DNA of 64,000 nucleotides from Syntrophaceae bacterium (GCA_003153775.1 PMBI01000083.1:62001-126000), one strand, 5' to 3'; positions 1-64,000 are shown, counted from the first letter of the stretch. The notes: generated by a model not told the origin, from the letters alone. A program made the numbers and translations.

Positions 1-189
1 AGAAGCAAGAACGAACAATAATCATATTGTGTCAACAGGAGCATTTGCTAATAGTTATAATAGGGCGAAAGAATTATATTTTTCAAATAACACCAAGTCT
101 AATCAGTCTTCTTGAATTATCACATCATCAAATTTTGAATTTTTTGCAGTCATCTCTTTTTGCGCCCCCCAGAGGTCGAAAATGATTCT

Positions 190-1629
190 TTACAGGATTT
201 TTTGCGGAATTACCTTCATGCAGCGATTGTAGGCCAGGAACATTTCCCACTCTTTTTTGAAGCGGATGTCGCGAGCCTTCCATCGCTGCCAAGCCGTCTC
301 CTTAAGATAGGAGAACCACTGCATCTCAAAGTCACTCCGCCGGTAGGACTTTTCGCTGGTGAACAGCAAGCAGCTCATTCCGTAGAGATCGCTGAAGTTC
401 TCGGCCTTGGCGTCGATCCAGGGCATGGTAACCTTGCCCAGCCCAAAGTCCCGCCAGTCACGAAGATCTTTCGGCGGGCGATAGCCGTACTTCTGCGCCA
501 GCACATACAGCTCAGTGCCGGGGAAGGGTGTGGTCAGAAAGAAAGGAGAAATGACTGAGCGGGGGTTCTGTACTCGCAGCATGTCGGCGTAGTCCATGTT
601 GGCCAGTGTTTCCTCGCGCGTCTCTTCAGGGAAGGCAGTCATGAAGGACCAGACCGGGCGTATCTTGGAGCGGGCCAGTACCTGCGAAGCCTGCGTGATG
701 TCGTCAACGTTGTTGTCCTTGCAGATCATCTTGCGGATACGCGGCGAAACGTGTTCAACGCCTATGAACAGCTCTTCGCAGATGTTGTCGATCTCGGTGA
801 CCAGTTTCTCGTCCACGTTCTCGGCGCGGATGGCCGTGTGGAAGGAATAGCCGAACTTCGCCGTTAGCTTGGCCATGCTTACGATGCGCTTATGGTTAAA
901 GCCGATTTCGTCCGCTAGAAGCGAGATGTGCTTGACGTGCGGGGCCATCTTTGTGATGATCCTGATCTCTGCCTCGATCACCTCCAGCGGCTTCTGACGA
1001 TACTTGCGACGATTGAAAACGGTGTTGTAGCAGAAAGCGCAATGGAATGGGCAGCCACGCGCCACCTGCGTCTTGCCTATCGGATAGTACTGGTACAGGT
1101 GCAGTGAACTTTGCGTGATCGGGGCGACCGCGTCGGCCATGTTCATGAAAGGCCTCTGGCCGTTGATGACGATGCTGCCGTCCTTCTTTTTCCAGCCCAC
1201 GCCCATGATGTTGGATAAATCTTCCTTCTTGCTTTTGAGCTCCTGCACCAATTCTAACAGGGTAATTTCACCTTCGCCGATAACGACAAAATCAACCAAC
1301 GGATCGGAAAGTGTCTGCTCGGGGAGTAGTGAGGCATGCACGCCCCCTAAGACCGTTTTTATTCCAGGCTGCCGCTTCTTAACGGTCTCAAGCACGTCCA
1401 TGGTTCCAACCAATTGGAAACCCGTCATGGAGGAGACGCCAACCAGTGAAGGCCCCTTGTCCAACTCGTCGAGTAGTGTCTGCAGGGGCTGTACACGCAG
1501 GTCCACGTAAGACACGCTCACACCCGCCCGCTCGAGATGTGCACCCACATACAGGATTGATAGCGGTGGTGAGATCGTATCGGCCTGCTCCTCGCTGGGA
1601 GGCGGGAAAACTAGAAGCACAGGATACAT
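190..1629 (-). CDS. B12-binding-domain radical SAM protein
   Basis: ORF 479 aa; N-terminal cobalamin-binding-like fold followed by GCPFHCAFCYN (CxxxCxxC radical SAM motif). Confidence 0.9.
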   Translation of the reverse strand: MYPVLLVFPPPSEEQADTISPPLSILYVGAHLERAGVSVSYVDLRVQPLQTLLDELDKGPSLVGVSSMTGFQLVGTMDVLETVKKRQPGIKTVLGGVHASLLPEQTLSDPLVDFVVIGEGEITLLELVQELKSKKEDLSNIMGVGWKKKDGSIVINGQRPFMNMADAVAPITQSSLHLYQYYPIGKTQVARGCPFHCAFCYNTVFNRRKYRQKPLEVIEAEIRIITKMAPHVKHISLLADEIGFNHKRIVSMAKLTAKFGYSFHTAIRAENVDEKLVTEIDNICEELFIGVEHVSPRIRKMICKDNNVDDITQASQVLARSKIRPVWSFMTAFPEETREETLANMDYADMLRVQNPRSVISPFFLTTPFPGTELYVLAQKYGYRPPKDLRDWRDFGLGKVTMPWIDAKAENFSDLYGMSCLLFTSEKSYRRSDFEMQWFSYLKETAWQRWKARDIRFKKEWEMFLAYNRCMKVIPQKIL

Positions 1630-1693
1630 CGGGTCTCCAGAACAATAGGTTGTCCGACGGCGTATAGCCGCAACGGACTTAACTCATCTTTCG

Positions 1694-2665
1694 TCAACGC
1701 ATTTTCCATTCAAGGGTTTCACGCCAAAAGCCTTCAGCGCCAAAGGATTCCTTAAAGTGGAAAATGTTTGGACGCGATTGCATGTTCACCGATGAAGTCC
1801 CAAAATCGTAATAGTTGTATCCTGCCTTCTCTGATCTTTGCAAGGCATCCATTACCAAGAGAGATAGCCCTTGGACATCTTGATGATCTGGATCCTGGCA
1901 GAAATAGAATGAACTATTAACGCGCGAATTGACCACAAATTCGCAGACACCTGCAACAGGACGGCCTTTCATACGTGCAACATATATACTGATATGCTTT
2001 GGGAATCTTCTGATCAAGTCAGATAATTCTTCACGGTTGTGCGTTGCGTTGGTACCATGCTTGGCGAATGTTTGTTCCATCACCTGCCAATAATCCGCGA
2101 ATAACGGATCATGATCTATTACTACACCGCTTCGTTCAGCCTTACGTACCATGTTGCGGGCGTTTCCACTGACTCTGTCCCACACAGTGTCTTTCAGGCC
2201 TAATCGAACCACACTGGAAATATCACGGTTGATTAGCGCAAACCCGGCTTCGTGCAGTGCAAAGGTTAAAGTATCCATGTTGATTGCAGAACAACAGGCG
2301 ATTGGATGTGTAAAACGGCAGTATTCGATTCTGTTCTCAATTAGCCACTTAATGAGAGAAGCAATAATATCCGCCGAAAGAGAATAGACCGGTTCCCGAA
2401 ACAGAACGATTCCACCGTAACTTGCGCCATATGGTGAGCGTGCTACGCGTACGCCGTCCTCTTCGTCAACAGCTAAGGACAGGGATGCTACTTCTGCTTC
2501 ACCCCGGAGAAAAACTAGATAATGCTCTCGCCCGGCGAAACGATCCCCATGATAAGCAAGAAAATGTCGCATGTGGAATAATGTTCCGTTTCGTGATGAT
2601 TCGATAAAATCATCCCATTTATTTAACTGGTTTTCCGTGGCCTCCTTCAGAGTTATTTTCGACAT
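1694..2665 (-). CDS. FemAB/GNAT-like acyltransferase-family protein
   Basis: ORF 323 aa; GNAT-like C-terminal half (RPVAGVCEFVVNSRVNSSFYFCQDPDHQDVQGLSLLVMDAL...YYDFGTSS), typical of FemAB-like proteins in EPS loci. Confidence 0.7.
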   Translation of the reverse strand: MSKITLKEATENQLNKWDDFIESSRNGTLFHMRHFLAYHGDRFAGREHYLVFLRGEAEVASLSLAVDEEDGVRVARSPYGASYGGIVLFREPVYSLSADIIASLIKWLIENRIEYCRFTHPIACCSAINMDTLTFALHEAGFALINRDISSVVRLGLKDTVWDRVSGNARNMVRKAERSGVVIDHDPLFADYWQVMEQTFAKHGTNATHNREELSDLIRRFPKHISIYVARMKGRPVAGVCEFVVNSRVNSSFYFCQDPDHQDVQGLSLLVMDALQRSEKAGYNYYDFGTSSVNMQSRPNIFHFKESFGAEGFWRETLEWKMR

Positions 2666-2789
2666 ATTTTGCCTCGCCTATTATTTTGCCGGGCTCTGCT
2701 GGTCACGTGCCGATTAGAACAGGCTAATGCCCGCTCTCGATACAATACGGTTACTTCATTATTGAGCATCTGTGCGCAGCCGAATGCTG

Positions 2790-3914
2790 CTAGTATTGCG
2801 ATGTAACGCAACTAAACCCCTGAGCTAAAGTTGTTTCTTGGAGTACGGCTTCTTCTGTTTCCATTCTATTCAATCCTTGTCTCCGTTTTTTCGCAAGAAG
2901 CTCCCCAATATGCAAACCTGCAGTATGCAGGTCAATTAGAGGTTTTGGTCCAACATAATCCGTCGTTACCGTCATGAAACCAGGTGCTGCAAAAGAGGAC
3001 GAAGAATATTTCAAACCAGCAGATGCAATTTCATTTGTCTCCACATTTCCACATATGTGAATTACCACCAAGCCGGGATTCCGCCTGTAAATATCTTTGG
3101 CAGAAGGTCGCTTTTCAATCCCAAACAAGCGCTTTTTGCTTCTGTGATCACAAATAACCAAGGCATCAGCGCTATCAATGGATTCCCAAAACGATTTAAC
3201 ATCATATTCTCCTTTGCTTGTGACTTCCAAACAATGAGAAATACCGCCGACGTTAGATATGACTTCCCTTATTGGCTGAGCGAAGTCATTACTCCCCATA
3301 ATTACTATATTGCTGCAAAACACTTCAATGTCCATGTTAAGAAGCAACTTCAATGCAGTGATCCCGACGTATTTTGTCGTCTGGAGTCTATGGTCTAATT
3401 CGTTTGTACCCAAAACAGGAATGCCAAGTCGTCTTGCTTCCTCAAGGTCCAGATCCTCTTTCCTGTATTCCCATGCTGCCCACATCAAAGGGATCGCAAC
3501 GGTTGATTTAAGAGATATTAAAAAAGTCTTGTCCAATGGCCGGACGAAACCGAGGTTGGTGACAATATCGGCATCGACTATCCGCTGGTCATCCCGAGAT
3601 AATATGATTTCTATTTTTGAATTTATCCCCCATATTTGCGCAAGGTCCAGAGTGGCAGCATGAACATCTTTGGCTTTTCCATACCTTGAATCCCTTGTAA
3701 TGGCATACACTTTATCGGCATTCGCGAGGGCAGCTATCATTGGCGTCAACATGTAATAATTGGTGGCCGCTTCAGTCAAAACCACAAGTCCGGAAAGGTC
3801 TAAATGAAACTTCTCAATAGCTGCGTTTATCAAAGATTTAGATCGATAAACGTTAATTGTATGACTATTTTTCATAATCAATTCTTTTAATTCAAGTAAT
3901 TTTTCATCCACCAT
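2790..3914 (-). CDS. Uncharacterised Rossmann-like (NAD-binding?) protein
   Basis: ORF 374 aa; alternating beta/alpha pattern (NIVIMGSNDFAQPIREVISNVGG); ORF overlaps the upstream asparagine synthase gene by 28 bp. Confidence 0.6.
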   Translation of the reverse strand: MVDEKLLELKELIMKNSHTINVYRSKSLINAAIEKFHLDLSGLVVLTEAATNYYMLTPMIAALANADKVYAITRDSRYGKAKDVHAATLDLAQIWGINSKIEIILSRDDQRIVDADIVTNLGFVRPLDKTFLISLKSTVAIPLMWAAWEYRKEDLDLEEARRLGIPVLGTNELDHRLQTTKYVGITALKLLLNMDIEVFCSNIVIMGSNDFAQPIREVISNVGGISHCLEVTSKGEYDVKSFWESIDSADALVICDHRSKKRLFGIEKRPSAKDIYRRNPGLVVIHICGNVETNEIASAGLKYSSSSFAAPGFMTVTTDYVGPKPLIDLHTAGLHIGELLAKKRRQGLNRMETEEAVLQETTLAQGFSCVTSQY

Positions 3915-5770
3915 TCAAAACTAAGGAGAGACCATATAAAGAGACGGTGGTTATTAGTGCCTGTTAAATGTTCTTCCACTATTTCCTTAACTGCTTTATG
4001 ATCCAGATATTCATAGATGCGCGCCTTTCCATCCAAAATTTCACGCCGTACATAGTTGATACTGTCGCCTTTAAACCATGTGGCGTCAGGTCCGGAAAAA
4101 CCTTGTTTTCTGCCATTAGAGATTTCATGAGGAATGTGTCTTTGCATCATACTGCGGAGGATCAATTTTCCATCACTCGTCTGGTTATAGTACTTTTCGA
4201 CTTTTCCCCCTGTTTCGTTCTCATTGATGCGGACTACATCATTTAGATTTTTCAACTTCATTCTCAGGGGAATCGTCATGGCATAATCTACGAGATCGTT
4301 ATCAAGGAAAGGAATTCTAGTCTCTATTGAGTGGGCCATACTCAATTTGTCTTCTACGACAAGAAGTCCATGTAGAAATGTTCTTGCTTCAAAAGAAAGG
4401 GAATGATTTATGAAATCTTCGACATGGGATAATTGGTGTTTATGCTTAAGAAAGACATCGCGAAAGATATCTCTCGTCCAGATATGAGCGACATCTTTCC
4501 AAACGGGCGCAAAAAGTCTTTTTATCGACGAGTTCGGTATGAGGCGTTGCCAATAAAGGTAGTATTTGTCCACGTACTGCTCGAAATCGTCAGAAGTATC
4601 AACGGCTCGACAATATCGCCAAGGGTAGCCTCCGAAGAGTTCGTCACCGCCACATCCTGATAATACAACCTTGACGAATTTTGAAGCTAATTGGGCGGCA
4701 TAAAAATTTGGGTAGCTCTGCCCTAACCGAGGTTCTTCGAGATGCCAGGCCAGCTTTGGGAGGATTCGCTCCATATCCCCTGATTTTAAAACCATTTCGT
4801 AGTGCTCGGTTTTGAAAAGATAGGACATGCATTCGGCTTTTTCGCGTTCATCGAAGGCGAGTTCCAAGCCTGAGGCGGAATGAAGGTCGAACCCGCAGGT
4901 AAAGGTTTTCATATAGGGAAGTTGCCGCGCGGCAATGGCCGTAATGGAACCTGAATCCATCCCCCCGCTGAGGTAGGCGCCCACGTCCACGTCACTGACG
5001 AGCTGGCGGTTCACGGCCTGGCGGAAGAGCCTATCCAATTCCTCGACGTATTCGTTTTCAGCGGCTGGATGTTTTGGCTCCGTAAAATAGAATGTCCAGT
5101 ATTGATGGATATCTAATTTTCGCGCCAATGAAGCCAACGATAATTTTGCCCAAGAGCCGGTGGGAAAGAGCTTTATCCCCTTCATCAAGGTTTTATCTGT
5201 GAAGAAATTCTGAAAAGTGAAATATTCGAGGAGTCCCTCATGGTCCATTTCCCTTTTGACGGACGGATGTTCGAGAATAGCTTTCTGCTCTGATGCAAAT
5301 AAAAAATGATTATTCACAAAAGTATAATACATCGGTTTGATCCCATAGCGGTCTCTAGCCAGAAAAAGTTCCTGCTTTGTCTTGTCCCAGATGGCGAAGG
5401 CGAACATGCCGTTAAAACGGTCAAGACATTTCTCCCCCCATTCCTGATAAGCGTAGAGGACTACTTCCGTGTCGGTGCGGGAGCGGAAACGATAACCCAA
5501 TGCTTCCAACTCTACGCGCAGTTCCTGGAAGTTATAAATCTCCCCATTGTAGGTAATGACATGTTGGTTCCTTAGCGCCGCCATCGGCTGATGTCCCGCT
5601 GGTGACAGATCAATAATCGCCAAACGTCGGTGACCCAGTCCGATAAAGCTATCTATGTAGAAGCCTTCGCCGTCCGGTCCGCGGTGGGTAAGGGCATCGG
5701 TCATCTTACGGAGAAGGATCGGTGATACCGGTTCACCGTTCATATTGAATATGCCTACAATTCCGCACAT
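3887..5770 (-). CDS. asnB: Asparagine synthase (glutamine-hydrolysing)
   Basis: MCGIVGIFN N-terminal Cys amidotransferase; SGGMDSGSITA PP-loop; start set at ATG 5770 so that Cys is residue 2 (track ORF begins at 5854). Confidence 0.93.
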   Translation of the reverse strand: MCGIVGIFNMNGEPVSPILLRKMTDALTHRGPDGEGFYIDSFIGLGHRRLAIIDLSPAGHQPMAALRNQHVITYNGEIYNFQELRVELEALGYRFRSRTDTEVVLYAYQEWGEKCLDRFNGMFAFAIWDKTKQELFLARDRYGIKPMYYTFVNNHFLFASEQKAILEHPSVKREMDHEGLLEYFTFQNFFTDKTLMKGIKLFPTGSWAKLSLASLARKLDIHQYWTFYFTEPKHPAAENEYVEELDRLFRQAVNRQLVSDVDVGAYLSGGMDSGSITAIAARQLPYMKTFTCGFDLHSASGLELAFDEREKAECMSYLFKTEHYEMVLKSGDMERILPKLAWHLEEPRLGQSYPNFYAAQLASKFVKVVLSGCGGDELFGGYPWRYCRAVDTSDDFEQYVDKYYLYWQRLIPNSSIKRLFAPVWKDVAHIWTRDIFRDVFLKHKHQLSHVEDFINHSLSFEARTFLHGLLVVEDKLSMAHSIETRIPFLDNDLVDYAMTIPLRMKLKNLNDVVRINENETGGKVEKYYNQTSDGKLILRSMMQRHIPHEISNGRKQGFSGPDATWFKGDSINYVRREILDGKARIYEYLDHKAVKEIVEEHLTGTNNHRLFIWSLLSFEWWMKNYLN

Positions 5771-5772
5771 GA

Positions 5773-6876
5773 TTATATTTCTCTTCGCAGATGCTGGATC
5801 ACAAAATCTTGTTCTTCGTGGCTCAGGTCGTGGTAAAGGGGTAAGGTCAGGCAACGGTCACAGGCATAGAGGCTGCCTCTAAAAGGACTGTGGTGGACGA
5901 TTTGGGGACTTTCGGCGAAGGCCGGATGCGTGTGCAGTGAATAGGTGCCGATTTGAACTTCTATGCCAGTTTTCCGCATCGTCTTCATGATTCTGTCCCG
6001 ATTTTCTATGTATATACAGAAGGACTGGCGGGAATGTCTGCCGCCGCCAGTCGTGAGAGGAAGGGTGATACCAGGGACATGCCTAACGAGGCTGATGTAA
6101 TTCTCAGAAAGGGCGATCCGCCTTGCCAGCAATTCCTCGATATGTCGCATCTGTACCAGGCCGATTACCGCCAGGATGTTGCTTAATTTGTAATTCGTGC
6201 CGATACGCTCAAAGATCGTCCCCTCCCGGCTGGAATTCACCCCCATGCCGAAATGTTTATAGGAATCCATCCAGCGGGCCCACTGCGTATTGTTCGTCGT
6301 GATGATTCCTCCTTCCCCGGTGGTTATGAACTTGCGAGGGTGGAGACTGAAGACGGAAATATCGGCCCAGGTGCCGGCTTTAGCACCGTCGAATTCCGCG
6401 CCAATGGCACATGCAGCGTCTTCGATGACGTAAATCCCGTGCTTTCTCTTTATGGCACTGAGAATGTCGTAATCGAGAGGGTTCCCGAATAAAGAGACGG
6501 GAATGACGGCCTTTGTCCGGACAGTGATCGCCTCCTCTATGGCTTGATAATCGATCAGCATCGTATCTTTGGAAACATCGACAATGACCATCGTCGCCCC
6601 TACAATAGCCACGACATCTGCCGTGGCCGGGTAAGTATAATCAGGAACGATGACTTCATCACCGGGTCCTATTCCTAAAGCCCGCAGCGCCAACTCCAGG
6701 CCGGTAGTGCAAGAGGTAACGGCAATGGCGTGTCGGCAATCGATATAATTTGCAAATGTTTCTTCAAATTCCTTTGTGACAGGTCCCTCGGTCAGATAGC
6801 CGCTGTCTAGGACGGCACATACTTTGTCCTTAATTTCCTGGTTAATGTAAGGTTTGATCAGGGGTATTTTTCGCAT
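5773..6876 (-). CDS. DegT/DnrJ/EryC1/StrS-family PLP aminotransferase
   Basis: SCTTGLELALRALGIGPGDEVIVPDYTYPATADVVAIVGA and SLHPRKFITTGEGGIITTN (PLP lysine). Confidence 0.94.
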   Translation of the reverse strand: MRKIPLIKPYINQEIKDKVCAVLDSGYLTEGPVTKEFEETFANYIDCRHAIAVTSCTTGLELALRALGIGPGDEVIVPDYTYPATADVVAIVGATMVIVDVSKDTMLIDYQAIEEAITVRTKAVIPVSLFGNPLDYDILSAIKRKHGIYVIEDAACAIGAEFDGAKAGTWADISVFSLHPRKFITTGEGGIITTNNTQWARWMDSYKHFGMGVNSSREGTIFERIGTNYKLSNILAVIGLVQMRHIEELLARRIALSENYISLVRHVPGITLPLTTGGGRHSRQSFCIYIENRDRIMKTMRKTGIEVQIGTYSLHTHPAFAESPQIVHHSPFRGSLYACDRCLTLPLYHDLSHEEQDFVIQHLRREI

Positions 6877-7880
6877 TATTCGTGTTTCTTATCGCTAACC
6901 TTTTTTCGCCGCTGTTCTACGGCAGCCATATTAGCTTTGCGCCATTCTGTGAGGCGGCGGAGACCATCTTCCAAATCCACAGACCAGACAAAACCAAGAT
7001 CGTGTGCCGCAGCAGCGGGATCGCCCACCCGATTGGTAACAAAGGTCATTCCTGCCGGTTCGTATTGAAGAGGAAGCGTCGAGCCACTCAGTGTCATGAT
7101 CATTTCGGTCAGTTCTTTGATGGAGGTTTTGATCCCCCGCCCAATATTATAAAAGCCAAAGGGTATATCACTCTTCAGGGCGCAAACGTTGGCCCGGCCC
7201 ACATCGCTCACATAGATGAAATCATAGGACTGACTGCCGTCTCCATAGACTACGGGGGGCAGACCCTTATCCAGATTGTCAAGCATCTTCAGCATCACGG
7301 CGATGTATGTGCCACGATAATCCTGGCGGGGTCCATAAACATTCATGTACCGTAGACCCACGCCTTCCAGGCCGTAGCGCCTGTGGTAGGCCTTGTACAT
7401 ATGTTCCCCGGCGATCTTGGTGGCGCCGTAAAACGTCCAGTTGTTATAGGGATGATCTTCCGTCATGATGTCCTTGACAGCATCCCCATACACGGATGCA
7501 GAGGAGGAATATACCAGTCTTTTAATCTTGTTGGCGACGCAGGCTTCAAGCACATTGAATGTGCCTTGAATGTTCACGTCAAAAGCGGCCCGTGGATATT
7601 CGTGGCACTGAAGAAGCCACAAGGCCGCCAGGTGGACAACGCCGTCCATGCCTTTCATTGCCGCATTGAGGATGTCCGTCTGAAGGATATCCCCGCCGAT
7701 TTCGAAAACGCGACAACGGGCGTCTTTCAGCGCCTGTTCTATATTATCGTGGGTGCCGCGGCAGAAATTATCGTAAATAATGACTTCTTTAACGTCTTCT
7801 TTGAGAAGTTCTTCTACAACATGGGATCCAATGAAACCGGCTCCACCAATAACGAGAATCTTTGCACCCTTAATATTCAT
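6876..7880 (-). CDS. NAD-dependent epimerase/dehydratase (extended SDR)
   Basis: VIGGAGFIGSHVVEELL, YSSSASVYGD, YGATKIAGE, RYMNVYGPRQ. Confidence 0.94.
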   Translation of the reverse strand: MNIKGAKILVIGGAGFIGSHVVEELLKEDVKEVIIYDNFCRGTHDNIEQALKDARCRVFEIGGDILQTDILNAAMKGMDGVVHLAALWLLQCHEYPRAAFDVNIQGTFNVLEACVANKIKRLVYSSSASVYGDAVKDIMTEDHPYNNWTFYGATKIAGEHMYKAYHRRYGLEGVGLRYMNVYGPRQDYRGTYIAVMLKMLDNLDKGLPPVVYGDGSQSYDFIYVSDVGRANVCALKSDIPFGFYNIGRGIKTSIKELTEMIMTLSGSTLPLQYEPAGMTFVTNRVGDPAAAAHDLGFVWSVDLEDGLRRLTEWRKANMAAVEQRRKKVSDKKHE

Positions 7881-7904
7881 TATGATGACATCACCTATTC
7901 CAAT

Positions 7905-9515
7905 TTATTTTAAAATGAGCCCGTCTGGGCCTTTTTTAAATCCTTTTTTGCATACCGGACATTTCAACTTGTTGGTTAATCTTTCCGCGCATTGGCAGAC
8001 CCATCCCTTTTGTTTGGCAGCATTGCCCACCATCAGCGCGTGATCGGGGACATCGCTGGTGATAACCGCGGCGGCCCCGATGAAGGCATACTTGCCGATA
8101 GTGTTGCCGCAGACAATTGTACAGTTTGCCCCTAAGGTTGCGCCTTCTTTGACGAGAGTCGGTCGGACCTGATCCATTTTGGAGATCTCCGCCCGGGGAT
8201 TGTGGATATTGGTAAAGACCATGGAGGGGCCACAGAAGACACCGTCTTCCAGGATTACGCCTTTATAAACGCTGACATTATTCTGAATCTTACACCGATC
8301 TCCTATATCGACATCCGGTCCGATGACGACGTTTTGGCCGATATTACATTGGTCACCGATAGTGGATCCGGACAAGACATGCGAGAAATGCCATATTTTT
8401 GTTCCCCTGCCAATGCGGACGCCATCGTCAACAATCGCCGTTTCGTGAATAAAGGTGTTTTTGGGAAGGGAAGCTTTCACAGGTTGGGTTGCGGGTTCGG
8501 TGTGCGCTTCTTTCTCCCGGAGCGATTTCTGACTCGCCGCTAGAACAGCGAGAACCCGCAGACCCTCCTCGCCAGAGGTGAAGGGCTTTTTGTTTTCTGC
8601 CACGGCTTCCAAAAACGCCCGGCATTCCGACTTCAGGGGTTCTTCCCAGTAATCAGAGAGGGGGACGGCAACACCCTCAGCCTTTTCAGCAATGGGCAGG
8701 CCATTTTTCCAATGAATGGTATGGGGGTAAAGGACAAGTTTCTGATCCACCGGTTGTGTGTCGTCAAACACAAGCATTCCTTGGTTTCCCACTACGACCA
8801 AGCGCTGTTCCTTAAACGGATTAAGCCAGCTTACAAAGATGTGCGCCCCGGTGCCGGAAGGAAATTTGAGGTTCGTCACGGTGACGTCCGGGATGCTGGC
8901 GTTAAGAAAATTATTACCTATGCAATCAATATAGGAAGGCATTTCCGTTGTTAAGCTAAGAATAATAGAAATATCGTGGGGGGCAAACGACCAGAGGATA
9001 TTTTCTTCCCTGCGAATTTTTCCCAGGCTCAATCTTCGGGAATAAATATATTCCATCCGGCCGATGGCACCGGAATTGATCATCTCCTTGAGATTGATGA
9101 CCGCCGGGTGATAGTGCAGAACATGGCCGACAAAAAGCGTCATTTCTCTTTTTGCCGCCAGTTGTACCAATACTTCACCGTCGCCATATGTTAAAGACAA
9201 CGGCTTTTCAACAAAGACATGTTTGTCGGCGAGGAGAACCTTTCTGGCAAGCTCGAAGTGCAAGGCCGCCGGGGCTGCAATCACAACCCCCGTAATGTCC
9301 TCATCAGCGAGGACACTACCGATATCGTCTGTGACCATAATCCCCGGATACGAGTCACGCATTTGCTGACAGACATGTGCTGCTCCGTCGCAGATTGTTT
9401 TCAATACGCCCAGTTGATAAAAATTACGAACTAGATTCTTGCCCCAATAGCCAGCACCGATAACGGCAATATTTTCCCCTGTCATGTCAGTCTTCCCATC
9501 CTTGGCCATCAACAA
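7905..9515 (-). CDS. Fusion: Gfo/Idh/MocA oxidoreductase + left-handed beta-helix acyltransferase + C-terminal CxxC zinc-ribbon-like tail
   Basis: [36 protein letters not shown], hexapeptide repeats ([38 protein letters not shown]), tail [19 protein letters not shown]. Confidence 0.9.
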
Positions 9516-9617
9516 AATTACTTGCTGATAGGTAATAGTGTAATGCAGGAGATTCTTGCCATCCTGAGAGTCGGGATGGATTCGTTGATATGAGCAATTT
9601 ACATTCCATGATATTCA

Positions 9618-11375
9618 TCAATTGGTCATGACTCTTTTCTCTATTTCCTCAATCATATTTCGGACACCGGAATGTGATACATCAGCCGACAGGGTCCTAC
9701 TGCAATATTCAGCAGCCCGCCCCAGATCATTCCTGGAAAGGCACCACCGAGCCATCCCATACTGAGCTTCCGCCCAGGCGGGAGCCAGGTCTGCAGCTGT
9801 GCTAAAACTAATACCAGCTTGTTCCTTTTCACCTTGAAGGTCATATATCCGTCCCAGACCCAGGGCTGCTGGACTACAAAAGGGGTTAGACCGGAGCGCC
9901 TCGTTATACCAGTGGATTGCCTCGGTATAGACACCGTGCGATTCCAGTATTTCAGCCATCGAAACTGCAGCGGGGGCATAGCTGGGCCAATGCTTCAACA
10001 GGACAGCGAGTTCCTGAAGTGCCGCCATCGGATCCAGGTCCCCCAGTGCTTTCGCCTTAAGCCAACAAGCCCGAAGAAAATTCGGATTGCGTTTGATGGC
10101 TTCGTCAAACCATTGAGATGCTTCCGGCCGGCCTTTACGAAGATAACAATAACCAAGCCAAAACCACGGCAGGGGACAATCGGGACTTTCGCGAGCGGCA
10201 AGGCGGTATATCTTGACGGCATCGTCATAAGAACCGGACACTTCATGATGAATCCCTGCCAAAATCAGCGTCTCAACCTTAGATGCAGCTAATTCGAAAT
10301 AATCGGTGCCTTCCTCATGGCGAACAATCGGTAATTCACGCGGTAGAACGGAACTGACTTCACCTTTCTTTATGAGACTTAAATAGAAAGCCAATCGCTC
10401 TTCCGTATGGATGTCCTCAAGGCGACAACGCTTCACATAAGCATAGGCTGCCTTGCTGACATGATTCCGAAGATCAGCATCGCACGCAAGCAGAGATAAG
10501 ATCGACAGGAACTCTTGTTGTGAATCATAGAGAAAGCCTGTCTCGCCATGTTGCACGGAATCTTTATAAGGAGCAAGAGAACTGAGCACCGGTACAACGC
10601 CTCTGGACGCATATTCCAGAAATTTTACATCGGATCGGCAGCGGTTATACGGATTGTCCTCTAGGGGCGCAATGCCAATGTCAAGCTTTTGTAAAAAGTC
10701 AAGATAGTCATCCAATGTTCCCGGCGGCGAATAAATGAAACGGTCCGCAGGCACGGCGGCAGACAATGTGCTATAGATCGTTTCGTCGCCCATAAAGGCA
10801 AAGTCCAGATGGGGATATGTGCGCATGACCTGGACAATGACGTCGCTCGCGGCTTCGATGTCACGTCTATGGCCGGAAGAACCGGCCCATCCGAAGATAA
10901 CACGTTCAGAAGCCTGTCGTTCAACCCTGCCTAATGTCACCATTTGGTTTTCAAAAATAACCATCCGGGGATTGATGAAGCTGAATCTCTCGGCAAGTCC
11001 AGATCCTGTCACTTGGACAGCATCTGCCATCCTCATGTATTGAAAAGCCAGGGCAAGATTGACAGGATCGGAAAACCATCCCCTGATACCAACTCCTTCA
11101 TGTAATGCAATTATATTATCGGAAAGTTCATATATGGTAGGACGCCCCTGCCGCTTTCTCTCTTCCATAATAGGCAGAAGGTCGTGCTCGGAGAGCAAAT
11201 GAAGGATAAGAACATCGGCAGACAAACAAAGCGTATCAAACCAGGGCGAAATCGTACTTACCGTAATGACTGTAGCGCTCTTGCTTTTTCCCAAAGCAGC
11301 GGATGGCTGTTCCACCCGGTAAATGTAATCGCCAATTTTACGAGTCTGCATGGCAATGGCATTAACGATTATCAT
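9618..11375 (-). CDS. Glycosyltransferase (GT-B type) with C-terminal TPR repeats
   Basis: ERVIFGWAGSSGHRRD, DIGIAPLEDNPYNRCRSDVKFLEYASRGVVPV, then TPR units. Confidence 0.85.
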   Translation of the reverse strand: MIIVNAIAMQTRKIGDYIYRVEQPSAALGKSKSATVITVSTISPWFDTLCLSADVLILHLLSEHDLLPIMEERKRQGRPTIYELSDNIIALHEGVGIRGWFSDPVNLALAFQYMRMADAVQVTGSGLAERFSFINPRMVIFENQMVTLGRVERQASERVIFGWAGSSGHRRDIEAASDVIVQVMRTYPHLDFAFMGDETIYSTLSAAVPADRFIYSPPGTLDDYLDFLQKLDIGIAPLEDNPYNRCRSDVKFLEYASRGVVPVLSSLAPYKDSVQHGETGFLYDSQQEFLSILSLLACDADLRNHVSKAAYAYVKRCRLEDIHTEERLAFYLSLIKKGEVSSVLPRELPIVRHEEGTDYFELAASKVETLILAGIHHEVSGSYDDAVKIYRLAARESPDCPLPWFWLGYCYLRKGRPEASQWFDEAIKRNPNFLRACWLKAKALGDLDPMAALQELAVLLKHWPSYAPAAVSMAEILESHGVYTEAIHWYNEALRSNPFCSPAALGLGRIYDLQGEKEQAGISFSTAADLAPAWAEAQYGMARWCLSRNDLGRAAEYCSRTLSADVSHSGVRNMIEEIEKRVMTN

Positions 11376-11569
11376 ATGTCCCTACCAGCTTAATTCTCCA
11401 ATAAATAGTATCTATGTAATCGCGAATATCACTCATTGTCTGTGCCATTATTTCATTTCCTGTCGGGAGAATGGGCTCGGTAAATATTTCTCCGCATCGA
11501 TTTTAATCAGGAATTCGTTTCCCCTTTTGCCTCCGGGAATGTCGTTGTAAGCGCTTATGGAGAATTTCC

Positions 11570-12295
11570 TTAAGACTTAGTATTAATATGCTGCAGTAGG
11601 TCATTGCCTTCTTTGAACAGGGGGTTGATTTTCAGTGCCTCGCGGACGGATGACTCGGCGAGCTTCCAGTCCTTTCTCTCCACCTGTACTCTGGCGATGT
11701 TGTAGTAGAGCCCTTCATCATCCGGCAGGATAGCTAAGGCTTTTTCAAATTCCCCTATTGCCTTGTCATAAGCCCCTTCTTTTCGGAAACGAATGCCGTT
11801 GCTGTTGTACGTTTGAACAATGAAGGTTACCAAAAGGTCATTATCTGCAATGAGTTCTTTAGCCTGCGCATATCCTCCCTGATCGATAATATTCATGATC
11901 ATTTGAGCCTCCTCTCCCATGTCTTTTGCAGCATCTTGAACAGATGCGTCAGATTTTTGACTAAGATCAACATTATCCCGTACTCCTTCGTCTCCCACAC
12001 TGATTAATTGCCTGACAAATTCAAGTGAACTGGCGAGATCCTTTGCATGGAACGATACGGGCCCGAATATCTTCTTAAAATCCTTATTCTCCGACAGTGT
12101 CAGCTGAAAAGAATTAACTTCCTCCATGAGCGCTTTCTCGTCGGCGGGCAGCATCTGCGTACTCAGGGTCTTTTCCAGGACTGACTTGAAATAGACAAGG
12201 CAGGTGTGAACATTGTCCTGCTTAATCTTTGCCTTGCATTCGTGTACCTGCTTGATGATTTTGGCTATTTCTTCTCTCTTGATTTCTGCTGCCAT
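11570..12295 (-). CDS. TPR-repeat protein
   Basis: C-terminal TPR (AYDKAIGEFEKALAILPDDEGLYYNIARVQVERKDWKLAESSVREALKINP). Confidence 0.75.
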   Translation of the reverse strand: MAAEIKREEIAKIIKQVHECKAKIKQDNVHTCLVYFKSVLEKTLSTQMLPADEKALMEEVNSFQLTLSENKDFKKIFGPVSFHAKDLASSLEFVRQLISVGDEGVRDNVDLSQKSDASVQDAAKDMGEEAQMIMNIIDQGGYAQAKELIADNDLLVTFIVQTYNSNGIRFRKEGAYDKAIGEFEKALAILPDDEGLYYNIARVQVERKDWKLAESSVREALKINPLFKEGNDLLQHINTKS

Positions 12296-12619
12296 TTCTA
12301 TTCCCTCGATTCGTGGTTAGCATGCAAGAAACATGCAATGCCGGTTCGTTGTTCAAAAGGCTTAAGCAGCTTCCTGACGTTTGAATACCCGCGTCCGCGG
12401 ACGGTACAATAGTTGCATCGGATTAACTTGTTGCCGGCTGTGCATTAGATACCCCAAAACGTCAACAATGGCTCGTTGATCTATGCAGCGGCAAAAAGGT
12501 TCAAAGTTTCTGTTACTTGCTCTTAAAGTTTTCCATATGTGTGTCGATAAGGAGGTACAGGGGTTGCAATGGATTAATTCGTTGCTATCGCTTCATCGCA
12601 AATATTCAAAAGGATTGAT

Positions 12620-13246
12620 ATGGCTGAATCCCTTTATTCCACCTCAGAGGTAGCAAGATTATTCGAGATCAATAGAGTAACCATATACCGCTGGGTTCAA
12701 GAAGGAGTCGTCAAGGCATATAAGGTTGGCAAGCATCTGAAGATTCCTGCGTCCGAGGTAGAGAGACTATGGAAAGAGTTTGGTTTTCCCGAAGGACCGC
12801 AGATGCGCGCTGCCGATCTTTCTCAAAAAGATGGGTCGAACAATTCTATCAAGGTCGGGGTGAAATACGAGCAACAGAAAAAAATAGTCATAGCGGTGGA
12901 CAGTGATGAATCGGATATCAAATTTGTAAGAGATATATTTGCCTCGGCGAAGCTCAAAGGAAAGTGCGCTTTGGAGACTTATACGGATAATCTTGAAGCA
13001 GCCCTCGCCATAGGCAAAGAGAAGCCCGATCTCTTGCTTATTAAGATGAGGAAATCGGACGGAAGTGACCAGGAGTTCGCAAAGAAGATCAGGGGCCTTC
13101 ATTCTGATATAAATATCATCTTCATGGGTGATGCTCCCGCGAACGGGTGCGAGAGAGACGGAACTGAGTTTTCTCATAACGCGGTTGTGACCGTAGGACG
13201 GGCAGGGTTGTATCATGAAATTACAAAAGCCCTCGGGTTCATATGA
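12620..13246 (+). CDS. Excisionase/MerR-type HTH fused to receiver-like domain
   Basis: YSTSEVARLFEINRVTIYRWVQEGVVKAYKVGKHLKIPASEVERL; C-terminal receiver-like fold lacking the phosphoacceptor Asp (PDLLLIKMRKSDG). Confidence 0.8.
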   Translation: MAESLYSTSEVARLFEINRVTIYRWVQEGVVKAYKVGKHLKIPASEVERLWKEFGFPEGPQMRAADLSQKDGSNNSIKVGVKYEQQKKIVIAVDSDESDIKFVRDIFASAKLKGKCALETYTDNLEAALAIGKEKPDLLLIKMRKSDGSDQEFAKKIRGLHSDINIIFMGDAPANGCERDGTEFSHNAVVTVGRAGLYHEITKALGFI

Positions 13247-13389
13247 CGAGCCATGAGAAGGAATATGCTTGGCGGACAGATCAAATGAAGGATGAGACAC
13301 AGGGGGATTAACAGGAGCAATAAATAGAAAGGGGGTGGGGTGGACTCCGTCAATGAAGCGGCTGTATTGGTAAGTTGTAAGTCAGCACG

Positions 13390-13896
13390 ATGGCAGATCA
13401 GAAGATCAACAAAAGAAGGAAGACAAAGGAGAGGGAAAAAATTAAAAAACTGACGGCAATAATTATGGTGGCAGCCTTCTTGGCATGCGGCATCGCTCAT
13501 GCCGGCACGGGTACTGCAAAAGAGGCCGCGGCTTTGGTTGATAAGGCAGTTGCGTACTACAAGGCAAATGGCAAAGACAAGGCATACCCGGAGTTCAATA
13601 ACAAGAACGGACAATTCGTGAATAAAGATTTGTATGTTTTTGTTATTGACTGGAATGGGACGATCCTGGCCCACGGGGCAAACGAGAAACTCATCAATAA
13701 GCCGACAGGTGACCTAAAAGATGCGGATGGCAAGTACTTTATGAGGGAAATGGTTAAGGTTGCGCAGACTAAGGGAACGGGCTGGGTCGATTACAAGTGG
13801 ACCAATCCGGTGACCAAGAAGATCGAACAGAAATCGAGCTATGTTAAGAGAGTCGGCAATGAGAATCTCTTAATCGGTTGCGGCATTTACAAATAG
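13390..13896 (+). CDS. Secreted single-Cache-domain sensor protein
   Basis: Signal-peptide-like N-terminus (IIMVAAFLACGIAHA), Cache-like YVFVIDWNGTILAHGANEKLINKP...GTGWVDYKWTNPVTKKIEQKSSYVKRV. Confidence 0.8.
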   Translation: MADQKINKRRKTKEREKIKKLTAIIMVAAFLACGIAHAGTGTAKEAAALVDKAVAYYKANGKDKAYPEFNNKNGQFVNKDLYVFVIDWNGTILAHGANEKLINKPTGDLKDADGKYFMREMVKVAQTKGTGWVDYKWTNPVTKKIEQKSSYVKRVGNENLLIGCGIYK

Positions 13897-13970
13897 TTGC
13901 ATAGAAAGTGGTCAGATGGGCTTCCACCCATCTAACCGCAATATCCAAAAAGTGGGGGGGAGGTATTGAC

Positions 13971-15572
13971 GTGAAGAAAATCATCAAGAACCTGAAAATG
14001 GCGAGAAAAATGATGTTGCTTCCTGCGGTCGTCTTCATAGCTCTCATTGCGCTGTCATACGGCACGTATGAGGGACTTTCGGCTCAGAAGACAGCTATGG
14101 ATGAAATATTTAACGATAGATTTAAAGTATACCAGGAAACCGCTGATATTATCAAGAAGGTGGGTAACGTCCATGCAAATATCTATAAGGTTATCAGCTG
14201 GGCGGGCGCAAATTACGATGACAAGAAGATAGATGCCTTGGCCAATGAGCAGAAGGACAGCCTGGCAAAGACTATTGAACTCGTGAAAATCACCTTGAAG
14301 TCGAGTACCCTCGGCCCGGACGAGAAGAAGCTCTTCCAGAAAACTCTCGATGATTTGCTGGAATATCAGAAACCGGCGGATGGCGTCATGAGCGTGGGGA
14401 AATCGGACCTGAATGCAGCCACGATGTTCATGGGTACATCGGATGAGAAATATCAGGTACTCAGTCAGACATTGGAAGAGCTTTTGGCGCTCGAAAAGAA
14501 GTTGAGCAGGGGGAAGTATGATTCTTCTATCAGCAGCTTCAATGCCGTGGTGAAAACATATATAATTATACTTTTGATTGCCGTTATCCTGTCCGTGGTG
14601 ACCAGTATCTTAATTACCAAACTCATTACGCAGCCGATCAAGGAAGCAATTGAGGTAATCAAGAAGGTCGCCGACGGTGACCTTACGCAGGAGGTCAATG
14701 TAGATTCCAAGGACGAGATCGGCGATCTCGCTACGTCTATCAACACCATGCGGATGAAGATGGGGGAAGCAGTCGGCCAATCGCTCTCAATTTCTCATGT
14801 CCTGTCCGAATCATCTTCCCGGCAGGCCGCTGCACTGGAAGAAACGTCAGCCTCTCTCGACGAGATGGCTTCCATGACAAGGCAGAATGCAAGCAACACG
14901 GCTGAAGCCAATAAGCTGATGTCTGCGGCCAGGCAGGCTATCGAAAAGGCGAATTCTTCCATGGCTGATCTGACCAAATCGATGAAGGAAATCGCAACTG
15001 CCAGCGAACAGACCCAAAAGATCATCAAGAGCATAGATGAAGTTGCCTTTCAAACGAATCTGTTGGCTTTGAATGCGGCGGTGGAAGCTGCCAGAGCCGG
15101 AGAGGCCGGAGCAGGGTTTGCCGTGGTCGCTGATGAGGTCAGGAATCTTGCCATGCGGGCAACAGATTCTGCAAAAAATACGGCCACCCTGATTGAGAAT
15201 ATCGTTAAGAAGGTAAGAGGGGGCGAGTCTCTCGTCAATATTACAAATGAGGTCTTCAGCGAAGTCACGGCCAGCTCAACTAAGGTTGTTGAGCTAATGG
15301 GAGAAATCGCGGCCGCATCCCAGGAGCAATCGCAGGGAATCGATCAGGTGAACAGGGTCGTAGCCGAGATGAATCAGGTTACACAGCAGAATGCCGCTAG
15401 TGCGGAAGAATTGTCCGCCACGATGTCGATGTTCAAGGTCGGGGGTGACAATGGAAAGAACATAGGGGAGGGTTCAATCAAGAAGAAATCTCTAAAGAAG
15501 CTCACTCTTGTACAGGATAGCAAGGGAAGTGCCGAAAAGACCATTCCCTTGAAAGATGAAGACTTCGTATGA
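13971..15572 (+). CDS. Methyl-accepting chemotaxis protein
   Basis: HAMP and MCP signalling hairpin ([44 protein letters not shown]). GTG start at 13971 after ggggggagg preferred over track start 13908. Confidence 0.93.
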
Positions 15573-15709
15573 CGTTGGAAAAGACGCTTATGTCCGATGG
15601 TCTTGCACGTATGTTGAGTTACAGAAACGTCGGCCAAGGCAATATGCTTAGTTTCGTGCGATGAAGGTGTACGGTTACGGAAAATAGCATTATGAGGAGG
15701 TACTGAACT

Positions 15710-16240
15710 ATGCCGGAGGCATCAGGAGTAACAAAAGAAGGCGCGATGTCCCAGACAGCGGAAAGAGGGATCCAAAGGGAAGGAAAATACCTTACCTTTG
15801 GCCTCGGGAGTGAAGAATACGGATTAGAGATACTTAAGGTGAAGGAAATCATCGGTGTCATGAACATTACCTCTGTACCTCAGACCCCCAAGTACGTAAA
15901 AGGCGTCATTAACTTAAGGGGCAAGGTTATTCCCGTCATCGATCTACGCCTGAAGTTTGGCATGGATGCCATAGAGTACAATGACAGAACCTGCATCATC
16001 GTCGTTGATATCGCAGGCATGGCAGGTAAGAAGACAGTTATGGGCATCGTTGTGGACTCAGTTTCTGAGGTCCTTAATATTAAAGGTGAGGAAATAGAAG
16101 ATACGCCGACATTTGGCGTGGCATTGGGGACAGACTATATATTGGGAATGGCCAAGTTAAAAGGAGGAGTCAAGATACTTCTCGACATCGACAAGGTACT
16201 GACGACAGATGCCGTCATGGCCGAATCGATGGTACATTGA
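15710..16240 (+). CDS. cheW: Chemotaxis coupling protein CheW
   Basis: YLTFGLGSEEYGLEILKVKEIIGVMNITSVPQTPKYVKGVINLRGKVIPVIDLR. Confidence 0.95.
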   Translation: MPEASGVTKEGAMSQTAERGIQREGKYLTFGLGSEEYGLEILKVKEIIGVMNITSVPQTPKYVKGVINLRGKVIPVIDLRLKFGMDAIEYNDRTCIIVVDIAGMAGKKTVMGIVVDSVSEVLNIKGEEIEDTPTFGVALGTDYILGMAKLKGGVKILLDIDKVLTTDAVMAESMVH

Positions 16241-16308
16241 GACATCAAGCATTCATGACACTCGCAACCAACTGTGCCGATCACAGCAGCAATGAAGTGT
16301 GTAAGCGT

Positions 16309-17133
16309 ATGGCGTCCATCGAATTGAAAGATATTGATTTTGAGAAAATAAGCCGTTTTGTTTACGACCTCTGCGGCATCCATTTACATGAAGGAAAGAA
16401 GGAGCTTGTTAAGGCGCGTCTTGGTAAGCGCCTGAGAGAGGGGAAATTCAAGTCCTTCTCGGAATATTATCGTTACGTCACCACTCAGCAGGGGGCAGAT
16501 GAATTAATCTGTATGATAGACTCGCTCTCCACAAATTTGACCAGCTTTTTCCGGGAGGGTGAGCATTTTCAGCTGCTCCGAAAGATCATGCCGGAGATGG
16601 CAAAAACGCCGAGGAAAAGTCGTATTCCGAAGCTCAGGATATGGAGCGCCGGGTGTTCCACTGGTGAAGAGCCTTATACCATTGCCATGACATTGAAAGA
16701 ATTATTCAACAACGGGCAGGCTGATATCAGAATAACGGCGTCGGATATTTCTACAAGAGTCCTCAATACTGCCGTAAAGGGCATATACCCCGAGGAGAAG
16801 GTCAAGGGCATTTCTCCCGACCTTTTAAGAAAATATTTTCAGGTAGGTCAAGGCGACTGGAGAGGACACTACAGAGTGAAAAAAGAAATTCACGAAGTAA
16901 TTGACTTTGTGCGCTTCAACCTCATGGATGCGCTCGCCTGTAATGATCCTTTCGACGTCATATTCTGTAGGAATGTCATGATATATTTCGATAAACCGAC
17001 CCAAGGCAAAATGGTGCGCAAATTCTATGAATACTTGAGGGAAGGCGGGTATTTGTTTGTCGGACGTTCTGAAAGTCTGACAGGGCTGAATCATCAATTC
17101 AAATATATAGAACCGAGTGTCTATCAGAAATAG
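16309..17133 (+). CDS. cheR: Chemotaxis protein methyltransferase CheR
   Basis: IWSAGCSTGEEPYTIAM, DVIFCRNVMIYFDKPTQGKMV; internal ATG 16309 (MASIELKD) likely start. Confidence 0.95.
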   Translation: MASIELKDIDFEKISRFVYDLCGIHLHEGKKELVKARLGKRLREGKFKSFSEYYRYVTTQQGADELICMIDSLSTNLTSFFREGEHFQLLRKIMPEMAKTPRKSRIPKLRIWSAGCSTGEEPYTIAMTLKELFNNGQADIRITASDISTRVLNTAVKGIYPEEKVKGISPDLLRKYFQVGQGDWRGHYRVKKEIHEVIDFVRFNLMDALACNDPFDVIFCRNVMIYFDKPTQGKMVRKFYEYLREGGYLFVGRSESLTGLNHQFKYIEPSVYQK

Positions 17134-17135
17134 TT

Positions 17136-17621
17136 ATGAGCGAGATTATTGTCGGCATTTCAGATTTTAAGGTTAGCAATAACATAAATGATGTTTTGAT
17201 TACCTACGCGCTTGGTTCATGTGTCGGCGTCACCATCTATGATCCCGTGGTGAAAGTGGGAGGGCTGCTGCATTTTATGCTGCCGGAATCATCACTGGAT
17301 ATTAGAAAAGCAGGTGAAAATCCGGCTATGTTTGCGGATACAGGTATCCCTTTTCTATTCAAGACCTGTTATGGGCTTGGCGCAAAGAAAAAGCGGATGA
17401 TCGTGAAAGTTGCAGGCGGGGCGAGCATTCTTGATGACGCGAATTTTTTCCGGATAGGCCAAAAAAACGTGACCGCCATGAAGAAACTATTCTGGAAGAA
17501 CAACGTTCTTATCGAAGGAGAGGACACCGGGAGTAACTGCAATCGAACATTTTCCATACATATCTCAACGGGCAAAGCCTTTGTGAGGACTGCCCACAAC
17601 GGAACCAGGGAGTTGGTATGA
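17136..17621 (+). CDS. cheD: Chemoreceptor glutamine deamidase CheD
   Basis: YALGSCVGVTIYDPVVKVGGLLHFMLPES. Confidence 0.93.
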   Translation: MSEIIVGISDFKVSNNINDVLITYALGSCVGVTIYDPVVKVGGLLHFMLPESSLDIRKAGENPAMFADTGIPFLFKTCYGLGAKKKRMIVKVAGGASILDDANFFRIGQKNVTAMKKLFWKNNVLIEGEDTGSNCNRTFSIHISTGKAFVRTAHNGTRELV

Positions 17622-18463
17622 TCTCAGATAAAATCCTAAAATCCATCAAGAACATCCCAGCCTTTCCTGCAGTGGCGATGAAGGTGATGGCTTTGATCGA
17701 TGATCCCAATTACTCCATAACGGATGTGGCGGATGTGGTCAAGTATGATCAGGCGATCACGGCCAATATACTGAGGATATGCAATTCCGCATACTTTGGC
17801 CTCCGTCACAAAATTGTGACGATAAATGACGCAGTAATGCGCCTCGGCCAGCAAAATATCGTCCGTGCGGTCCAGGCTGCCGGAGTATCGACATTCTACA
17901 GGAAGGCGAAGGGATATGGTCTGGAGGCTAACAAGCTTTGGGAGCACTCGGTGGGAGTGGCCCTCATGACCCAGATATTATCCAAGAGGATTTTTAAACG
18001 CGAGGACGCCAGACTTTATACCACGGCTCTTCTCCACGACATCGGCAAGATTATCATGGGTGAATTCGTCGACGAGTCATTTCCACAAATTCATGACCTC
18101 GTCTCAAGGGAGGGGATTTCTTTTCTTGATGCGGAAGAAAAAATCATCGGCATTAACCATGCGGACCTGGGCGGCAGGATAGCCTCCCAGTGGAACTTTC
18201 CCAAGGCTATGACGGATGCGATTATATACCACCACAGACCGGATTTGATGCAGGATGAAGACAATAGCGGAGCCTGGCTTGTCTATCTCGCAGATCAGGC
18301 CTGTATTATGATGGGGATCGGTTTGGGGAGCGACGGCCTGGCATACAAGGGATTGTCTGAGGTGATTATCAAATTCAAACTTCGCCAGAAGGATTTTGAA
18401 GAATGCATCATGTTGATGCTGGAAGATCTTGACCGTGCCAGGGAAGTGATCGGTATGGTCTGA
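17618..18463 (+). CDS. HDOD-domain protein
   Basis: IPAFPAVAMKVMALIDDPNYSITDVADVVKYDQAITANILRICNSAYFG; LLHDIGKIIMGEF; 4-bp overlap with cheD. Confidence 0.9.
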   Translation: MISDKILKSIKNIPAFPAVAMKVMALIDDPNYSITDVADVVKYDQAITANILRICNSAYFGLRHKIVTINDAVMRLGQQNIVRAVQAAGVSTFYRKAKGYGLEANKLWEHSVGVALMTQILSKRIFKREDARLYTTALLHDIGKIIMGEFVDESFPQIHDLVSREGISFLDAEEKIIGINHADLGGRIASQWNFPKAMTDAIIYHHRPDLMQDEDNSGAWLVYLADQACIMMGIGLGSDGLAYKGLSEVIIKFKLRQKDFEECIMLMLEDLDRAREVIGMV

Positions 18464-18511
18464 ATATGATGATATTATCAAGAACTCAGAAAGAAATGAT
18501 GAGGTGCCGCG

Positions 18512-18943
18512 ATGTCTTTTAATGTCCTGATCGTTGATGATTCTAAATCGGTGCGTTCCGTTATCAAAAAGATCATTACGATTTCCGGTTTCCGGATGGA
18601 TCAATGCTATGAAGCCGCAAACGGGAAACAGGCGTTGGAGATATTGTCGAAGGAATGGGTGGATGTCATTCTATCAGACTTGAATATGCCGGAGATGAAC
18701 GGGTTGGAGATGCTGGCTGCCATAAAGGCGGACATCCATCTGCAAAAGATACCTATCATCATTATTTCAACAGAGAGCAGCGATGAAAGAAGGAATGCTG
18801 TCTTGGAAATGGGTGCGAAACAGTTCGTCAAGAAGCCATTTTCACCCGAATATGTGAGAAAAGTTCTTTATGAAGTTATAGGCATGGAGGATGAGACAAC
18901 CCGTGAAAGAAATGAAAGAGATAATGATGGCGGCGATTTTTGA
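18512..18943 (+). CDS. cheY: CheY-like response regulator
   Basis: VLIVDDSKSVRSVIKK...VDVILSDLNMPEMNGLEML...KKPFSPE. Confidence 0.92.
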   Translation: MSFNVLIVDDSKSVRSVIKKIITISGFRMDQCYEAANGKQALEILSKEWVDVILSDLNMPEMNGLEMLAAIKADIHLQKIPIIIISTESSDERRNAVLEMGAKQFVKKPFSPEYVRKVLYEVIGMEDETTRERNERDNDGGDF

Positions 18944-19337
18944 TGTCGTAGAACAGATGTTTTATGTCTTTCTTGAGCCTATAGGCGATGACTATGCAGA
19001 CTATGCCATGGAAGCGGCCATACAGTTTAAAGGTGACTTGAAAGGTGAAATGAGCGTCTTAGTCTCTGACGGATTGGCTAAAAGTATGGTTCAAAATCTG
19101 TTGGGACTGGAAACAGGGCAAATGACTAAAGAGGACATAGAGGATTGTGTAAAAGAAGTGGCAAACATGATCTGCGGAAACTTCTTGGGGAGACTTGACC
19201 GGACAAGAACGTTTGATCTGTCCGTGCCGTCTTTTTCACAACCTCCAAGAAAGGCAGTTACCGGTGGTGACGCCTGCAGGCTGTATTTCGACTCCGATGG
19301 TGAGAGTTTCGGCGCCATACTCAGACTGACGAATTAA
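18891..19337 (+). CDS. CheX-like chemotaxis phosphatase-family protein
   Basis: Overlaps upstream cheY; KEDIEDCVKEVANMICGNFLGRL resembles CheX/CheC ExxN motif; exact start uncertain. Confidence 0.75.
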   Translation: MRQPVKEMKEIMMAAIFDVVEQMFYVFLEPIGDDYADYAMEAAIQFKGDLKGEMSVLVSDGLAKSMVQNLLGLETGQMTKEDIEDCVKEVANMICGNFLGRLDRTRTFDLSVPSFSQPPRKAVTGGDACRLYFDSDGESFGAILRLTN

Positions 19338-19392
19338 CGGGAAGAGTGGCTCATACGCATGCGAGACGATAGAATCCGGGTATTGCGGCTAA

Positions 19393-20451
<1,059 letters not shown>

Positions 20452-20454
20452 AAA

Positions 20455-22692
20455 ATGTCACATGATCAGTTGATGAACTTAATTGATCGCATAGCCTCGG
20501 ACTTTCTGTTTCTTGAAGTTCAAGATGTGGATATTCCCACTGCCGGAAAGTTTCTCAATCAGCTTGATGCGATTATCAGAGGTGCGGAGGCTTTGAAGAT
20601 AGAACATCTGTCTTGCGTAGCCAGAGGCTTGAGCCGTCTTTTGGAGAAAAAAATACTGGATGAGGTGAAAGATACTGCAACCGCTTTTGCCACCTTTGAA
20701 AAAGGCATAACCATCATGCAGGAAATCGATCGGGGTTCCGGCAAAGGTGGAGATCAAGGGGCAGACATCAGTGGCTTTATGGAATCCTTAGTCTGCCTGA
20801 TCGGCCCCGCACAGGTCCCTGAAGCGCAAGGCGGCATGATCGAGACATCTGCAGCACCTGATAATGAATCAAACGTCGAACCGGAAAACAAGGTCGAAAT
20901 TCAGGATGAATCGTTGTTAAGGGACTTTATAGTTGAGGGGATCGAATATATAAACGAGATTGAAGTGAACATCTTGAATCTGGAGCAGGACCCCGGGAAT
21001 AAAGATTGTGTAAATTCTATCTTCAGGCCTTTTCATTCCATTAAGGGGGTGGCAAGTTTTCTCAACCTGGAGAACATAAGGGCTCTTGCCCATGACCTGG
21101 AGAGCCTTCTCGATAAGGTGAGAAACAATGAACTTTCCGTGACTGGCCAGGTTATTGACATCATACTTGACGGGGCTGACGCCTTAAAAGCAATGATCGG
21201 GCGGGTGAGAGACCGCATGGAGGGCAGGGCGGAGGCAACCCTTGAGATCGACTTGCCGGCTCTGGGGCAGCGCATACGATTTGCGCAACAAGGGAAATAT
21301 GAACAATCAGAACCAAAGAAGATAGGCGCAATACTCGTGGAAGACGGTCTGATTTCTGAGGACGCCTTGGAAGCATCACTTGAGCTTACTAAGAAAGCAC
21401 CTGATATTAAGATTGGTGAAGCGCTGATTGCGGAAGGGAAGGTGACCCCCAGGCAGGTTTCCCAAGCCCTGAGAAAACAAATGAGCCAGGTGGTAGATGT
21501 GACGTCAATAAGAGTGGATACGAGGAAGCTTGATGACCTGATAGACATGGTCGGTGAACTGGTCATCACGCAGTCGATGGTACGGCAGAGTCCCATCGTT
21601 CTATCCAATATGGACAGAAAGTTCTTCAGAGATATTTCCCAACTATCCAGCATCACATCGGAGCTGCAGAGGACGTCCACAAGCCTGAGGATGATTCCTA
21701 TAAAACAGACTTTTCAGAGGATGTCCCGCTTAGTCAGAGATCTTTCGAGGTCTGCGGGAAAATCGGTGAATGTGGTCACAGAAGGAGAGGATACGGAGAT
21801 AGACAGGAATATGGTGGAGGAGATTTATAACCCTCTTGTCCACCTGGTCAGAAATGCTGTGGACCACGGCATCGAGACTCCGGAGGAGCGGACAAAGGCG
21901 GGAAAGGGAGAGACGGGAACAATCCAGCTGAAGGCTTACCATAAGGGCGGAAACATCTTGATTGAGATATCGGATGACGGGAAGGGGTTAAGTAAAGAAA
22001 AGATACTAAATAAAGCTATTAATAACGGCACTGTCGCCTCAGCTGCGGGCCTCTCTGATCAGGATATATATCGATTTATCCTGCTTCCCGGACTGTCAAC
22101 GGCCGAGAAGATAACTGACGTATCCGGTCGCGGCGTTGGAATGGATGTGGTGAAGCAGGCAGTGGATAAATTAAGAGGCAAAATAGAGATCAACAGCCGT
22201 TACGGTTTTGGAACCACATTCGTAACAAGCTTTCCCCTGACGCTGGCCATCATCGACGGCATGATCGTGAGGGTTGGCCGTGAAAAATACATCGTGCCGA
22301 CTACCGCAATCAGAAGATTGCTCCGTCCCAATAAAGAATATTACAACACCGTCATTGGGCGGGGCGAGGTCATAAATGTTATGGGCAAGCTGCTGCCTCT
22401 CGTGCGGCTGCACGATCTATTCGATATAGAGCCCGATTGCCGGAACCCGTGGGAAGCAACGATCGTTGTCGTTGACGGCGAAAACGGATCGAAATGTTTG
22501 CTGGTAGATGAGATCATGGGTCAAGAGGAGGTCGTCATTAAAGGTCTCAGTGAAAGCTTGAGGCATGTAAAAGGGGTATCGGGCGGCGCAATATTGGGAG
22601 ACGGCAACATCGGACTGATACTGGATCCGGAAGGTTTATTTGAACTGAGCGAATTGCAAGGCTTTGGAGGTAATGGAGAGAAGAAGAATTGA
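20455..22692 (+). CDS. cheA: Chemotaxis histidine kinase CheA
   Basis: HPt FHSIKGVASFLNL; kinase LVRNAVDHGIETPEER, DDGKGL, GRGVGMDVVKQAVD; C-terminal CheW-like domain. Confidence 0.96.
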   Translation: MSHDQLMNLIDRIASDFLFLEVQDVDIPTAGKFLNQLDAIIRGAEALKIEHLSCVARGLSRLLEKKILDEVKDTATAFATFEKGITIMQEIDRGSGKGGDQGADISGFMESLVCLIGPAQVPEAQGGMIETSAAPDNESNVEPENKVEIQDESLLRDFIVEGIEYINEIEVNILNLEQDPGNKDCVNSIFRPFHSIKGVASFLNLENIRALAHDLESLLDKVRNNELSVTGQVIDIILDGADALKAMIGRVRDRMEGRAEATLEIDLPALGQRIRFAQQGKYEQSEPKKIGAILVEDGLISEDALEASLELTKKAPDIKIGEALIAEGKVTPRQVSQALRKQMSQVVDVTSIRVDTRKLDDLIDMVGELVITQSMVRQSPIVLSNMDRKFFRDISQLSSITSELQRTSTSLRMIPIKQTFQRMSRLVRDLSRSAGKSVNVVTEGEDTEIDRNMVEEIYNPLVHLVRNAVDHGIETPEERTKAGKGETGTIQLKAYHKGGNILIEISDDGKGLSKEKILNKAINNGTVASAAGLSDQDIYRFILLPGLSTAEKITDVSGRGVGMDVVKQAVDKLRGKIEINSRYGFGTTFVTSFPLTLAIIDGMIVRVGREKYIVPTTAIRRLLRPNKEYYNTVIGRGEVINVMGKLLPLVRLHDLFDIEPDCRNPWEATIVVVDGENGSKCLLVDEIMGQEEVVIKGLSESLRHVKGVSGGAILGDGNIGLILDPEGLFELSELQGFGGNGEKKN

Positions 22693-22713
22693 TCTTAAGC
22701 GGGAGGATGCATT

Positions 22714-23103
22714 ATGGATGTCAACAAAAAGATAAAGATCCTGGTTGTCGATGACTTCGCGACAATGCGAAAGGTTATAAGGAACCTTTTGAAACAGTCC
22801 GGCTATGAAAATATCACCGAGGCTGAAGATGGCGTGGTGGCCATGAACATGCTGAAGTCGACAAAAATTGATTTTGTGATTTCGGATTGGAATATGCCCA
22901 ATATGACAGGCATTGAACTTCTAAAGGCAGTAAGGTCAGATAACGAGCTCGGCTCAATGCCTTTTCTCATGGTGACTGCGGAGTCCCTTAAAGATAACGT
23001 CGTGGAGGCAGTTAAAGCCGGCGTCAGCAATTATATTGTGAAACCGTTTACCGCTGAAGTTCTCGGTGAGAAGATTGACAAAATATTGGAGAATATAAAG
23101 TAG
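22714..23103 (+). CDS. cheY: CheY response regulator
   Basis: KILVVDDFATMRKVIRNLL...DFVISDWNMPNMTGIELL...IVKPFTAE. Confidence 0.95.
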   Translation: MDVNKKIKILVVDDFATMRKVIRNLLKQSGYENITEAEDGVVAMNMLKSTKIDFVISDWNMPNMTGIELLKAVRSDNELGSMPFLMVTAESLKDNVVEAVKAGVSNYIVKPFTAEVLGEKIDKILENIK

Positions 23104-23105
23104 AT

Positions 23106-23588
23106 TTGAAAGGCATAATTATGAACGTTAAATATATCAATCCCTTTCTGGAGGGTACCATCGAGGTTTTAAAGACAATGGCCTTTGTAGATCCGCGGCC
23201 CGGTAAGCCATATCTCAAGAAAAACAATTTGGCCAAAGGCGACGTCAGCGGAATTATCGGTATCACCGGCACTATAAAAGGCTCACTCGCGCTGAGTTTC
23301 TCCACGGGCAGCATTCTGAAAATAGTTTCGAACATGCTCGGCGAGGAGATAACCTCCCTGAATGGTGAAATAAGAGATGCCGTAGGCGAGATAACCAACA
23401 TGGTATCCGGTGCGGCAAGGAAAAAAATTGAAGTCATGGGTTACAGTCTATCCGCCTCCCTTCCCACTGTTGTTTCCGGGGAGGACCACTCGATCATGCA
23501 TGTGCTCGGCGGACCCAGTATTGTAATTCCCTTTGATATGGATGAAGGGCCCTTCGTGGTAGATATCAGCATGGGTGACCCGCAATGA
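23106..23588 (+). CDS. CheX-family protein (second paralogue)
   Basis: NGEIRDAVGEITNMVSGAARKKIEVMGYSLSASLPTVVSG; conserved ExxN. Confidence 0.88.
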   Translation: MKGIIMNVKYINPFLEGTIEVLKTMAFVDPRPGKPYLKKNNLAKGDVSGIIGITGTIKGSLALSFSTGSILKIVSNMLGEEITSLNGEIRDAVGEITNMVSGAARKKIEVMGYSLSASLPTVVSGEDHSIMHVLGGPSIVIPFDMDEGPFVVDISMGDPQ

Positions 23589-23639
23589 GTCCGTGTTTCT
23601 CGGTCAGGCGCAACGGGTATTGTTGTGATTTAAGGACTA

Positions 23640-24194
23640 ATGCGGTTCTTCCAGGTAGAGAGATCGGCAATGGACTATAACAGCGACAAAAGAGAATACG
23701 CGCGAGTGGCTGCATTTCTGCCCCTTGACGTCCGTCTCGTTCCGCCGGAAGAGCGGGATATTCATAAACCTCGAATTTCCGGAGTGGCGATACTGGACAA
23801 TTTTGCAAAACCGTCCGAACTCGATGACAAGCCCCTGGCTCAGTGGCTTAACATGTTAAACGCCAAGCTTGACTCCATAATCAGTTCCCTCGCTGTTGAA
23901 CGTGAAGGTTTTGGATCTTTGACCTTTAAGTCAATGAATATCAGCGCCGCCGGGATGGGCTTCGAGTCCAAAGAGAAATACGATAAGGGGGCCTTCCTGG
24001 AATTGAAAATTTTGCTTTATATGTACCCCCACGTTGCTCTTTATCTGTACGGAGATGTGGTCAAATCGGAACGGGAAGGCGATGATTTTCATACGGCCGT
24101 TAAATTTACGGGATTGAGCGACGACATAAGAGATGAGATTATAAAATTTGTTTTCAGACGGCAGAGAGAAATCCTCAGTGCGAAAAGGGGATAG
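23640..24194 (+). CDS. PilZ-domain-like protein
   Basis: NMDYNSDKREYARVAAFLPLDVRLV at N-terminus; NISAAGMGFESKEKYDKGAFLELKILL typical PilZ pattern. Confidence 0.75.
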   Translation: MRFFQVERSAMDYNSDKREYARVAAFLPLDVRLVPPEERDIHKPRISGVAILDNFAKPSELDDKPLAQWLNMLNAKLDSIISSLAVEREGFGSLTFKSMNISAAGMGFESKEKYDKGAFLELKILLYMYPHVALYLYGDVVKSEREGDDFHTAVKFTGLSDDIRDEIIKFVFRRQREILSAKRG

Positions 24195-24206
24195 TCTTAG
24201 GGAAAT

Positions 24207-25067
24207 ATGATAGCTATTATAGGATTCATCGTTGTTGCTGGAGCTATTGCCGGAGGTTACCTGATGGAACACGGCAACCTTGGTGTACTGTTTCAGCCTG
24301 CCGAGATTGTTATCATCTTTGGTGCGGCCTTCGGAGCATTTCTGGTTGCGTCTCCCATGAAGGTAGTAAAGTCAACAGTAGGCAGTGTCTTAAAGATATT
24401 TACCAATAAACCTTATGTGAAAGCTGATTATCTCGAGGTTCTGATGCTGCTGAGCGAAATTTTCTATAAGATTAGAAAGCAGGGGCTCGTGTCAATTGAA
24501 GGCGATGTGGACGACCCCAAAGAAAGTTCGATTTTTAAGAATTACCCGAATGTCCTTAAGAACCACCATGCCATGACATTTGTAACGGATACCCTGAGGA
24601 TGGTTATAACGTCAACCATAGAGCCGCACGAGCTTGAAGCTTTGATGGACGCTGAATTAGAAGAACATCATGAAGATTCTCTAATACCGTCAAAGAATTT
24701 AACGACTACGGCAGATGCGCTTCCCGGGTTGGGTATTGTGGCCGCAGTATTGGGAGTAGTCCTGACCATGGGGAAGATAGGCGAGCCGCCCGAGGTTCTG
24801 GGACACAGCATAGGAGCGGCACTGGTTGGTACATTCCTGGGCGTTCTGATGTGCTATGGTTTTGTGGGACCAATGGCAAAAAACCTGGAATATATTGCGC
24901 AGGAAGACCTCCAGTATCTGAATGTTCTGAAGATCGCCCTCAAGTCCTTTGTCAGCAATAATGCTGCCCCTATGGTTGCAATTGAATTCGGCAGAAGGAT
25001 AATCCCGGCCAAGCAAAGGCCAACTTTTCTGGAAGTTGAGGAAGCTGTCAGGCAGGTTAGGAAATAA
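24207..25067 (+). CDS. motA: Flagellar motor stator MotA
   Basis: GGYLMEHGNLGVLFQPAEIVIIFGAAFGAF; PGLGIVAAVLGVVLTMGKIGEPPEVLGHSIGAALVGTFLGVL. Confidence 0.95.
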   Translation: MIAIIGFIVVAGAIAGGYLMEHGNLGVLFQPAEIVIIFGAAFGAFLVASPMKVVKSTVGSVLKIFTNKPYVKADYLEVLMLLSEIFYKIRKQGLVSIEGDVDDPKESSIFKNYPNVLKNHHAMTFVTDTLRMVITSTIEPHELEALMDAELEEHHEDSLIPSKNLTTTADALPGLGIVAAVLGVVLTMGKIGEPPEVLGHSIGAALVGTFLGVLMCYGFVGPMAKNLEYIAQEDLQYLNVLKIALKSFVSNNAAPMVAIEFGRRIIPAKQRPTFLEVEEAVRQVRK

Positions 25068-25858
25068 TGGCGGAAAGATTAAGACCCATCATTGTAGTAA
25101 AAAAGATAAAGAAGCATGCAGAGCATCATGGCGGTTCTTGGAAAGTCGCCTATGCGGATTTTGTTACGGCGATGATGGCTTTCTTCCTGTTGCTGTGGTT
25201 GTTGGCCATGGTTTCTCCTGAAAAAAGGATCGCATTATCTCAGTATTTCAAAGACTACAGCGTCTTCAAGGAGCAGGGCGAGAAAGTTACAAAGGGAGGG
25301 ACTGGCATTCTTGAATTCAATGGCGCCGGTAGAAAGGCTGGTAATGCACCCGGGAAAATGGAAGTGATGTCTCCTGAGAAATTGAAGACAAAAATCAAGA
25401 CAGCAGTTGATGCAAATCTAAAGACACTGAAGGATCAAGTACTCGTTGATGTCCATGAAGGGAATGTCCGAATACAGATAGTTGATAACGAGGGGAGCCA
25501 GATGTTTCTTCTCGGCAGCGCAAGGCCCACTGACAAAGCTCTGGAGATATTGTCTCTCGTGTCTGAGACGATAAAAGAGACACCCAATAAAATTATTGTT
25601 GAAGGACATACCGATGCGCTTCCTTACAAAGGCGGCGAAACGACCAACTGGGAGCTTTCCACCGCCAGGGCGTCGGCGGCAAGGCGGGTTCTTGAAAACG
25701 ATGGAATAACAGCAGACAGGATCGCAAAAGTAGTAGGGTTTGCGGATAATGATTTGCTGATCAAGCTTTACCCTAACGATCCTCGAAACAGAAGGATAAG
25801 CGTCATCATTCTGCCCATTCAGTATAATAATGCCTCGGCACCTTTTAATAATCGCTGA
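25067..25858 (+). CDS. motB: Flagellar motor protein MotB
   Basis: HHGGSWKVAYADFVTAMMAFFLLLWLLAM; OmpA-like IIVEGHTDALPY...NWELSTARASAARRVL; 1-bp overlap with motA. Confidence 0.95.
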   Translation: MAERLRPIIVVKKIKKHAEHHGGSWKVAYADFVTAMMAFFLLLWLLAMVSPEKRIALSQYFKDYSVFKEQGEKVTKGGTGILEFNGAGRKAGNAPGKMEVMSPEKLKTKIKTAVDANLKTLKDQVLVDVHEGNVRIQIVDNEGSQMFLLGSARPTDKALEILSLVSETIKETPNKIIVEGHTDALPYKGGETTNWELSTARASAARRVLENDGITADRIAKVVGFADNDLLIKLYPNDPRNRRISVIILPIQYNNASAPFNNR

Positions 25859-25910
25859 AGGCGGAAGCAATCCCCTTATCTGCCGACTGGCAGTACGTTC
25901 TTAAGAAGAT

Positions 25911-26300
25911 TTAACCATGTCGCCTCCGCCAGCGACTGAGCCTTTCAAATGCGCCGTCAACGGCCTTCAACAGCATTTCGGTATGCACCGGCTTCGTGAA
26001 AAAGTCGTCGAATCCCGCCTCCCGGCATTCCTCAATATCATATAACGCTGCCCAGCCGGTCATTGCGAAGATAATAGCAATGGGGTTGTCCTTTCGGATC
26101 TGTTTGCAAAGTTCTATGCCGTTCATGCCGAATAATTTGAGATCAAGGAATATGACCTCGATGTCTTCTTCTTTCAAAATCTCGAAGGCCGTCTCGGCCC
26201 CTTCTGCCAGTCGCACGTCATAGCCTTCGATGCCGAAGGCATCTTCAAGCAGATCGCGAACTGTCACCTCATCATCAACTACCAGAATTTTCTTCGCCAT
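25911..26300 (-). CDS. Response regulator (stand-alone receiver)
   Basis: KILVVDDEVTVRDLLEDAF...IEVIFLDLKLFGMNGIELC...FTKPVHTE. Confidence 0.92.
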   Translation of the reverse strand: MAKKILVVDDEVTVRDLLEDAFGIEGYDVRLAEGAETAFEILKEEDIEVIFLDLKLFGMNGIELCKQIRKDNPIAIIFAMTGWAALYDIEECREAGFDDFFTKPVHTEMLLKAVDGAFERLSRWRRRHG

Positions 26301-26335
26301 GAAACCGCTCCCTATTCCTCAAAGCACGGTGGTTG

Positions 26336-27085
26336 CTATATATCTATCTCCATATCATCGGTTGTCATAAAGGTATTCTTGAATATTTCTCGCGCTTCTC
26401 TCTCAGATTCTTTCCTTTCTCCCAAGGTCTTATATATTTCTGCATCGAAATGAACGAGAGCGAGGCTTCTTGCGCCGGCGTCTCGGGCAATAGTTGCGGC
26501 AGTCTCCGGGTTAAGATGCGGCCAGTTCTCAGAGGATTGGCCGCTCTTGTATGCACATTCAGCAATCAGGAGATCCGACGATCTCGCCAGATGGATGGCA
26601 TTATCACATAAACCTGTATCGGGACAGTAGCTGATGACCTTTCCTTCTATTTCAAATCTGTATCCTAAGGTCAGCGACGGATGCCTGAGCTCTCGGGCTT
26701 CCGTTGTGAATGGAAGTTTATCAGCCTCTTCCGGCAATTCATATGTATTGACGGGAAACGGCAGCTGCGAGATGGCTGCCGTGAAGGGGGCGTTGACAAA
26801 CATTTCCAGAATATCCCTTGTGCCGGTGGGGATGCAGATATTAAGGCCCTGTCGGAAGTTGAATTTGGTCAGCGTATGCAGGCCGATAATGTGGTCCAGA
26901 TGAAAATGGCTGAGGAAAAGGTAGACGGGTTTCGCATTCCCTTCATCTACATACCTGTCCAGTTTGTGGAGGCCGCCTCCGGCATCGAGGATAATCTCAT
27001 AATCATCCGTTCTTATGAGGATACAGACAGTGTTCCCGGTGTCGGTATCATACCAGCCGTTCGTGCCCAAGAAGATCACTCTCAC
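26336..27085 (-). CDS. Metallo-beta-lactamase-fold hydrolase (RNase Z-like)
   Basis: LFLSHFHLDHIIGL (HxHxDH), IAECAYKSGQ, ALVHFD. Confidence 0.88.
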   Translation of the reverse strand: MRVIFLGTNGWYDTDTGNTVCILIRTDDYEIILDAGGGLHKLDRYVDEGNAKPVYLFLSHFHLDHIIGLHTLTKFNFRQGLNICIPTGTRDILEMFVNAPFTAAISQLPFPVNTYELPEEADKLPFTTEARELRHPSLTLGYRFEIEGKVISYCPDTGLCDNAIHLARSSDLLIAECAYKSGQSSENWPHLNPETAATIARDAGARSLALVHFDAEIYKTLGERKESEREAREIFKNTFMTTDDMEIDI

Positions 27086-27103
27086 GTGTGCAGCACCAAA
27101 CTT

Positions 27104-27403
27104 TTAGGAACCAAGGATTATTTTCCTTGCTCTTTCGAAAAGATCCGTCCGAAAACCAGGGTAACCGGGAATAATCTGGTTTAAATATTTATTGATATAC
27201 TGACCGTCATACAGCAGCATTCTTTCAAATTCTCCAACCTTTCCTGATTTCTCTAAATTCTTCTTGACCTCACGGGTAAAAATATCTTCAAGTTGTCGTG
27301 CGTAATCCTTGGTTAGCTGCTTGAGGAATTCCTCATCGCATCCGCTTAATTTACCTTCCTGGAACATCTCGCGAACCCATTGTCTTGTGGTTTCCTCAAA
27401 CAT
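27104..27403 (-). CDS. Conserved hypothetical small protein
   Basis: ORF 99 aa, helical; directly upstream of and co-directional with the MBL-fold gene. Confidence 0.55.
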   Translation of the reverse strand: MFEETTRQWVREMFQEGKLSGCDEEFLKQLTKDYARQLEDIFTREVKKNLEKSGKVGEFERMLLYDGQYINKYLNQIIPGYPGFRTDLFERARKIILGS

Positions 27404-27475
27404 GTGCGTTTCTCTTTAAAAAAATACCCCGGGATTCAACCAATTACGTAAAGAATAAATAGTTTAGTCCTTGTA

Positions 27476-27640
27476 TCACTCCTCGCCGTCATACTCGCGC
27501 GATTCCAGGTCAATGAAAAGTCCCTCGGTGCCTGCGGGAGATACATCAACCCTCTCCTCACGTTTCTGGAGGTCATCAGTGTTGTATCCTTGCCAATCAA
27601 TCCTGAAATTCTTGTGTTTGATTCCTTCCTCTTGTTCCAT
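27476..27640 (-). CDS. Small acidic protein, 54 aa (below the track cutoff)
   Basis: Translated by hand: MEQEEGIKHKNFRIDWQGYNTDDLQKREERVDVSPAGTEGLFIDLESREYDGEE*; more protein-like than the overlapping track ORFs 27436..27654(-) and 27471..27671(+). Confidence 0.45.
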   Translation of the reverse strand: MEQEEGIKHKNFRIDWQGYNTDDLQKREERVDVSPAGTEGLFIDLESREYDGEE

Positions 27641-28131
27641 TGGTTCTCGTTCAATTCATTTGCAGAACTGATTGGAGCCTTTCAAATGTTTGTCTTCGCA
27701 CTTGCTGTTAGCTGACAGCTTTCGACCGGAACCTTGCCCATTCCATTTGATTTTACACAATGGGCGAAAAGAATTATAGGAGAGACAGAGGAGGCTGTCA
27801 ACGATAATCGACTTAGGTCTATTGTTCAGGGTTGTAGTATTACATCTGTCGTGATACTATTCGCGGCGATGTCGACGAATCATGAGTAATTGAATTCGGT
27901 AGCGAGCGCAGTCCCCGTAGCTCGCTGCGGGGTAAGCGAGCGAATTACGAACTACTGTTCCCTAAGAATCGAAGATTCTCCGCAGCTTGGCTGCGGAGAG
28001 CTTCAATAGAAGCGCAAAAGACTATTCCTGCCTTGCCGGTGGAGCGAAGGACGAGACATGAAATACCTTCTCCGGCGGGAAGTCCCGTATTGTGGGATGT
28101 GAGCTTCAACGCCGGAACTGGAGTACAGTAA

Positions 28132-31038
28132 ATGTCTAAGAAATTAATGGATAAGGGTAGATCGCAAGGGATAATAAAGTCGGAAAGAACAGTCTCCAAA
28201 CGCGACTGGACGGAAGAGAAGGTACGCGAAGGTGAGAAGCTTTTTCAAAGTCTGACTGAAAACTCCTTTGCTGCTGCATTCGTTGTTCAGAACGGGAAGT
28301 TTCGCTACATAAACACGAGTGCAGTTGCATATGCAGGGTACACCGCTGAAGATCTTATAGGAGAGGATTCAGATATCATCGTCCATCCGGATGACAGAGC
28401 GATGGTTAAGGAGAAGGCTCGCGAGATGCTGCAGGGGAGAGATTCTGCGCCATTCGGATTCCGGATGGTTACCAAGAAGGGGACGATAAGATCGATACTC
28501 CAAATAGTATCTCCCATTCAGTACGACGGCAAGCCGGCTCTCCTCGGCAATGCAATCGACGTGACGCAGCGAAAGGAGATGGAAGAGGCGCTCCGGGAGT
28601 CGGAGAGGCGTCTGGCGGATATCATCGATTTTCTACCGGATGCGACTCTCGCCATTGACCGTAAAGGGAGAGTTATTGCATGGAATCGGGCCATGGAAGA
28701 GATGACGGGAGTGAAGGCTGAGAGCATGCTGGGCAAGGGGGACTACGAGTATGCCCTGCCATTCTATGGCAGGCGAAGCCCTCTCTTGATCGATCAGGTG
28801 CTGAAAACGGATAAGAGAACTGAACCGCATTATCATACTGTTCCTGAGAAAGAGCAGGATCTCCTGATCGTGGAGACGTGGGTTCCCTCTCTAAGAGGGA
28901 AGAAGGCCTTTCTCTGGGCAAAGGCAAGCCCTCTCTACGACAGCAAAGGAGAGCTATTCGGCGCCATCGAGTCCATGAGGGACATCACCAAACGCAAAGA
29001 AGCAGAAAAAATGTTGCAGGAATCCGAGGAAAAATACCGATCCCTCGCATCCACTATTGATTTGATGTATCTTGTTGATAAAGAATGCAGGTATCTCTTC
29101 ATGAACGAGGGGCATTTATCGAGATTTGGTATTCCTTTAGACAAGATGGAAGGGAGATCCTACAACGAGTTCCATTCCGAAGCGGATTCGAAAGAATTTT
29201 CGGACATCGTAAGGCGTGTCTTCGAGACGGGACAAGCCGTCCAGCATGAGCATCGAAGCGGTAGAGACAGCAGATACTTTCTCAGGACATTAAGTCCCGT
29301 TAAAGATCCAGATGGAAAAACAACATCGGTAACCGTTGTTTCCAAAGACGTTACCGCACGCACGCGGGTGGAGGAGGCGCTGAGAGAATCAGAGAGGCGT
29401 CTCACGGATATCATTGATTTTCTGCCGGACGCGACATTGGCAATTGACCTCACTGGTAAGGTTATTGCGTGGAATCATGCTATAGAAGAAATGACGGGGG
29501 TTAAAGCCGCCGACATCTTGGGGAAAGGTGATTACGAATATGCGTTACCCTTTTACGGCATACGGCGACCCATTTTAGCTGATCTGGTCCTGAAGCCGGA
29601 TAAGAAGATTGAACGCAGTTACTATTCTATTCTCGAAAAGAATAAAGATCTTCTCATTATAGAGACATGGGTGCCATTCTTGAAGTGGAAAAAGGCCTTT
29701 CTCTGGGCGAAGGCGAGTCCACTTTATAACAGCAAGGGCGATATCGTGGGCGCCATTGAGTCAATCAGGGACATTACGGAGCGCAAAGAGGCGGAAAGAA
29801 TGCTTCAGGAATCGGAGGAAAAATACCGATCCCTCGCATCGAGTATCGATTTGATGTATCTCGTTGACAAGGATTGCAAGTATCTGTTCATGAATGAAGG
29901 ACTCCTATCGAGGTTTGGCATTTCCTCAGGAGATGTGGAAGTAAAATCATATGAGGACTTTCACTCTGAAGAGGATGCGAGAGAATTTACGGAAATCATC
30001 AACCGTATTTTCAAGATGGGCCAGGCAATCCAGCATGAACATAAGAGTGAAAGAGATGATAAGTACTTTCTCAGGTCATTAAGTCCCGTTAAGGATTCTG
30101 AAGGGAGGACGATAGCCGTAACAGTAGTTTCGAAAGACATTACAAAGCGCAAGAGGGCGGAAGAAGCGCTAAGGGAATCAGAAAGGCGGTTGTCGGATAT
30201 TATTGATTTCTTGCCGGACGCCACCCTTGCGATTAACCGGAAGGGGCACGTGATTGCATGGAATCGCGCCATAGAGGAAATGACAGGGGTTAAGGCCGTT
30301 GACATGGTGGGGAAGGGCGATTTTGAGTACGCCTTGCCTTTTTACGGCGTTCGCAGACGTATCTTGATTGATCTTGTCTTGAAAGCAGACAAAAAGACAG
30401 AGCGGAGTTTGTATTCTGTCTTCAAGAAGGAGGAGGACCATCTGATCGTCGAGACATGGGTTCCCGCTTTGAAGGATAAGAGGGCCTTCCTCTGGGCAAA
30501 GGCGAGTCCGCTTTACGACAGCAAGGGGCGCGTTGTCGGCGCCATAGAATCGATCAGGGACATTACCGTGCGCAAGCAGGCGGAGGAAATGCTGGAAAAG
30601 AGGGAGGTTGAACTTGAGGCTAAGACAAACGAACTTGAAGACTTGAATGCCGCCTTGAGAGTCTTGCTTAAGCAGAGAGAAGAGGATAAAAATGAGCTTG
30701 AGCAAAAGGTCCTGTCAAATGTGAAGCTCCTTATCCTGCCGTATATTGAGAAATTGAAAAGCCGTATAGATCTGAAGGGCTCATCCTATGTCAATGTGCT
30801 CGAATCAAATCTGAGAGAAATCGTATCACCCTTTGCGCAAAAATTGTCCGTAAAGTACTTGAATCTTACCAACAGAGAGGTGCAGATTGCCAATCTTATA
30901 AAGGAGGGAAAAACGACTAAGGAAATAGCGGCACTTCTTAACGTCTCCGAAAGTTCAGTCAATGTGTATCGCTATCATATCCGGCGCAAACTCAGCCTGA
31001 CCAAAAAACATAACCTTCGCTCATATTTATCTACATGA
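28132..31038 (+). CDS. Multi-PAS sensory transcription factor with C-terminal LuxR-type HTH
   Basis: Six PAS-like units; C-terminus LTNREVQIANLIKEGKTTKEIAALLNVSESSVNVYRYHIRRKL; no histidine-kinase domain. Confidence 0.92.
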   Translation: MSKKLMDKGRSQGIIKSERTVSKRDWTEEKVREGEKLFQSLTENSFAAAFVVQNGKFRYINTSAVAYAGYTAEDLIGEDSDIIVHPDDRAMVKEKAREMLQGRDSAPFGFRMVTKKGTIRSILQIVSPIQYDGKPALLGNAIDVTQRKEMEEALRESERRLADIIDFLPDATLAIDRKGRVIAWNRAMEEMTGVKAESMLGKGDYEYALPFYGRRSPLLIDQVLKTDKRTEPHYHTVPEKEQDLLIVETWVPSLRGKKAFLWAKASPLYDSKGELFGAIESMRDITKRKEAEKMLQESEEKYRSLASTIDLMYLVDKECRYLFMNEGHLSRFGIPLDKMEGRSYNEFHSEADSKEFSDIVRRVFETGQAVQHEHRSGRDSRYFLRTLSPVKDPDGKTTSVTVVSKDVTARTRVEEALRESERRLTDIIDFLPDATLAIDLTGKVIAWNHAIEEMTGVKAADILGKGDYEYALPFYGIRRPILADLVLKPDKKIERSYYSILEKNKDLLIIETWVPFLKWKKAFLWAKASPLYNSKGDIVGAIESIRDITERKEAERMLQESEEKYRSLASSIDLMYLVDKDCKYLFMNEGLLSRFGISSGDVEVKSYEDFHSEEDAREFTEIINRIFKMGQAIQHEHKSERDDKYFLRSLSPVKDSEGRTIAVTVVSKDITKRKRAEEALRESERRLSDIIDFLPDATLAINRKGHVIAWNRAIEEMTGVKAVDMVGKGDFEYALPFYGVRRRILIDLVLKADKKTERSLYSVFKKEEDHLIVETWVPALKDKRAFLWAKASPLYDSKGRVVGAIESIRDITVRKQAEEMLEKREVELEAKTNELEDLNAALRVLLKQREEDKNELEQKVLSNVKLLILPYIEKLKSRIDLKGSSYVNVLESNLREIVSPFAQKLSVKYLNLTNREVQIANLIKEGKTTKEIAALLNVSESSVNVYRYHIRRKLSLTKKHNLRSYLST

Positions 31039-31460
31039 TTTCCGAAAAGTTAAATATTTTTTAATATTACTTATGAATCTTTTAATATTGTCTTTTCATC
31101 TTTATATCTATATAACACATCAAATCTGATCGCAAGATAGAGCTTCCAAATTATTCCTTTTCAGTTTTAGATACTTATCCTTAACAGATACCAATAGTTA
31201 CTACAGTATACCCTATGACCTGCATTAAAATGCTCCAGAGAATGAAAACAGCGGCGCAATGGCGAGGTGGTTCATTCTTAAAGCAGAGGAATAATTTATA
31301 TAATGCGGAGAATTAGGCAGTCATCATGGGGAGATTATAATCGATTCTTTAATGTTATGGAAGGAGGTGATCGTCGGTTTAGATTAGACTTCTGCTCCGG
31401 TAAACGAATTCTGGAAGATTTTAACTACTTTAATTGGAATCAAAAAAGGAGGATGACATT

Positions 31461-32750
31461 ATGGCAGGAGAATTAAAGCCTCGTTGGGGTCAACCCGCGA
31501 CAGGCATCATTTCTACCATAGCTTTTTTCTTGATCGCTTGGGTTACCTGGTATATTTTGAGCGATGTTCGTGGTCCCGTAGGTTGGTTTCCTTACCCTAT
31601 GGTTATGATACTCGCTGTGATGATTCTGGTCGGGTTGTGGCAGCACATGTTCTTAGGTGACTGGCCCTTTCAGAAGATGTCGCCAGCCGCCAGAGGCATT
31701 ACGATGACCATCGTGAACGCAGCCCTCACATGGTTCGTCATCGAGGTGGTTTTTTACAGGATATTTGGCCTTGGGTTCAATTTCTTGAGCCAATCGAATA
31801 TTAATGCACTGGCGGCGGCGGGGGCAATTCTGACGCCTGAGGGGAAAGCGATCAGCTTAGAGGTGATGCAGAAAGCCCACCTTGCACAGAGTGCGATCGT
31901 GGGATTTGTGTTGATCGGTTTCTTCTCGTATCCATTTGTGACCATCTACTTTGGTAAATGGCCGATCCGGCCCAGCAACCTGGAGCAGCCCGCAGCGGGT
32001 CTTGCCGAGATTGGCTGGTGCAGTCTGCTCACACTTTTCTTCTATGTAGTTCTTATCGTTCCTTTCTTTGGTCTGGTCTGGGGCAAGATGTTCGGTAGTT
32101 CTGTTGGATTCAACACCCCCTGGTATCTTGGTTTCTCTGGTGGAACTCCCCATGTGTATTATGTCTTTGGCTGGTGGGAGTGGATGATCATCATCCTCTT
32201 CATGACGCCTAACGTATGGCGTATGAAACCATGGACGCTTATCAAGCTGCCCCAGCCCGCGAAAGGTCTCGTTTCTTTTTGTATAACCGTTGTGGCTGGA
32301 TATATTATAGCCCTGATTTGTCTGCAAATCATTCCGCTATGGGCGAACATGGACGATATCATACACCATCTGCCCGCGGGGGATAAGGGAAACCCCGCGC
32401 GCTTCCTGTGGATACATTCGGCTGAGATCGCCGGTATGACCCTGATTCCGTTCCTCCAGTGGCACCACTACTGGGACGATATGTCTCCGGCGAAGAATGT
32501 GGATTCCTGGGGAGGCTTCTGGTTCAGAACTTTTGGTGTCCTCGTACTGACGGTCATAAATTACTATCTCTTCTACTATGTAAACTTCGGGTACTGGGGA
32601 CTGGGCAATCCTCACATGGGGCACGAGATTGCTGGAAGATTGATAGGCGGTGAATCCCTCATCTGGAATTTCTGGTGGATCATTCCTCTTCTCTGGAACG
32701 AGTGGTTCTTCCACAAGTGGCCTTTCTACACTCATGATGAGCATCATTAA
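31461..32750 (+). CDS. Polytopic membrane protein, unknown family (putative transporter)
   Basis: ~430 aa, ~11 hydrophobic segments; start ATG 31461 after GGAGG (spacing ~8 nt). Confidence 0.75.
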   Translation: MAGELKPRWGQPATGIISTIAFFLIAWVTWYILSDVRGPVGWFPYPMVMILAVMILVGLWQHMFLGDWPFQKMSPAARGITMTIVNAALTWFVIEVVFYRIFGLGFNFLSQSNINALAAAGAILTPEGKAISLEVMQKAHLAQSAIVGFVLIGFFSYPFVTIYFGKWPIRPSNLEQPAAGLAEIGWCSLLTLFFYVVLIVPFFGLVWGKMFGSSVGFNTPWYLGFSGGTPHVYYVFGWWEWMIIILFMTPNVWRMKPWTLIKLPQPAKGLVSFCITVVAGYIIALICLQIIPLWANMDDIIHHLPAGDKGNPARFLWIHSAEIAGMTLIPFLQWHHYWDDMSPAKNVDSWGGFWFRTFGVLVLTVINYYLFYYVNFGYWGLGNPHMGHEIAGRLIGGESLIWNFWWIIPLLWNEWFFHKWPFYTHDEHH

Positions 32751-32762
32751 ATTAATCCGAGT

Positions 32763-32796
32763 CGAGGTAAAGGGGCTCTCCAGTCCCTTTACCTCG
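32763..32796 (+). terminator. Hairpin terminator-like, downstream of membrane protein gene
   Basis: 12-bp perfect stem cgaggtaaaggg / ccctttacctcg; no strong U-tract. Confidence 0.5.
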
Positions 32797-32888
32797 CATT
32801 TAAGCATATGCTGCCCATGTACAACGATTTATTTGCGTGAACGTGGTGAGTGTGCGAATCGGTAATGTTTTCTTAAAAGGAGGAAGTT

Positions 32889-33944
32889 ATGGCGAGAATT
32901 CGCGGGAAAGCTAAGAAAGCTGAAATTATGACGCTTGAAGAAGCGGTCAAGAAATATATGCACAACGGCATACAGATTGCCTTCAGCGGGTTTACAGGGT
33001 TCAACAGAAACCCGATGGCCTTTGCTTGGGAAGTGGTAAGGCAAAAATTCAAGGACCTGCATGTTATCGACAGGCATGGCAGCTGCTGCACCTGGCTTCT
33101 TAACACCGTCGGCGCTATTAAGGTTTATGAAACCGACTGGATGGGCTGGGGGGAGATGGCGGGAAAACTCGACATCAACATGGAAAGGATTTACAAGGCA
33201 GGAAAGATAATCCTCGAGGACTACTCTCACGGTGCAATGGCCATGAGATTCCTTGCCGGGGCAATTGGGGCGCCATTCATTCCCTATTATGCGCCGCTGG
33301 GATCAGACCTCTACAATGTGGACTATGATGCACTGGGAAAAGCCGGCCAGAGAAGTGGCAAGAATCCCAGGATTCCGAAGAAAAAATTCATCCAGATTGA
33401 AGAGCCTTTCTTTGGTGATGGAGAGGTTGTCCTCCTGCCTGCTGCAAGGCCGGAGCTGGCAGTCATTCATGTATCTAAGGTGGGTGACAAGGGGACGGCG
33501 AGGTGGCGGGGCGTTGGAACGATCGATAAGGAAATTGCATTTGCCTGTGATAAGGTAGTGATCACTGCCGAAGAGGTTGTTCCCGAAGGGGAGATGAGGA
33601 AGGATCCGGAAGCCAATCAGATTCCTTTCTTTACTGTTGACGCCATTGTGGAAGTGCCCTGGGGAGCCTTCCCAAGCGGTGTCCCTTTCTATTATGACTA
33701 TGACGCGCCCTTTATGAGGGAGATGGATAAAGCATCAAGAAACGTGGATGATTTGAAAAAATGGCTCGATGAATGGGTTTTTGCTCCAAAGAACTGGGAA
33801 GATTTTGTTGTGAAGCTTGGTGCAAGGAAATTGTTGTCCCTCAAAGCGGACAGCACTACCGGATACAGCACCAAGATGATGAGAGGAAAGAACCCGGCGC
33901 CGAGGATGAAGATGCCTTTATCCGTCGCTCGAAGTGGCTATTAA
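32889..33944 (+). CDS. CoA-transferase subunit A (family I, glutaconate CoA-transferase-like)
   Basis: KKYMHNGIQIAFSGFTGFNRNPMAFAWEVVRQ; strong SD aggaggaagtt. Confidence 0.88.
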   Translation: MARIRGKAKKAEIMTLEEAVKKYMHNGIQIAFSGFTGFNRNPMAFAWEVVRQKFKDLHVIDRHGSCCTWLLNTVGAIKVYETDWMGWGEMAGKLDINMERIYKAGKIILEDYSHGAMAMRFLAGAIGAPFIPYYAPLGSDLYNVDYDALGKAGQRSGKNPRIPKKKFIQIEEPFFGDGEVVLLPAARPELAVIHVSKVGDKGTARWRGVGTIDKEIAFACDKVVITAEEVVPEGEMRKDPEANQIPFFTVDAIVEVPWGAFPSGVPFYYDYDAPFMREMDKASRNVDDLKKWLDEWVFAPKNWEDFVVKLGARKLLSLKADSTTGYSTKMMRGKNPAPRMKMPLSVARSGY

Positions 33945-33963
33945 AGGAAAGGGGGGAATGAAA

Positions 33964-34860
33964 ATGGCTAAATCAATGGAACAGTTGATGGAATTGATCG
34001 ATAAGATGCCCGATGAGAAGGCCAAAGCGGGTGAATTTATACTGCCGGAACTGATGGCTATCGCCATTGCTCACGAGGTCCTGAACGATGATGTCGTTTT
34101 TGCCGGCACAGGACTTCCCATGGTGGGTATTATGGCCGCCAATATGCTGAATGCACCCAATGCGGTGTTGATATACGAATCGGGAATATGCGACGGGAAA
34201 ACCATGCATGTGCCCATGTCCGTGAGTGATCAGCGGGCGGCCAATATGTGTTCCACCCTGGGTGGGCTGGTGGATACTTTCGGCTATTATCTGCAGCAGG
34301 GTTTTGTCACTTTAGGTTTCCTCGGTGGAGCCGCCATCGATAAATACGGCGGAGTTAATGTTACGTCCATCGGTGATTACTATGCCCCTGCTCACCGCTT
34401 TACTGGGTCCGGGGGAAACTCGGATATCGGTACGATGGCAAAGAGGACGGCTTACATTATCCTCCAGGAGAAGAGGAGGTTCCTGGAGAGAAACGATTAT
34501 ACAACAACGCCCGGCTGGTGGTGCTGGGATTTCAAGACACGGGAGTGGAAGCCGAAGAAGGAGGTCTGGAAAGGCACGCCTTATCAGGATTGCGGCCCCT
34601 GTGGTGTGGTAACGAATATGGGCGTATACCGGTTCGATGAAAAGGGAATAATTTACCTGGAAACCCTCCACCCCGGGATCACCGTGGAGAAGGTCAAAGA
34701 GAATTGCGGTTTTGATCTGAATGTTTCAAAGGTTAAAGGTGAGACGCCCAACCCGACTTACAAGGAGCTCTTTGTGTTGAGAGAGTTCGTTGATCCGGAA
34801 TTGATCTTCCTGCCGGCGAAAACGGAATATCCTGCAGCGATCAAGTCAATTATTGGTTAG
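33964..34860 (+). CDS. CoA-transferase subunit B (family I)
   Basis: LIYESGICDGK (probable catalytic Glu), GFLGGAAIDKYGGVNVTSIGDYYAPAHRFTGSGGNSDIG. Confidence 0.88.
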   Translation: MAKSMEQLMELIDKMPDEKAKAGEFILPELMAIAIAHEVLNDDVVFAGTGLPMVGIMAANMLNAPNAVLIYESGICDGKTMHVPMSVSDQRAANMCSTLGGLVDTFGYYLQQGFVTLGFLGGAAIDKYGGVNVTSIGDYYAPAHRFTGSGGNSDIGTMAKRTAYIILQEKRRFLERNDYTTTPGWWCWDFKTREWKPKKEVWKGTPYQDCGPCGVVTNMGVYRFDEKGIIYLETLHPGITVEKVKENCGFDLNVSKVKGETPNPTYKELFVLREFVDPELIFLPAKTEYPAAIKSIIG

Positions 34861-34938
34861 AAAACAACTCTAATATGTGGATCCTGTCAACCTGCCGCTC
34901 AGGCAGGCTGGCAGGATAATTAGAAGGGAGGAAGGCAT

Positions 34939-36105
34939 ACGAATTTAGATCTGATAGAAGAGCAAACAATCATTCAGGACACAGCTCGGCGCTTCGCGAA
35001 AGCAGAACTGGAACCGGTAGCAGCGCGGCTGGACCAGGTAGGTGATCGGGATACCTTCTTAAAAAATTTGAAGAAGCTCGCCGAAATCGGTTTGATGGGC
35101 ATCAATGTGAAGAGTGAATATGGAGGCTCTGAAGCGGGCGTTGTGTCCTTCAGTCTCGCGGTTACGGAAATCGCCAGGGCCTGTGCCTCCACGGCGGTTA
35201 CCATGTCCGTCAATAATATGGTCTGTGAGGTAATTCAGGCTATCGGCACCGAAGAACAGAAGATGGTATACATCCCGAAGATATGCTCGGGTGAATACTA
35301 TGCCGGCGGTTTTGGCTTGACTGAAACCATGGCTGGCTCCGATGCCGGCGCGCTTCAGGCATCTGCCGTTCTCGACGGTGATCAATGGGTCCTCAACGGG
35401 TCAAAGATATTTATTACCAGTGCCGAATACGCGGGCGTGTTTGTCGTTTGGGCAGTGACCGATAAAAAAGCGAAGAAAGGTAGCGGCATCAGCACATTTC
35501 TTGTGGAAAACGGCGCCCCCGGTTTCAAGATTGGTCGGTTAGAGCACAAAATGGGACAACATGCTTCTTCAACGAATGAACTGATCTTTGAAGACTGCCG
35601 GATACCGAAATCAGCTCTCATGGGAAAAATGAACGGCGGCTTCAAGACGGCCACAGGAGAACTCGCTGGTGGACGCATAGGCATCGGGTCTCTTGGTTTG
35701 GGTATCGGACTTGCGGCGATGGATTACGCCACACGATATGCTATCGAGAGAAAGCAGTTCGATCAGTCCATAACAAATTTCCAGGCCATCCAGTGGATGA
35801 TTGCAGAGTCCTATACGGAGCTCGAGGCGTCAAGACTTCTCCTCATGAATGCGGCGTTCAAGAAAGAGCAGGGCAAGCCCTTTGCAAGGGAAGCGTCCAT
35901 GGCAAAGTATTTTGCGACCGAGGCAGCCGATAGGGCGTGCTTCAACGCCATCCAGATCCTTGGCGGGTATGGATACACAAATGAATTCCCTGTCGAACGT
36001 TATGCGAGGGATGTCCGGATCACGTTGATCTATGAAGGCACCAACCAGATCCAACGAATGATAGTTGCAAGGGACATCATAAACAGTCTGAAAGAATCGG
36101 CATAG
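34939..36105 (+). CDS. Acyl-CoA dehydrogenase with apparent ACG start
   Basis: Track ORF starts at internal TTG 35068, but the same frame upstream encodes a canonical ACAD N-terminus (TNLDLIEEQTIIQDTARRFAKAELEPVAARLDQ). SD GGGAGG at 34926-34931, 7 nt before ACG 34939. C-terminal YEGTNQIQRMIVARDI. Confidence 0.85.
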   Translation, partial: TNLDLIEEQTIIQDTARRFAKAELEPVAARLDQVGDRDTFLKNLKKLAEIGLMGINVKSEYGGSEAGVVSFSLAVTEIARACASTAVTMSVNNMVCEVIQAIGTEEQKMVYIPKICSGEYYAGGFGLTETMAGSDAGALQASAVLDGDQWVLNGSKIFITSAEYAGVFVVWAVTDKKAKKGSGISTFLVENGAPGFKIGRLEHKMGQHASSTNELIFEDCRIPKSALMGKMNGGFKTATGELAGGRIGIGSLGLGIGLAAMDYATRYAIERKQFDQSITNFQAIQWMIAESYTELEASRLLLMNAAFKKEQGKPFAREASMAKYFATEAADRACFNAIQILGGYGYTNEFPVERYARDVRITLIYEGTNQIQRMIVARDIINSLKESA

Positions 36106-36396
36106 ACGGACCTCGGAGCGTGTGACGCTCAAGGTTCTGCATATAGGTAGTTGAGGTTTCTGACTCAGAGAAGATTAGCCGCGATCTTCAGCTTGCATAG
36201 ACGAGTGGAAGCATCCGCTAATAGAGACCTGCCACTGCTGACGCTATATGACGAGTAAGATAACAACGGTAGAGAAATTTCCCGTTCAGTTTAAGAAGTT
36301 GCTTCGAAAATTGTCTTCGAAGGCGCTCATGGCGTTTTCTCGCTTTTTCCGAAGACAAAATCCGATTTTACAAAGCTCTAAATAATGGGGGTAGTA

Positions 36397-37752
36397 ATGG
36401 AAAAAGTACCGCAGAAATTGGATAAGACCAGGGCAGAGATGTATGCTCATGCGCCAATCTCAAAGTTCGGTGAGAGAAAACCGGATTTCTCGACTATGGG
36501 ACGAAAGATAAAGAGTCAATTCAAGAATGTCAGAGAAGTTGTCGTTGTTGAAGCATGCCGTACGCCTTACGGCAGATTCGGAGGAGCGCTGAAGGATTTC
36601 ACGGCTCCTGAACTCGGGGCATTGGCGATCAAAGAAGTAATCAGGCGGACAAAGGGAAAGGTCAAACCGTCCGACGTAGATTACGTTTTCTTGGGGCAGG
36701 TAGTTCCTGCGGGGTGTGGGCAGATCCCCAGCAGACAGGCAACAATCCTGGCCGGTCTTCCCGAATCCATTCCTTCCATTACAATCAATAAAGTATGTTC
36801 TTCAGGCATTAAGCCGATCGACCTTGCGGTTCAGATGATTCAACTGGGAAGGGCCGAGATTTGTGTTGCGGGCGGTCAGGAAAGCATGAGCAACGGTCCG
36901 TATGCTCTCCCTGAGATGAGATGGGGTGCAAGGATGGGGCTCCCGACCCGGCCCGCCCTTGATTTGGTTGTATATGATGGGCTTTGGGACGCGTTCTATA
37001 ACCGGCATATGGCCATTCACGGCTCTGAGGTTGGAGATGAATTTGGAGTTACAAGGCAGGATCAGGACGAATGGGCACTTCGCTCCCAACTCGCGGCAGT
37101 TGAGGCCATGAAGTCCGGGAAATTGGACGATGAAATATTTCCCGTCGAGGTGAAGCAGGGCAAGAAGGTCATAATCTTCGATAAAGACGAAGGCCCGAGG
37201 CCGGAAACGACTTTGGAGGGCTTAGCTAAGCTGCCGCCGGTCTTCAATCACAAGAGCCCGGTTACCGGAGGCCCAGGAAGCGTCACAGCCGGCAATGCAC
37301 CGGGCGTCAATGACGGCGGAGATGTGTGCCTCTTAATGAGCAGGGAAATGGCCGACAAACTGGGTCTAAAACCCCTCTTTACGATACTGGATTACGCCGA
37401 GGTCTCCCAGCCGCCGAAGGATATAGCGACCGTGCCGGGACTCGCAATCAAGAAACTCCTCGAGCAGAATAACATGACCCTTGATCAGATAGATCTGCTG
37501 GAGATCAATGAAGCCTTTGCTGCCGTTGTCTTGGTCAGCGCCCGCTCTATCTTAGGCATGAGCAAGGAAGATATGTATAAGAGGGTTAATGTGAATGGAA
37601 GCGCCATCGCATATGGTCACCCCATAGGTGCGACGGGCGCGAGGATCGTCATGACTCTTGCCTATGAACTTCGGCGAAGAGGCGGTGGGATCGGGATATG
37701 CGGAATCTGCTCGGGTCATGCTCAAGGTGACGCGATGCTGATCAAGGTATAA
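36397..37752 (+). CDS. Acetyl-CoA acetyltransferase (thiolase)
   Basis: VVEACRTPYGRFGGALKDF, NKVCSSGIKPIDLA, EINEAFAAVVLVSAR, GHPIGATGARIVMTL, GICSGHAQGDAM. Confidence 0.94.
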   Translation: MEKVPQKLDKTRAEMYAHAPISKFGERKPDFSTMGRKIKSQFKNVREVVVVEACRTPYGRFGGALKDFTAPELGALAIKEVIRRTKGKVKPSDVDYVFLGQVVPAGCGQIPSRQATILAGLPESIPSITINKVCSSGIKPIDLAVQMIQLGRAEICVAGGQESMSNGPYALPEMRWGARMGLPTRPALDLVVYDGLWDAFYNRHMAIHGSEVGDEFGVTRQDQDEWALRSQLAAVEAMKSGKLDDEIFPVEVKQGKKVIIFDKDEGPRPETTLEGLAKLPPVFNHKSPVTGGPGSVTAGNAPGVNDGGDVCLLMSREMADKLGLKPLFTILDYAEVSQPPKDIATVPGLAIKKLLEQNNMTLDQIDLLEINEAFAAVVLVSARSILGMSKEDMYKRVNVNGSAIAYGHPIGATGARIVMTLAYELRRRGGGIGICGICSGHAQGDAMLIKV

Positions 37753-37901
37753 ACGATTGACTTTCCCTTGGGGTTCAAGTTCTTTCTGCGACCGTATAGT
37801 CTCGCTTATCTGCGATGAAATGGTACGGGAAAAGACCTTTCAGTTACCTTGATGGAGAGCCGATGTTCTGAGAACAAAAAAATAACGGGAGGAAGGTAGC
37901 G

Positions 37902-38759
37902 ATGGCAGTTAAGACATTCGGTGTTATCGGAGCCGGTCAGATGGGCAACGGCATAGCTCAGGTTGCTGCAAGCCCAGGCGGGCTGAATGTAATCATGAAT
38001 GATATTGCAGACCAGTTTGTTGACAAGGGGTACGATACCATTTCAAAAAACCTGGACCGCCTTGTTGCTAAGGAAAAGCTGACGGCTGACCAGAAAAAAG
38101 AAATCATGGGCCGTATCAAGAAGAGTACTAAGCTGGAAGACATGAAGGATGCCGATTTTGTTGTCGAGGCAGCGACAGAGCGAGAGGATCTCAAACTTGG
38201 GATATTCAGAAAGCTTGATGAAGTCTGCAAGCCCGGGGTAATCCTTGCCACGAACACGTCCTCTATTCCCATAACGAGGATCGCCGGTTCAACAAAGAGG
38301 CCTGCTTTAGTCATAGGGATGCATTTTATGAACCCCGTTCCCGTGATGAGACTCGTCGAAATCATCAGAGGGTTGGCTACCTCTCAGGATACGTACAACA
38401 TGACAGAGGCCCTGTCCAAGCAGTTCGGGAAAGTGCCCGTAGAATGCAATGACTTTCCGGGATTTTTATCGAACAGGATACTTATGCCCATGATCAATGA
38501 GGCCGTTTATACCCTGATGGAAGGCGTGGGTACGCCCAAGGCCATTGATGACATCATGGTATTGGGAATGAATCACCCCATGGGTCCTCTCGCGTTGGCT
38601 GACCTGATTGGTCTCGATACATGCTGGGCCATAATGGACGTTCTTTACAAAGGATTTGGCGATTCCAAGTACCGTCCCTGTCCGCTCCTTAAGAAATACG
38701 TGGATGCAGGCTACATGGGAAGAAAGACGGGAAAAGGATTCTACGATTACAGCAAGTAA
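37902..38759 (+). CDS. 3-hydroxybutyryl-CoA / 3-hydroxyacyl-CoA dehydrogenase
   Basis: [63 protein letters not shown]. Confidence 0.95.
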
Positions 38760-38955
38760 TGCTTGCATGCGAAAAATATTCTCTCATGACGAGAATATAC
38801 TTTCGGTAGTTATAGAGACAGCGTCAGCGCAGAGTGCAGCCTTAGATCGCGGCTGTAAGCCTCCGTACGAGATGTCCAGAGGTTGACGAAAAAATAATAT
38901 GCACTCGGAAGGCTTTTCCGAGGCATCAGAAGAAATGGAAAAGGGGGTACATCGT

Positions 38956-39738
38956 ATGGAATTCAAGAACCTCTTATTTACAGTCGAGGATGGTGTCGCT
39001 ACAATAACGTTCAACAGGCCCAAGGCGTTAAATGCGATGAATACGGAAACTATGAAGGAGCTTATGGATGCGGCTACACTCTGTAAGAATGATGACGCCG
39101 TAAAGGTCCTCATCCTCACCGGGTCAGGAGACAAGGCCTTTGTAGCAGGTGCTGATATATCGGAGATGCAGAACCTGCGGCCAAAAGAGGCCCTTGCCTT
39201 TATGGAACTTGGTAATGAGACTCTCAGATTGATTGAAACGCTCCCCAAGCCTTCCATTGCTGCCGTGAACGGTTTCGCCCTGGGCGGCGGTACGGAGATA
39301 TCCATGTGTTGCGATATGAGATTTGCATCGGAAACAGCCCGTTTCGGCCAGCCGGAAATACTGATCGGATTGATACCGGGCTGGGGAGGAACTCAGAGGC
39401 TTTCGCGTTTAATAGGAATGGGAAGGGCCAAGGAACTCATCATGGGAGGGGAGCAGATAGATGCGAAAAGGGCTTTCGACGTTGGTCTTGTAAACAGGGT
39501 ATTTCCCCTCGATCAGCTTCTCCCGGAAACGAAAAAATTCGCGCTGAAACTCGTCCGTATGCCTGGATTTGCCCTGAAGATGGCCAAGCATTCGATAAAT
39601 TTTGGTTATGATCTTGCGCTTGATAATGGAATAAGACTCGAAATGGAATGCTGTGCCCAGTGCTTCAGCACAGATGATCAGAAAGAAGGAATGAAGGCTT
39701 TCCTCGAAAAGAGAAAACCTGCTTACACGGGAAAGTGA
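38956..39738 (+). CDS. Enoyl-CoA hydratase (crotonase)
   Basis: ITFNRPKALNAMNTE, KAFVAGADISEM, AAVNGFALGGGTEISMCCDMRFASETARFGQPEILIGLIPGWGGTQRL; ATG 38956 after gggggt. Confidence 0.95.
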   Translation: MEFKNLLFTVEDGVATITFNRPKALNAMNTETMKELMDAATLCKNDDAVKVLILTGSGDKAFVAGADISEMQNLRPKEALAFMELGNETLRLIETLPKPSIAAVNGFALGGGTEISMCCDMRFASETARFGQPEILIGLIPGWGGTQRLSRLIGMGRAKELIMGGEQIDAKRAFDVGLVNRVFPLDQLLPETKKFALKLVRMPGFALKMAKHSINFGYDLALDNGIRLEMECCAQCFSTDDQKEGMKAFLEKRKPAYTGK

Positions 39739-39795
39739 TTCGCCGTTTCATAAGTTGCATTAATAAAACATTATTCTAAAGGGGGGTTATGAGCC

Positions 39796-40944
39796 ATGAA
39801 TTTTGGTTTAACAGATGATCAACGTGACGTGAGGGAGATGGTAACGAAGTTCGCGGAGCAGCAGATTAAACCTATCGCCGCAGAGCTGGACAAGACCCAC
39901 AGGCACCCGGAAGAGATCTGCCGTAAGCTCGGTGAAATGGGTATTATGGGAATCGCAGTTCCCCAGGAGTATGGCGGTGCGGGCATGGATACGGTGACAT
40001 ACGTTCACAGCCTGATCGCGATTTCCAAGGCGTGCGCAAGCTGCGGTGTTATTGTGTCGGTCAACAATTCCCTTTACGGGTACCCCGTATTGGCCTTTGG
40101 AACGGAAGAACAGAAGAAAAGATACCTTACCCCTGTGGCAGGCGGGAAGGTCGAAGGATGCTACGGGTTAACAGAGCCAAGCGCCGGGTCGGATGCTGCC
40201 GCACTGAAGTGCCGCGCTGTATTGAAAGGTGACAAGTATATAGTTAACGGGACCAAAATCTTCATAACGAACGGTAATGTGGCGCACTACTGCGTTTTAG
40301 CGGTCACGACCGATCCCGCGTTAGGGTACAAGGCTGTCATCAATCTTATCGTGGATATGAAGAACACCCCTGGCTTTAAGGTAGGCAAGGTCGAGGAAAA
40401 GATGGGAATTCTTGCGTCCGGCACAGCTGAGCTTGTCTTTGAGGACGCTGAGATACCGGCGGCAAACCTCCTCGGCAAACCGGGACAGGGGTTCAAGCAG
40501 ATGATGATGGGACTGGATGCAGGAAGAATCGGCATCGGCTCCCAGGCCTGCGGTATCGGCAAGGCCGCTCTCGAAGACGCCCTCGCATATGCAAAAGAGA
40601 GGGTGCAGTTCGGTAAGCCCATTGCAACGTTCCAGGCGATCCAGTTCAAGCTCGCCGACATGGCAATGGAGCTCGATGCAGCGGAATTGATGCTCCTTCG
40701 CGCCGCCTGGATGGAAGATAACCATCTCGATTTTGAGAAAGAATCGGCCATGGCGAAGTGCTATGCATCCGACGTGGCAATGAGAGCTTCCGTTGAGTGC
40801 GTGCAGATATTCGGCGGCTACGGCTACACCAAGGAATATCCTGCTGAGAGACACATGCGGGATGCGAAAATCTGCCAGATCTATGAGGGGACGAACGAGA
40901 TCCAGAGGGTGGTTATCTCAAGAAAACTTTTGAGTATGAGATAA
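39796..40944 (+). CDS. Short-chain acyl-CoA (butyryl-CoA-like) dehydrogenase
   Basis: CYGLTEPSAGSDAAALKCRAV, LDAGRIGIGSQACGIGKAALEDALAYAKERVQFGKPI, IYEGTNEIQRVVISRKLL. Confidence 0.95.
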   Translation: MNFGLTDDQRDVREMVTKFAEQQIKPIAAELDKTHRHPEEICRKLGEMGIMGIAVPQEYGGAGMDTVTYVHSLIAISKACASCGVIVSVNNSLYGYPVLAFGTEEQKKRYLTPVAGGKVEGCYGLTEPSAGSDAAALKCRAVLKGDKYIVNGTKIFITNGNVAHYCVLAVTTDPALGYKAVINLIVDMKNTPGFKVGKVEEKMGILASGTAELVFEDAEIPAANLLGKPGQGFKQMMMGLDAGRIGIGSQACGIGKAALEDALAYAKERVQFGKPIATFQAIQFKLADMAMELDAAELMLLRAAWMEDNHLDFEKESAMAKCYASDVAMRASVECVQIFGGYGYTKEYPAERHMRDAKICQIYEGTNEIQRVVISRKLLSMR

Positions 40945-40958
40945 CACTGTCTACAAGG

Positions 40959-40993
40959 CTCAGCTCATCTTCGTAAGAAGCAGATGAGCTGAG
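40959..40993. terminator. Hairpin between convergent genes
   Basis: 12-bp perfect stem ctcagctcatct / agatgagctgag. Confidence 0.6.
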
Positions 40994-41038
40994 ATACCTG
41001 AAGAGACTTTCGTCTTTCGGCAGATGTCCGGATGGAAA

Positions 41039-41341
41039 TTATTTCTCGATTCTGAAGGGTGAGAACTCGTATTCTTTTTCCTCGACAGCGAAAGAGACGC
41101 TGTTCTCTTCGTTGAGAGTGAGTTTGCCCTCTATGATGCGGCGACAGCCGAAATCGAAGAAACTCACCTGGTGAGTGGGGATGTCTTTTTCATCCAATTG
41201 TTTGTAGTACTGCTCTTTTTCAGACGGAGTCAGCTCCCGGACGACGAGTTTCTGGCATCGTTCCCTGGTTTCCCATTCACCCTGGCGTATGGTGACCCTA
41301 TAGTTGCCGTGAAACTTTATAGGCATCTTGATTTTCATCAC
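41039..41341 (-). CDS. Hypothetical protein, 100 aa
   Basis: ORF between the two halves of the CoA cluster, opposite strand; no family recognised. Confidence 0.5.
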   Translation of the reverse strand: MMKIKMPIKFHGNYRVTIRQGEWETRERCQKLVVRELTPSEKEQYYKQLDEKDIPTHQVSFFDFGCRRIIEGKLTLNEENSVSFAVEEKEYEFSPFRIEK

Positions 41342-41546
41342 TGTACCTCCAGATTTCGTGCTGTTCTATGACCGGAGACTGCATAGCATAACTTTGGACA
41401 GTTGTCCATTTATTGATGGCAGCGGGGTGTGGGTTATATTTTTTTCTCTTTGACAAACCCGCATGGAGGATACAATTCACGGATTCGATAGTCGGGTCCT
41501 GACTGATAATAGCAATTATGTCAGATTTATTGGAAGGAGGGGTAAT

Positions 41547-43229
41547 ATGTATTTTGCAAAAGAGGTGCTGAGCCAATCCAGCGAGCTCAGGAAAAAATGG
41601 GAGGATGAAGTCCGGAGGGTGGTCAGCAAAGTTCCTGACCAGAAGCCACGATGGTCCACCGTTTCAGATCTCGAGATCAGGAGGCTTTATGGTCCTGATG
41701 ATATAAAGGATATGGACTTTGTCCGTGATATCGGATACCCCGGCCAGTTTCCATACTTGCGTGGCAATCAGGCGACGGGTTATCGCGGACGATTCTGGAC
41801 GTTCAGGATGTTTTCCGGCATGGGAAGCGCTGCGGAGACCAACAAACGGTGGCACATGCTTCTCAAAGAAGGACAGACAGGCCTCAGTACAGCATTTGAT
41901 TTCCCGACTCTTATGGGCTACGACACGGACTCCCCCAAGGCCCGCGGCGAGTGCGGGAAGTGCGGCGTTGCCATAGATACCCTTGAGGATTTTATGCAAC
42001 TGGTGGACGGGATTCCCATGGATGAGATTACCACGTCCATGACCATCAATCCTCCGGCTACTGTGCTCTGGGCGATGTACTGTGCAGCGGCGCAGATCAA
42101 GGGTATACCTCTTACCAAGATAGGCGGCACGATTCAGAATGACATGCTGAAGGAATTCATTGCGCAGAAGACTTTAATGTGCCCGCCGGAACCGTCCGTC
42201 AGGCTCGTCAGCGACACCGTTGAGTTCGGCACGAAGTATGTCCCGAGATGGAACACCATCAGCATCAGCGGGTACCATATCAGGGAAGCCGGTTCCACAG
42301 CGGTTCAGGAGCTTGCCTTTACCCTTAGAGACGGCATGGAGTATGTGGAGGACGTGATCAACCGGAAGGGGTTGAATGTCGATGAATTCGCTCCGCGGCT
42401 TTCATTTTTCTTCAATTCCCATGTAGATTTCTTTGAGGAGATTTGTAAGATGCGCGCCGCCCGGAGGATCTGGGCAAAGGTTATGCGGGACCGCTATAAG
42501 GCGAAGGACCAGAGATCGTGGTGGATGCGCTTCCATACGCAGACCGCCGGATGTTCGCTGACGGCGCAGCAGCCTTACAACAACGTCGTCAGGACGGCCA
42601 CGCAAGCCCTTGCCGCTGTCCTTGGCGGAACCCAGTCCCTGCACACCAATTCCCTCGACGAGGTGATGTGCCTTCCCTCGGATCACGCCGTGCAGATTGC
42701 GCTTCGTACGCAACAGATCATCGCGGAAGAGACCGGCGCTGCCAACACGATTGACCCTCTGGCGGGCTCGTACTTCGTCGAAGCATTAACCAACGAGATG
42801 GAAGAGCAGACATGGGACTACATCAACAAGATCGATGAGATGGGCGGCATGGTGGCTGCAATAGAAAAGGGGTTCCCGCAGCTCGAGATAGCCGATGCAG
42901 CCTACAAGTTCCAGAGACAGATAGACTCCTGCGAAAAGATTATGGTCGGCGTCAACAAATATGTGACAGAAGAAGAGATACCCATCCCTCTTTTAGAGAT
43001 TGATGATAAAGTTGAAGAGGATCAGATCGCGCGGTTGAGTGCGGTCCGCAGAAAAAGAGACAACAAGGCTGTCAAGAAGAGTCTTGACGACATTAAGAAC
43101 GCCTGCAAGAAGGGTGAGAATGTCATGCCTTCCTGCATCGAGGCAGTGAAGAACCTGGCGAGCGTCCAGGAGATATGCGACGTCTATCGTGAGATCTATG
43201 GCGAGTACCGCGATCCGGGACTCTATTAG
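41547..43229 (+). CDS. B12-dependent acyl-CoA mutase large subunit, predicted isobutyryl-CoA-mutase type
   Basis: ARRIWAKVMRDRYKAKDQRSWWMRFHTQTAGCSLTAQQPYNNVVRTATQALAAVLGGTQSLHTNSLDE; RMFSGMG and KEFIAQKT at the substrate-specificity positions; ATG 41547 after ggaagga-ggggt. Confidence 0.92.
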   Translation: MYFAKEVLSQSSELRKKWEDEVRRVVSKVPDQKPRWSTVSDLEIRRLYGPDDIKDMDFVRDIGYPGQFPYLRGNQATGYRGRFWTFRMFSGMGSAAETNKRWHMLLKEGQTGLSTAFDFPTLMGYDTDSPKARGECGKCGVAIDTLEDFMQLVDGIPMDEITTSMTINPPATVLWAMYCAAAQIKGIPLTKIGGTIQNDMLKEFIAQKTLMCPPEPSVRLVSDTVEFGTKYVPRWNTISISGYHIREAGSTAVQELAFTLRDGMEYVEDVINRKGLNVDEFAPRLSFFFNSHVDFFEEICKMRAARRIWAKVMRDRYKAKDQRSWWMRFHTQTAGCSLTAQQPYNNVVRTATQALAAVLGGTQSLHTNSLDEVMCLPSDHAVQIALRTQQIIAEETGAANTIDPLAGSYFVEALTNEMEEQTWDYINKIDEMGGMVAAIEKGFPQLEIADAAYKFQRQIDSCEKIMVGVNKYVTEEEIPIPLLEIDDKVEEDQIARLSAVRRKRDNKAVKKSLDDIKNACKKGENVMPSCIEAVKNLASVQEICDVYREIYGEYRDPGLY

Positions 43230-43253
43230 GACTGATTGAAGGAGGAGATGGTA

Positions 43254-43664
43254 ATGGCTAAGAGAAAGATTCGTGTTATGGTAGCAAAACCAGGACTTGA
43301 CGGTCATGACCGGGGCGCCAGGGTTTTAGCCAGGTGTTTCCGGGACGCTGGTTTTGAAGTAATATATACGGGGTGTCATCAGACACCGGCGATGATTGCA
43401 GCGTCGGCGATCCAGGAAGACGTGGATCTCGTAGGCTTGAGCTGTCTATCGGGGGCGCATCGGTACTTATTTCCCCAGGTGGTTAGTCTATTGAAGGAGA
43501 AAGGTGCTGACGATATCACCGTTATCGGCGGGGGAATCATCCCCCAACAGGATTTTCAGAAACTATATGACGCGGGCATCAAGGCGATCTTCGTGCCGGG
43601 TACTACCCTGGATACGATCGTGAATTGGGTTAACAGCAATGTAAAACCGGTGGAAAGAAAGTAA
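43254..43664 (+). CDS. Mutase small (cobalamin-binding) subunit
   Basis: KPGLDGHDRGARVLARCFRDAGFEVIYTG (DxHxxG), GLSCLSGAH, VIGGGIIP; ATG 43254 after ggaggag. Confidence 0.95.
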   Translation: MAKRKIRVMVAKPGLDGHDRGARVLARCFRDAGFEVIYTGCHQTPAMIAASAIQEDVDLVGLSCLSGAHRYLFPQVVSLLKEKGADDITVIGGGIIPQQDFQKLYDAGIKAIFVPGTTLDTIVNWVNSNVKPVERK

Positions 43665-44629
43665 TGGAGAGAGGTAAGAAGATTAAGGCGGGGGACATTC
43701 GGACTGCCTCCCGCCTTATAAGAGACATAGAAGATAGTATCCCCGAAGCAAAAGCAACGATTAAACATATTTTCCCCTATACGGGTAAGGCCCAGGTCGT
43801 TGGGATTACCGGGTCTCCAGGCGCAGGGAAGAGCACTATTGTTGACGGTCTTATTGAGACAAGCCGGAAGAAGGAACAAACGGTAGGCGTTCTCGCCGTT
43901 GATCCGACAAGTCCCTTTACGGGGGGAGCGACGCTCGGCGACAGGATCCGTATGCAGCGCCATTCCGAGGATATCGGCGTGTTCATACGGAGCCTCGCCA
44001 CGCGGGGTTCCCTGGGCGGCCTCTCGAAGGCAGTCGGCGATGCAATCCATGTTATGGATGCTATGGGGAAAGACATCATATTCGTTGAAACTGTGGGTAC
44101 CGGCCAACAGGAGGTGGAGATCATACACTATGCCCATACGGTGATAGTCGTTCTCGTGCCGGGCATGGGAGATGAAATCCAGGCAATCAAGGCGGGCATC
44201 ATGGAGATTGCCGACATATTCGTTATCAATAAGGCGGATCGTGATGGTGCGCAAAAACTTCAGCGGGAATTGATGACTATGATCGAGATGTCACATATTC
44301 CTCCAGGGGGATGGAAACCGCCTGTCCTTACAATCAGGAATTCCTTCAAGCCGGAGGAATTTGAACATGACCTGCAGATATTGTCTGCCAAGGTCCACGA
44401 ACACTATGACTTTCTCATAAGCAGCGACCTTATCGGCGACCGGCAGAAGCGCAAGAGGCTGCATGAACTCAATGAGGCCATCCGATTCAGCATCCTCGAG
44501 CCTGTGATGGAGATGCTCATAAGAACGGGTGAACTCGACAGCATGGTCGAAAAGCTGGTGAAGAAGGAATCAGATCCGGCTTCTCTGGCCGAAGAAATCG
44601 CCAGGAAGTATTTGCAAGGGTGTTTTTAA
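43664..44629 (+). CDS. meaB: MeaB-like G-protein chaperone of B12-dependent mutase
   Basis: VVGITGSPGAGKSTIVDGLIE, VLAVDPTSPFTGGATLGDRIRM, FVETVGTGQQEVEI, VINKADRDGA; 1-bp stop/start overlap. Confidence 0.94.
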   Translation: MERGKKIKAGDIRTASRLIRDIEDSIPEAKATIKHIFPYTGKAQVVGITGSPGAGKSTIVDGLIETSRKKEQTVGVLAVDPTSPFTGGATLGDRIRMQRHSEDIGVFIRSLATRGSLGGLSKAVGDAIHVMDAMGKDIIFVETVGTGQQEVEIIHYAHTVIVVLVPGMGDEIQAIKAGIMEIADIFVINKADRDGAQKLQRELMTMIEMSHIPPGGWKPPVLTIRNSFKPEEFEHDLQILSAKVHEHYDFLISSDLIGDRQKRKRLHELNEAIRFSILEPVMEMLIRTGELDSMVEKLVKKESDPASLAEEIARKYLQGCF

Positions 44630-44635
44630 GGTTCG

Positions 44636-44679
44636 ACTTCTGTCCGGTTCTTTGGCTGCTTTCGAACCGGATCAGAAGT
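44636..44679 (+). terminator. Hairpin after meaB
   Basis: acttctgtccggttc ... gaaccggatcagaagt, one bulge. Confidence 0.5.
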
Positions 44680-44718
44680 AATGGCAGTTGATGAGCGGAG
44701 CAGATCTTGTCTCTTTGG

Positions 44719-45183
44719 TCAGGGTCGGCTTTCGAGGTCGTCAAGTTTTTTCTTCTTTTCTTCGATAAGTTTTAACTGTTCATCCACCAGTGTCCGCCAG
44801 TGGTGTCTCTGCGCAAAACCGGATGACTGATTCATATTCATCCTGTAGTTTTCTTCGTCTCTTTTGGCCCTTTCCAATTCTTCTCTTAGGACCCTGATAT
44901 TCTCTTCCTTTTCATTCCTTTTCGCAGCGCCCTCACGATATCTCTGCAATCGTTCGTTGCCTTCTTTTTCCGCCGCCGCTTTTTGCTCTTCCGTCATAGT
45001 AGGCAGTGATTGTACCTTCTTGAAATTGACTCCAGGCGGGGGGCTGTCAGTGATAATTACCGTGCCGTCTTTGTCGATATATTCGTAAAGTGTTTGCCCC
45101 TGTGCCTCGCCTGCGGCAATCCATACAAGGCTCAGAAGCAGAGAGACCATGAGCAACAATCTTGGCAATTTGTGAGAAGCCAT
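44719..45183 (-). CDS. DUF4124-like periplasmic protein
   Basis: Signal peptide then TLYEYIDKDGTVIITDSPPPG. Confidence 0.8.
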   Translation of the reverse strand: MASHKLPRLLLMVSLLLSLVWIAAGEAQGQTLYEYIDKDGTVIITDSPPPGVNFKKVQSLPTMTEEQKAAAEKEGNERLQRYREGAAKRNEKEENIRVLREELERAKRDEENYRMNMNQSSGFAQRHHWRTLVDEQLKLIEEKKKKLDDLESRP

Positions 45184-45294
45184 GCCTTGAACCCTCCCTT
45201 ATTTTTGCAATAAAAAATATTCCAAATTATCGATGATGTCAATTGTATTCGTAAACTTGCCGTGCATTTAAATCAAGGATCGGGGTGAATATTT

Positions 45295-46518
45295 TCAGAC
45301 CGGTGTGGAAATCAATGAAGCGTAGTTCACGGCGCTTTCTGTCTCGCGTTCGCGGTACGTGTCGAAGTGAAGAAGGTCTGTGCGGTTTTCCGCAAGCAGG
45401 CTGGCAAATAGCAGGATGGCAGGAAGACCGCAAACGTGGTAGCTGTCCTGCGTGTTAAGGGCCTCCTTGAAGATATTTTCCGGTTCTCCGCGGCTAAGGA
45501 AAGAAAGTATCAACTTATCATGGGCCGTCGCCTGAGGAAGAAGGGCGTCCGCGGGCGCCTGATCGCCGAATTTTCGTCCCACGTGGGAAAGGTCGACGCC
45601 TGCCACAAGCAGTATGCGCCCCTTTCCTTCTTGCAGCAGCAGGTTCATCGCAGATACCATCCCTTGGAACCTCTCATCCCTCAGAATATTTCCTCTTTCC
45701 TGGATGAACTCGTGGACACTCCCGCACAGAATGGGCACTATGGTAAATGGACCCTGCAGGTAATGGTGCAGGAAAATGGTTTGAAACTCCACGGAATGTT
45801 CCGTCATGTGGCCGAAATCATCCGGTGCGAATGTTCCCTCAGTCACGCCCTTCTTTAATTTGCCGATAAATTTTTTATCCGTCTTGATTTCTCCGAAAGG
45901 AGTTACGTAGTTCTTTTCGGAGATGCTGTAGAGTTCTTCCTGCAGATGATGGTTAATCCCCAAAATCACAACCGTATCGTAGGTCTTGCCCTTTAGATAA
46001 CGGTAAGTATTTACATAGACGTCTTTTGCTACGGTGATGTCAATATGGGGAGCGAGGATACCCGCAATATTATCCGGGATATGATACTGCAGACATTCCT
46101 GACCGATATTGCTTTCTACGTTCTCTATAAACTGCGCGAGCTCGGCCGGATCCGACGCATATGATTTTCCCGCATGAACGGGGAGCCTTGTCGGTCGGTC
46201 GCAAAATTCGCTGCGGAGTGTGCACATCTTCTGGTGGAAGAACGGGCTTTCCAGGAGACAGGCCCTGTCAAGAGAATCGATAAATGATTCAATCTCCGAT
46301 ACATAAACTATGCGACCGCCCTGCCGCTTCATCAGCGCGGCCTGAATGTCCGCAAGATCGTGAAGCCCGTCAAGGAGCTGCAGGAGGGGGAGTGCATTGA
46401 AATCAAGCGCGATGCCTTGATCGGTCAAATGGTAAGGATCATGAAAGGCGATCATCCGCCGACCCTTGATGGTCGTGGCGACGGGCTGAATGTCTCTTCT
46501 CAAAACGGGTTTATCCAT
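45295..46518 (-). CDS. MEMO1 / AmmeMemoRadiSam system protein B-like
   Basis: GILAPHIDITVAKDVYVNTYRYLKGKTYDTVVILGINHH; EHSVEFQTIFLHHYL; ILLVAGVDLSHVGRKFG. Confidence 0.88.
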   Translation of the reverse strand: MDKPVLRRDIQPVATTIKGRRMIAFHDPYHLTDQGIALDFNALPLLQLLDGLHDLADIQAALMKRQGGRIVYVSEIESFIDSLDRACLLESPFFHQKMCTLRSEFCDRPTRLPVHAGKSYASDPAELAQFIENVESNIGQECLQYHIPDNIAGILAPHIDITVAKDVYVNTYRYLKGKTYDTVVILGINHHLQEELYSISEKNYVTPFGEIKTDKKFIGKLKKGVTEGTFAPDDFGHMTEHSVEFQTIFLHHYLQGPFTIVPILCGSVHEFIQERGNILRDERFQGMVSAMNLLLQEGKGRILLVAGVDLSHVGRKFGDQAPADALLPQATAHDKLILSFLSRGEPENIFKEALNTQDSYHVCGLPAILLFASLLAENRTDLLHFDTYRERETESAVNYASLISTPV

Positions 46519-46723
46519 ATGCTCTCGGCTTATATTAGCAATCGTTTAAAAATGCAACGTCAACGTCTAAAGGAGGAAAAAATTGCATGCTTCCTGGTGA
46601 CAAATCAGCGCCTGATATTCTTGCAGCCGGCCTATCTATGCGTAATTATAAAACATGGACGATGGTACGCTATTTGCTAAGTAAAGAGTATCAAGCAATG
46701 AGGCCTACAGGGAGGGGTGCATG

Positions 46724-47818
46724 ATGGAAAAGAGATTGAGAATTGCCATAAATACCGGGGGAGGAGATGCGCCGGGTCTCAATGCGGTCATTGAAGCCGT
46801 TGTCATGGCTGCCTACAACAGGAGTTGGGAAGTATACGGCATCAAGAGCAGCTACACCGGTCTCCTTAATACCGATGAGATTATCCGTTTGACCCCGGAG
46901 ACGGTAAGCCATATCTCCATCACGGGCGGGACGATCCTGGGAACGACAAACCGCGGCAACCCGTTTCAAATGCCGGTGACGAACATGGCGGGCGAGGTGG
47001 AGATACGCGACGTATCCGATAAGGTTGTCGAAAATTTTAACCGACTGCGTTTCGATTGCCTGATAGCGGTGGGCGGTGACGGCAGCCTCGGGATCGCTCA
47101 TAGTTTATACAAGAAAGGGATACCGGTTGTCGGAGTCCCCAAGACCATAGATAATGATATCTGTGAGACGGTAGTGACATTCGGGTTCGACACTGCAGTG
47201 AGCATTGCCACGGAGGCCATAGACCGCCTCCATTCCACGGCCAAGTCCCATGAACGGGTAATGGTCGTTGAGGTCATGGGCCGTCATTCAGGCTGGATCG
47301 CACTGAACAGCGGGTTATCCGGTGCGGCGCATATCATTCTCATCCCGGAGATACCGTTTGATATTGACAAGATTTGCGGTCACATAATGGAATGCGAAGT
47401 ACGCGGACGACGTTACGCTATCGTAGTAGTTGCGGAAGGTGCGACGCCGATCGGCGGTCGCGCCGTTGAAAAAGGGAAGGGGGAAGTCGGCCGCCAGCAT
47501 GCAGTTCTCGGAGGTATTGGGGAGTACCTGGCAAAAGAAATTGCAAAACAGACCGGTAAAGAGACGCGTTCGCTGGTCCTCGGGCACTTGCAGCGCGGCG
47601 GCACTCCGACAACATTTGACAGGCTGATAGCACTCCGTTTCGGCGCTGCGGCCGTCCGCATCGTGGGCGAGCAGAAGTTCGGGACGATGGTAGCCCTTGC
47701 TCATCCTGATATCAAGGCCGTTCCTCTTGAGAATATCATAGGGCGCATAAAGACTGTGCCCGTACATAGTGACAAGATCAGTACGGCCCGGGAAATCGGC
47801 ATCTGCGTCGGTGATTGA
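46724..47818 (+). CDS. 6-phosphofructokinase family
   Basis: IAINTGGGDAPGLNAVIEAV, AVGGDGSLGIAHSL, VPKTIDNDICETVVTFGFDTA, VEVMGRHSGWIAL. Confidence 0.94.
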   Translation: MEKRLRIAINTGGGDAPGLNAVIEAVVMAAYNRSWEVYGIKSSYTGLLNTDEIIRLTPETVSHISITGGTILGTTNRGNPFQMPVTNMAGEVEIRDVSDKVVENFNRLRFDCLIAVGGDGSLGIAHSLYKKGIPVVGVPKTIDNDICETVVTFGFDTAVSIATEAIDRLHSTAKSHERVMVVEVMGRHSGWIALNSGLSGAAHIILIPEIPFDIDKICGHIMECEVRGRRYAIVVVAEGATPIGGRAVEKGKGEVGRQHAVLGGIGEYLAKEIAKQTGKETRSLVLGHLQRGGTPTTFDRLIALRFGAAAVRIVGEQKFGTMVALAHPDIKAVPLENIIGRIKTVPVHSDKISTAREIGICVGD

Positions 47819-47901
47819 CAGGCCACATGAATTAACTGAAATACAAAATCACTGCAGCAGCTCATAATTCTCTTGCACAATCTCCCTCATACATATAAGT
47901 C

Positions 47902-48435
47902 TTGATTGTCGGATCAAAATCGTTTGGTAAGAGGAATTATTCAGTGGCTCGGCGGTCAGGGATACTGCGAATCAGGTTGATGCTTCTTGTCACGGTGTCT
48001 TTAATCATAGCATCTATTGGTCTTGCTGTTCCCTGCTACTCTGCGGATGACAAACCATTTGCGCCCTGGGACTTTAATAATCCGACTTCAGAGAGGAAAG
48101 AGACACCGGCTGTGGAAACAGACGCTTCAGTTTGCGGGAATCTTCTTATACAGGCAATCAGGTTTTACCAACATCATGTATCTCCCGTGATCGGGGATCG
48201 TTGCCAGATGTACCCATCGTGTTCATCATATGCTATCGAAGCGATCAAGAAGCATGGATGCCTCATCGGGTCTGTCATGACTTCAGACAGGTTGATTCAT
48301 GAAGCAAATGAAACGGATCACGCCCCTGTCATCGAAAAAGAGGGGGAGTATGGATATTACGATCCTGTCGGCGGCAACGATTTCTGGTGGTATAAAGGTT
48401 CAGACGGGAAGGCTTCACAGCCTAATGGCAAGTAG
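47902..48435 (+). CDS. YidD-domain secreted/membrane-anchored protein
   Basis: Signal-like N-terminus then LLIQAIRFYQHHVSPVIGDRCQMYPSCSSYAIEAIKKHGCLIGSVMTSDRLIH. Confidence 0.8.
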   Translation: MIVGSKSFGKRNYSVARRSGILRIRLMLLVTVSLIIASIGLAVPCYSADDKPFAPWDFNNPTSERKETPAVETDASVCGNLLIQAIRFYQHHVSPVIGDRCQMYPSCSSYAIEAIKKHGCLIGSVMTSDRLIHEANETDHAPVIEKEGEYGYYDPVGGNDFWWYKGSDGKASQPNGK

Positions 48436-48462
48436 GCCAGCGCGTAATCCCCTGCGAATGCT

Positions 48463-49422
48463 TCAGGAGGAAAAGGTCAGCGCTGTTCCCGCCATGTTCA
48501 AGATAAATTGCTCGGGCATGGCCTTCTCGATTTCGATTACCGATTTCCTGCCCGTACAATGAGTAGGCACGATGTAGGCGGGGTTTATTTTTTTCAACTC
48601 GTCGATTGTCTTTCCTACGATAGGTTCAAAAGCGGGACCGGCAAGGTGAAAGCCGCCCATGACAACATGGACAGGATTGACGCCTGTTACAGTCCTCGCG
48701 TGATTAACTGTATTGACGATACCGGAATGCGCACATCCGGTAAGAACCACCAAACCTTTTCCCTTAAGGTTTATGGCGATGCCCGTATCTTCCTCGATGG
48801 GATCCCAGGTCTCTCTGCCTTTATCCATAAAGAAGGCATGGGGCATACCCTTTTCAAATTCCGTCCGGCGACAAATCTCACCGAGATACAAAACATTCCT
48901 GTCTAAGAGAGAGAGAGGTTCTCTTGTCTCTCTCAGGCGGACACCGGTTCTTTCTATTTTCCTTCTCGTCACCTCGGGAAAGCGGGCCTTGAAATTACCG
49001 GCAAACTTGAGGTACCGTTTTTGTTTGAAAGCTGCCGGGTGAAGAACCAACTCGAGTCCGTCTCTGCCGATCATCTTAACCAATTTATCGAAACCGCCGA
49101 AGTGGTCACTGTGTCCGTGAGAGAGAACCATGACTTCAATCTCGCCCATATCTATGCCCATTGCCTTGGCATTTGCGGCTGCACCGTCCGTGGAAAATCC
49201 GAAATCAAAGAGAAGCGTTCTGGTGCGACCGGCGGTTGTTGTTCTTACTATGGCAGAAAAGCCGTGTTCGGCCCGTATGGAAGTTTTGATCTCTCCGTGC
49301 ATGAGATAGCGGGCTCGCGAAATGATCGCACTGTTGTCGGAGGCTGTGATCTCGATGAAATTATCCTGAAGCGTCAGGATCTCGACTTTTTCGCATTCCT
49401 TGAGGATTGATGTTTCCTTCAT
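48463..49422 (-). CDS. Metallo-beta-lactamase-fold protein (dihydropterin-phosphate-synthase-like family)
   Basis: HGFSAIVRTTTAGRTRTLLFDFGFS, VLSHGHSDHFGGFDKL, LTGCAHSGIVNTVNHA. Confidence 0.88.
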   Translation of the reverse strand: MKETSILKECEKVEILTLQDNFIEITASDNSAIISRARYLMHGEIKTSIRAEHGFSAIVRTTTAGRTRTLLFDFGFSTDGAAANAKAMGIDMGEIEVMVLSHGHSDHFGGFDKLVKMIGRDGLELVLHPAAFKQKRYLKFAGNFKARFPEVTRRKIERTGVRLRETREPLSLLDRNVLYLGEICRRTEFEKGMPHAFFMDKGRETWDPIEEDTGIAINLKGKGLVVLTGCAHSGIVNTVNHARTVTGVNPVHVVMGGFHLAGPAFEPIVGKTIDELKKINPAYIVPTHCTGRKSVIEIEKAMPEQFILNMAGTALTFSS

Positions 49423-49434
49423 TTAGTTATTCAT

Positions 49435-50637
49435 TTAGCCTTTCAGGATGCGCGCTCCTATTCTCATCTTGTCAAAGCAGTATGTCTCAAGGCCGGGGAC
49501 GATCATGCGGACAGTAGGAATGCCTGTGTCCGGTCTTGTCAGATTTACCGCTATCACACGCTCCAAACCCCTTGCCTGCAGCTTCCCGATTATGGTCCTG
49601 ACATCGTGGAGGATATCTTTACCGTAGCTCACTTCAATATCCCGAAGGCCCTTGTAATTGTATGCATAGAACCGCGGATCATCGGTTCTTTCCTGCTCAC
49701 CAAGATAGGCCGTTACGGGTTCGCACATCCCTTCGATCCCGAACTTCTGAATGAACAATGCTCTGGTGGTCACGATCTCGAGAAGGGAGCGAATCATGGC
49801 GACACGGGGATCAAGATGCGCGCCGAAACCGTCTACGGGTTTCATGGCGGGATAAACCAGGTCACGGGAGAAGGCGGCAATCACCGGCACCCCGATATCG
49901 GAAGTGATGTCTTTGGCGACGATCTCTATCTCGGCGTCTGCGAATTTGTCAAAAATGTTGATAATAAACTGGTTGTCGGGTTCATCCTCGATAAAGAGGG
50001 CGTCACTGTAACTACCCTCGTACCGCGCGATACTCCATGCGTCACGCTCGATGAGCTCCGCAAGGCCGTGCACAACGGCTTCTTCCATGGTGTTGCCTGC
50101 CGCAATGCCGTTCGTGTGAGTGTCCATAAGAAAGGCATCGTCGAGATGGTAGGGATGGTAGACCGCGCAGGCAGGGACCAGGATATCCTCATTCCGCGCG
50201 AGATCGCATCCCCATGTCCAGTGAATATCCTGATCATGATTGTAATCGCTGATTTTAGAAAGAATCATGTCGCGGGGATCGAGGATGTTGAACTTCTTTT
50301 TCAACTTGTTATAGCTGCCGCTCACCAGTTTACTTTTATACTCCTCTTTGAATTCCGACGAATAGCGTTCGATCGACTCCATTGTAAGAGACACCTGGGC
50401 CTGAATCTGGGATACGCCCTTACCCGTGTGGCTTGTTTTCGAACTGTCCGGCCTTTTACGGTGGCAGATAAAGACCGGAATCCCGATCCTGTCGAGGTCC
50501 GATGCTTCGCAGAAGCCAATCATGCTGACCAGTTCTTTGATGCTTTGGATAAATTGCAACGTGGAGTCCGGTGTCTTAGACCTGTGTGTCTCCAGGATGT
50601 AAACCTTGGGACACTCTTTTAGAATTATGCTTGGCAC
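49435..50637 (-). CDS. YcaO-domain protein resembling methanogenesis-marker-1 / McrA-type YcaO
   Basis: KECPKVYILETHRSKTPDSTLQFIQ...LDRIGIPVFICHR...GKGVSQIQAQVSLTMESIERYSSEF...HGLAELIERDAWS; GTG start at 50637. Confidence 0.88.
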   Translation of the reverse strand: MPSIILKECPKVYILETHRSKTPDSTLQFIQSIKELVSMIGFCEASDLDRIGIPVFICHRKRPDSSKTSHTGKGVSQIQAQVSLTMESIERYSSEFKEEYKSKLVSGSYNKLKKKFNILDPRDMILSKISDYNHDQDIHWTWGCDLARNEDILVPACAVYHPYHLDDAFLMDTHTNGIAAGNTMEEAVVHGLAELIERDAWSIARYEGSYSDALFIEDEPDNQFIINIFDKFADAEIEIVAKDITSDIGVPVIAAFSRDLVYPAMKPVDGFGAHLDPRVAMIRSLLEIVTTRALFIQKFGIEGMCEPVTAYLGEQERTDDPRFYAYNYKGLRDIEVSYGKDILHDVRTIIGKLQARGLERVIAVNLTRPDTGIPTVRMIVPGLETYCFDKMRIGARILKG

Positions 50638-50810
50638 TTTGATACTGCTCCCTTCAAATTAATCTTCCTGCGGGAAAAGCGAGCGATGGCCGCAATACCC
50701 CATACGGGAGCGTATACATATCAATACGCCGCCTCTTTTTCAACACGAGTTTTTTAAAGCAGGTTATTAGAACAGTCGCAACAATACAAATTTACGGCAG
50801 CTATTAAAGA
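50547..50810. repeat. Parental copy of a ~264-bp duplication (YcaO 5' end plus upstream region)
   Basis: Aligns by eye with 52834..53096 over full length, near-identical for the first ~100 bp. Confidence 0.92.
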
Positions 50811-51103
50811 TTATTAATTCGCCGTCAAGAGTCTTCTTAATTCATTTTACTGAAATTTGTGCGGCGACGGACCAATGAAGTATCGTGTGCGACTGTTTGT
50901 AGGCACGGGGCTATTTAGTTCACCTACAACTGCTCAGCAGTGGACATTCCTTAGAACTGAGGATTACGGATTGAAGACAGTAATGCAAAAATCAGCGGCT
51001 CGAGGAACGAGCGTCCGTTGGAGTGTGTGGTTATAAGTCCTTCTCTGCCTCTGCCTGATCTCACGCTTGTGTTTCTACTTCTTCTTGAATTCCACCAATC
51101 CAT

Positions 51104-51619
51104 CTATTTCTTCGAGGCATCATAAATCAATCTGAGATCGTTAATTCTGATGTCTTGAGGTACTTCAAAGAAGAGGTTCAACGAATCTCCGATGGCAGAA
51201 GCGTATACTACAGCCCCATCAGTCGCCTCATAATTAGACAACTTCTCAAAAACCTTCACCTTTCCGTAAGCACCAGGAGTATCAAAACGAACTTTCTTAC
51301 GGGTAACAAGGGTAAATGCTATGTTATTTAACGTCGAGCCTTTATCTATAGCTGTTATTATTGTTTCAATGATGACAAACCTATTACTTTCATTCTTTGG
51401 GTTACGTGCATTAATCGGCGTTTTCGTTGCCTCCGCTACCTTTGTAATTTTGACCTTACCGAGTCCCGTATCAATTTGTGTTCCCAGTCTGAGATTTGAT
51501 TCGAACTGGGCTGCTTCACTGAAGTCTATACAGAATAAGCACGCACTGAAATAGATGACCAAAAGATAAATTACTAGGTGGTATTGACGCAATTTCATAG
51601 TGTTCTCCTTTTCTAACAC
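51104..51619 (-). CDS. Secreted hypothetical protein (DUF4352-like?)
   Basis: Signal peptide; VKITKVAEATKTPINARNPKNESNRFVIIETIITAIDKGS; no certain family. Confidence 0.55.
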   Translation of the reverse strand: MLEKENTMKLRQYHLVIYLLVIYFSACLFCIDFSEAAQFESNLRLGTQIDTGLGKVKITKVAEATKTPINARNPKNESNRFVIIETIITAIDKGSTLNNIAFTLVTRKKVRFDTPGAYGKVKVFEKLSNYEATDGAVVYASAIGDSLNLFFEVPQDIRINDLRLIYDASKK

Positions 51620-51692
51620 AAAAATTAGCGAGATCCGGATTTATAGACGATTCGCCGCATGGCGTTGTTAAAAATCGTCTCTCACTACAGAC

Positions 51693-52241
51693 CTATTTTT
51701 GTAAAGAGACATCAATAAGATTGCCAATCTTGATGCGTTTGGGAGCAAATCCTTTTGGCACTTCCCATAGGAAGTTGAGAACGACGTAACCTCCTTTGGG
51801 AATTTTGAATTCAAGTGCACCCTCTGGCCCATCTATCATTGAAGTGTTCCATTGAACAGCACCGGAAGATTTTCCGCCCTCAAGCTCGACGCCTAATGTC
51901 TTTATACTTAGTGGTCCCTGCTTGTTGAATGATAAACCAGCAGATCCCCCAGCTACATGAATCCAGCATTGCGAGTATTGCTTGCCCTTCTTATCGGAGA
52001 TGGAACATTTACCTTGTTTGAAAATCAAGGTTGTTTCTGCGTCAGCCATAATTTTCGCTCCGTAGTAGTAGTAACTGACATCCTCCCCCTTGATTTTGGC
52101 ATTCCCATGTACCGGATTGACTATTCTTACGCCTGCCAACGCTAATGCTGACCCGATGACAAAAAACATTGCACCAAGAATAATTCCGACTTGGACAATC
52201 TGAATACACGTAAATTTTAATTTCTGATTTTCTGCAATCAT
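51693..52241 (-). CDS. Membrane-anchored hypothetical protein
   Basis: N-terminal TM; C-terminus FLWEVPKGFAPKRIKIGNLIDVSLQK; SD aaggagg. Confidence 0.6.
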   Translation of the reverse strand: MIAENQKLKFTCIQIVQVGIILGAMFFVIGSALALAGVRIVNPVHGNAKIKGEDVSYYYYGAKIMADAETTLIFKQGKCSISDKKGKQYSQCWIHVAGGSAGLSFNKQGPLSIKTLGVELEGGKSSGAVQWNTSMIDGPEGALEFKIPKGGYVVLNFLWEVPKGFAPKRIKIGNLIDVSLQK

Positions 52242-52303
52242 GTTTTCCTCCTTGCTTCTAACAAGTCTGTATATTCGGGGTTTTGTTTGGCTTTAGGTTC
52301 CAT
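52238..52303 (-). CDS. 21-aa micro-ORF overlapping the next gene by ATGA
   Basis: MEPKAKQNPEYTDLLEARRKT*; SD-like gaaaggagagg upstream. Confidence 0.3.
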   Translation of the reverse strand: MEPKAKQNPEYTDLLEARRKT

Positions 52304-52451
52304 CTAATCCTCTCCTTTCTAAGGGCTTAATTGTAACCCAATCGATGAGATGGTTCAGGGAATACTCAAAGGTGCCGGGGAGGATTTGTTTCTCAAAATG
52401 GATGGGGATGAATTTACCTTGTCCGTATGAATAGGGTTTGTAACGTGCCAT
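52293..52451 (-). pseudogene. N-terminal remnant of IS1182-family transposase
   Basis: Hand translation MARYKPYSYGQGKFIPIHFEKQILPGTFEYSLNHLIDWVTIKPLERRGLDGT*; first ~38 aa match the canonical IS1182 transposase N-terminus. Confidence 0.75.
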
Positions 52452-52559
52452 GCAACACCTAGGTTAATGGTTAAGCTGTTACCAACTCCAATTTTGCAAC
52501 AACACTACAATAATGTGCCCATCTCCACAATCATTTCACCCCTATGTCGTCCGTAGTCC

Positions 52560-52819
52560 GGGTCGGACCAAGCTAACTATTTAATATATCGTCAATCACG
52601 TTCCACAAGAACGTATTTTCAAGCCTTAGAGCATTGTTTTGGGTATCAAAATGGGTGCCGTAAGACAACAATGTATCGCGGAGTTCATGTGCGTTGTTGG
52701 ACATAGGTTCAATTCTTAGAAGTGTATTTTCAGAGTCAAAATTGGCCGTTTAAAGCTAATATCAGATCATTTATTGATGTGATTCTTCATGATGCCAAGT
52801 GCTTAACTTGGTCCGACCC
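52560..52819. mobile_element. MITE-like element, copy 1 (260 bp)
   Basis: TIRs GGGTCGGACCAAGCTAA / TTAACTTGGTCCGACCC; high identity to copy 2 at 55468..55727. Confidence 0.8.
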
Positions 52820-52833
52820 CACGACCGACCAGC

Positions 52834-52924
52834 GGATAAATTGCAGCGTGGAGTCCGGCGTCTTAGACCTGTGTGTCTCCAGGATGTAAACCTTGGGACA
52901 CTCTTTTAGAATTATGCTTGGCAT
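52834..52924 (-). pseudogene. Truncated duplicate of the YcaO gene 5' end
   Basis: About 30 codons matching the YcaO N-terminus (ATG in place of GTG), truncated next to MITE copy 1. Confidence 0.85.
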
Positions 52925-53096
52925 TTTATTGTTGCTTCCTTCAAATTAATTCTCCTGCAGGAAAAGCAAGAGGGGCCGTAATGACCCATACGGGAGCGTA
53001 TACATATCAATACGCGTGCTCTTTTTCAACACGAGTTTTTTAAAGCAAGTTTTTGAGAAAGCCGGAACGATGCAACGTAACCGCAGCTATTGAAGA
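52834..53096. repeat. Second copy of the YcaO 5'/upstream duplication
   Basis: Aligned to 50547..50810. Confidence 0.92.
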
Positions 53097-53151
53097 GAAA
53101 TGTCAGAGAGGTGCATAGGATTCGGGATAATTTAAACTGGAGGGTATCTTG

Positions 53152-53190
53152 TTTATCTTGGTGGGCCGTATGGGACAGATTAAAAGTCCG
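53152..53190 (-). pseudogene. tRNA-Lys remnant (3' end plus anticodon-arm fragment)
   Basis: tttatcttggtgggccgtatgggac + gattaaaagtccg, matching intact tRNA-Lys at 58107-58182 with ~18 nt internal deletion. Confidence 0.85.
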
Positions 53191-53539
53191 TCGGCGAATA
53201 ATTGATCTTGTCGCAACGCAGTGAGCCGTTAAATTTCTTGTATCATAGTCGTGATTTCTTATTCTATTTTTCATCGTTAATCCGATGAACAATGACGTGC
53301 CAATATTTAAGTCCGATTCTCTGGATCACTAGCCTCTTGCCCCTGTTAAGTTAATACGCCTGTACACATATTAAACTGTACAATATTCGTTTAGGATAAA
53401 TGTGATTTATTACTATGAGACTTATGCTATTTGAAACGATCCTTTTTTGATAGCACTCTCTATTAGAATAATTCTATTAAAATAATTTGTATCTATTTTG
53501 TACGGTCATTATAGCTTTAGACCTTCCCCTAAAAATTTG

Positions 53540-53556
53540 TCGACACGGTGTCGACA
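53540..53556. repeat. 17-bp perfect interrupted palindrome gtcgacacGgtgtcgac
   Basis: 8-bp arms, 1-nt centre. Confidence 0.8.
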
Positions 53557-53656
53557 CTCGAAGCTATACCCCGTTTATGGTCGCGTTCTGGGTCAATCTG
53601 GTCAGGTCGTTTGTTGTTATTCTTGTGAGTATGGCTGAGTGGCATACAAGTTATTA

Positions 53657-53715
53657 TGCATTATATATAGTGCACGATGCAGTAATAATGCTTATTATGC
53701 ACTATATATAATGCA
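53657..53715. promoter_or_regulatory. Inverted-repeat operator-like pair upstream of hipBA
   Basis: TGCATTATATATAGTGCA (53657-53674) and its exact reverse complement TGCACTATATATAATGCA (53698-53715). Confidence 0.7.
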
Positions 53716-53720
53716 CTGTA

Positions 53721-53749
53721 TTGACATATATTAAAGTATATGTTATACA
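53721..53749 (+). promoter_or_regulatory. Sigma-70-type promoter for hipBA
   Basis: TTGACA - 17 bp - TATACA, spacer contains acatata/tatatgt inverted repeat. Confidence 0.75.
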
Positions 53750-53780
53750 TTCCCAAAATAGCTTCTTAATGAGGTGAACC

Positions 53781-54107
53781 ATGGATTTCGGGAATATGAG
53801 TGATAAGGCTATCCTGTCTGAAATCGGCCTGCGTGTTAGCCGCCAAAGGCTGAACCGTGATATCACACAGATAGATCTTGCGAGGCGGGCGGGCGTTGCG
53901 CGCATGGTCGTCCAGCGCCTAGAAAGCGGACGCGGGTGTACCGTAGAAAACTTGATTCGCGTAATGCGGACGTTTGGCCTTTTGGATCAACTGGATGCTT
54001 TTCTCCCTGAAACGGGGTTGAGCCCGTTGCAGCTTGCTAAGTCCAGAGGGCGACAACGCCTGCATGCTTTTAGCAAGCGGCAAGGCCGGAAGCATGAGGA
54101 GGGCTAG
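53781..54107 (+). CDS. hipB: HipB-like XRE-family antitoxin/repressor
   Basis: ILSEIGLRVSRQRLNRDITQIDLARRAGVARMVVQRLESGRGCTVENLIRVMRTFG. Confidence 0.85.
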   Translation: MDFGNMSDKAILSEIGLRVSRQRLNRDITQIDLARRAGVARMVVQRLESGRGCTVENLIRVMRTFGLLDQLDAFLPETGLSPLQLAKSRGRQRLHAFSKRQGRKHEEG

Positions 54108-54110
54108 GGC

Positions 54111-55415
54111 ATGGCTGAACGCACACGAAATGTCAAGGTAGCAACGGTTGCCCTATGGGGGCGCAAAGTGGGTGCTGTAGCATGGGACAACGACCGGGGC
54201 TATGGCAGCTTTGAATATGAGCCCAGCTTTGTTGGAGGGATGTTAGAGATCGCTCCCTTGACTATGCCTCTACAAGGCGGTGTGTTTTCGTTTCCGACGC
54301 TGAATCATGACACCTTCCACGGGCTACCGGGTTTGCTGGCCGATTCTCTGCCGGATACATTTGGTAATAACATGATTGATATCTGGTTAGCTCGACAAGG
54401 GCGCAGTCCGCAAGAATTTACACCGGTAGAGCGGCTGTGTTACATGGGTGTTCGAGGTATGGGTGCGTTAGAGTTCAAGCCGGAGATCGGACGTCACGCT
54501 CGTACGTCAGAGCCAATCGAGGTATCAGAACTCACGCAACTGGCGGCCGATATTCTGCGGCACCGAACAGGATGGGCCGTGAATCTTAAAGGGGCAAGAA
54601 GAACACATGCCCTGGATGCAATCATTCGCGTCGGTACATCTGCTGGCGGTAAGCGGGCCAAAGCGATAATTGCATGGAATCCCGAGACGCATGAGGTTCG
54701 CTCTGGACAGGTTCCGGCACCGCCAGGTTTTGAACTGTGGATTCTCAAGTTCGATGGAGCGAATGAGGCATCCCTGGGAGATCCTCAAGGATTTGGACGA
54801 GTCGAATATGCTTACTACCTGATGGCTGTGGCAGCCGGAATCACGATGAAACCCTGTCGGCTCCTGGAAGAAAACGGGCGGGCACATTTTATGACCCGCC
54901 GGTTCGATCGTACCGCAGAAGGTGAAAAAATACATATGCAATCGTTATGCGCTCTTGCCCATTACGACTTTAACGCGGCAGGGCAATACGGCTACGAACA
55001 ATCGATGTCAGTCATACAGCGGTTGAAGCTGGGACACCCGACCATGCAAGAAATGTTCAGGCGTATGGCATTTAATGTTGTGGCCAGGAACCAGGACGAT
55101 CATACCCGAAATATTTCATTCCTGATGGATCAAAGCGGTGTCTGGCATTTGTCGCCGGCTTTTGACGTGGTGTGGGCCTTTAACCCCGCTGGGGATTGGA
55201 CAAACCGTCATCAAATGAGCATTAATGGGAAGAGGGATGACTTTACGAGGCAGGATATTCTTGCTGTTGCAAAACAATATGGAATCAGAGGGGCTCAGGA
55301 AATTCTGTCCCAGGTTATTGATACGGTTGCGCACTGGCCAGCGTTTGCGGGTGAAGCAGAACTGCCGAAGAAACTCATGAAGAAAATCACGCCAACACAC
55401 CGCCTTAAGTTATGA
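54111..55415 (+). CDS. hipA: HipA-like kinase toxin
   Basis: VGTSAGGKRAKAIIAW, ELWILKFDG, MTRRFDR, AFNVVARNQDDHTRNISFLMD, LSPAFDVVW. Confidence 0.9.
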   Translation: MAERTRNVKVATVALWGRKVGAVAWDNDRGYGSFEYEPSFVGGMLEIAPLTMPLQGGVFSFPTLNHDTFHGLPGLLADSLPDTFGNNMIDIWLARQGRSPQEFTPVERLCYMGVRGMGALEFKPEIGRHARTSEPIEVSELTQLAADILRHRTGWAVNLKGARRTHALDAIIRVGTSAGGKRAKAIIAWNPETHEVRSGQVPAPPGFELWILKFDGANEASLGDPQGFGRVEYAYYLMAVAAGITMKPCRLLEENGRAHFMTRRFDRTAEGEKIHMQSLCALAHYDFNAAGQYGYEQSMSVIQRLKLGHPTMQEMFRRMAFNVVARNQDDHTRNISFLMDQSGVWHLSPAFDVVWAFNPAGDWTNRHQMSINGKRDDFTRQDILAVAKQYGIRGAQEILSQVIDTVAHWPAFAGEAELPKKLMKKITPTHRLKL

Positions 55416-55467
55416 TCTCGTTTTTTTGTCTATAGACACAGAAATGTGTGCCTTAATGCCTTAATCC

Positions 55468-55727
55468 GGGTCGGACCAAGCTAACCATTTAATATATCGT
55501 GAATCATGTTCCATAAGAACGTATTTTCAGGCCTTAGAGCATTGTTTCTGGTATCAAAATTGATGTCGCAAGAAAACGATGTCTCGCGGAGTTCATGTGC
55601 GTTGTTGGACATAGGTTCAATTCTTAGAAGTGTATTTTCAGAGTCAAAATTGGCCGTTTAAAGCTAATATCAGATCATTTATTGATGTGATTCTTCATGA
55701 TGCCAAGTGCTTAACTTGGTCCGACCC
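55468..55727. mobile_element. MITE-like element, copy 2 (260 bp)
   Basis: TIRs GGGTCGGACCAAGCTAA / TTAACTTGGTCCGACCC; direct orientation relative to copy 1. Confidence 0.8.
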
Positions 55728-55751
55728 CACGACAGCACGTCAAACATGCGG

Positions 55752-56501
55752 TTACGTTGTTTTGGTGCTCTTAGGTGGGTTAAAATACTCAGCAACTTTT
55801 CCAAGCATAAATTGAGTTGCCATGTCAAAAACTTTGTATTTTTCGATTTTTGCGTTCTTCGGTGATGTGACAATGACAGCTCCCGAAACTTTGTTTAGGG
55901 AAGGAGCTATTGATGCCCCTATTAGAGATCGCAGTCGGTTTGAATAATCTTCCCATGGCGTATCATAGGTTAGCTTTATCAATTCATTCCTTAGTGCAGG
56001 GTCTCGTGGCAGATGAATCTTTCCCTCTTCTAATAGCTTTGTGAATTCGTCCCTAGCTTCCCGCCATCTATCACCCAGTGCATGAAATCTGTCTCCAAGT
56101 ATGATAGCATTTAATGCGTCAACTGCCTGTTCAGGGTTAACTGTTTCTCCATCAATTTTATCTAGATGAATCTGAAGCCTGAAGATTAGCAACATCATGT
56201 CTACCGGCAATGGTTTATCAATTTGGATGTTCCTAATTTCTTTGACTTCAATGCCATCAACTCTCTTTTGCAAGACAACTACATACGGCTCATAAACACT
56301 CTTCTCTGTTCCCTCTTGAGAGACACCTATTACGCATTCGTCTACATTAGTTTTCTTGATGCCTTCGAAAGCACATTCAAAAGCTCGGATTATTGGGTGT
56401 GGCCGATATTCAGGATTTTTCTTGTGCTGTCTTGTAATGTAATCGAGGAAAATCCTCATGCCATCACCAAAGAAATCGATTTTCGTTTCTTCATTCATCA
56501 C
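55752..56501 (-). CDS. Unknown protein, island gene 3
   Basis: ORF 249 aa, 11-bp overlap with upstream gene; no family confidently recognised. Confidence 0.7.
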   Translation of the reverse strand: MMNEETKIDFFGDGMRIFLDYITRQHKKNPEYRPHPIIRAFECAFEGIKKTNVDECVIGVSQEGTEKSVYEPYVVVLQKRVDGIEVKEIRNIQIDKPLPVDMMLLIFRLQIHLDKIDGETVNPEQAVDALNAIILGDRFHALGDRWREARDEFTKLLEEGKIHLPRDPALRNELIKLTYDTPWEDYSNRLRSLIGASIAPSLNKVSGAVIVTSPKNAKIEKYKVFDMATQFMLGKVAEYFNPPKSTKTT

Positions 56502-57381
56502 TGGTTCTCATAAGCAAGTTAATCAGGTTGCTTTTTTTGGCCGACAATATTTTTTCCGCTTCCTTTCTTTCTTTTATAAGCTTTTTAATGTCCCGGCCAG
56601 CCATACAAAGAGACACCACACTACCAAGGTACGGGATGAAACCAGCTAAAAAGCCTGCTGTGGTAAGCGGTATTTCAATATTGGTTGCCTTTAGCACTTT
56701 TTTTTCTAAGGTACGTATTTCAGACGATTGCTGCTTAAAGGCATCTTTCATATTTTTCTGGAGTTGCGCAGATACTACTGACAGATCTTTATCAGTTTTC
56801 GCCTTTAAGTCTGTAATGCCGGTTCTGAGTATACTTCTCATGTAATCTAACGTGTTTTCTTCTCGAAATTCTTTTATTGCCTTAATCGGCACCTTGGTTA
56901 ACCATTGAAATTTCTCTTTTTGAAGAGAATTAGCAATTGATGCATCCAAGTTTGGTGCGCCTGCTTCGTATGTGTAAAAGAACCACGGCAACTCATAGTC
57001 ATATATTGGCTCAGCAATTAATCTTTCACAGAAGTACTTATGTTCCTGAACTCTTATGAATTGTGATTGAAGATACAAGCCAAAATTCCAACCAATTGAC
57101 TTATCACCGAAGGGAGGCTTTATTTCTTGTTCGGTAAAATTTTCTAGAAAACTGTCGAGTGAGTTTATGTTCTGAAACAAGCCTGGAAGAAACTTTATTT
57201 CCTTAAGATTAGAAAATAATTCTTGGCTCGTAGTGATTCTATCTAAGAAAGTAAAAGTTTCGTCTAGGTTTGAAAAGTTATACGATGTTATTCTATTGAT
57301 GTAAGCAATATATCTTTCTCCGGCTTTCTCTATTAGTGTTTCTCTTTTATTCTTACCGATCGAATGCAAACTTATAGGCAA
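56491..57381 (-). CDS. Unknown protein with C-terminal hydrophobic hairpin, island gene 2 (probably the 3' part of a split gene)
   Basis: ORF 296 aa; TAGFLAGFIPYLGSVVSLCMAG; TTG start lies inside the end of the upstream ORF. Confidence 0.65.
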   Translation of the reverse strand: MPISLHSIGKNKRETLIEKAGERYIAYINRITSYNFSNLDETFTFLDRITTSQELFSNLKEIKFLPGLFQNINSLDSFLENFTEQEIKPPFGDKSIGWNFGLYLQSQFIRVQEHKYFCERLIAEPIYDYELPWFFYTYEAGAPNLDASIANSLQKEKFQWLTKVPIKAIKEFREENTLDYMRSILRTGITDLKAKTDKDLSVVSAQLQKNMKDAFKQQSSEIRTLEKKVLKATNIEIPLTTAGFLAGFIPYLGSVVSLCMAGRDIKKLIKERKEAEKILSAKKSNLINLLMRTSDE

Positions 57382-58039
57382 TATTATGATGATATCGTTC
57401 CTTGCTGTCTGCCAATAGTAAATCTTTCAACTTCCAAATATTAAATACATGTCTTATAAGCTTGGCTAGAAAATATTTTTTATTAACGTAAAGTTCTTTT
57501 GGGAATAAAGACAGATTAAATATAGGGTCTGGGATAACAACAGTATCAATGTATAATGCGCTTTTTTTGACGAAATTCTCTAGAACAACCGGTGTGATGT
57601 CTCCTGAGTATAGACATTTCAAAGCACTTTGTTCTCTTGTGTAATCAAAAAGAATCCTCGCGTTTTCATCCCAAAATTTAAAGACAGCGGTATCTAAATC
57701 ATGTATTGAATCAAGTATAAGATCTGAAATTAGGGGATAATTTGCCATATGGATTCCTAAGTCGATATGGCTATCTTGGCTATCACCTAGGTAGTGCTTG
57801 ATGCTTCCAAAATACGACTCAATAATATCAAAATAGTTTTTGTAGATTTTCTGAATTGCAGATCTTTTCATCAGATTGCCCTTCATGTCCTTTTCTATAC
57901 CTTGGCTGGGTGCTAATAATATTATGTCAGCTTGAAATGTACCATATTTTAACAAACCTTGAAAATAACGATTTAAGGACGTGAGCAAACGGAGATTAGT
58001 CCCCGATTGAGTAACACGCCGGCTATAAAATACATTCAA
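57353..58039 (-). CDS. Unknown protein, island gene 1 (probably the 5' part of a split gene)
   Basis: ORF 228 aa; VVIPDPIFNLSLFPKELY...; out-of-frame overlap with 56491..57381. Confidence 0.65.
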   Translation of the reverse strand: MNVFYSRRVTQSGTNLRLLTSLNRYFQGLLKYGTFQADIILLAPSQGIEKDMKGNLMKRSAIQKIYKNYFDIIESYFGSIKHYLGDSQDSHIDLGIHMANYPLISDLILDSIHDLDTAVFKFWDENARILFDYTREQSALKCLYSGDITPVVLENFVKKSALYIDTVVIPDPIFNLSLFPKELYVNKKYFLAKLIRHVFNIWKLKDLLLADSKERYHHNIAYKFAFDR

Positions 58040-58106
58040 GAAATTTGATTTGCTGAGATTTGGAAGGAAGGTATTTGTTGTAAGGTCTGCAGTGTACTGA
58101 TTTATC

Positions 58107-58182
58107 TGGTGGGCCGTATGGGACTTGAACCCACGACCAACGGATTAAAAGTCCGCTGCTCTACCAACTGAGCTAACGGCCC
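58107..58182 (-). tRNA. tRNA-Lys (anticodon UUU), CCA encoded
   Basis: GGGCCGTTAGCTCAGTTGGTAGAGCAGCGGACTTTTAATCCGTTGGTCGTGGGTTCAAGTCCCATACGGCCCACCA; 7-bp acceptor, D, anticodon and T arms intact. Confidence 0.97.
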
Positions 58183-58251
58183 ACCCATGATATAATTTTA
58201 AAGCTTGCCCTCTTACTAAGAAGACTCTTGAGTTGTCAAGAGAAAAAGCTG

Positions 58252-59565
<1,314 letters not shown>

Positions 59566-61149
59566 CTACATCTCCAGCTGCGTAATGGAGATGATATTGG
59601 GCAGCTTGCGGAGTTTATCGAGAACATCCCGATTTACCATCGTGTCCGTTGTCAGGACTACGAGCGCCTCTCCGTCGATCTGTTCACGGCTCAAGTGGAG
59701 TCTCGCAATATTGACATTGTTGCTTCCGAGGGTTGCGCCCAGATTGCCGATAACTCCGGGTTTGTCGTAGTTGGATACTACCAGCATATGCCCCTCCGGG
59801 ATTATCTCGACAGTGAATTTGTTGATCCTGACGATTCTAAGATACTGCCGGCCGAAAATGGTGCCCACCGCATAGCAGGCTTCCTGCGCCGTTTTGACGG
59901 TCAGCGATATCGTGCTCGTATAATCCTTTGCCTCGCTGCTTTTTGACTCGACAACTCTGATGCCGCGTTCCTTGGCGATGAGAGGCGCGTTTATATAATT
60001 AACGCTCTCATTCAGTATAGGCGTCAAGAGCCCCTTAAGCAGGGAAATGGTTATGGGAGCGACATTGTAATTCAGGATATCTCCGCTGTACTCTACCGTG
60101 ACCTCGTTGATGCCGCCCTTAACCAGTTGCGCCTCGAATGTCCCCATTTTTTCTGCGAGGTCAAGGTAAGGTTGGATAACAGTCAGCAGTTCGGCGCTGA
60201 CAGACGGGAAATTAACGGCATTTTTAATTTCTCCTTTGTTGAGAAAGTTCACTATCTGCTCGGCGATGGCGATGGCCACATTGACCTGGGCTTCGTCAGT
60301 CGACGCACCCAGATGGGGAGTGCAGATTACGTTGCCGAGAGCAAGAAGCTCTTTATTTTTTGTCGGCTCTTCTTCGAAAACATCGAGGGCGGCGCCGGCA
60401 ACTTTTCCTGAGACGAGGGCGTCATAGAGGTCCTTTTCATTGATGATACCCCCACGCGCGCAATTTATCACATAAACGCCTTTTTTCATCTTGGCAAAAG
60501 CCTTGGTATTGATTATGCCTCTTGTCTCCTTTGTCATCGGGGTATGGACCGAGATAAAATCGGATTTCTGCAGCAGCTCGTCTAAAGTGACGAGCGTGAT
60601 CCCAAGCTTTCCTGCTGCCTCCGGCGAGATGAAAGGGTCATAGGCGATAACATTCATCTTAAGACCCATGGCCCGGTCGGCGACGATGGTACCGACGCGC
60701 CCGATACCGATGATGCCGAGGGTCTTGTTATAAAGCTCTGCACCCATGAATTTATTTTTTTCCCACTTCCCCTCTTTCATGGAAGCCGTGGCTTGGGGTA
60801 TCTTTCTCGCGAGGGAAAACATCATGGCTATGGTATGCTCACCGGTGGTGATAGTGTTGCCTCCGGGTGTATTCATGCATACGATACCCCTCTTGCTCGC
60901 CGCAGCAATATCCACATTATCAAGACCGATACCCGCCCGTCCGATTACAGAGAGTTTCTCTGCGTGGTCGATGATCTCCTTGGTCACCTTCGTGGCGCTC
61001 CTGATGGCCAGGCCGTCATAATCCTTGATGATGCCTTTTAGTTCATCAGGTGTGAGGTTTGTCATTACATCGACCTCAATCCCGGGTGCGTTCTTCAGTA
61101 TTTCAATGCCCTCGGCAGCAAGGGTATCGCTTACGAGAACTTTTTTCAT
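59566..61149 (-). CDS. serA: D-3-phosphoglycerate dehydrogenase
   Basis: VIGRAGIGLDNVDI, LGIIGIGRVGTIVADRA, NCARGGIINEKDLYDAL, C-terminal ACT domain; start at MKKVLVSD (61149). Confidence 0.96.
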   Translation of the reverse strand: MKKVLVSDTLAAEGIEILKNAPGIEVDVMTNLTPDELKGIIKDYDGLAIRSATKVTKEIIDHAEKLSVIGRAGIGLDNVDIAAASKRGIVCMNTPGGNTITTGEHTIAMMFSLARKIPQATASMKEGKWEKNKFMGAELYNKTLGIIGIGRVGTIVADRAMGLKMNVIAYDPFISPEAAGKLGITLVTLDELLQKSDFISVHTPMTKETRGIINTKAFAKMKKGVYVINCARGGIINEKDLYDALVSGKVAGAALDVFEEEPTKNKELLALGNVICTPHLGASTDEAQVNVAIAIAEQIVNFLNKGEIKNAVNFPSVSAELLTVIQPYLDLAEKMGTFEAQLVKGGINEVTVEYSGDILNYNVAPITISLLKGLLTPILNESVNYINAPLIAKERGIRVVESKSSEAKDYTSTISLTVKTAQEACYAVGTIFGRQYLRIVRINKFTVEIIPEGHMLVVSNYDKPGVIGNLGATLGSNNVNIARLHLSREQIDGEALVVLTTDTMVNRDVLDKLRKLPNIISITQLEM

Positions 61150-61203
61150 AATCGTGATCCTCCTGAAATTAATTAATGAGATATCTTGATGATCCAAATG
61201 AGA

Positions 61204-62331
61204 TCATAATTCTTTGACTTTCTGATTATAAACCTTTTCCATTTCCGTGAGGGCGTATTTAACATCTTCCGGTTGGATCGTCGGGCCGCACCAGAAACGG
61301 AATCCCGGCGGGGCATCCCTGTAGGAATTTATGTCGTGCGCAACATTTTTCTTTGAGAGTTCGCTGGAAATGCTCTTCAAGAACTTTGCCTGATCGTCCT
61401 TAGAGAGCTTGCACACTTTTTCGCCGGTTACAGAGAGACACACGGATGTGCTCGAGCGCGTGTCCTTCGAGGCCGCGAGGAATTCGACCCAATCATTTTT
61501 CCCCACCCAATCTTCCACGGCCTTAAGGTTTTTCTCGCTCCTCTGTATGAGACCGGCCAGTCCTATTTCCTTTGCCCAGTTGAGGGCATCAAGATAGTCT
61601 TCTACACAGAGCATTGATGGAGTATTGATGGTGTCGCCTTCAAAGATCGCTTTATCGACCTTGCCGCCCTTTTTCATCCGGAACACCTTGGGGAGCGGCC
61701 AGGGCGGATCGTAAGTCTCTATACGCTGGACGGCTTTTGGGCTTAAGATGAGCATGCCGTGGGCGGCTTCACCGCCCAGGCATTTCTGCCAGGAATACGT
61801 CAGCACGTCCACTTTTGACCAATCGATGGTCATGGCAAATACGGCGCTTGTCGCGTCGCAGATGGATAACCCTTCACGATCCTTGGGAATCCAGTTCCAG
61901 TCGGGGATTCTTACGCCGCTCGTTGTTCCATTCGCAACAAAGACGCAATCATTGGACCAGTCGACTGACTTGAGATCCGGGATCTTCCCGTAATCTGCCT
62001 TGATGGCAGTGGGGTTCAGCTTCAAATGTTTGGTAATATCCGTTGCCCAACCTGAGGAAAAACTCTCCCAGACAAGTACGGTAACAGGCTTGGGCCCTAA
62101 GAGCGTCCACATGGCTGCTTCGAAAGCGCCCGTGTCCGATCCCGGCATTATTCCGACAAGGTAATCCTGTGGGATTCCTAGTATCTCTCTGCTTTGGGCG
62201 ATGGCTTTTACCAGTCTTTCCTTTCCCAGGGACGAGCGATGGGACCTGCCAACCACGGCATTCTTGAGGAAATCAAGACTCCAATGGGGCCTCTTGCTGC
62301 AAGGCCCGGAACTAAAATTTGGATTATGCAT
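61204..62331 (-). CDS. serC: Phosphoserine aminotransferase-like (class V)
   Basis: NFSSGPCSKRPHWS, SICDATSAVFAM, YSWQKCLGGEAAHGMLILSPKA; adjacent to serA. Confidence 0.88.
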   Translation of the reverse strand: MHNPNFSSGPCSKRPHWSLDFLKNAVVGRSHRSSLGKERLVKAIAQSREILGIPQDYLVGIMPGSDTGAFEAAMWTLLGPKPVTVLVWESFSSGWATDITKHLKLNPTAIKADYGKIPDLKSVDWSNDCVFVANGTTSGVRIPDWNWIPKDREGLSICDATSAVFAMTIDWSKVDVLTYSWQKCLGGEAAHGMLILSPKAVQRIETYDPPWPLPKVFRMKKGGKVDKAIFEGDTINTPSMLCVEDYLDALNWAKEIGLAGLIQRSEKNLKAVEDWVGKNDWVEFLAASKDTRSSTSVCLSVTGEKVCKLSKDDQAKFLKSISSELSKKNVAHDINSYRDAPPGFRFWCGPTIQPEDVKYALTEMEKVYNQKVKEL

Positions 62332-62482
62332 ACTTCACTATCTCCCGATTTTTTTTATAGACGCTGAAATATATCAGCATTGAAATGATTACTCAAGATT
62401 TTTTGAATTGGTTTCGTATTGACTGCTGCGTTAAAAAAACATATGTTCATGCTATATTGGCGTATTGCAAAGGATTATTTAA

Positions 62483-63841
62483 TTGAAAAAGATCAAGACA
62501 GCATTTTTTTGCCAGAACTGCGGCCACCAGTCACTAAAATGGCTGGGCAAGTGTCCCTCGTGCGAGGAATGGAACAGATTTGCCGAGGAAGAAATAAGGG
62601 CCATTGATCCTGCGGGTCCCGCGGGCATCGAGTTCAACGAATCCCCCTTGCCCATTGACGAAATCGTTGCCGATGAAAAAGAAAGAATGACCACGGGGAT
62701 TGCGGAAATGGACAGGGTTCTGGGCGGCGGTATCGTGAACGGGTCGGTTACCCTCGTCGGCGGCGACCCCGGCATCGGCAAATCTACGCTGCTTCTCCAG
62801 GTGGTTCATAATCTCGCGGAAAAGAATTTGAAGATCCTCTACATCTCCGGTGAGGAATCGGCAAAGCAGATAAAGCTCCGGGGCGCGCGGCTCGGGGCCT
62901 CATCAAAAAACCTTTTCGTCCTGGTTGAGATAAATCTGGATAACATTGTCAAACATATTAAAGAGATCTCACCGAAGGCGGTGGTAATTGATTCCATTCA
63001 GACCATGTATTCACCGGTCCTCACGTCCGCGCCGGGAAGCGTCGGACAGGTGAGGGAGTCATCGGCACGTCTCATTCTCCTTGCAAAGAAGACAGGCATT
63101 CCCGTCTTTCTTGTCGGGCATGTGACGAAGGACGGCTCCATAGCAGGCCCGAAGGTGCTGGAACACATGGTGGATACGGTTCTCTATTTCGAAGGGGACT
63201 CCAGTCACGCATATCGCATCATCAGGGCCATGAAGAACAGATTCGGGCCGACCAATGAAATCGGCGTCTTCGAAATGAGGAGCAATGGTTTGATTGAAGT
63301 TGCGAACCCCTCGGCATTTTTCCTGACGGAACGGCCGGAAGGGGCGCCGGGGTCCGTGGTTGTGCCGAGTATTGAAGGGACCAGGCCGATCCTCATAGAG
63401 ATACAGTCCCTCGTCAATCCCACTAATTTCGGTATGCCGCGCAGGACGACCATCGGGGTGGACCATAATCGGGTGGCCTTGCTTGCCGCTGTCATGGATA
63501 AGATGTGCGGCTTTCGTCTCAGCGGACATGATATCTTTATCAATGTGGCAGGCGGCATGAAGGTGGACGAGCCGGCAGTTGACCTGGGAATTGTTGCATC
63601 CATGGCCTCCAGTTTTCTCGACAAGCCTATCGATAAAGGCACCGTGGTATTTGGTGAGGTGGGTCTTGCAGGCGAGGTGAGGGGCACTTCCCAGATGGAT
63701 GTCAGGATCAAGGAGGCAGCCCGCATGGGATTTGCGCGCTGCATCATGCCTCAGACCTCTTCCCGAAACGGATCCGCAGAAAAAAAGATGGAGTGTTTCA
63801 GGGTCAACAGCCTGAAAAAACTCCTGGAATGTCTCTTCTGA
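62483..63841 (+). CDS. radA: DNA repair protein RadA
   Basis: CQNCGHQSLKWLGKCPSCEEWN zinc finger, LVGGDPGIGKSTLLLQ, KNRFG; Lon-like C-terminal domain. Confidence 0.97.
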   Translation: MKKIKTAFFCQNCGHQSLKWLGKCPSCEEWNRFAEEEIRAIDPAGPAGIEFNESPLPIDEIVADEKERMTTGIAEMDRVLGGGIVNGSVTLVGGDPGIGKSTLLLQVVHNLAEKNLKILYISGEESAKQIKLRGARLGASSKNLFVLVEINLDNIVKHIKEISPKAVVIDSIQTMYSPVLTSAPGSVGQVRESSARLILLAKKTGIPVFLVGHVTKDGSIAGPKVLEHMVDTVLYFEGDSSHAYRIIRAMKNRFGPTNEIGVFEMRSNGLIEVANPSAFFLTERPEGAPGSVVVPSIEGTRPILIEIQSLVNPTNFGMPRRTTIGVDHNRVALLAAVMDKMCGFRLSGHDIFINVAGGMKVDEPAVDLGIVASMASSFLDKPIDKGTVVFGEVGLAGEVRGTSQMDVRIKEAARMGFARCIMPQTSSRNGSAEKKMECFRVNSLKKLLECLF

Positions 63842-63843
63842 TT

Positions 63844-64000
63844 ATGCCGAAAAAAATTCTTATTGTTGATGATGAAAAAGACATCGTGGATCTGATCAGC
63901 TACAACCTTGAGAAGGAAGGGTTTGCAGCTCTTAAGGCCTACGACGGGGAAAGCGCCCTCAAACTGGTTGATACGAAAAAGCCGGACCTGGTCATTCTCG
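63844..64000 (+). CDS. Response regulator, truncated by window edge
   Basis: MPKKILIVDDEKDIVDLISYNLEKEGFAALKAYDGESALKLVDTKKPDLVIL. Confidence 0.9.
   Translation, partial: MPKKILIVDDEKDIVDLISYNLEKEGFAALKAYDGESALKLVDTKKPDLVIL

Follow-up and report, generated by a model that had tools for sequence, protein, structure and literature searches.

A probable decayed, integrase-less island at a recurrent integrase target, tRNA-Lys(UUU), in a Syntrophaceae bacterium

The stretch of DNA analysed here (64,000 nucleotides of a Syntrophaceae bacterium, referred to as the window, from an assembly of 3.13 Mb in 98 contigs) very probably carries a decayed, integrase-less island at a tRNA-Lys(UUU) gene that serves as a recurrent integrase site (Table 1). 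An intact tRNA gene and a broken-off tRNA end on either side of acquired genes are the usual footprint of a phage-type integrase. Three features nevertheless speak against this reading, i.e., the missing integrase, the damage to the T arm of the displaced tRNA end, and a duplicate of the ycaO 3′ end to the left of this relic, which would not be expected from one clean integration. The general mechanism, in which an integrase inserts an element into a tRNA gene, is already well known; the present analysis adds a tRNA gene that integrases have targeted repeatedly, in an order with few cultured members.

Table 1. Features of the ycaO–purA region, with positions counted from the first nucleotide of the window
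Feature	Position	Strand	Remarks
ycaO-family gene	49435–50637	–	conserved left neighbour of the site
Native ycaO 3′ end and spacer, first copy	50548–50804		continuous with the intact ycaO; truncated at about 50805–50815
Insert A	50805–52833		two short ORFs (51104–51619, 51693–52241) and MITE copy 1
MITE copy 1	52560–52819		94% identical to copy 2; inside insert A
Second copy, ycaO 3′ end and ycaO–tRNA spacer	52834–53158		colinear with the G003 empty site; runs into the relic
Displaced tRNA-Lys 3′-half relic, distal att site	53159–53190	–	18-nt internal deletion, 1 nt extra
Insert B (island proper), 4.9 kb, integrase-less	53191–58106		absent from the G003 empty site
hipB-like antitoxin gene	53781–54107	+	HTH_3; couple_hipB below cut-off
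hipA toxin kinase gene	54111–55415	+	HipA_C 1.4e-49; Couple_hipA 2e-17
MITE copy 2	55468–55727		terminal inverted repeat GGGTCGGACCAAGCTAA; inside the island
Gene Y, 249 aa	55752–56501	–	relative of a SEC-C protein whose gene adjoins X in Sutcliffiella
Gene X	56491–58039	–	split by a frameshift into ORFs 57353–58039 and 56491–57381
att block (tRNA-Lys 3′ half)	58107–58155		tRNA read as the regenerated integration target
Intact tRNA-Lys(UUU)	58107–58182	–	ARAGORN; Rfam RF00005; synteny with purA in sister genomes
purA	58252–59550	–	conserved right neighbour; by translation and order-wide conservation

The sole tRNA gene that ARAGORN detected in the 64-kb window was the tRNA-Lys(TTT) at 58107–58182 on the minus strand, in agreement with the initial annotation, which had described it as intact. 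Two strings of this gene recur at the left end of the island, i.e., TGGTGGGCCGTATGGGAC (58107–58124 in the tRNA and 53159–53176 in the relic) and GATTAAAAGTCCG (58143–58155 and 53178–53190, respectively). Between them, the relic lacks the 18 nt whose counterpart is 58125–58142 of the tRNA and has gained one A, and this damage takes out most of the T arm. The relic is located 4,948 bp downstream (i.e., to the left) of the tRNA on the same strand, and the earlier description of it as a tRNA 3′ half with an 18-nt deletion and an extra nucleotide, oriented as expected for integration at a tRNA 3′ end, proved correct to the base. All words of at least 11 nt common to the window and the 48-nt 3′ block of the tRNA fall, outside the tRNA itself, within the relic, and the match is therefore not a chance one. 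With at most one mismatch allowed, the 16-mer GTGGGCCGTATGGGAC occurred at two sites in the 3.13-Mb assembly, i.e., the tRNA-Lys and the relic. Past the anticodon stem, the relic shows no tRNA 5′ half.

A search of sister genomes for an empty site had been proposed beforehand as a check, and gave a positive result in G003, where the ycaO 3′ end, the spacer, and tRNA-Lys follow one another without interruption (L021, 15513–15940). The window is colinear with this empty site from 52834 through the relic, and in silico removal of the island yielded a sequence that aligned end to end with the G003 site, with one duplicated base at the junction of the join. On the other side, similarity to the sister genomes G001, G002, and G003 (90–95%) restarts at 58098–58101, at most 10 nt from the tRNA 3′ end. 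In G002, the gap between ycaO and the tRNA is filled by 4.2 kb of other genes (L041, 6590–10790) and no tRNA fragment was seen within it, so that part of the variability at this gap is not integrase-made. These G002 genes are short ORFs that resemble those of secreted proteins.

Relatives of the ycaO gene at 94–95% identity were found in the Syntrophaceae metagenome bins fen_1164, fen_1168, and AM-sed-core3-D1_bin-194. The near relatives are all draft metagenome bins, and G003 has a second contig with the purA region, which is a sign of strain mixture. Since the assemblies are metagenome bins, a mis-join or mis-assembly in the window may be conceivable.

Integrases were encountered at the same tRNA gene in several relatives. 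G001 carries, at a contig end to the left of the tRNA, the C-terminal 135 aa of a tyrosine integrase (PF00589, 7.8e-20) whose gene stops 6 bp from tRNA-Lys. G030, which belongs to a different family within the order, has a complete 364-aa integrase that also ends 6 bp from its tRNA-Lys and is 57% identical to the G001 fragment across the shared part. An integrase-like frame faces tRNA-Lys in G132, and integrases adjoin a displaced tRNA-Lys fragment in G011 and G141. Such displaced 3′ halves of tRNA-Lys(UUU) numbered eight in seven genomes (G011, G030 twice, G031, G131, G132, G138, and G141), with fragment and tRNA sharing a contig in G011, G030, G031, and G138 and lying on separate contigs in G131, G132, and G141. 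All eight start at the 3′ end of the tRNA and terminate 0–3 nt beyond GGATTAAAAGT, on the 5′ side of the anticodon loop, and the relic in the window shares this end point (3 nt past GATTAAAAGT). Given this common end, and the integrases beside several of the fragments, tRNA-Lys(UUU) is a recurrent integrase target in the order.

Two of these genomes have blocks of genes at tRNA-Lys (14 kb in G011 and 5.4 kb in G138) that carry a DNA-methylase-like gene, a TOTE primase-helicase gene, and Fic genes, and no integrase was detected in the 5.4-kb block. The G138 block (L131, 1866–7380) is situated between the displaced fragment and the intact tRNA-Lys, and its genes include Fic, the TOTE primase-helicase, and an AbiEi-like frame. 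Across the order, the 5′ half of tRNA-Lys is nearly constant and the T stem varies as paired base sets (L001–L020). Possibly, part of this T-stem variation arose through repeated replacement of the 3′ half by integrating elements. A T-arm difference that separates G002 and G003 from the window and G001 was likewise considered as a trace of att replacement, and was set aside as not diagnostic because T stems vary freely across the order.

The Islander criteria comprise a tRNA gene with a displaced fragment that includes the gene end, lies downstream in the same orientation, and delimits 2–200 kb, with a tyrosine integrase inside or overlapping (PMC4383910); the anticodon-centred att class accounts for 2083 of the 3919 Islander islands (PMC4383910). 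The island in the window resembles these in the fragment itself, in the order and orientation of tRNA and 3′ fragment, in its length (4.9 kb), and in its anticodon-type (class A) att. It differs from them in its damaged fragment and in having no integrase, on which ground the Islander filter would reject it, whereas integrases are present at the same tRNA in G001, G030, and G132. An empty site in a close relative, such as that of G003, is the classical proof of such an island, although it does not figure among the Islander filters. Because the integrase is missing, we refer to a decayed island and not to an active one. The claim of the initial annotation that no recognisable integrase lies between the repeats held in profile, tblastn, and motif searches, which revealed neither an integrase nor a remnant of one in this interval.

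The G030 island and the G001 fragment share the tRNA-Lys(UUU)–purA setting with the window, and the G030 relics end at the same point. In contrast to the window, however, both have an integrase with its C-terminus toward the tRNA and other cargo, while the two G030 relics are 39 and 42 kb away. The G138 block resembles the island in being small, with no integrase detected, with cargo of the defence or toxin–antitoxin type, and with a mildly damaged relic, although its genes are unrelated and its relic keeps the T arm.

Together, these comparisons speak for a history in which an element bearing a tyrosine integrase entered the 3′ half of the tRNA-Lys(UUU) gene beside purA, crossing over within the anticodon loop. 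The element's own 3′ half would have restored the tRNA-Lys, and the host's original 3′ half would have been displaced to the far side, where it now stands at 53159–53190. Later, the integrase would have been lost, the distal att would have been deprived of 18 nt, and gene X would have been frameshifted, the remaining 4.9 kb (hipBA, the MITE, and X–Y) probably being left immobile. We infer that an integrase of this kind made the junction in the window, that the events took place in this order, and that mobility was lost.

The island that had been annotated as 4.9 kb long and bounded by tRNA repeats was borne out in both respects, but the duplication of the ycaO 3′ end and insert A had been missed, and the acquired region already begins at about 50805. 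Since the second ycaO copy is located to the left of the relic, the variable region of 7.3 kb must stem from at least two events. The ycaO/spacer copies at 52834–53100 and 50548–50804 are 87% identical, which sets them about as far apart as the species of the genus in this stretch (82–91%), and judging from this divergence the duplication would be old, or else the second copy would derive from another strain. Direct copies around an insert are the product of a single-crossover insertion, and also of tandem duplication combined with insertion. Either mode might explain insert A. In an event separate from that of the island, it would have come to lie between two directly repeated stretches of ycaO 3′ end plus spacer, either by Campbell-type single crossover of a circular molecule with a ycaO-3′ segment or by tandem duplication with insertion.

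No match to insert A was found between ycaO and the tRNA in G003. Part of it (50921–51709) resembles a small mobile cassette. This part matches one end of contig C158 in G001 at 98% identity, with other genes as its neighbours there, and the flank of that G001 locus has its counterpart on contig C16 of the window's own genome. Arrival of insert A together with the island was considered and is not favoured, given its position outside the relic and the 98% identity of a part of it to a different G001 locus. The stretch at 50921–50998 resembles a short dispersed repeat with many copies in related genomes.

The duplication could also be read in another way, i.e., that the ycaO 3′ end, the spacer, and tRNA-Lys were duplicated in tandem by ordinary recombination, after which the left tRNA decayed and genes accumulated without any integrase. 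The ycaO 3′ end and spacer are truly duplicated, which means that a duplication did happen at this locus, and the lack of an integrase also agrees with such a course. Nevertheless, a decayed tandem tRNA is not favoured because the relic is without a tRNA 5′ half beyond the anticodon stem and breaks at the att boundary. Moreover, it stops just where the fragments displaced independently in other genomes stop, and the duplicated ycaO and spacer lie to the left of the relic instead of beside the intact tRNA, so that their duplication alone cannot have put the fragment 4.9 kb off. Overall, we regard this course of events as quite improbable.

Alternatively, a strain that already carried the island might have donated it together with its flanks through homologous recombination, possibly via the MITE copies and the purA side. 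This would fit with MITE copy 1 abutting the start of the second ycaO copy, and with the higher identity to G003 on the purA side (94.5%) than on the ycaO side (88.9%), but the corresponding contrast for G001 is small (94.8 vs. 92.9%) and the second ycaO copy is no closer to the sampled sisters than the first. Import of this kind seems unlikely to us; it would, moreover, only shift the integrase event to the donor and is as such compatible with a decayed island of integrase origin.

Another alternative is that the island is non-autonomous but mobile, with an integrase encoded elsewhere excising and moving it in trans. The similar small integrase-less block of G138, which has an intact tRNA-Lys at one end and a relic at the other, might point in this direction, as might the three PF00589 genes elsewhere in the genome from which the window is taken. 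The latter, however, resemble the tRNA-Lys integrase weakly (28–33% identity over short stretches), while 18 nt are missing from the distal att and gene X is broken, making continued mobility most improbable. On a more speculative level, the purA-side tRNA-Lys(UUU) could act as a hot spot throughout the order, and its small occupants that lack an integrase (i.e., those of the window and G138) could be satellite-like toxin–antitoxin or defence blocks moved in trans by the integrases of full islands, with X–Y as an undescribed two-gene defence module, a scenario that we consider highly doubtful.

Within the decayed island, GC content differs between hipBA (ca. 54%), X and Y (33–40%), and the flanks (50–52%), and the cargo is therefore a mosaic. 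Both hipBA and a MITE, reported earlier between the repeats, were found there again. From their sequences, hipB and hipA are intact and would form a type II HipBA system, an HTH antitoxin gene being followed by that of a HipA kinase with N- and C-terminal domains. HipA homologues with 69–79% identity were found in other families of the order and no comparable homologue in the window's own family. Because homologues this close are missing from its own family and DNA similarity is limited to 53776–55407, hipBA probably travels as an operon. A small island can thus decay while its toxin–antitoxin pair stays intact. Both MITE copies have ends that match those of an element on contig C26 of the genome from which the window is taken (279500–285000; L099), and this element has an IS200-like transposase, Y1_Tnp (L099, 1459–2253). 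With its terminal inverted repeats and these ends in common with a transposase-bearing genomic copy, the MITE is of the IS200/Y1 type.

The unknown genes reported between the repeats are present as well, but two of the ORFs turned out to be parts of one frameshifted gene (X), whose relatives mostly consist of one continuous frame (452 aa in Sutcliffiella, 577 aa in Photobacterium, and 546 aa in G341). Neither the C-terminal part of X nor Y occurred in any of the 155 further genomes among the 156 of the class, and a draw of 396 genomes from the phylum yielded two weak relatives of the N-terminal part of X. On the Sutcliffiella plasmid pBH-BAT-167, from the Bacillus group, an X relative and a SEC-C protein gene form a pair in the same gene order, and Y is 26% identical to this SEC-C protein over 92% (3e-16). 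A Photobacterium plasmid and the E. coli phage-like plasmid p13P477T-2 also bear X relatives, that of p13P477T-2 being the one match of X in phages; the C-terminal part of X had no match in the phage search. These plasmid relatives differ from the genes in the window by their low identity (21–30%), by the frameshift in the window X, and by the window Y having no SEC-C hit. For the E. coli relative there was a weak match to PADLOC DitB (1e-9), whereas no PADLOC Dit match, as for the Aditi (DitAB) system, was obtained for the window X or Y. A role of X–Y in defence is a guess, prompted by the one relative on a phage-like plasmid and the weak DitB match of that relative. As a paired gene family, X and its SEC-C-type partner may be a candidate for phage defence. 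The E. coli relative of X is itself also annotated as two overlapping ORFs, split at a different place.
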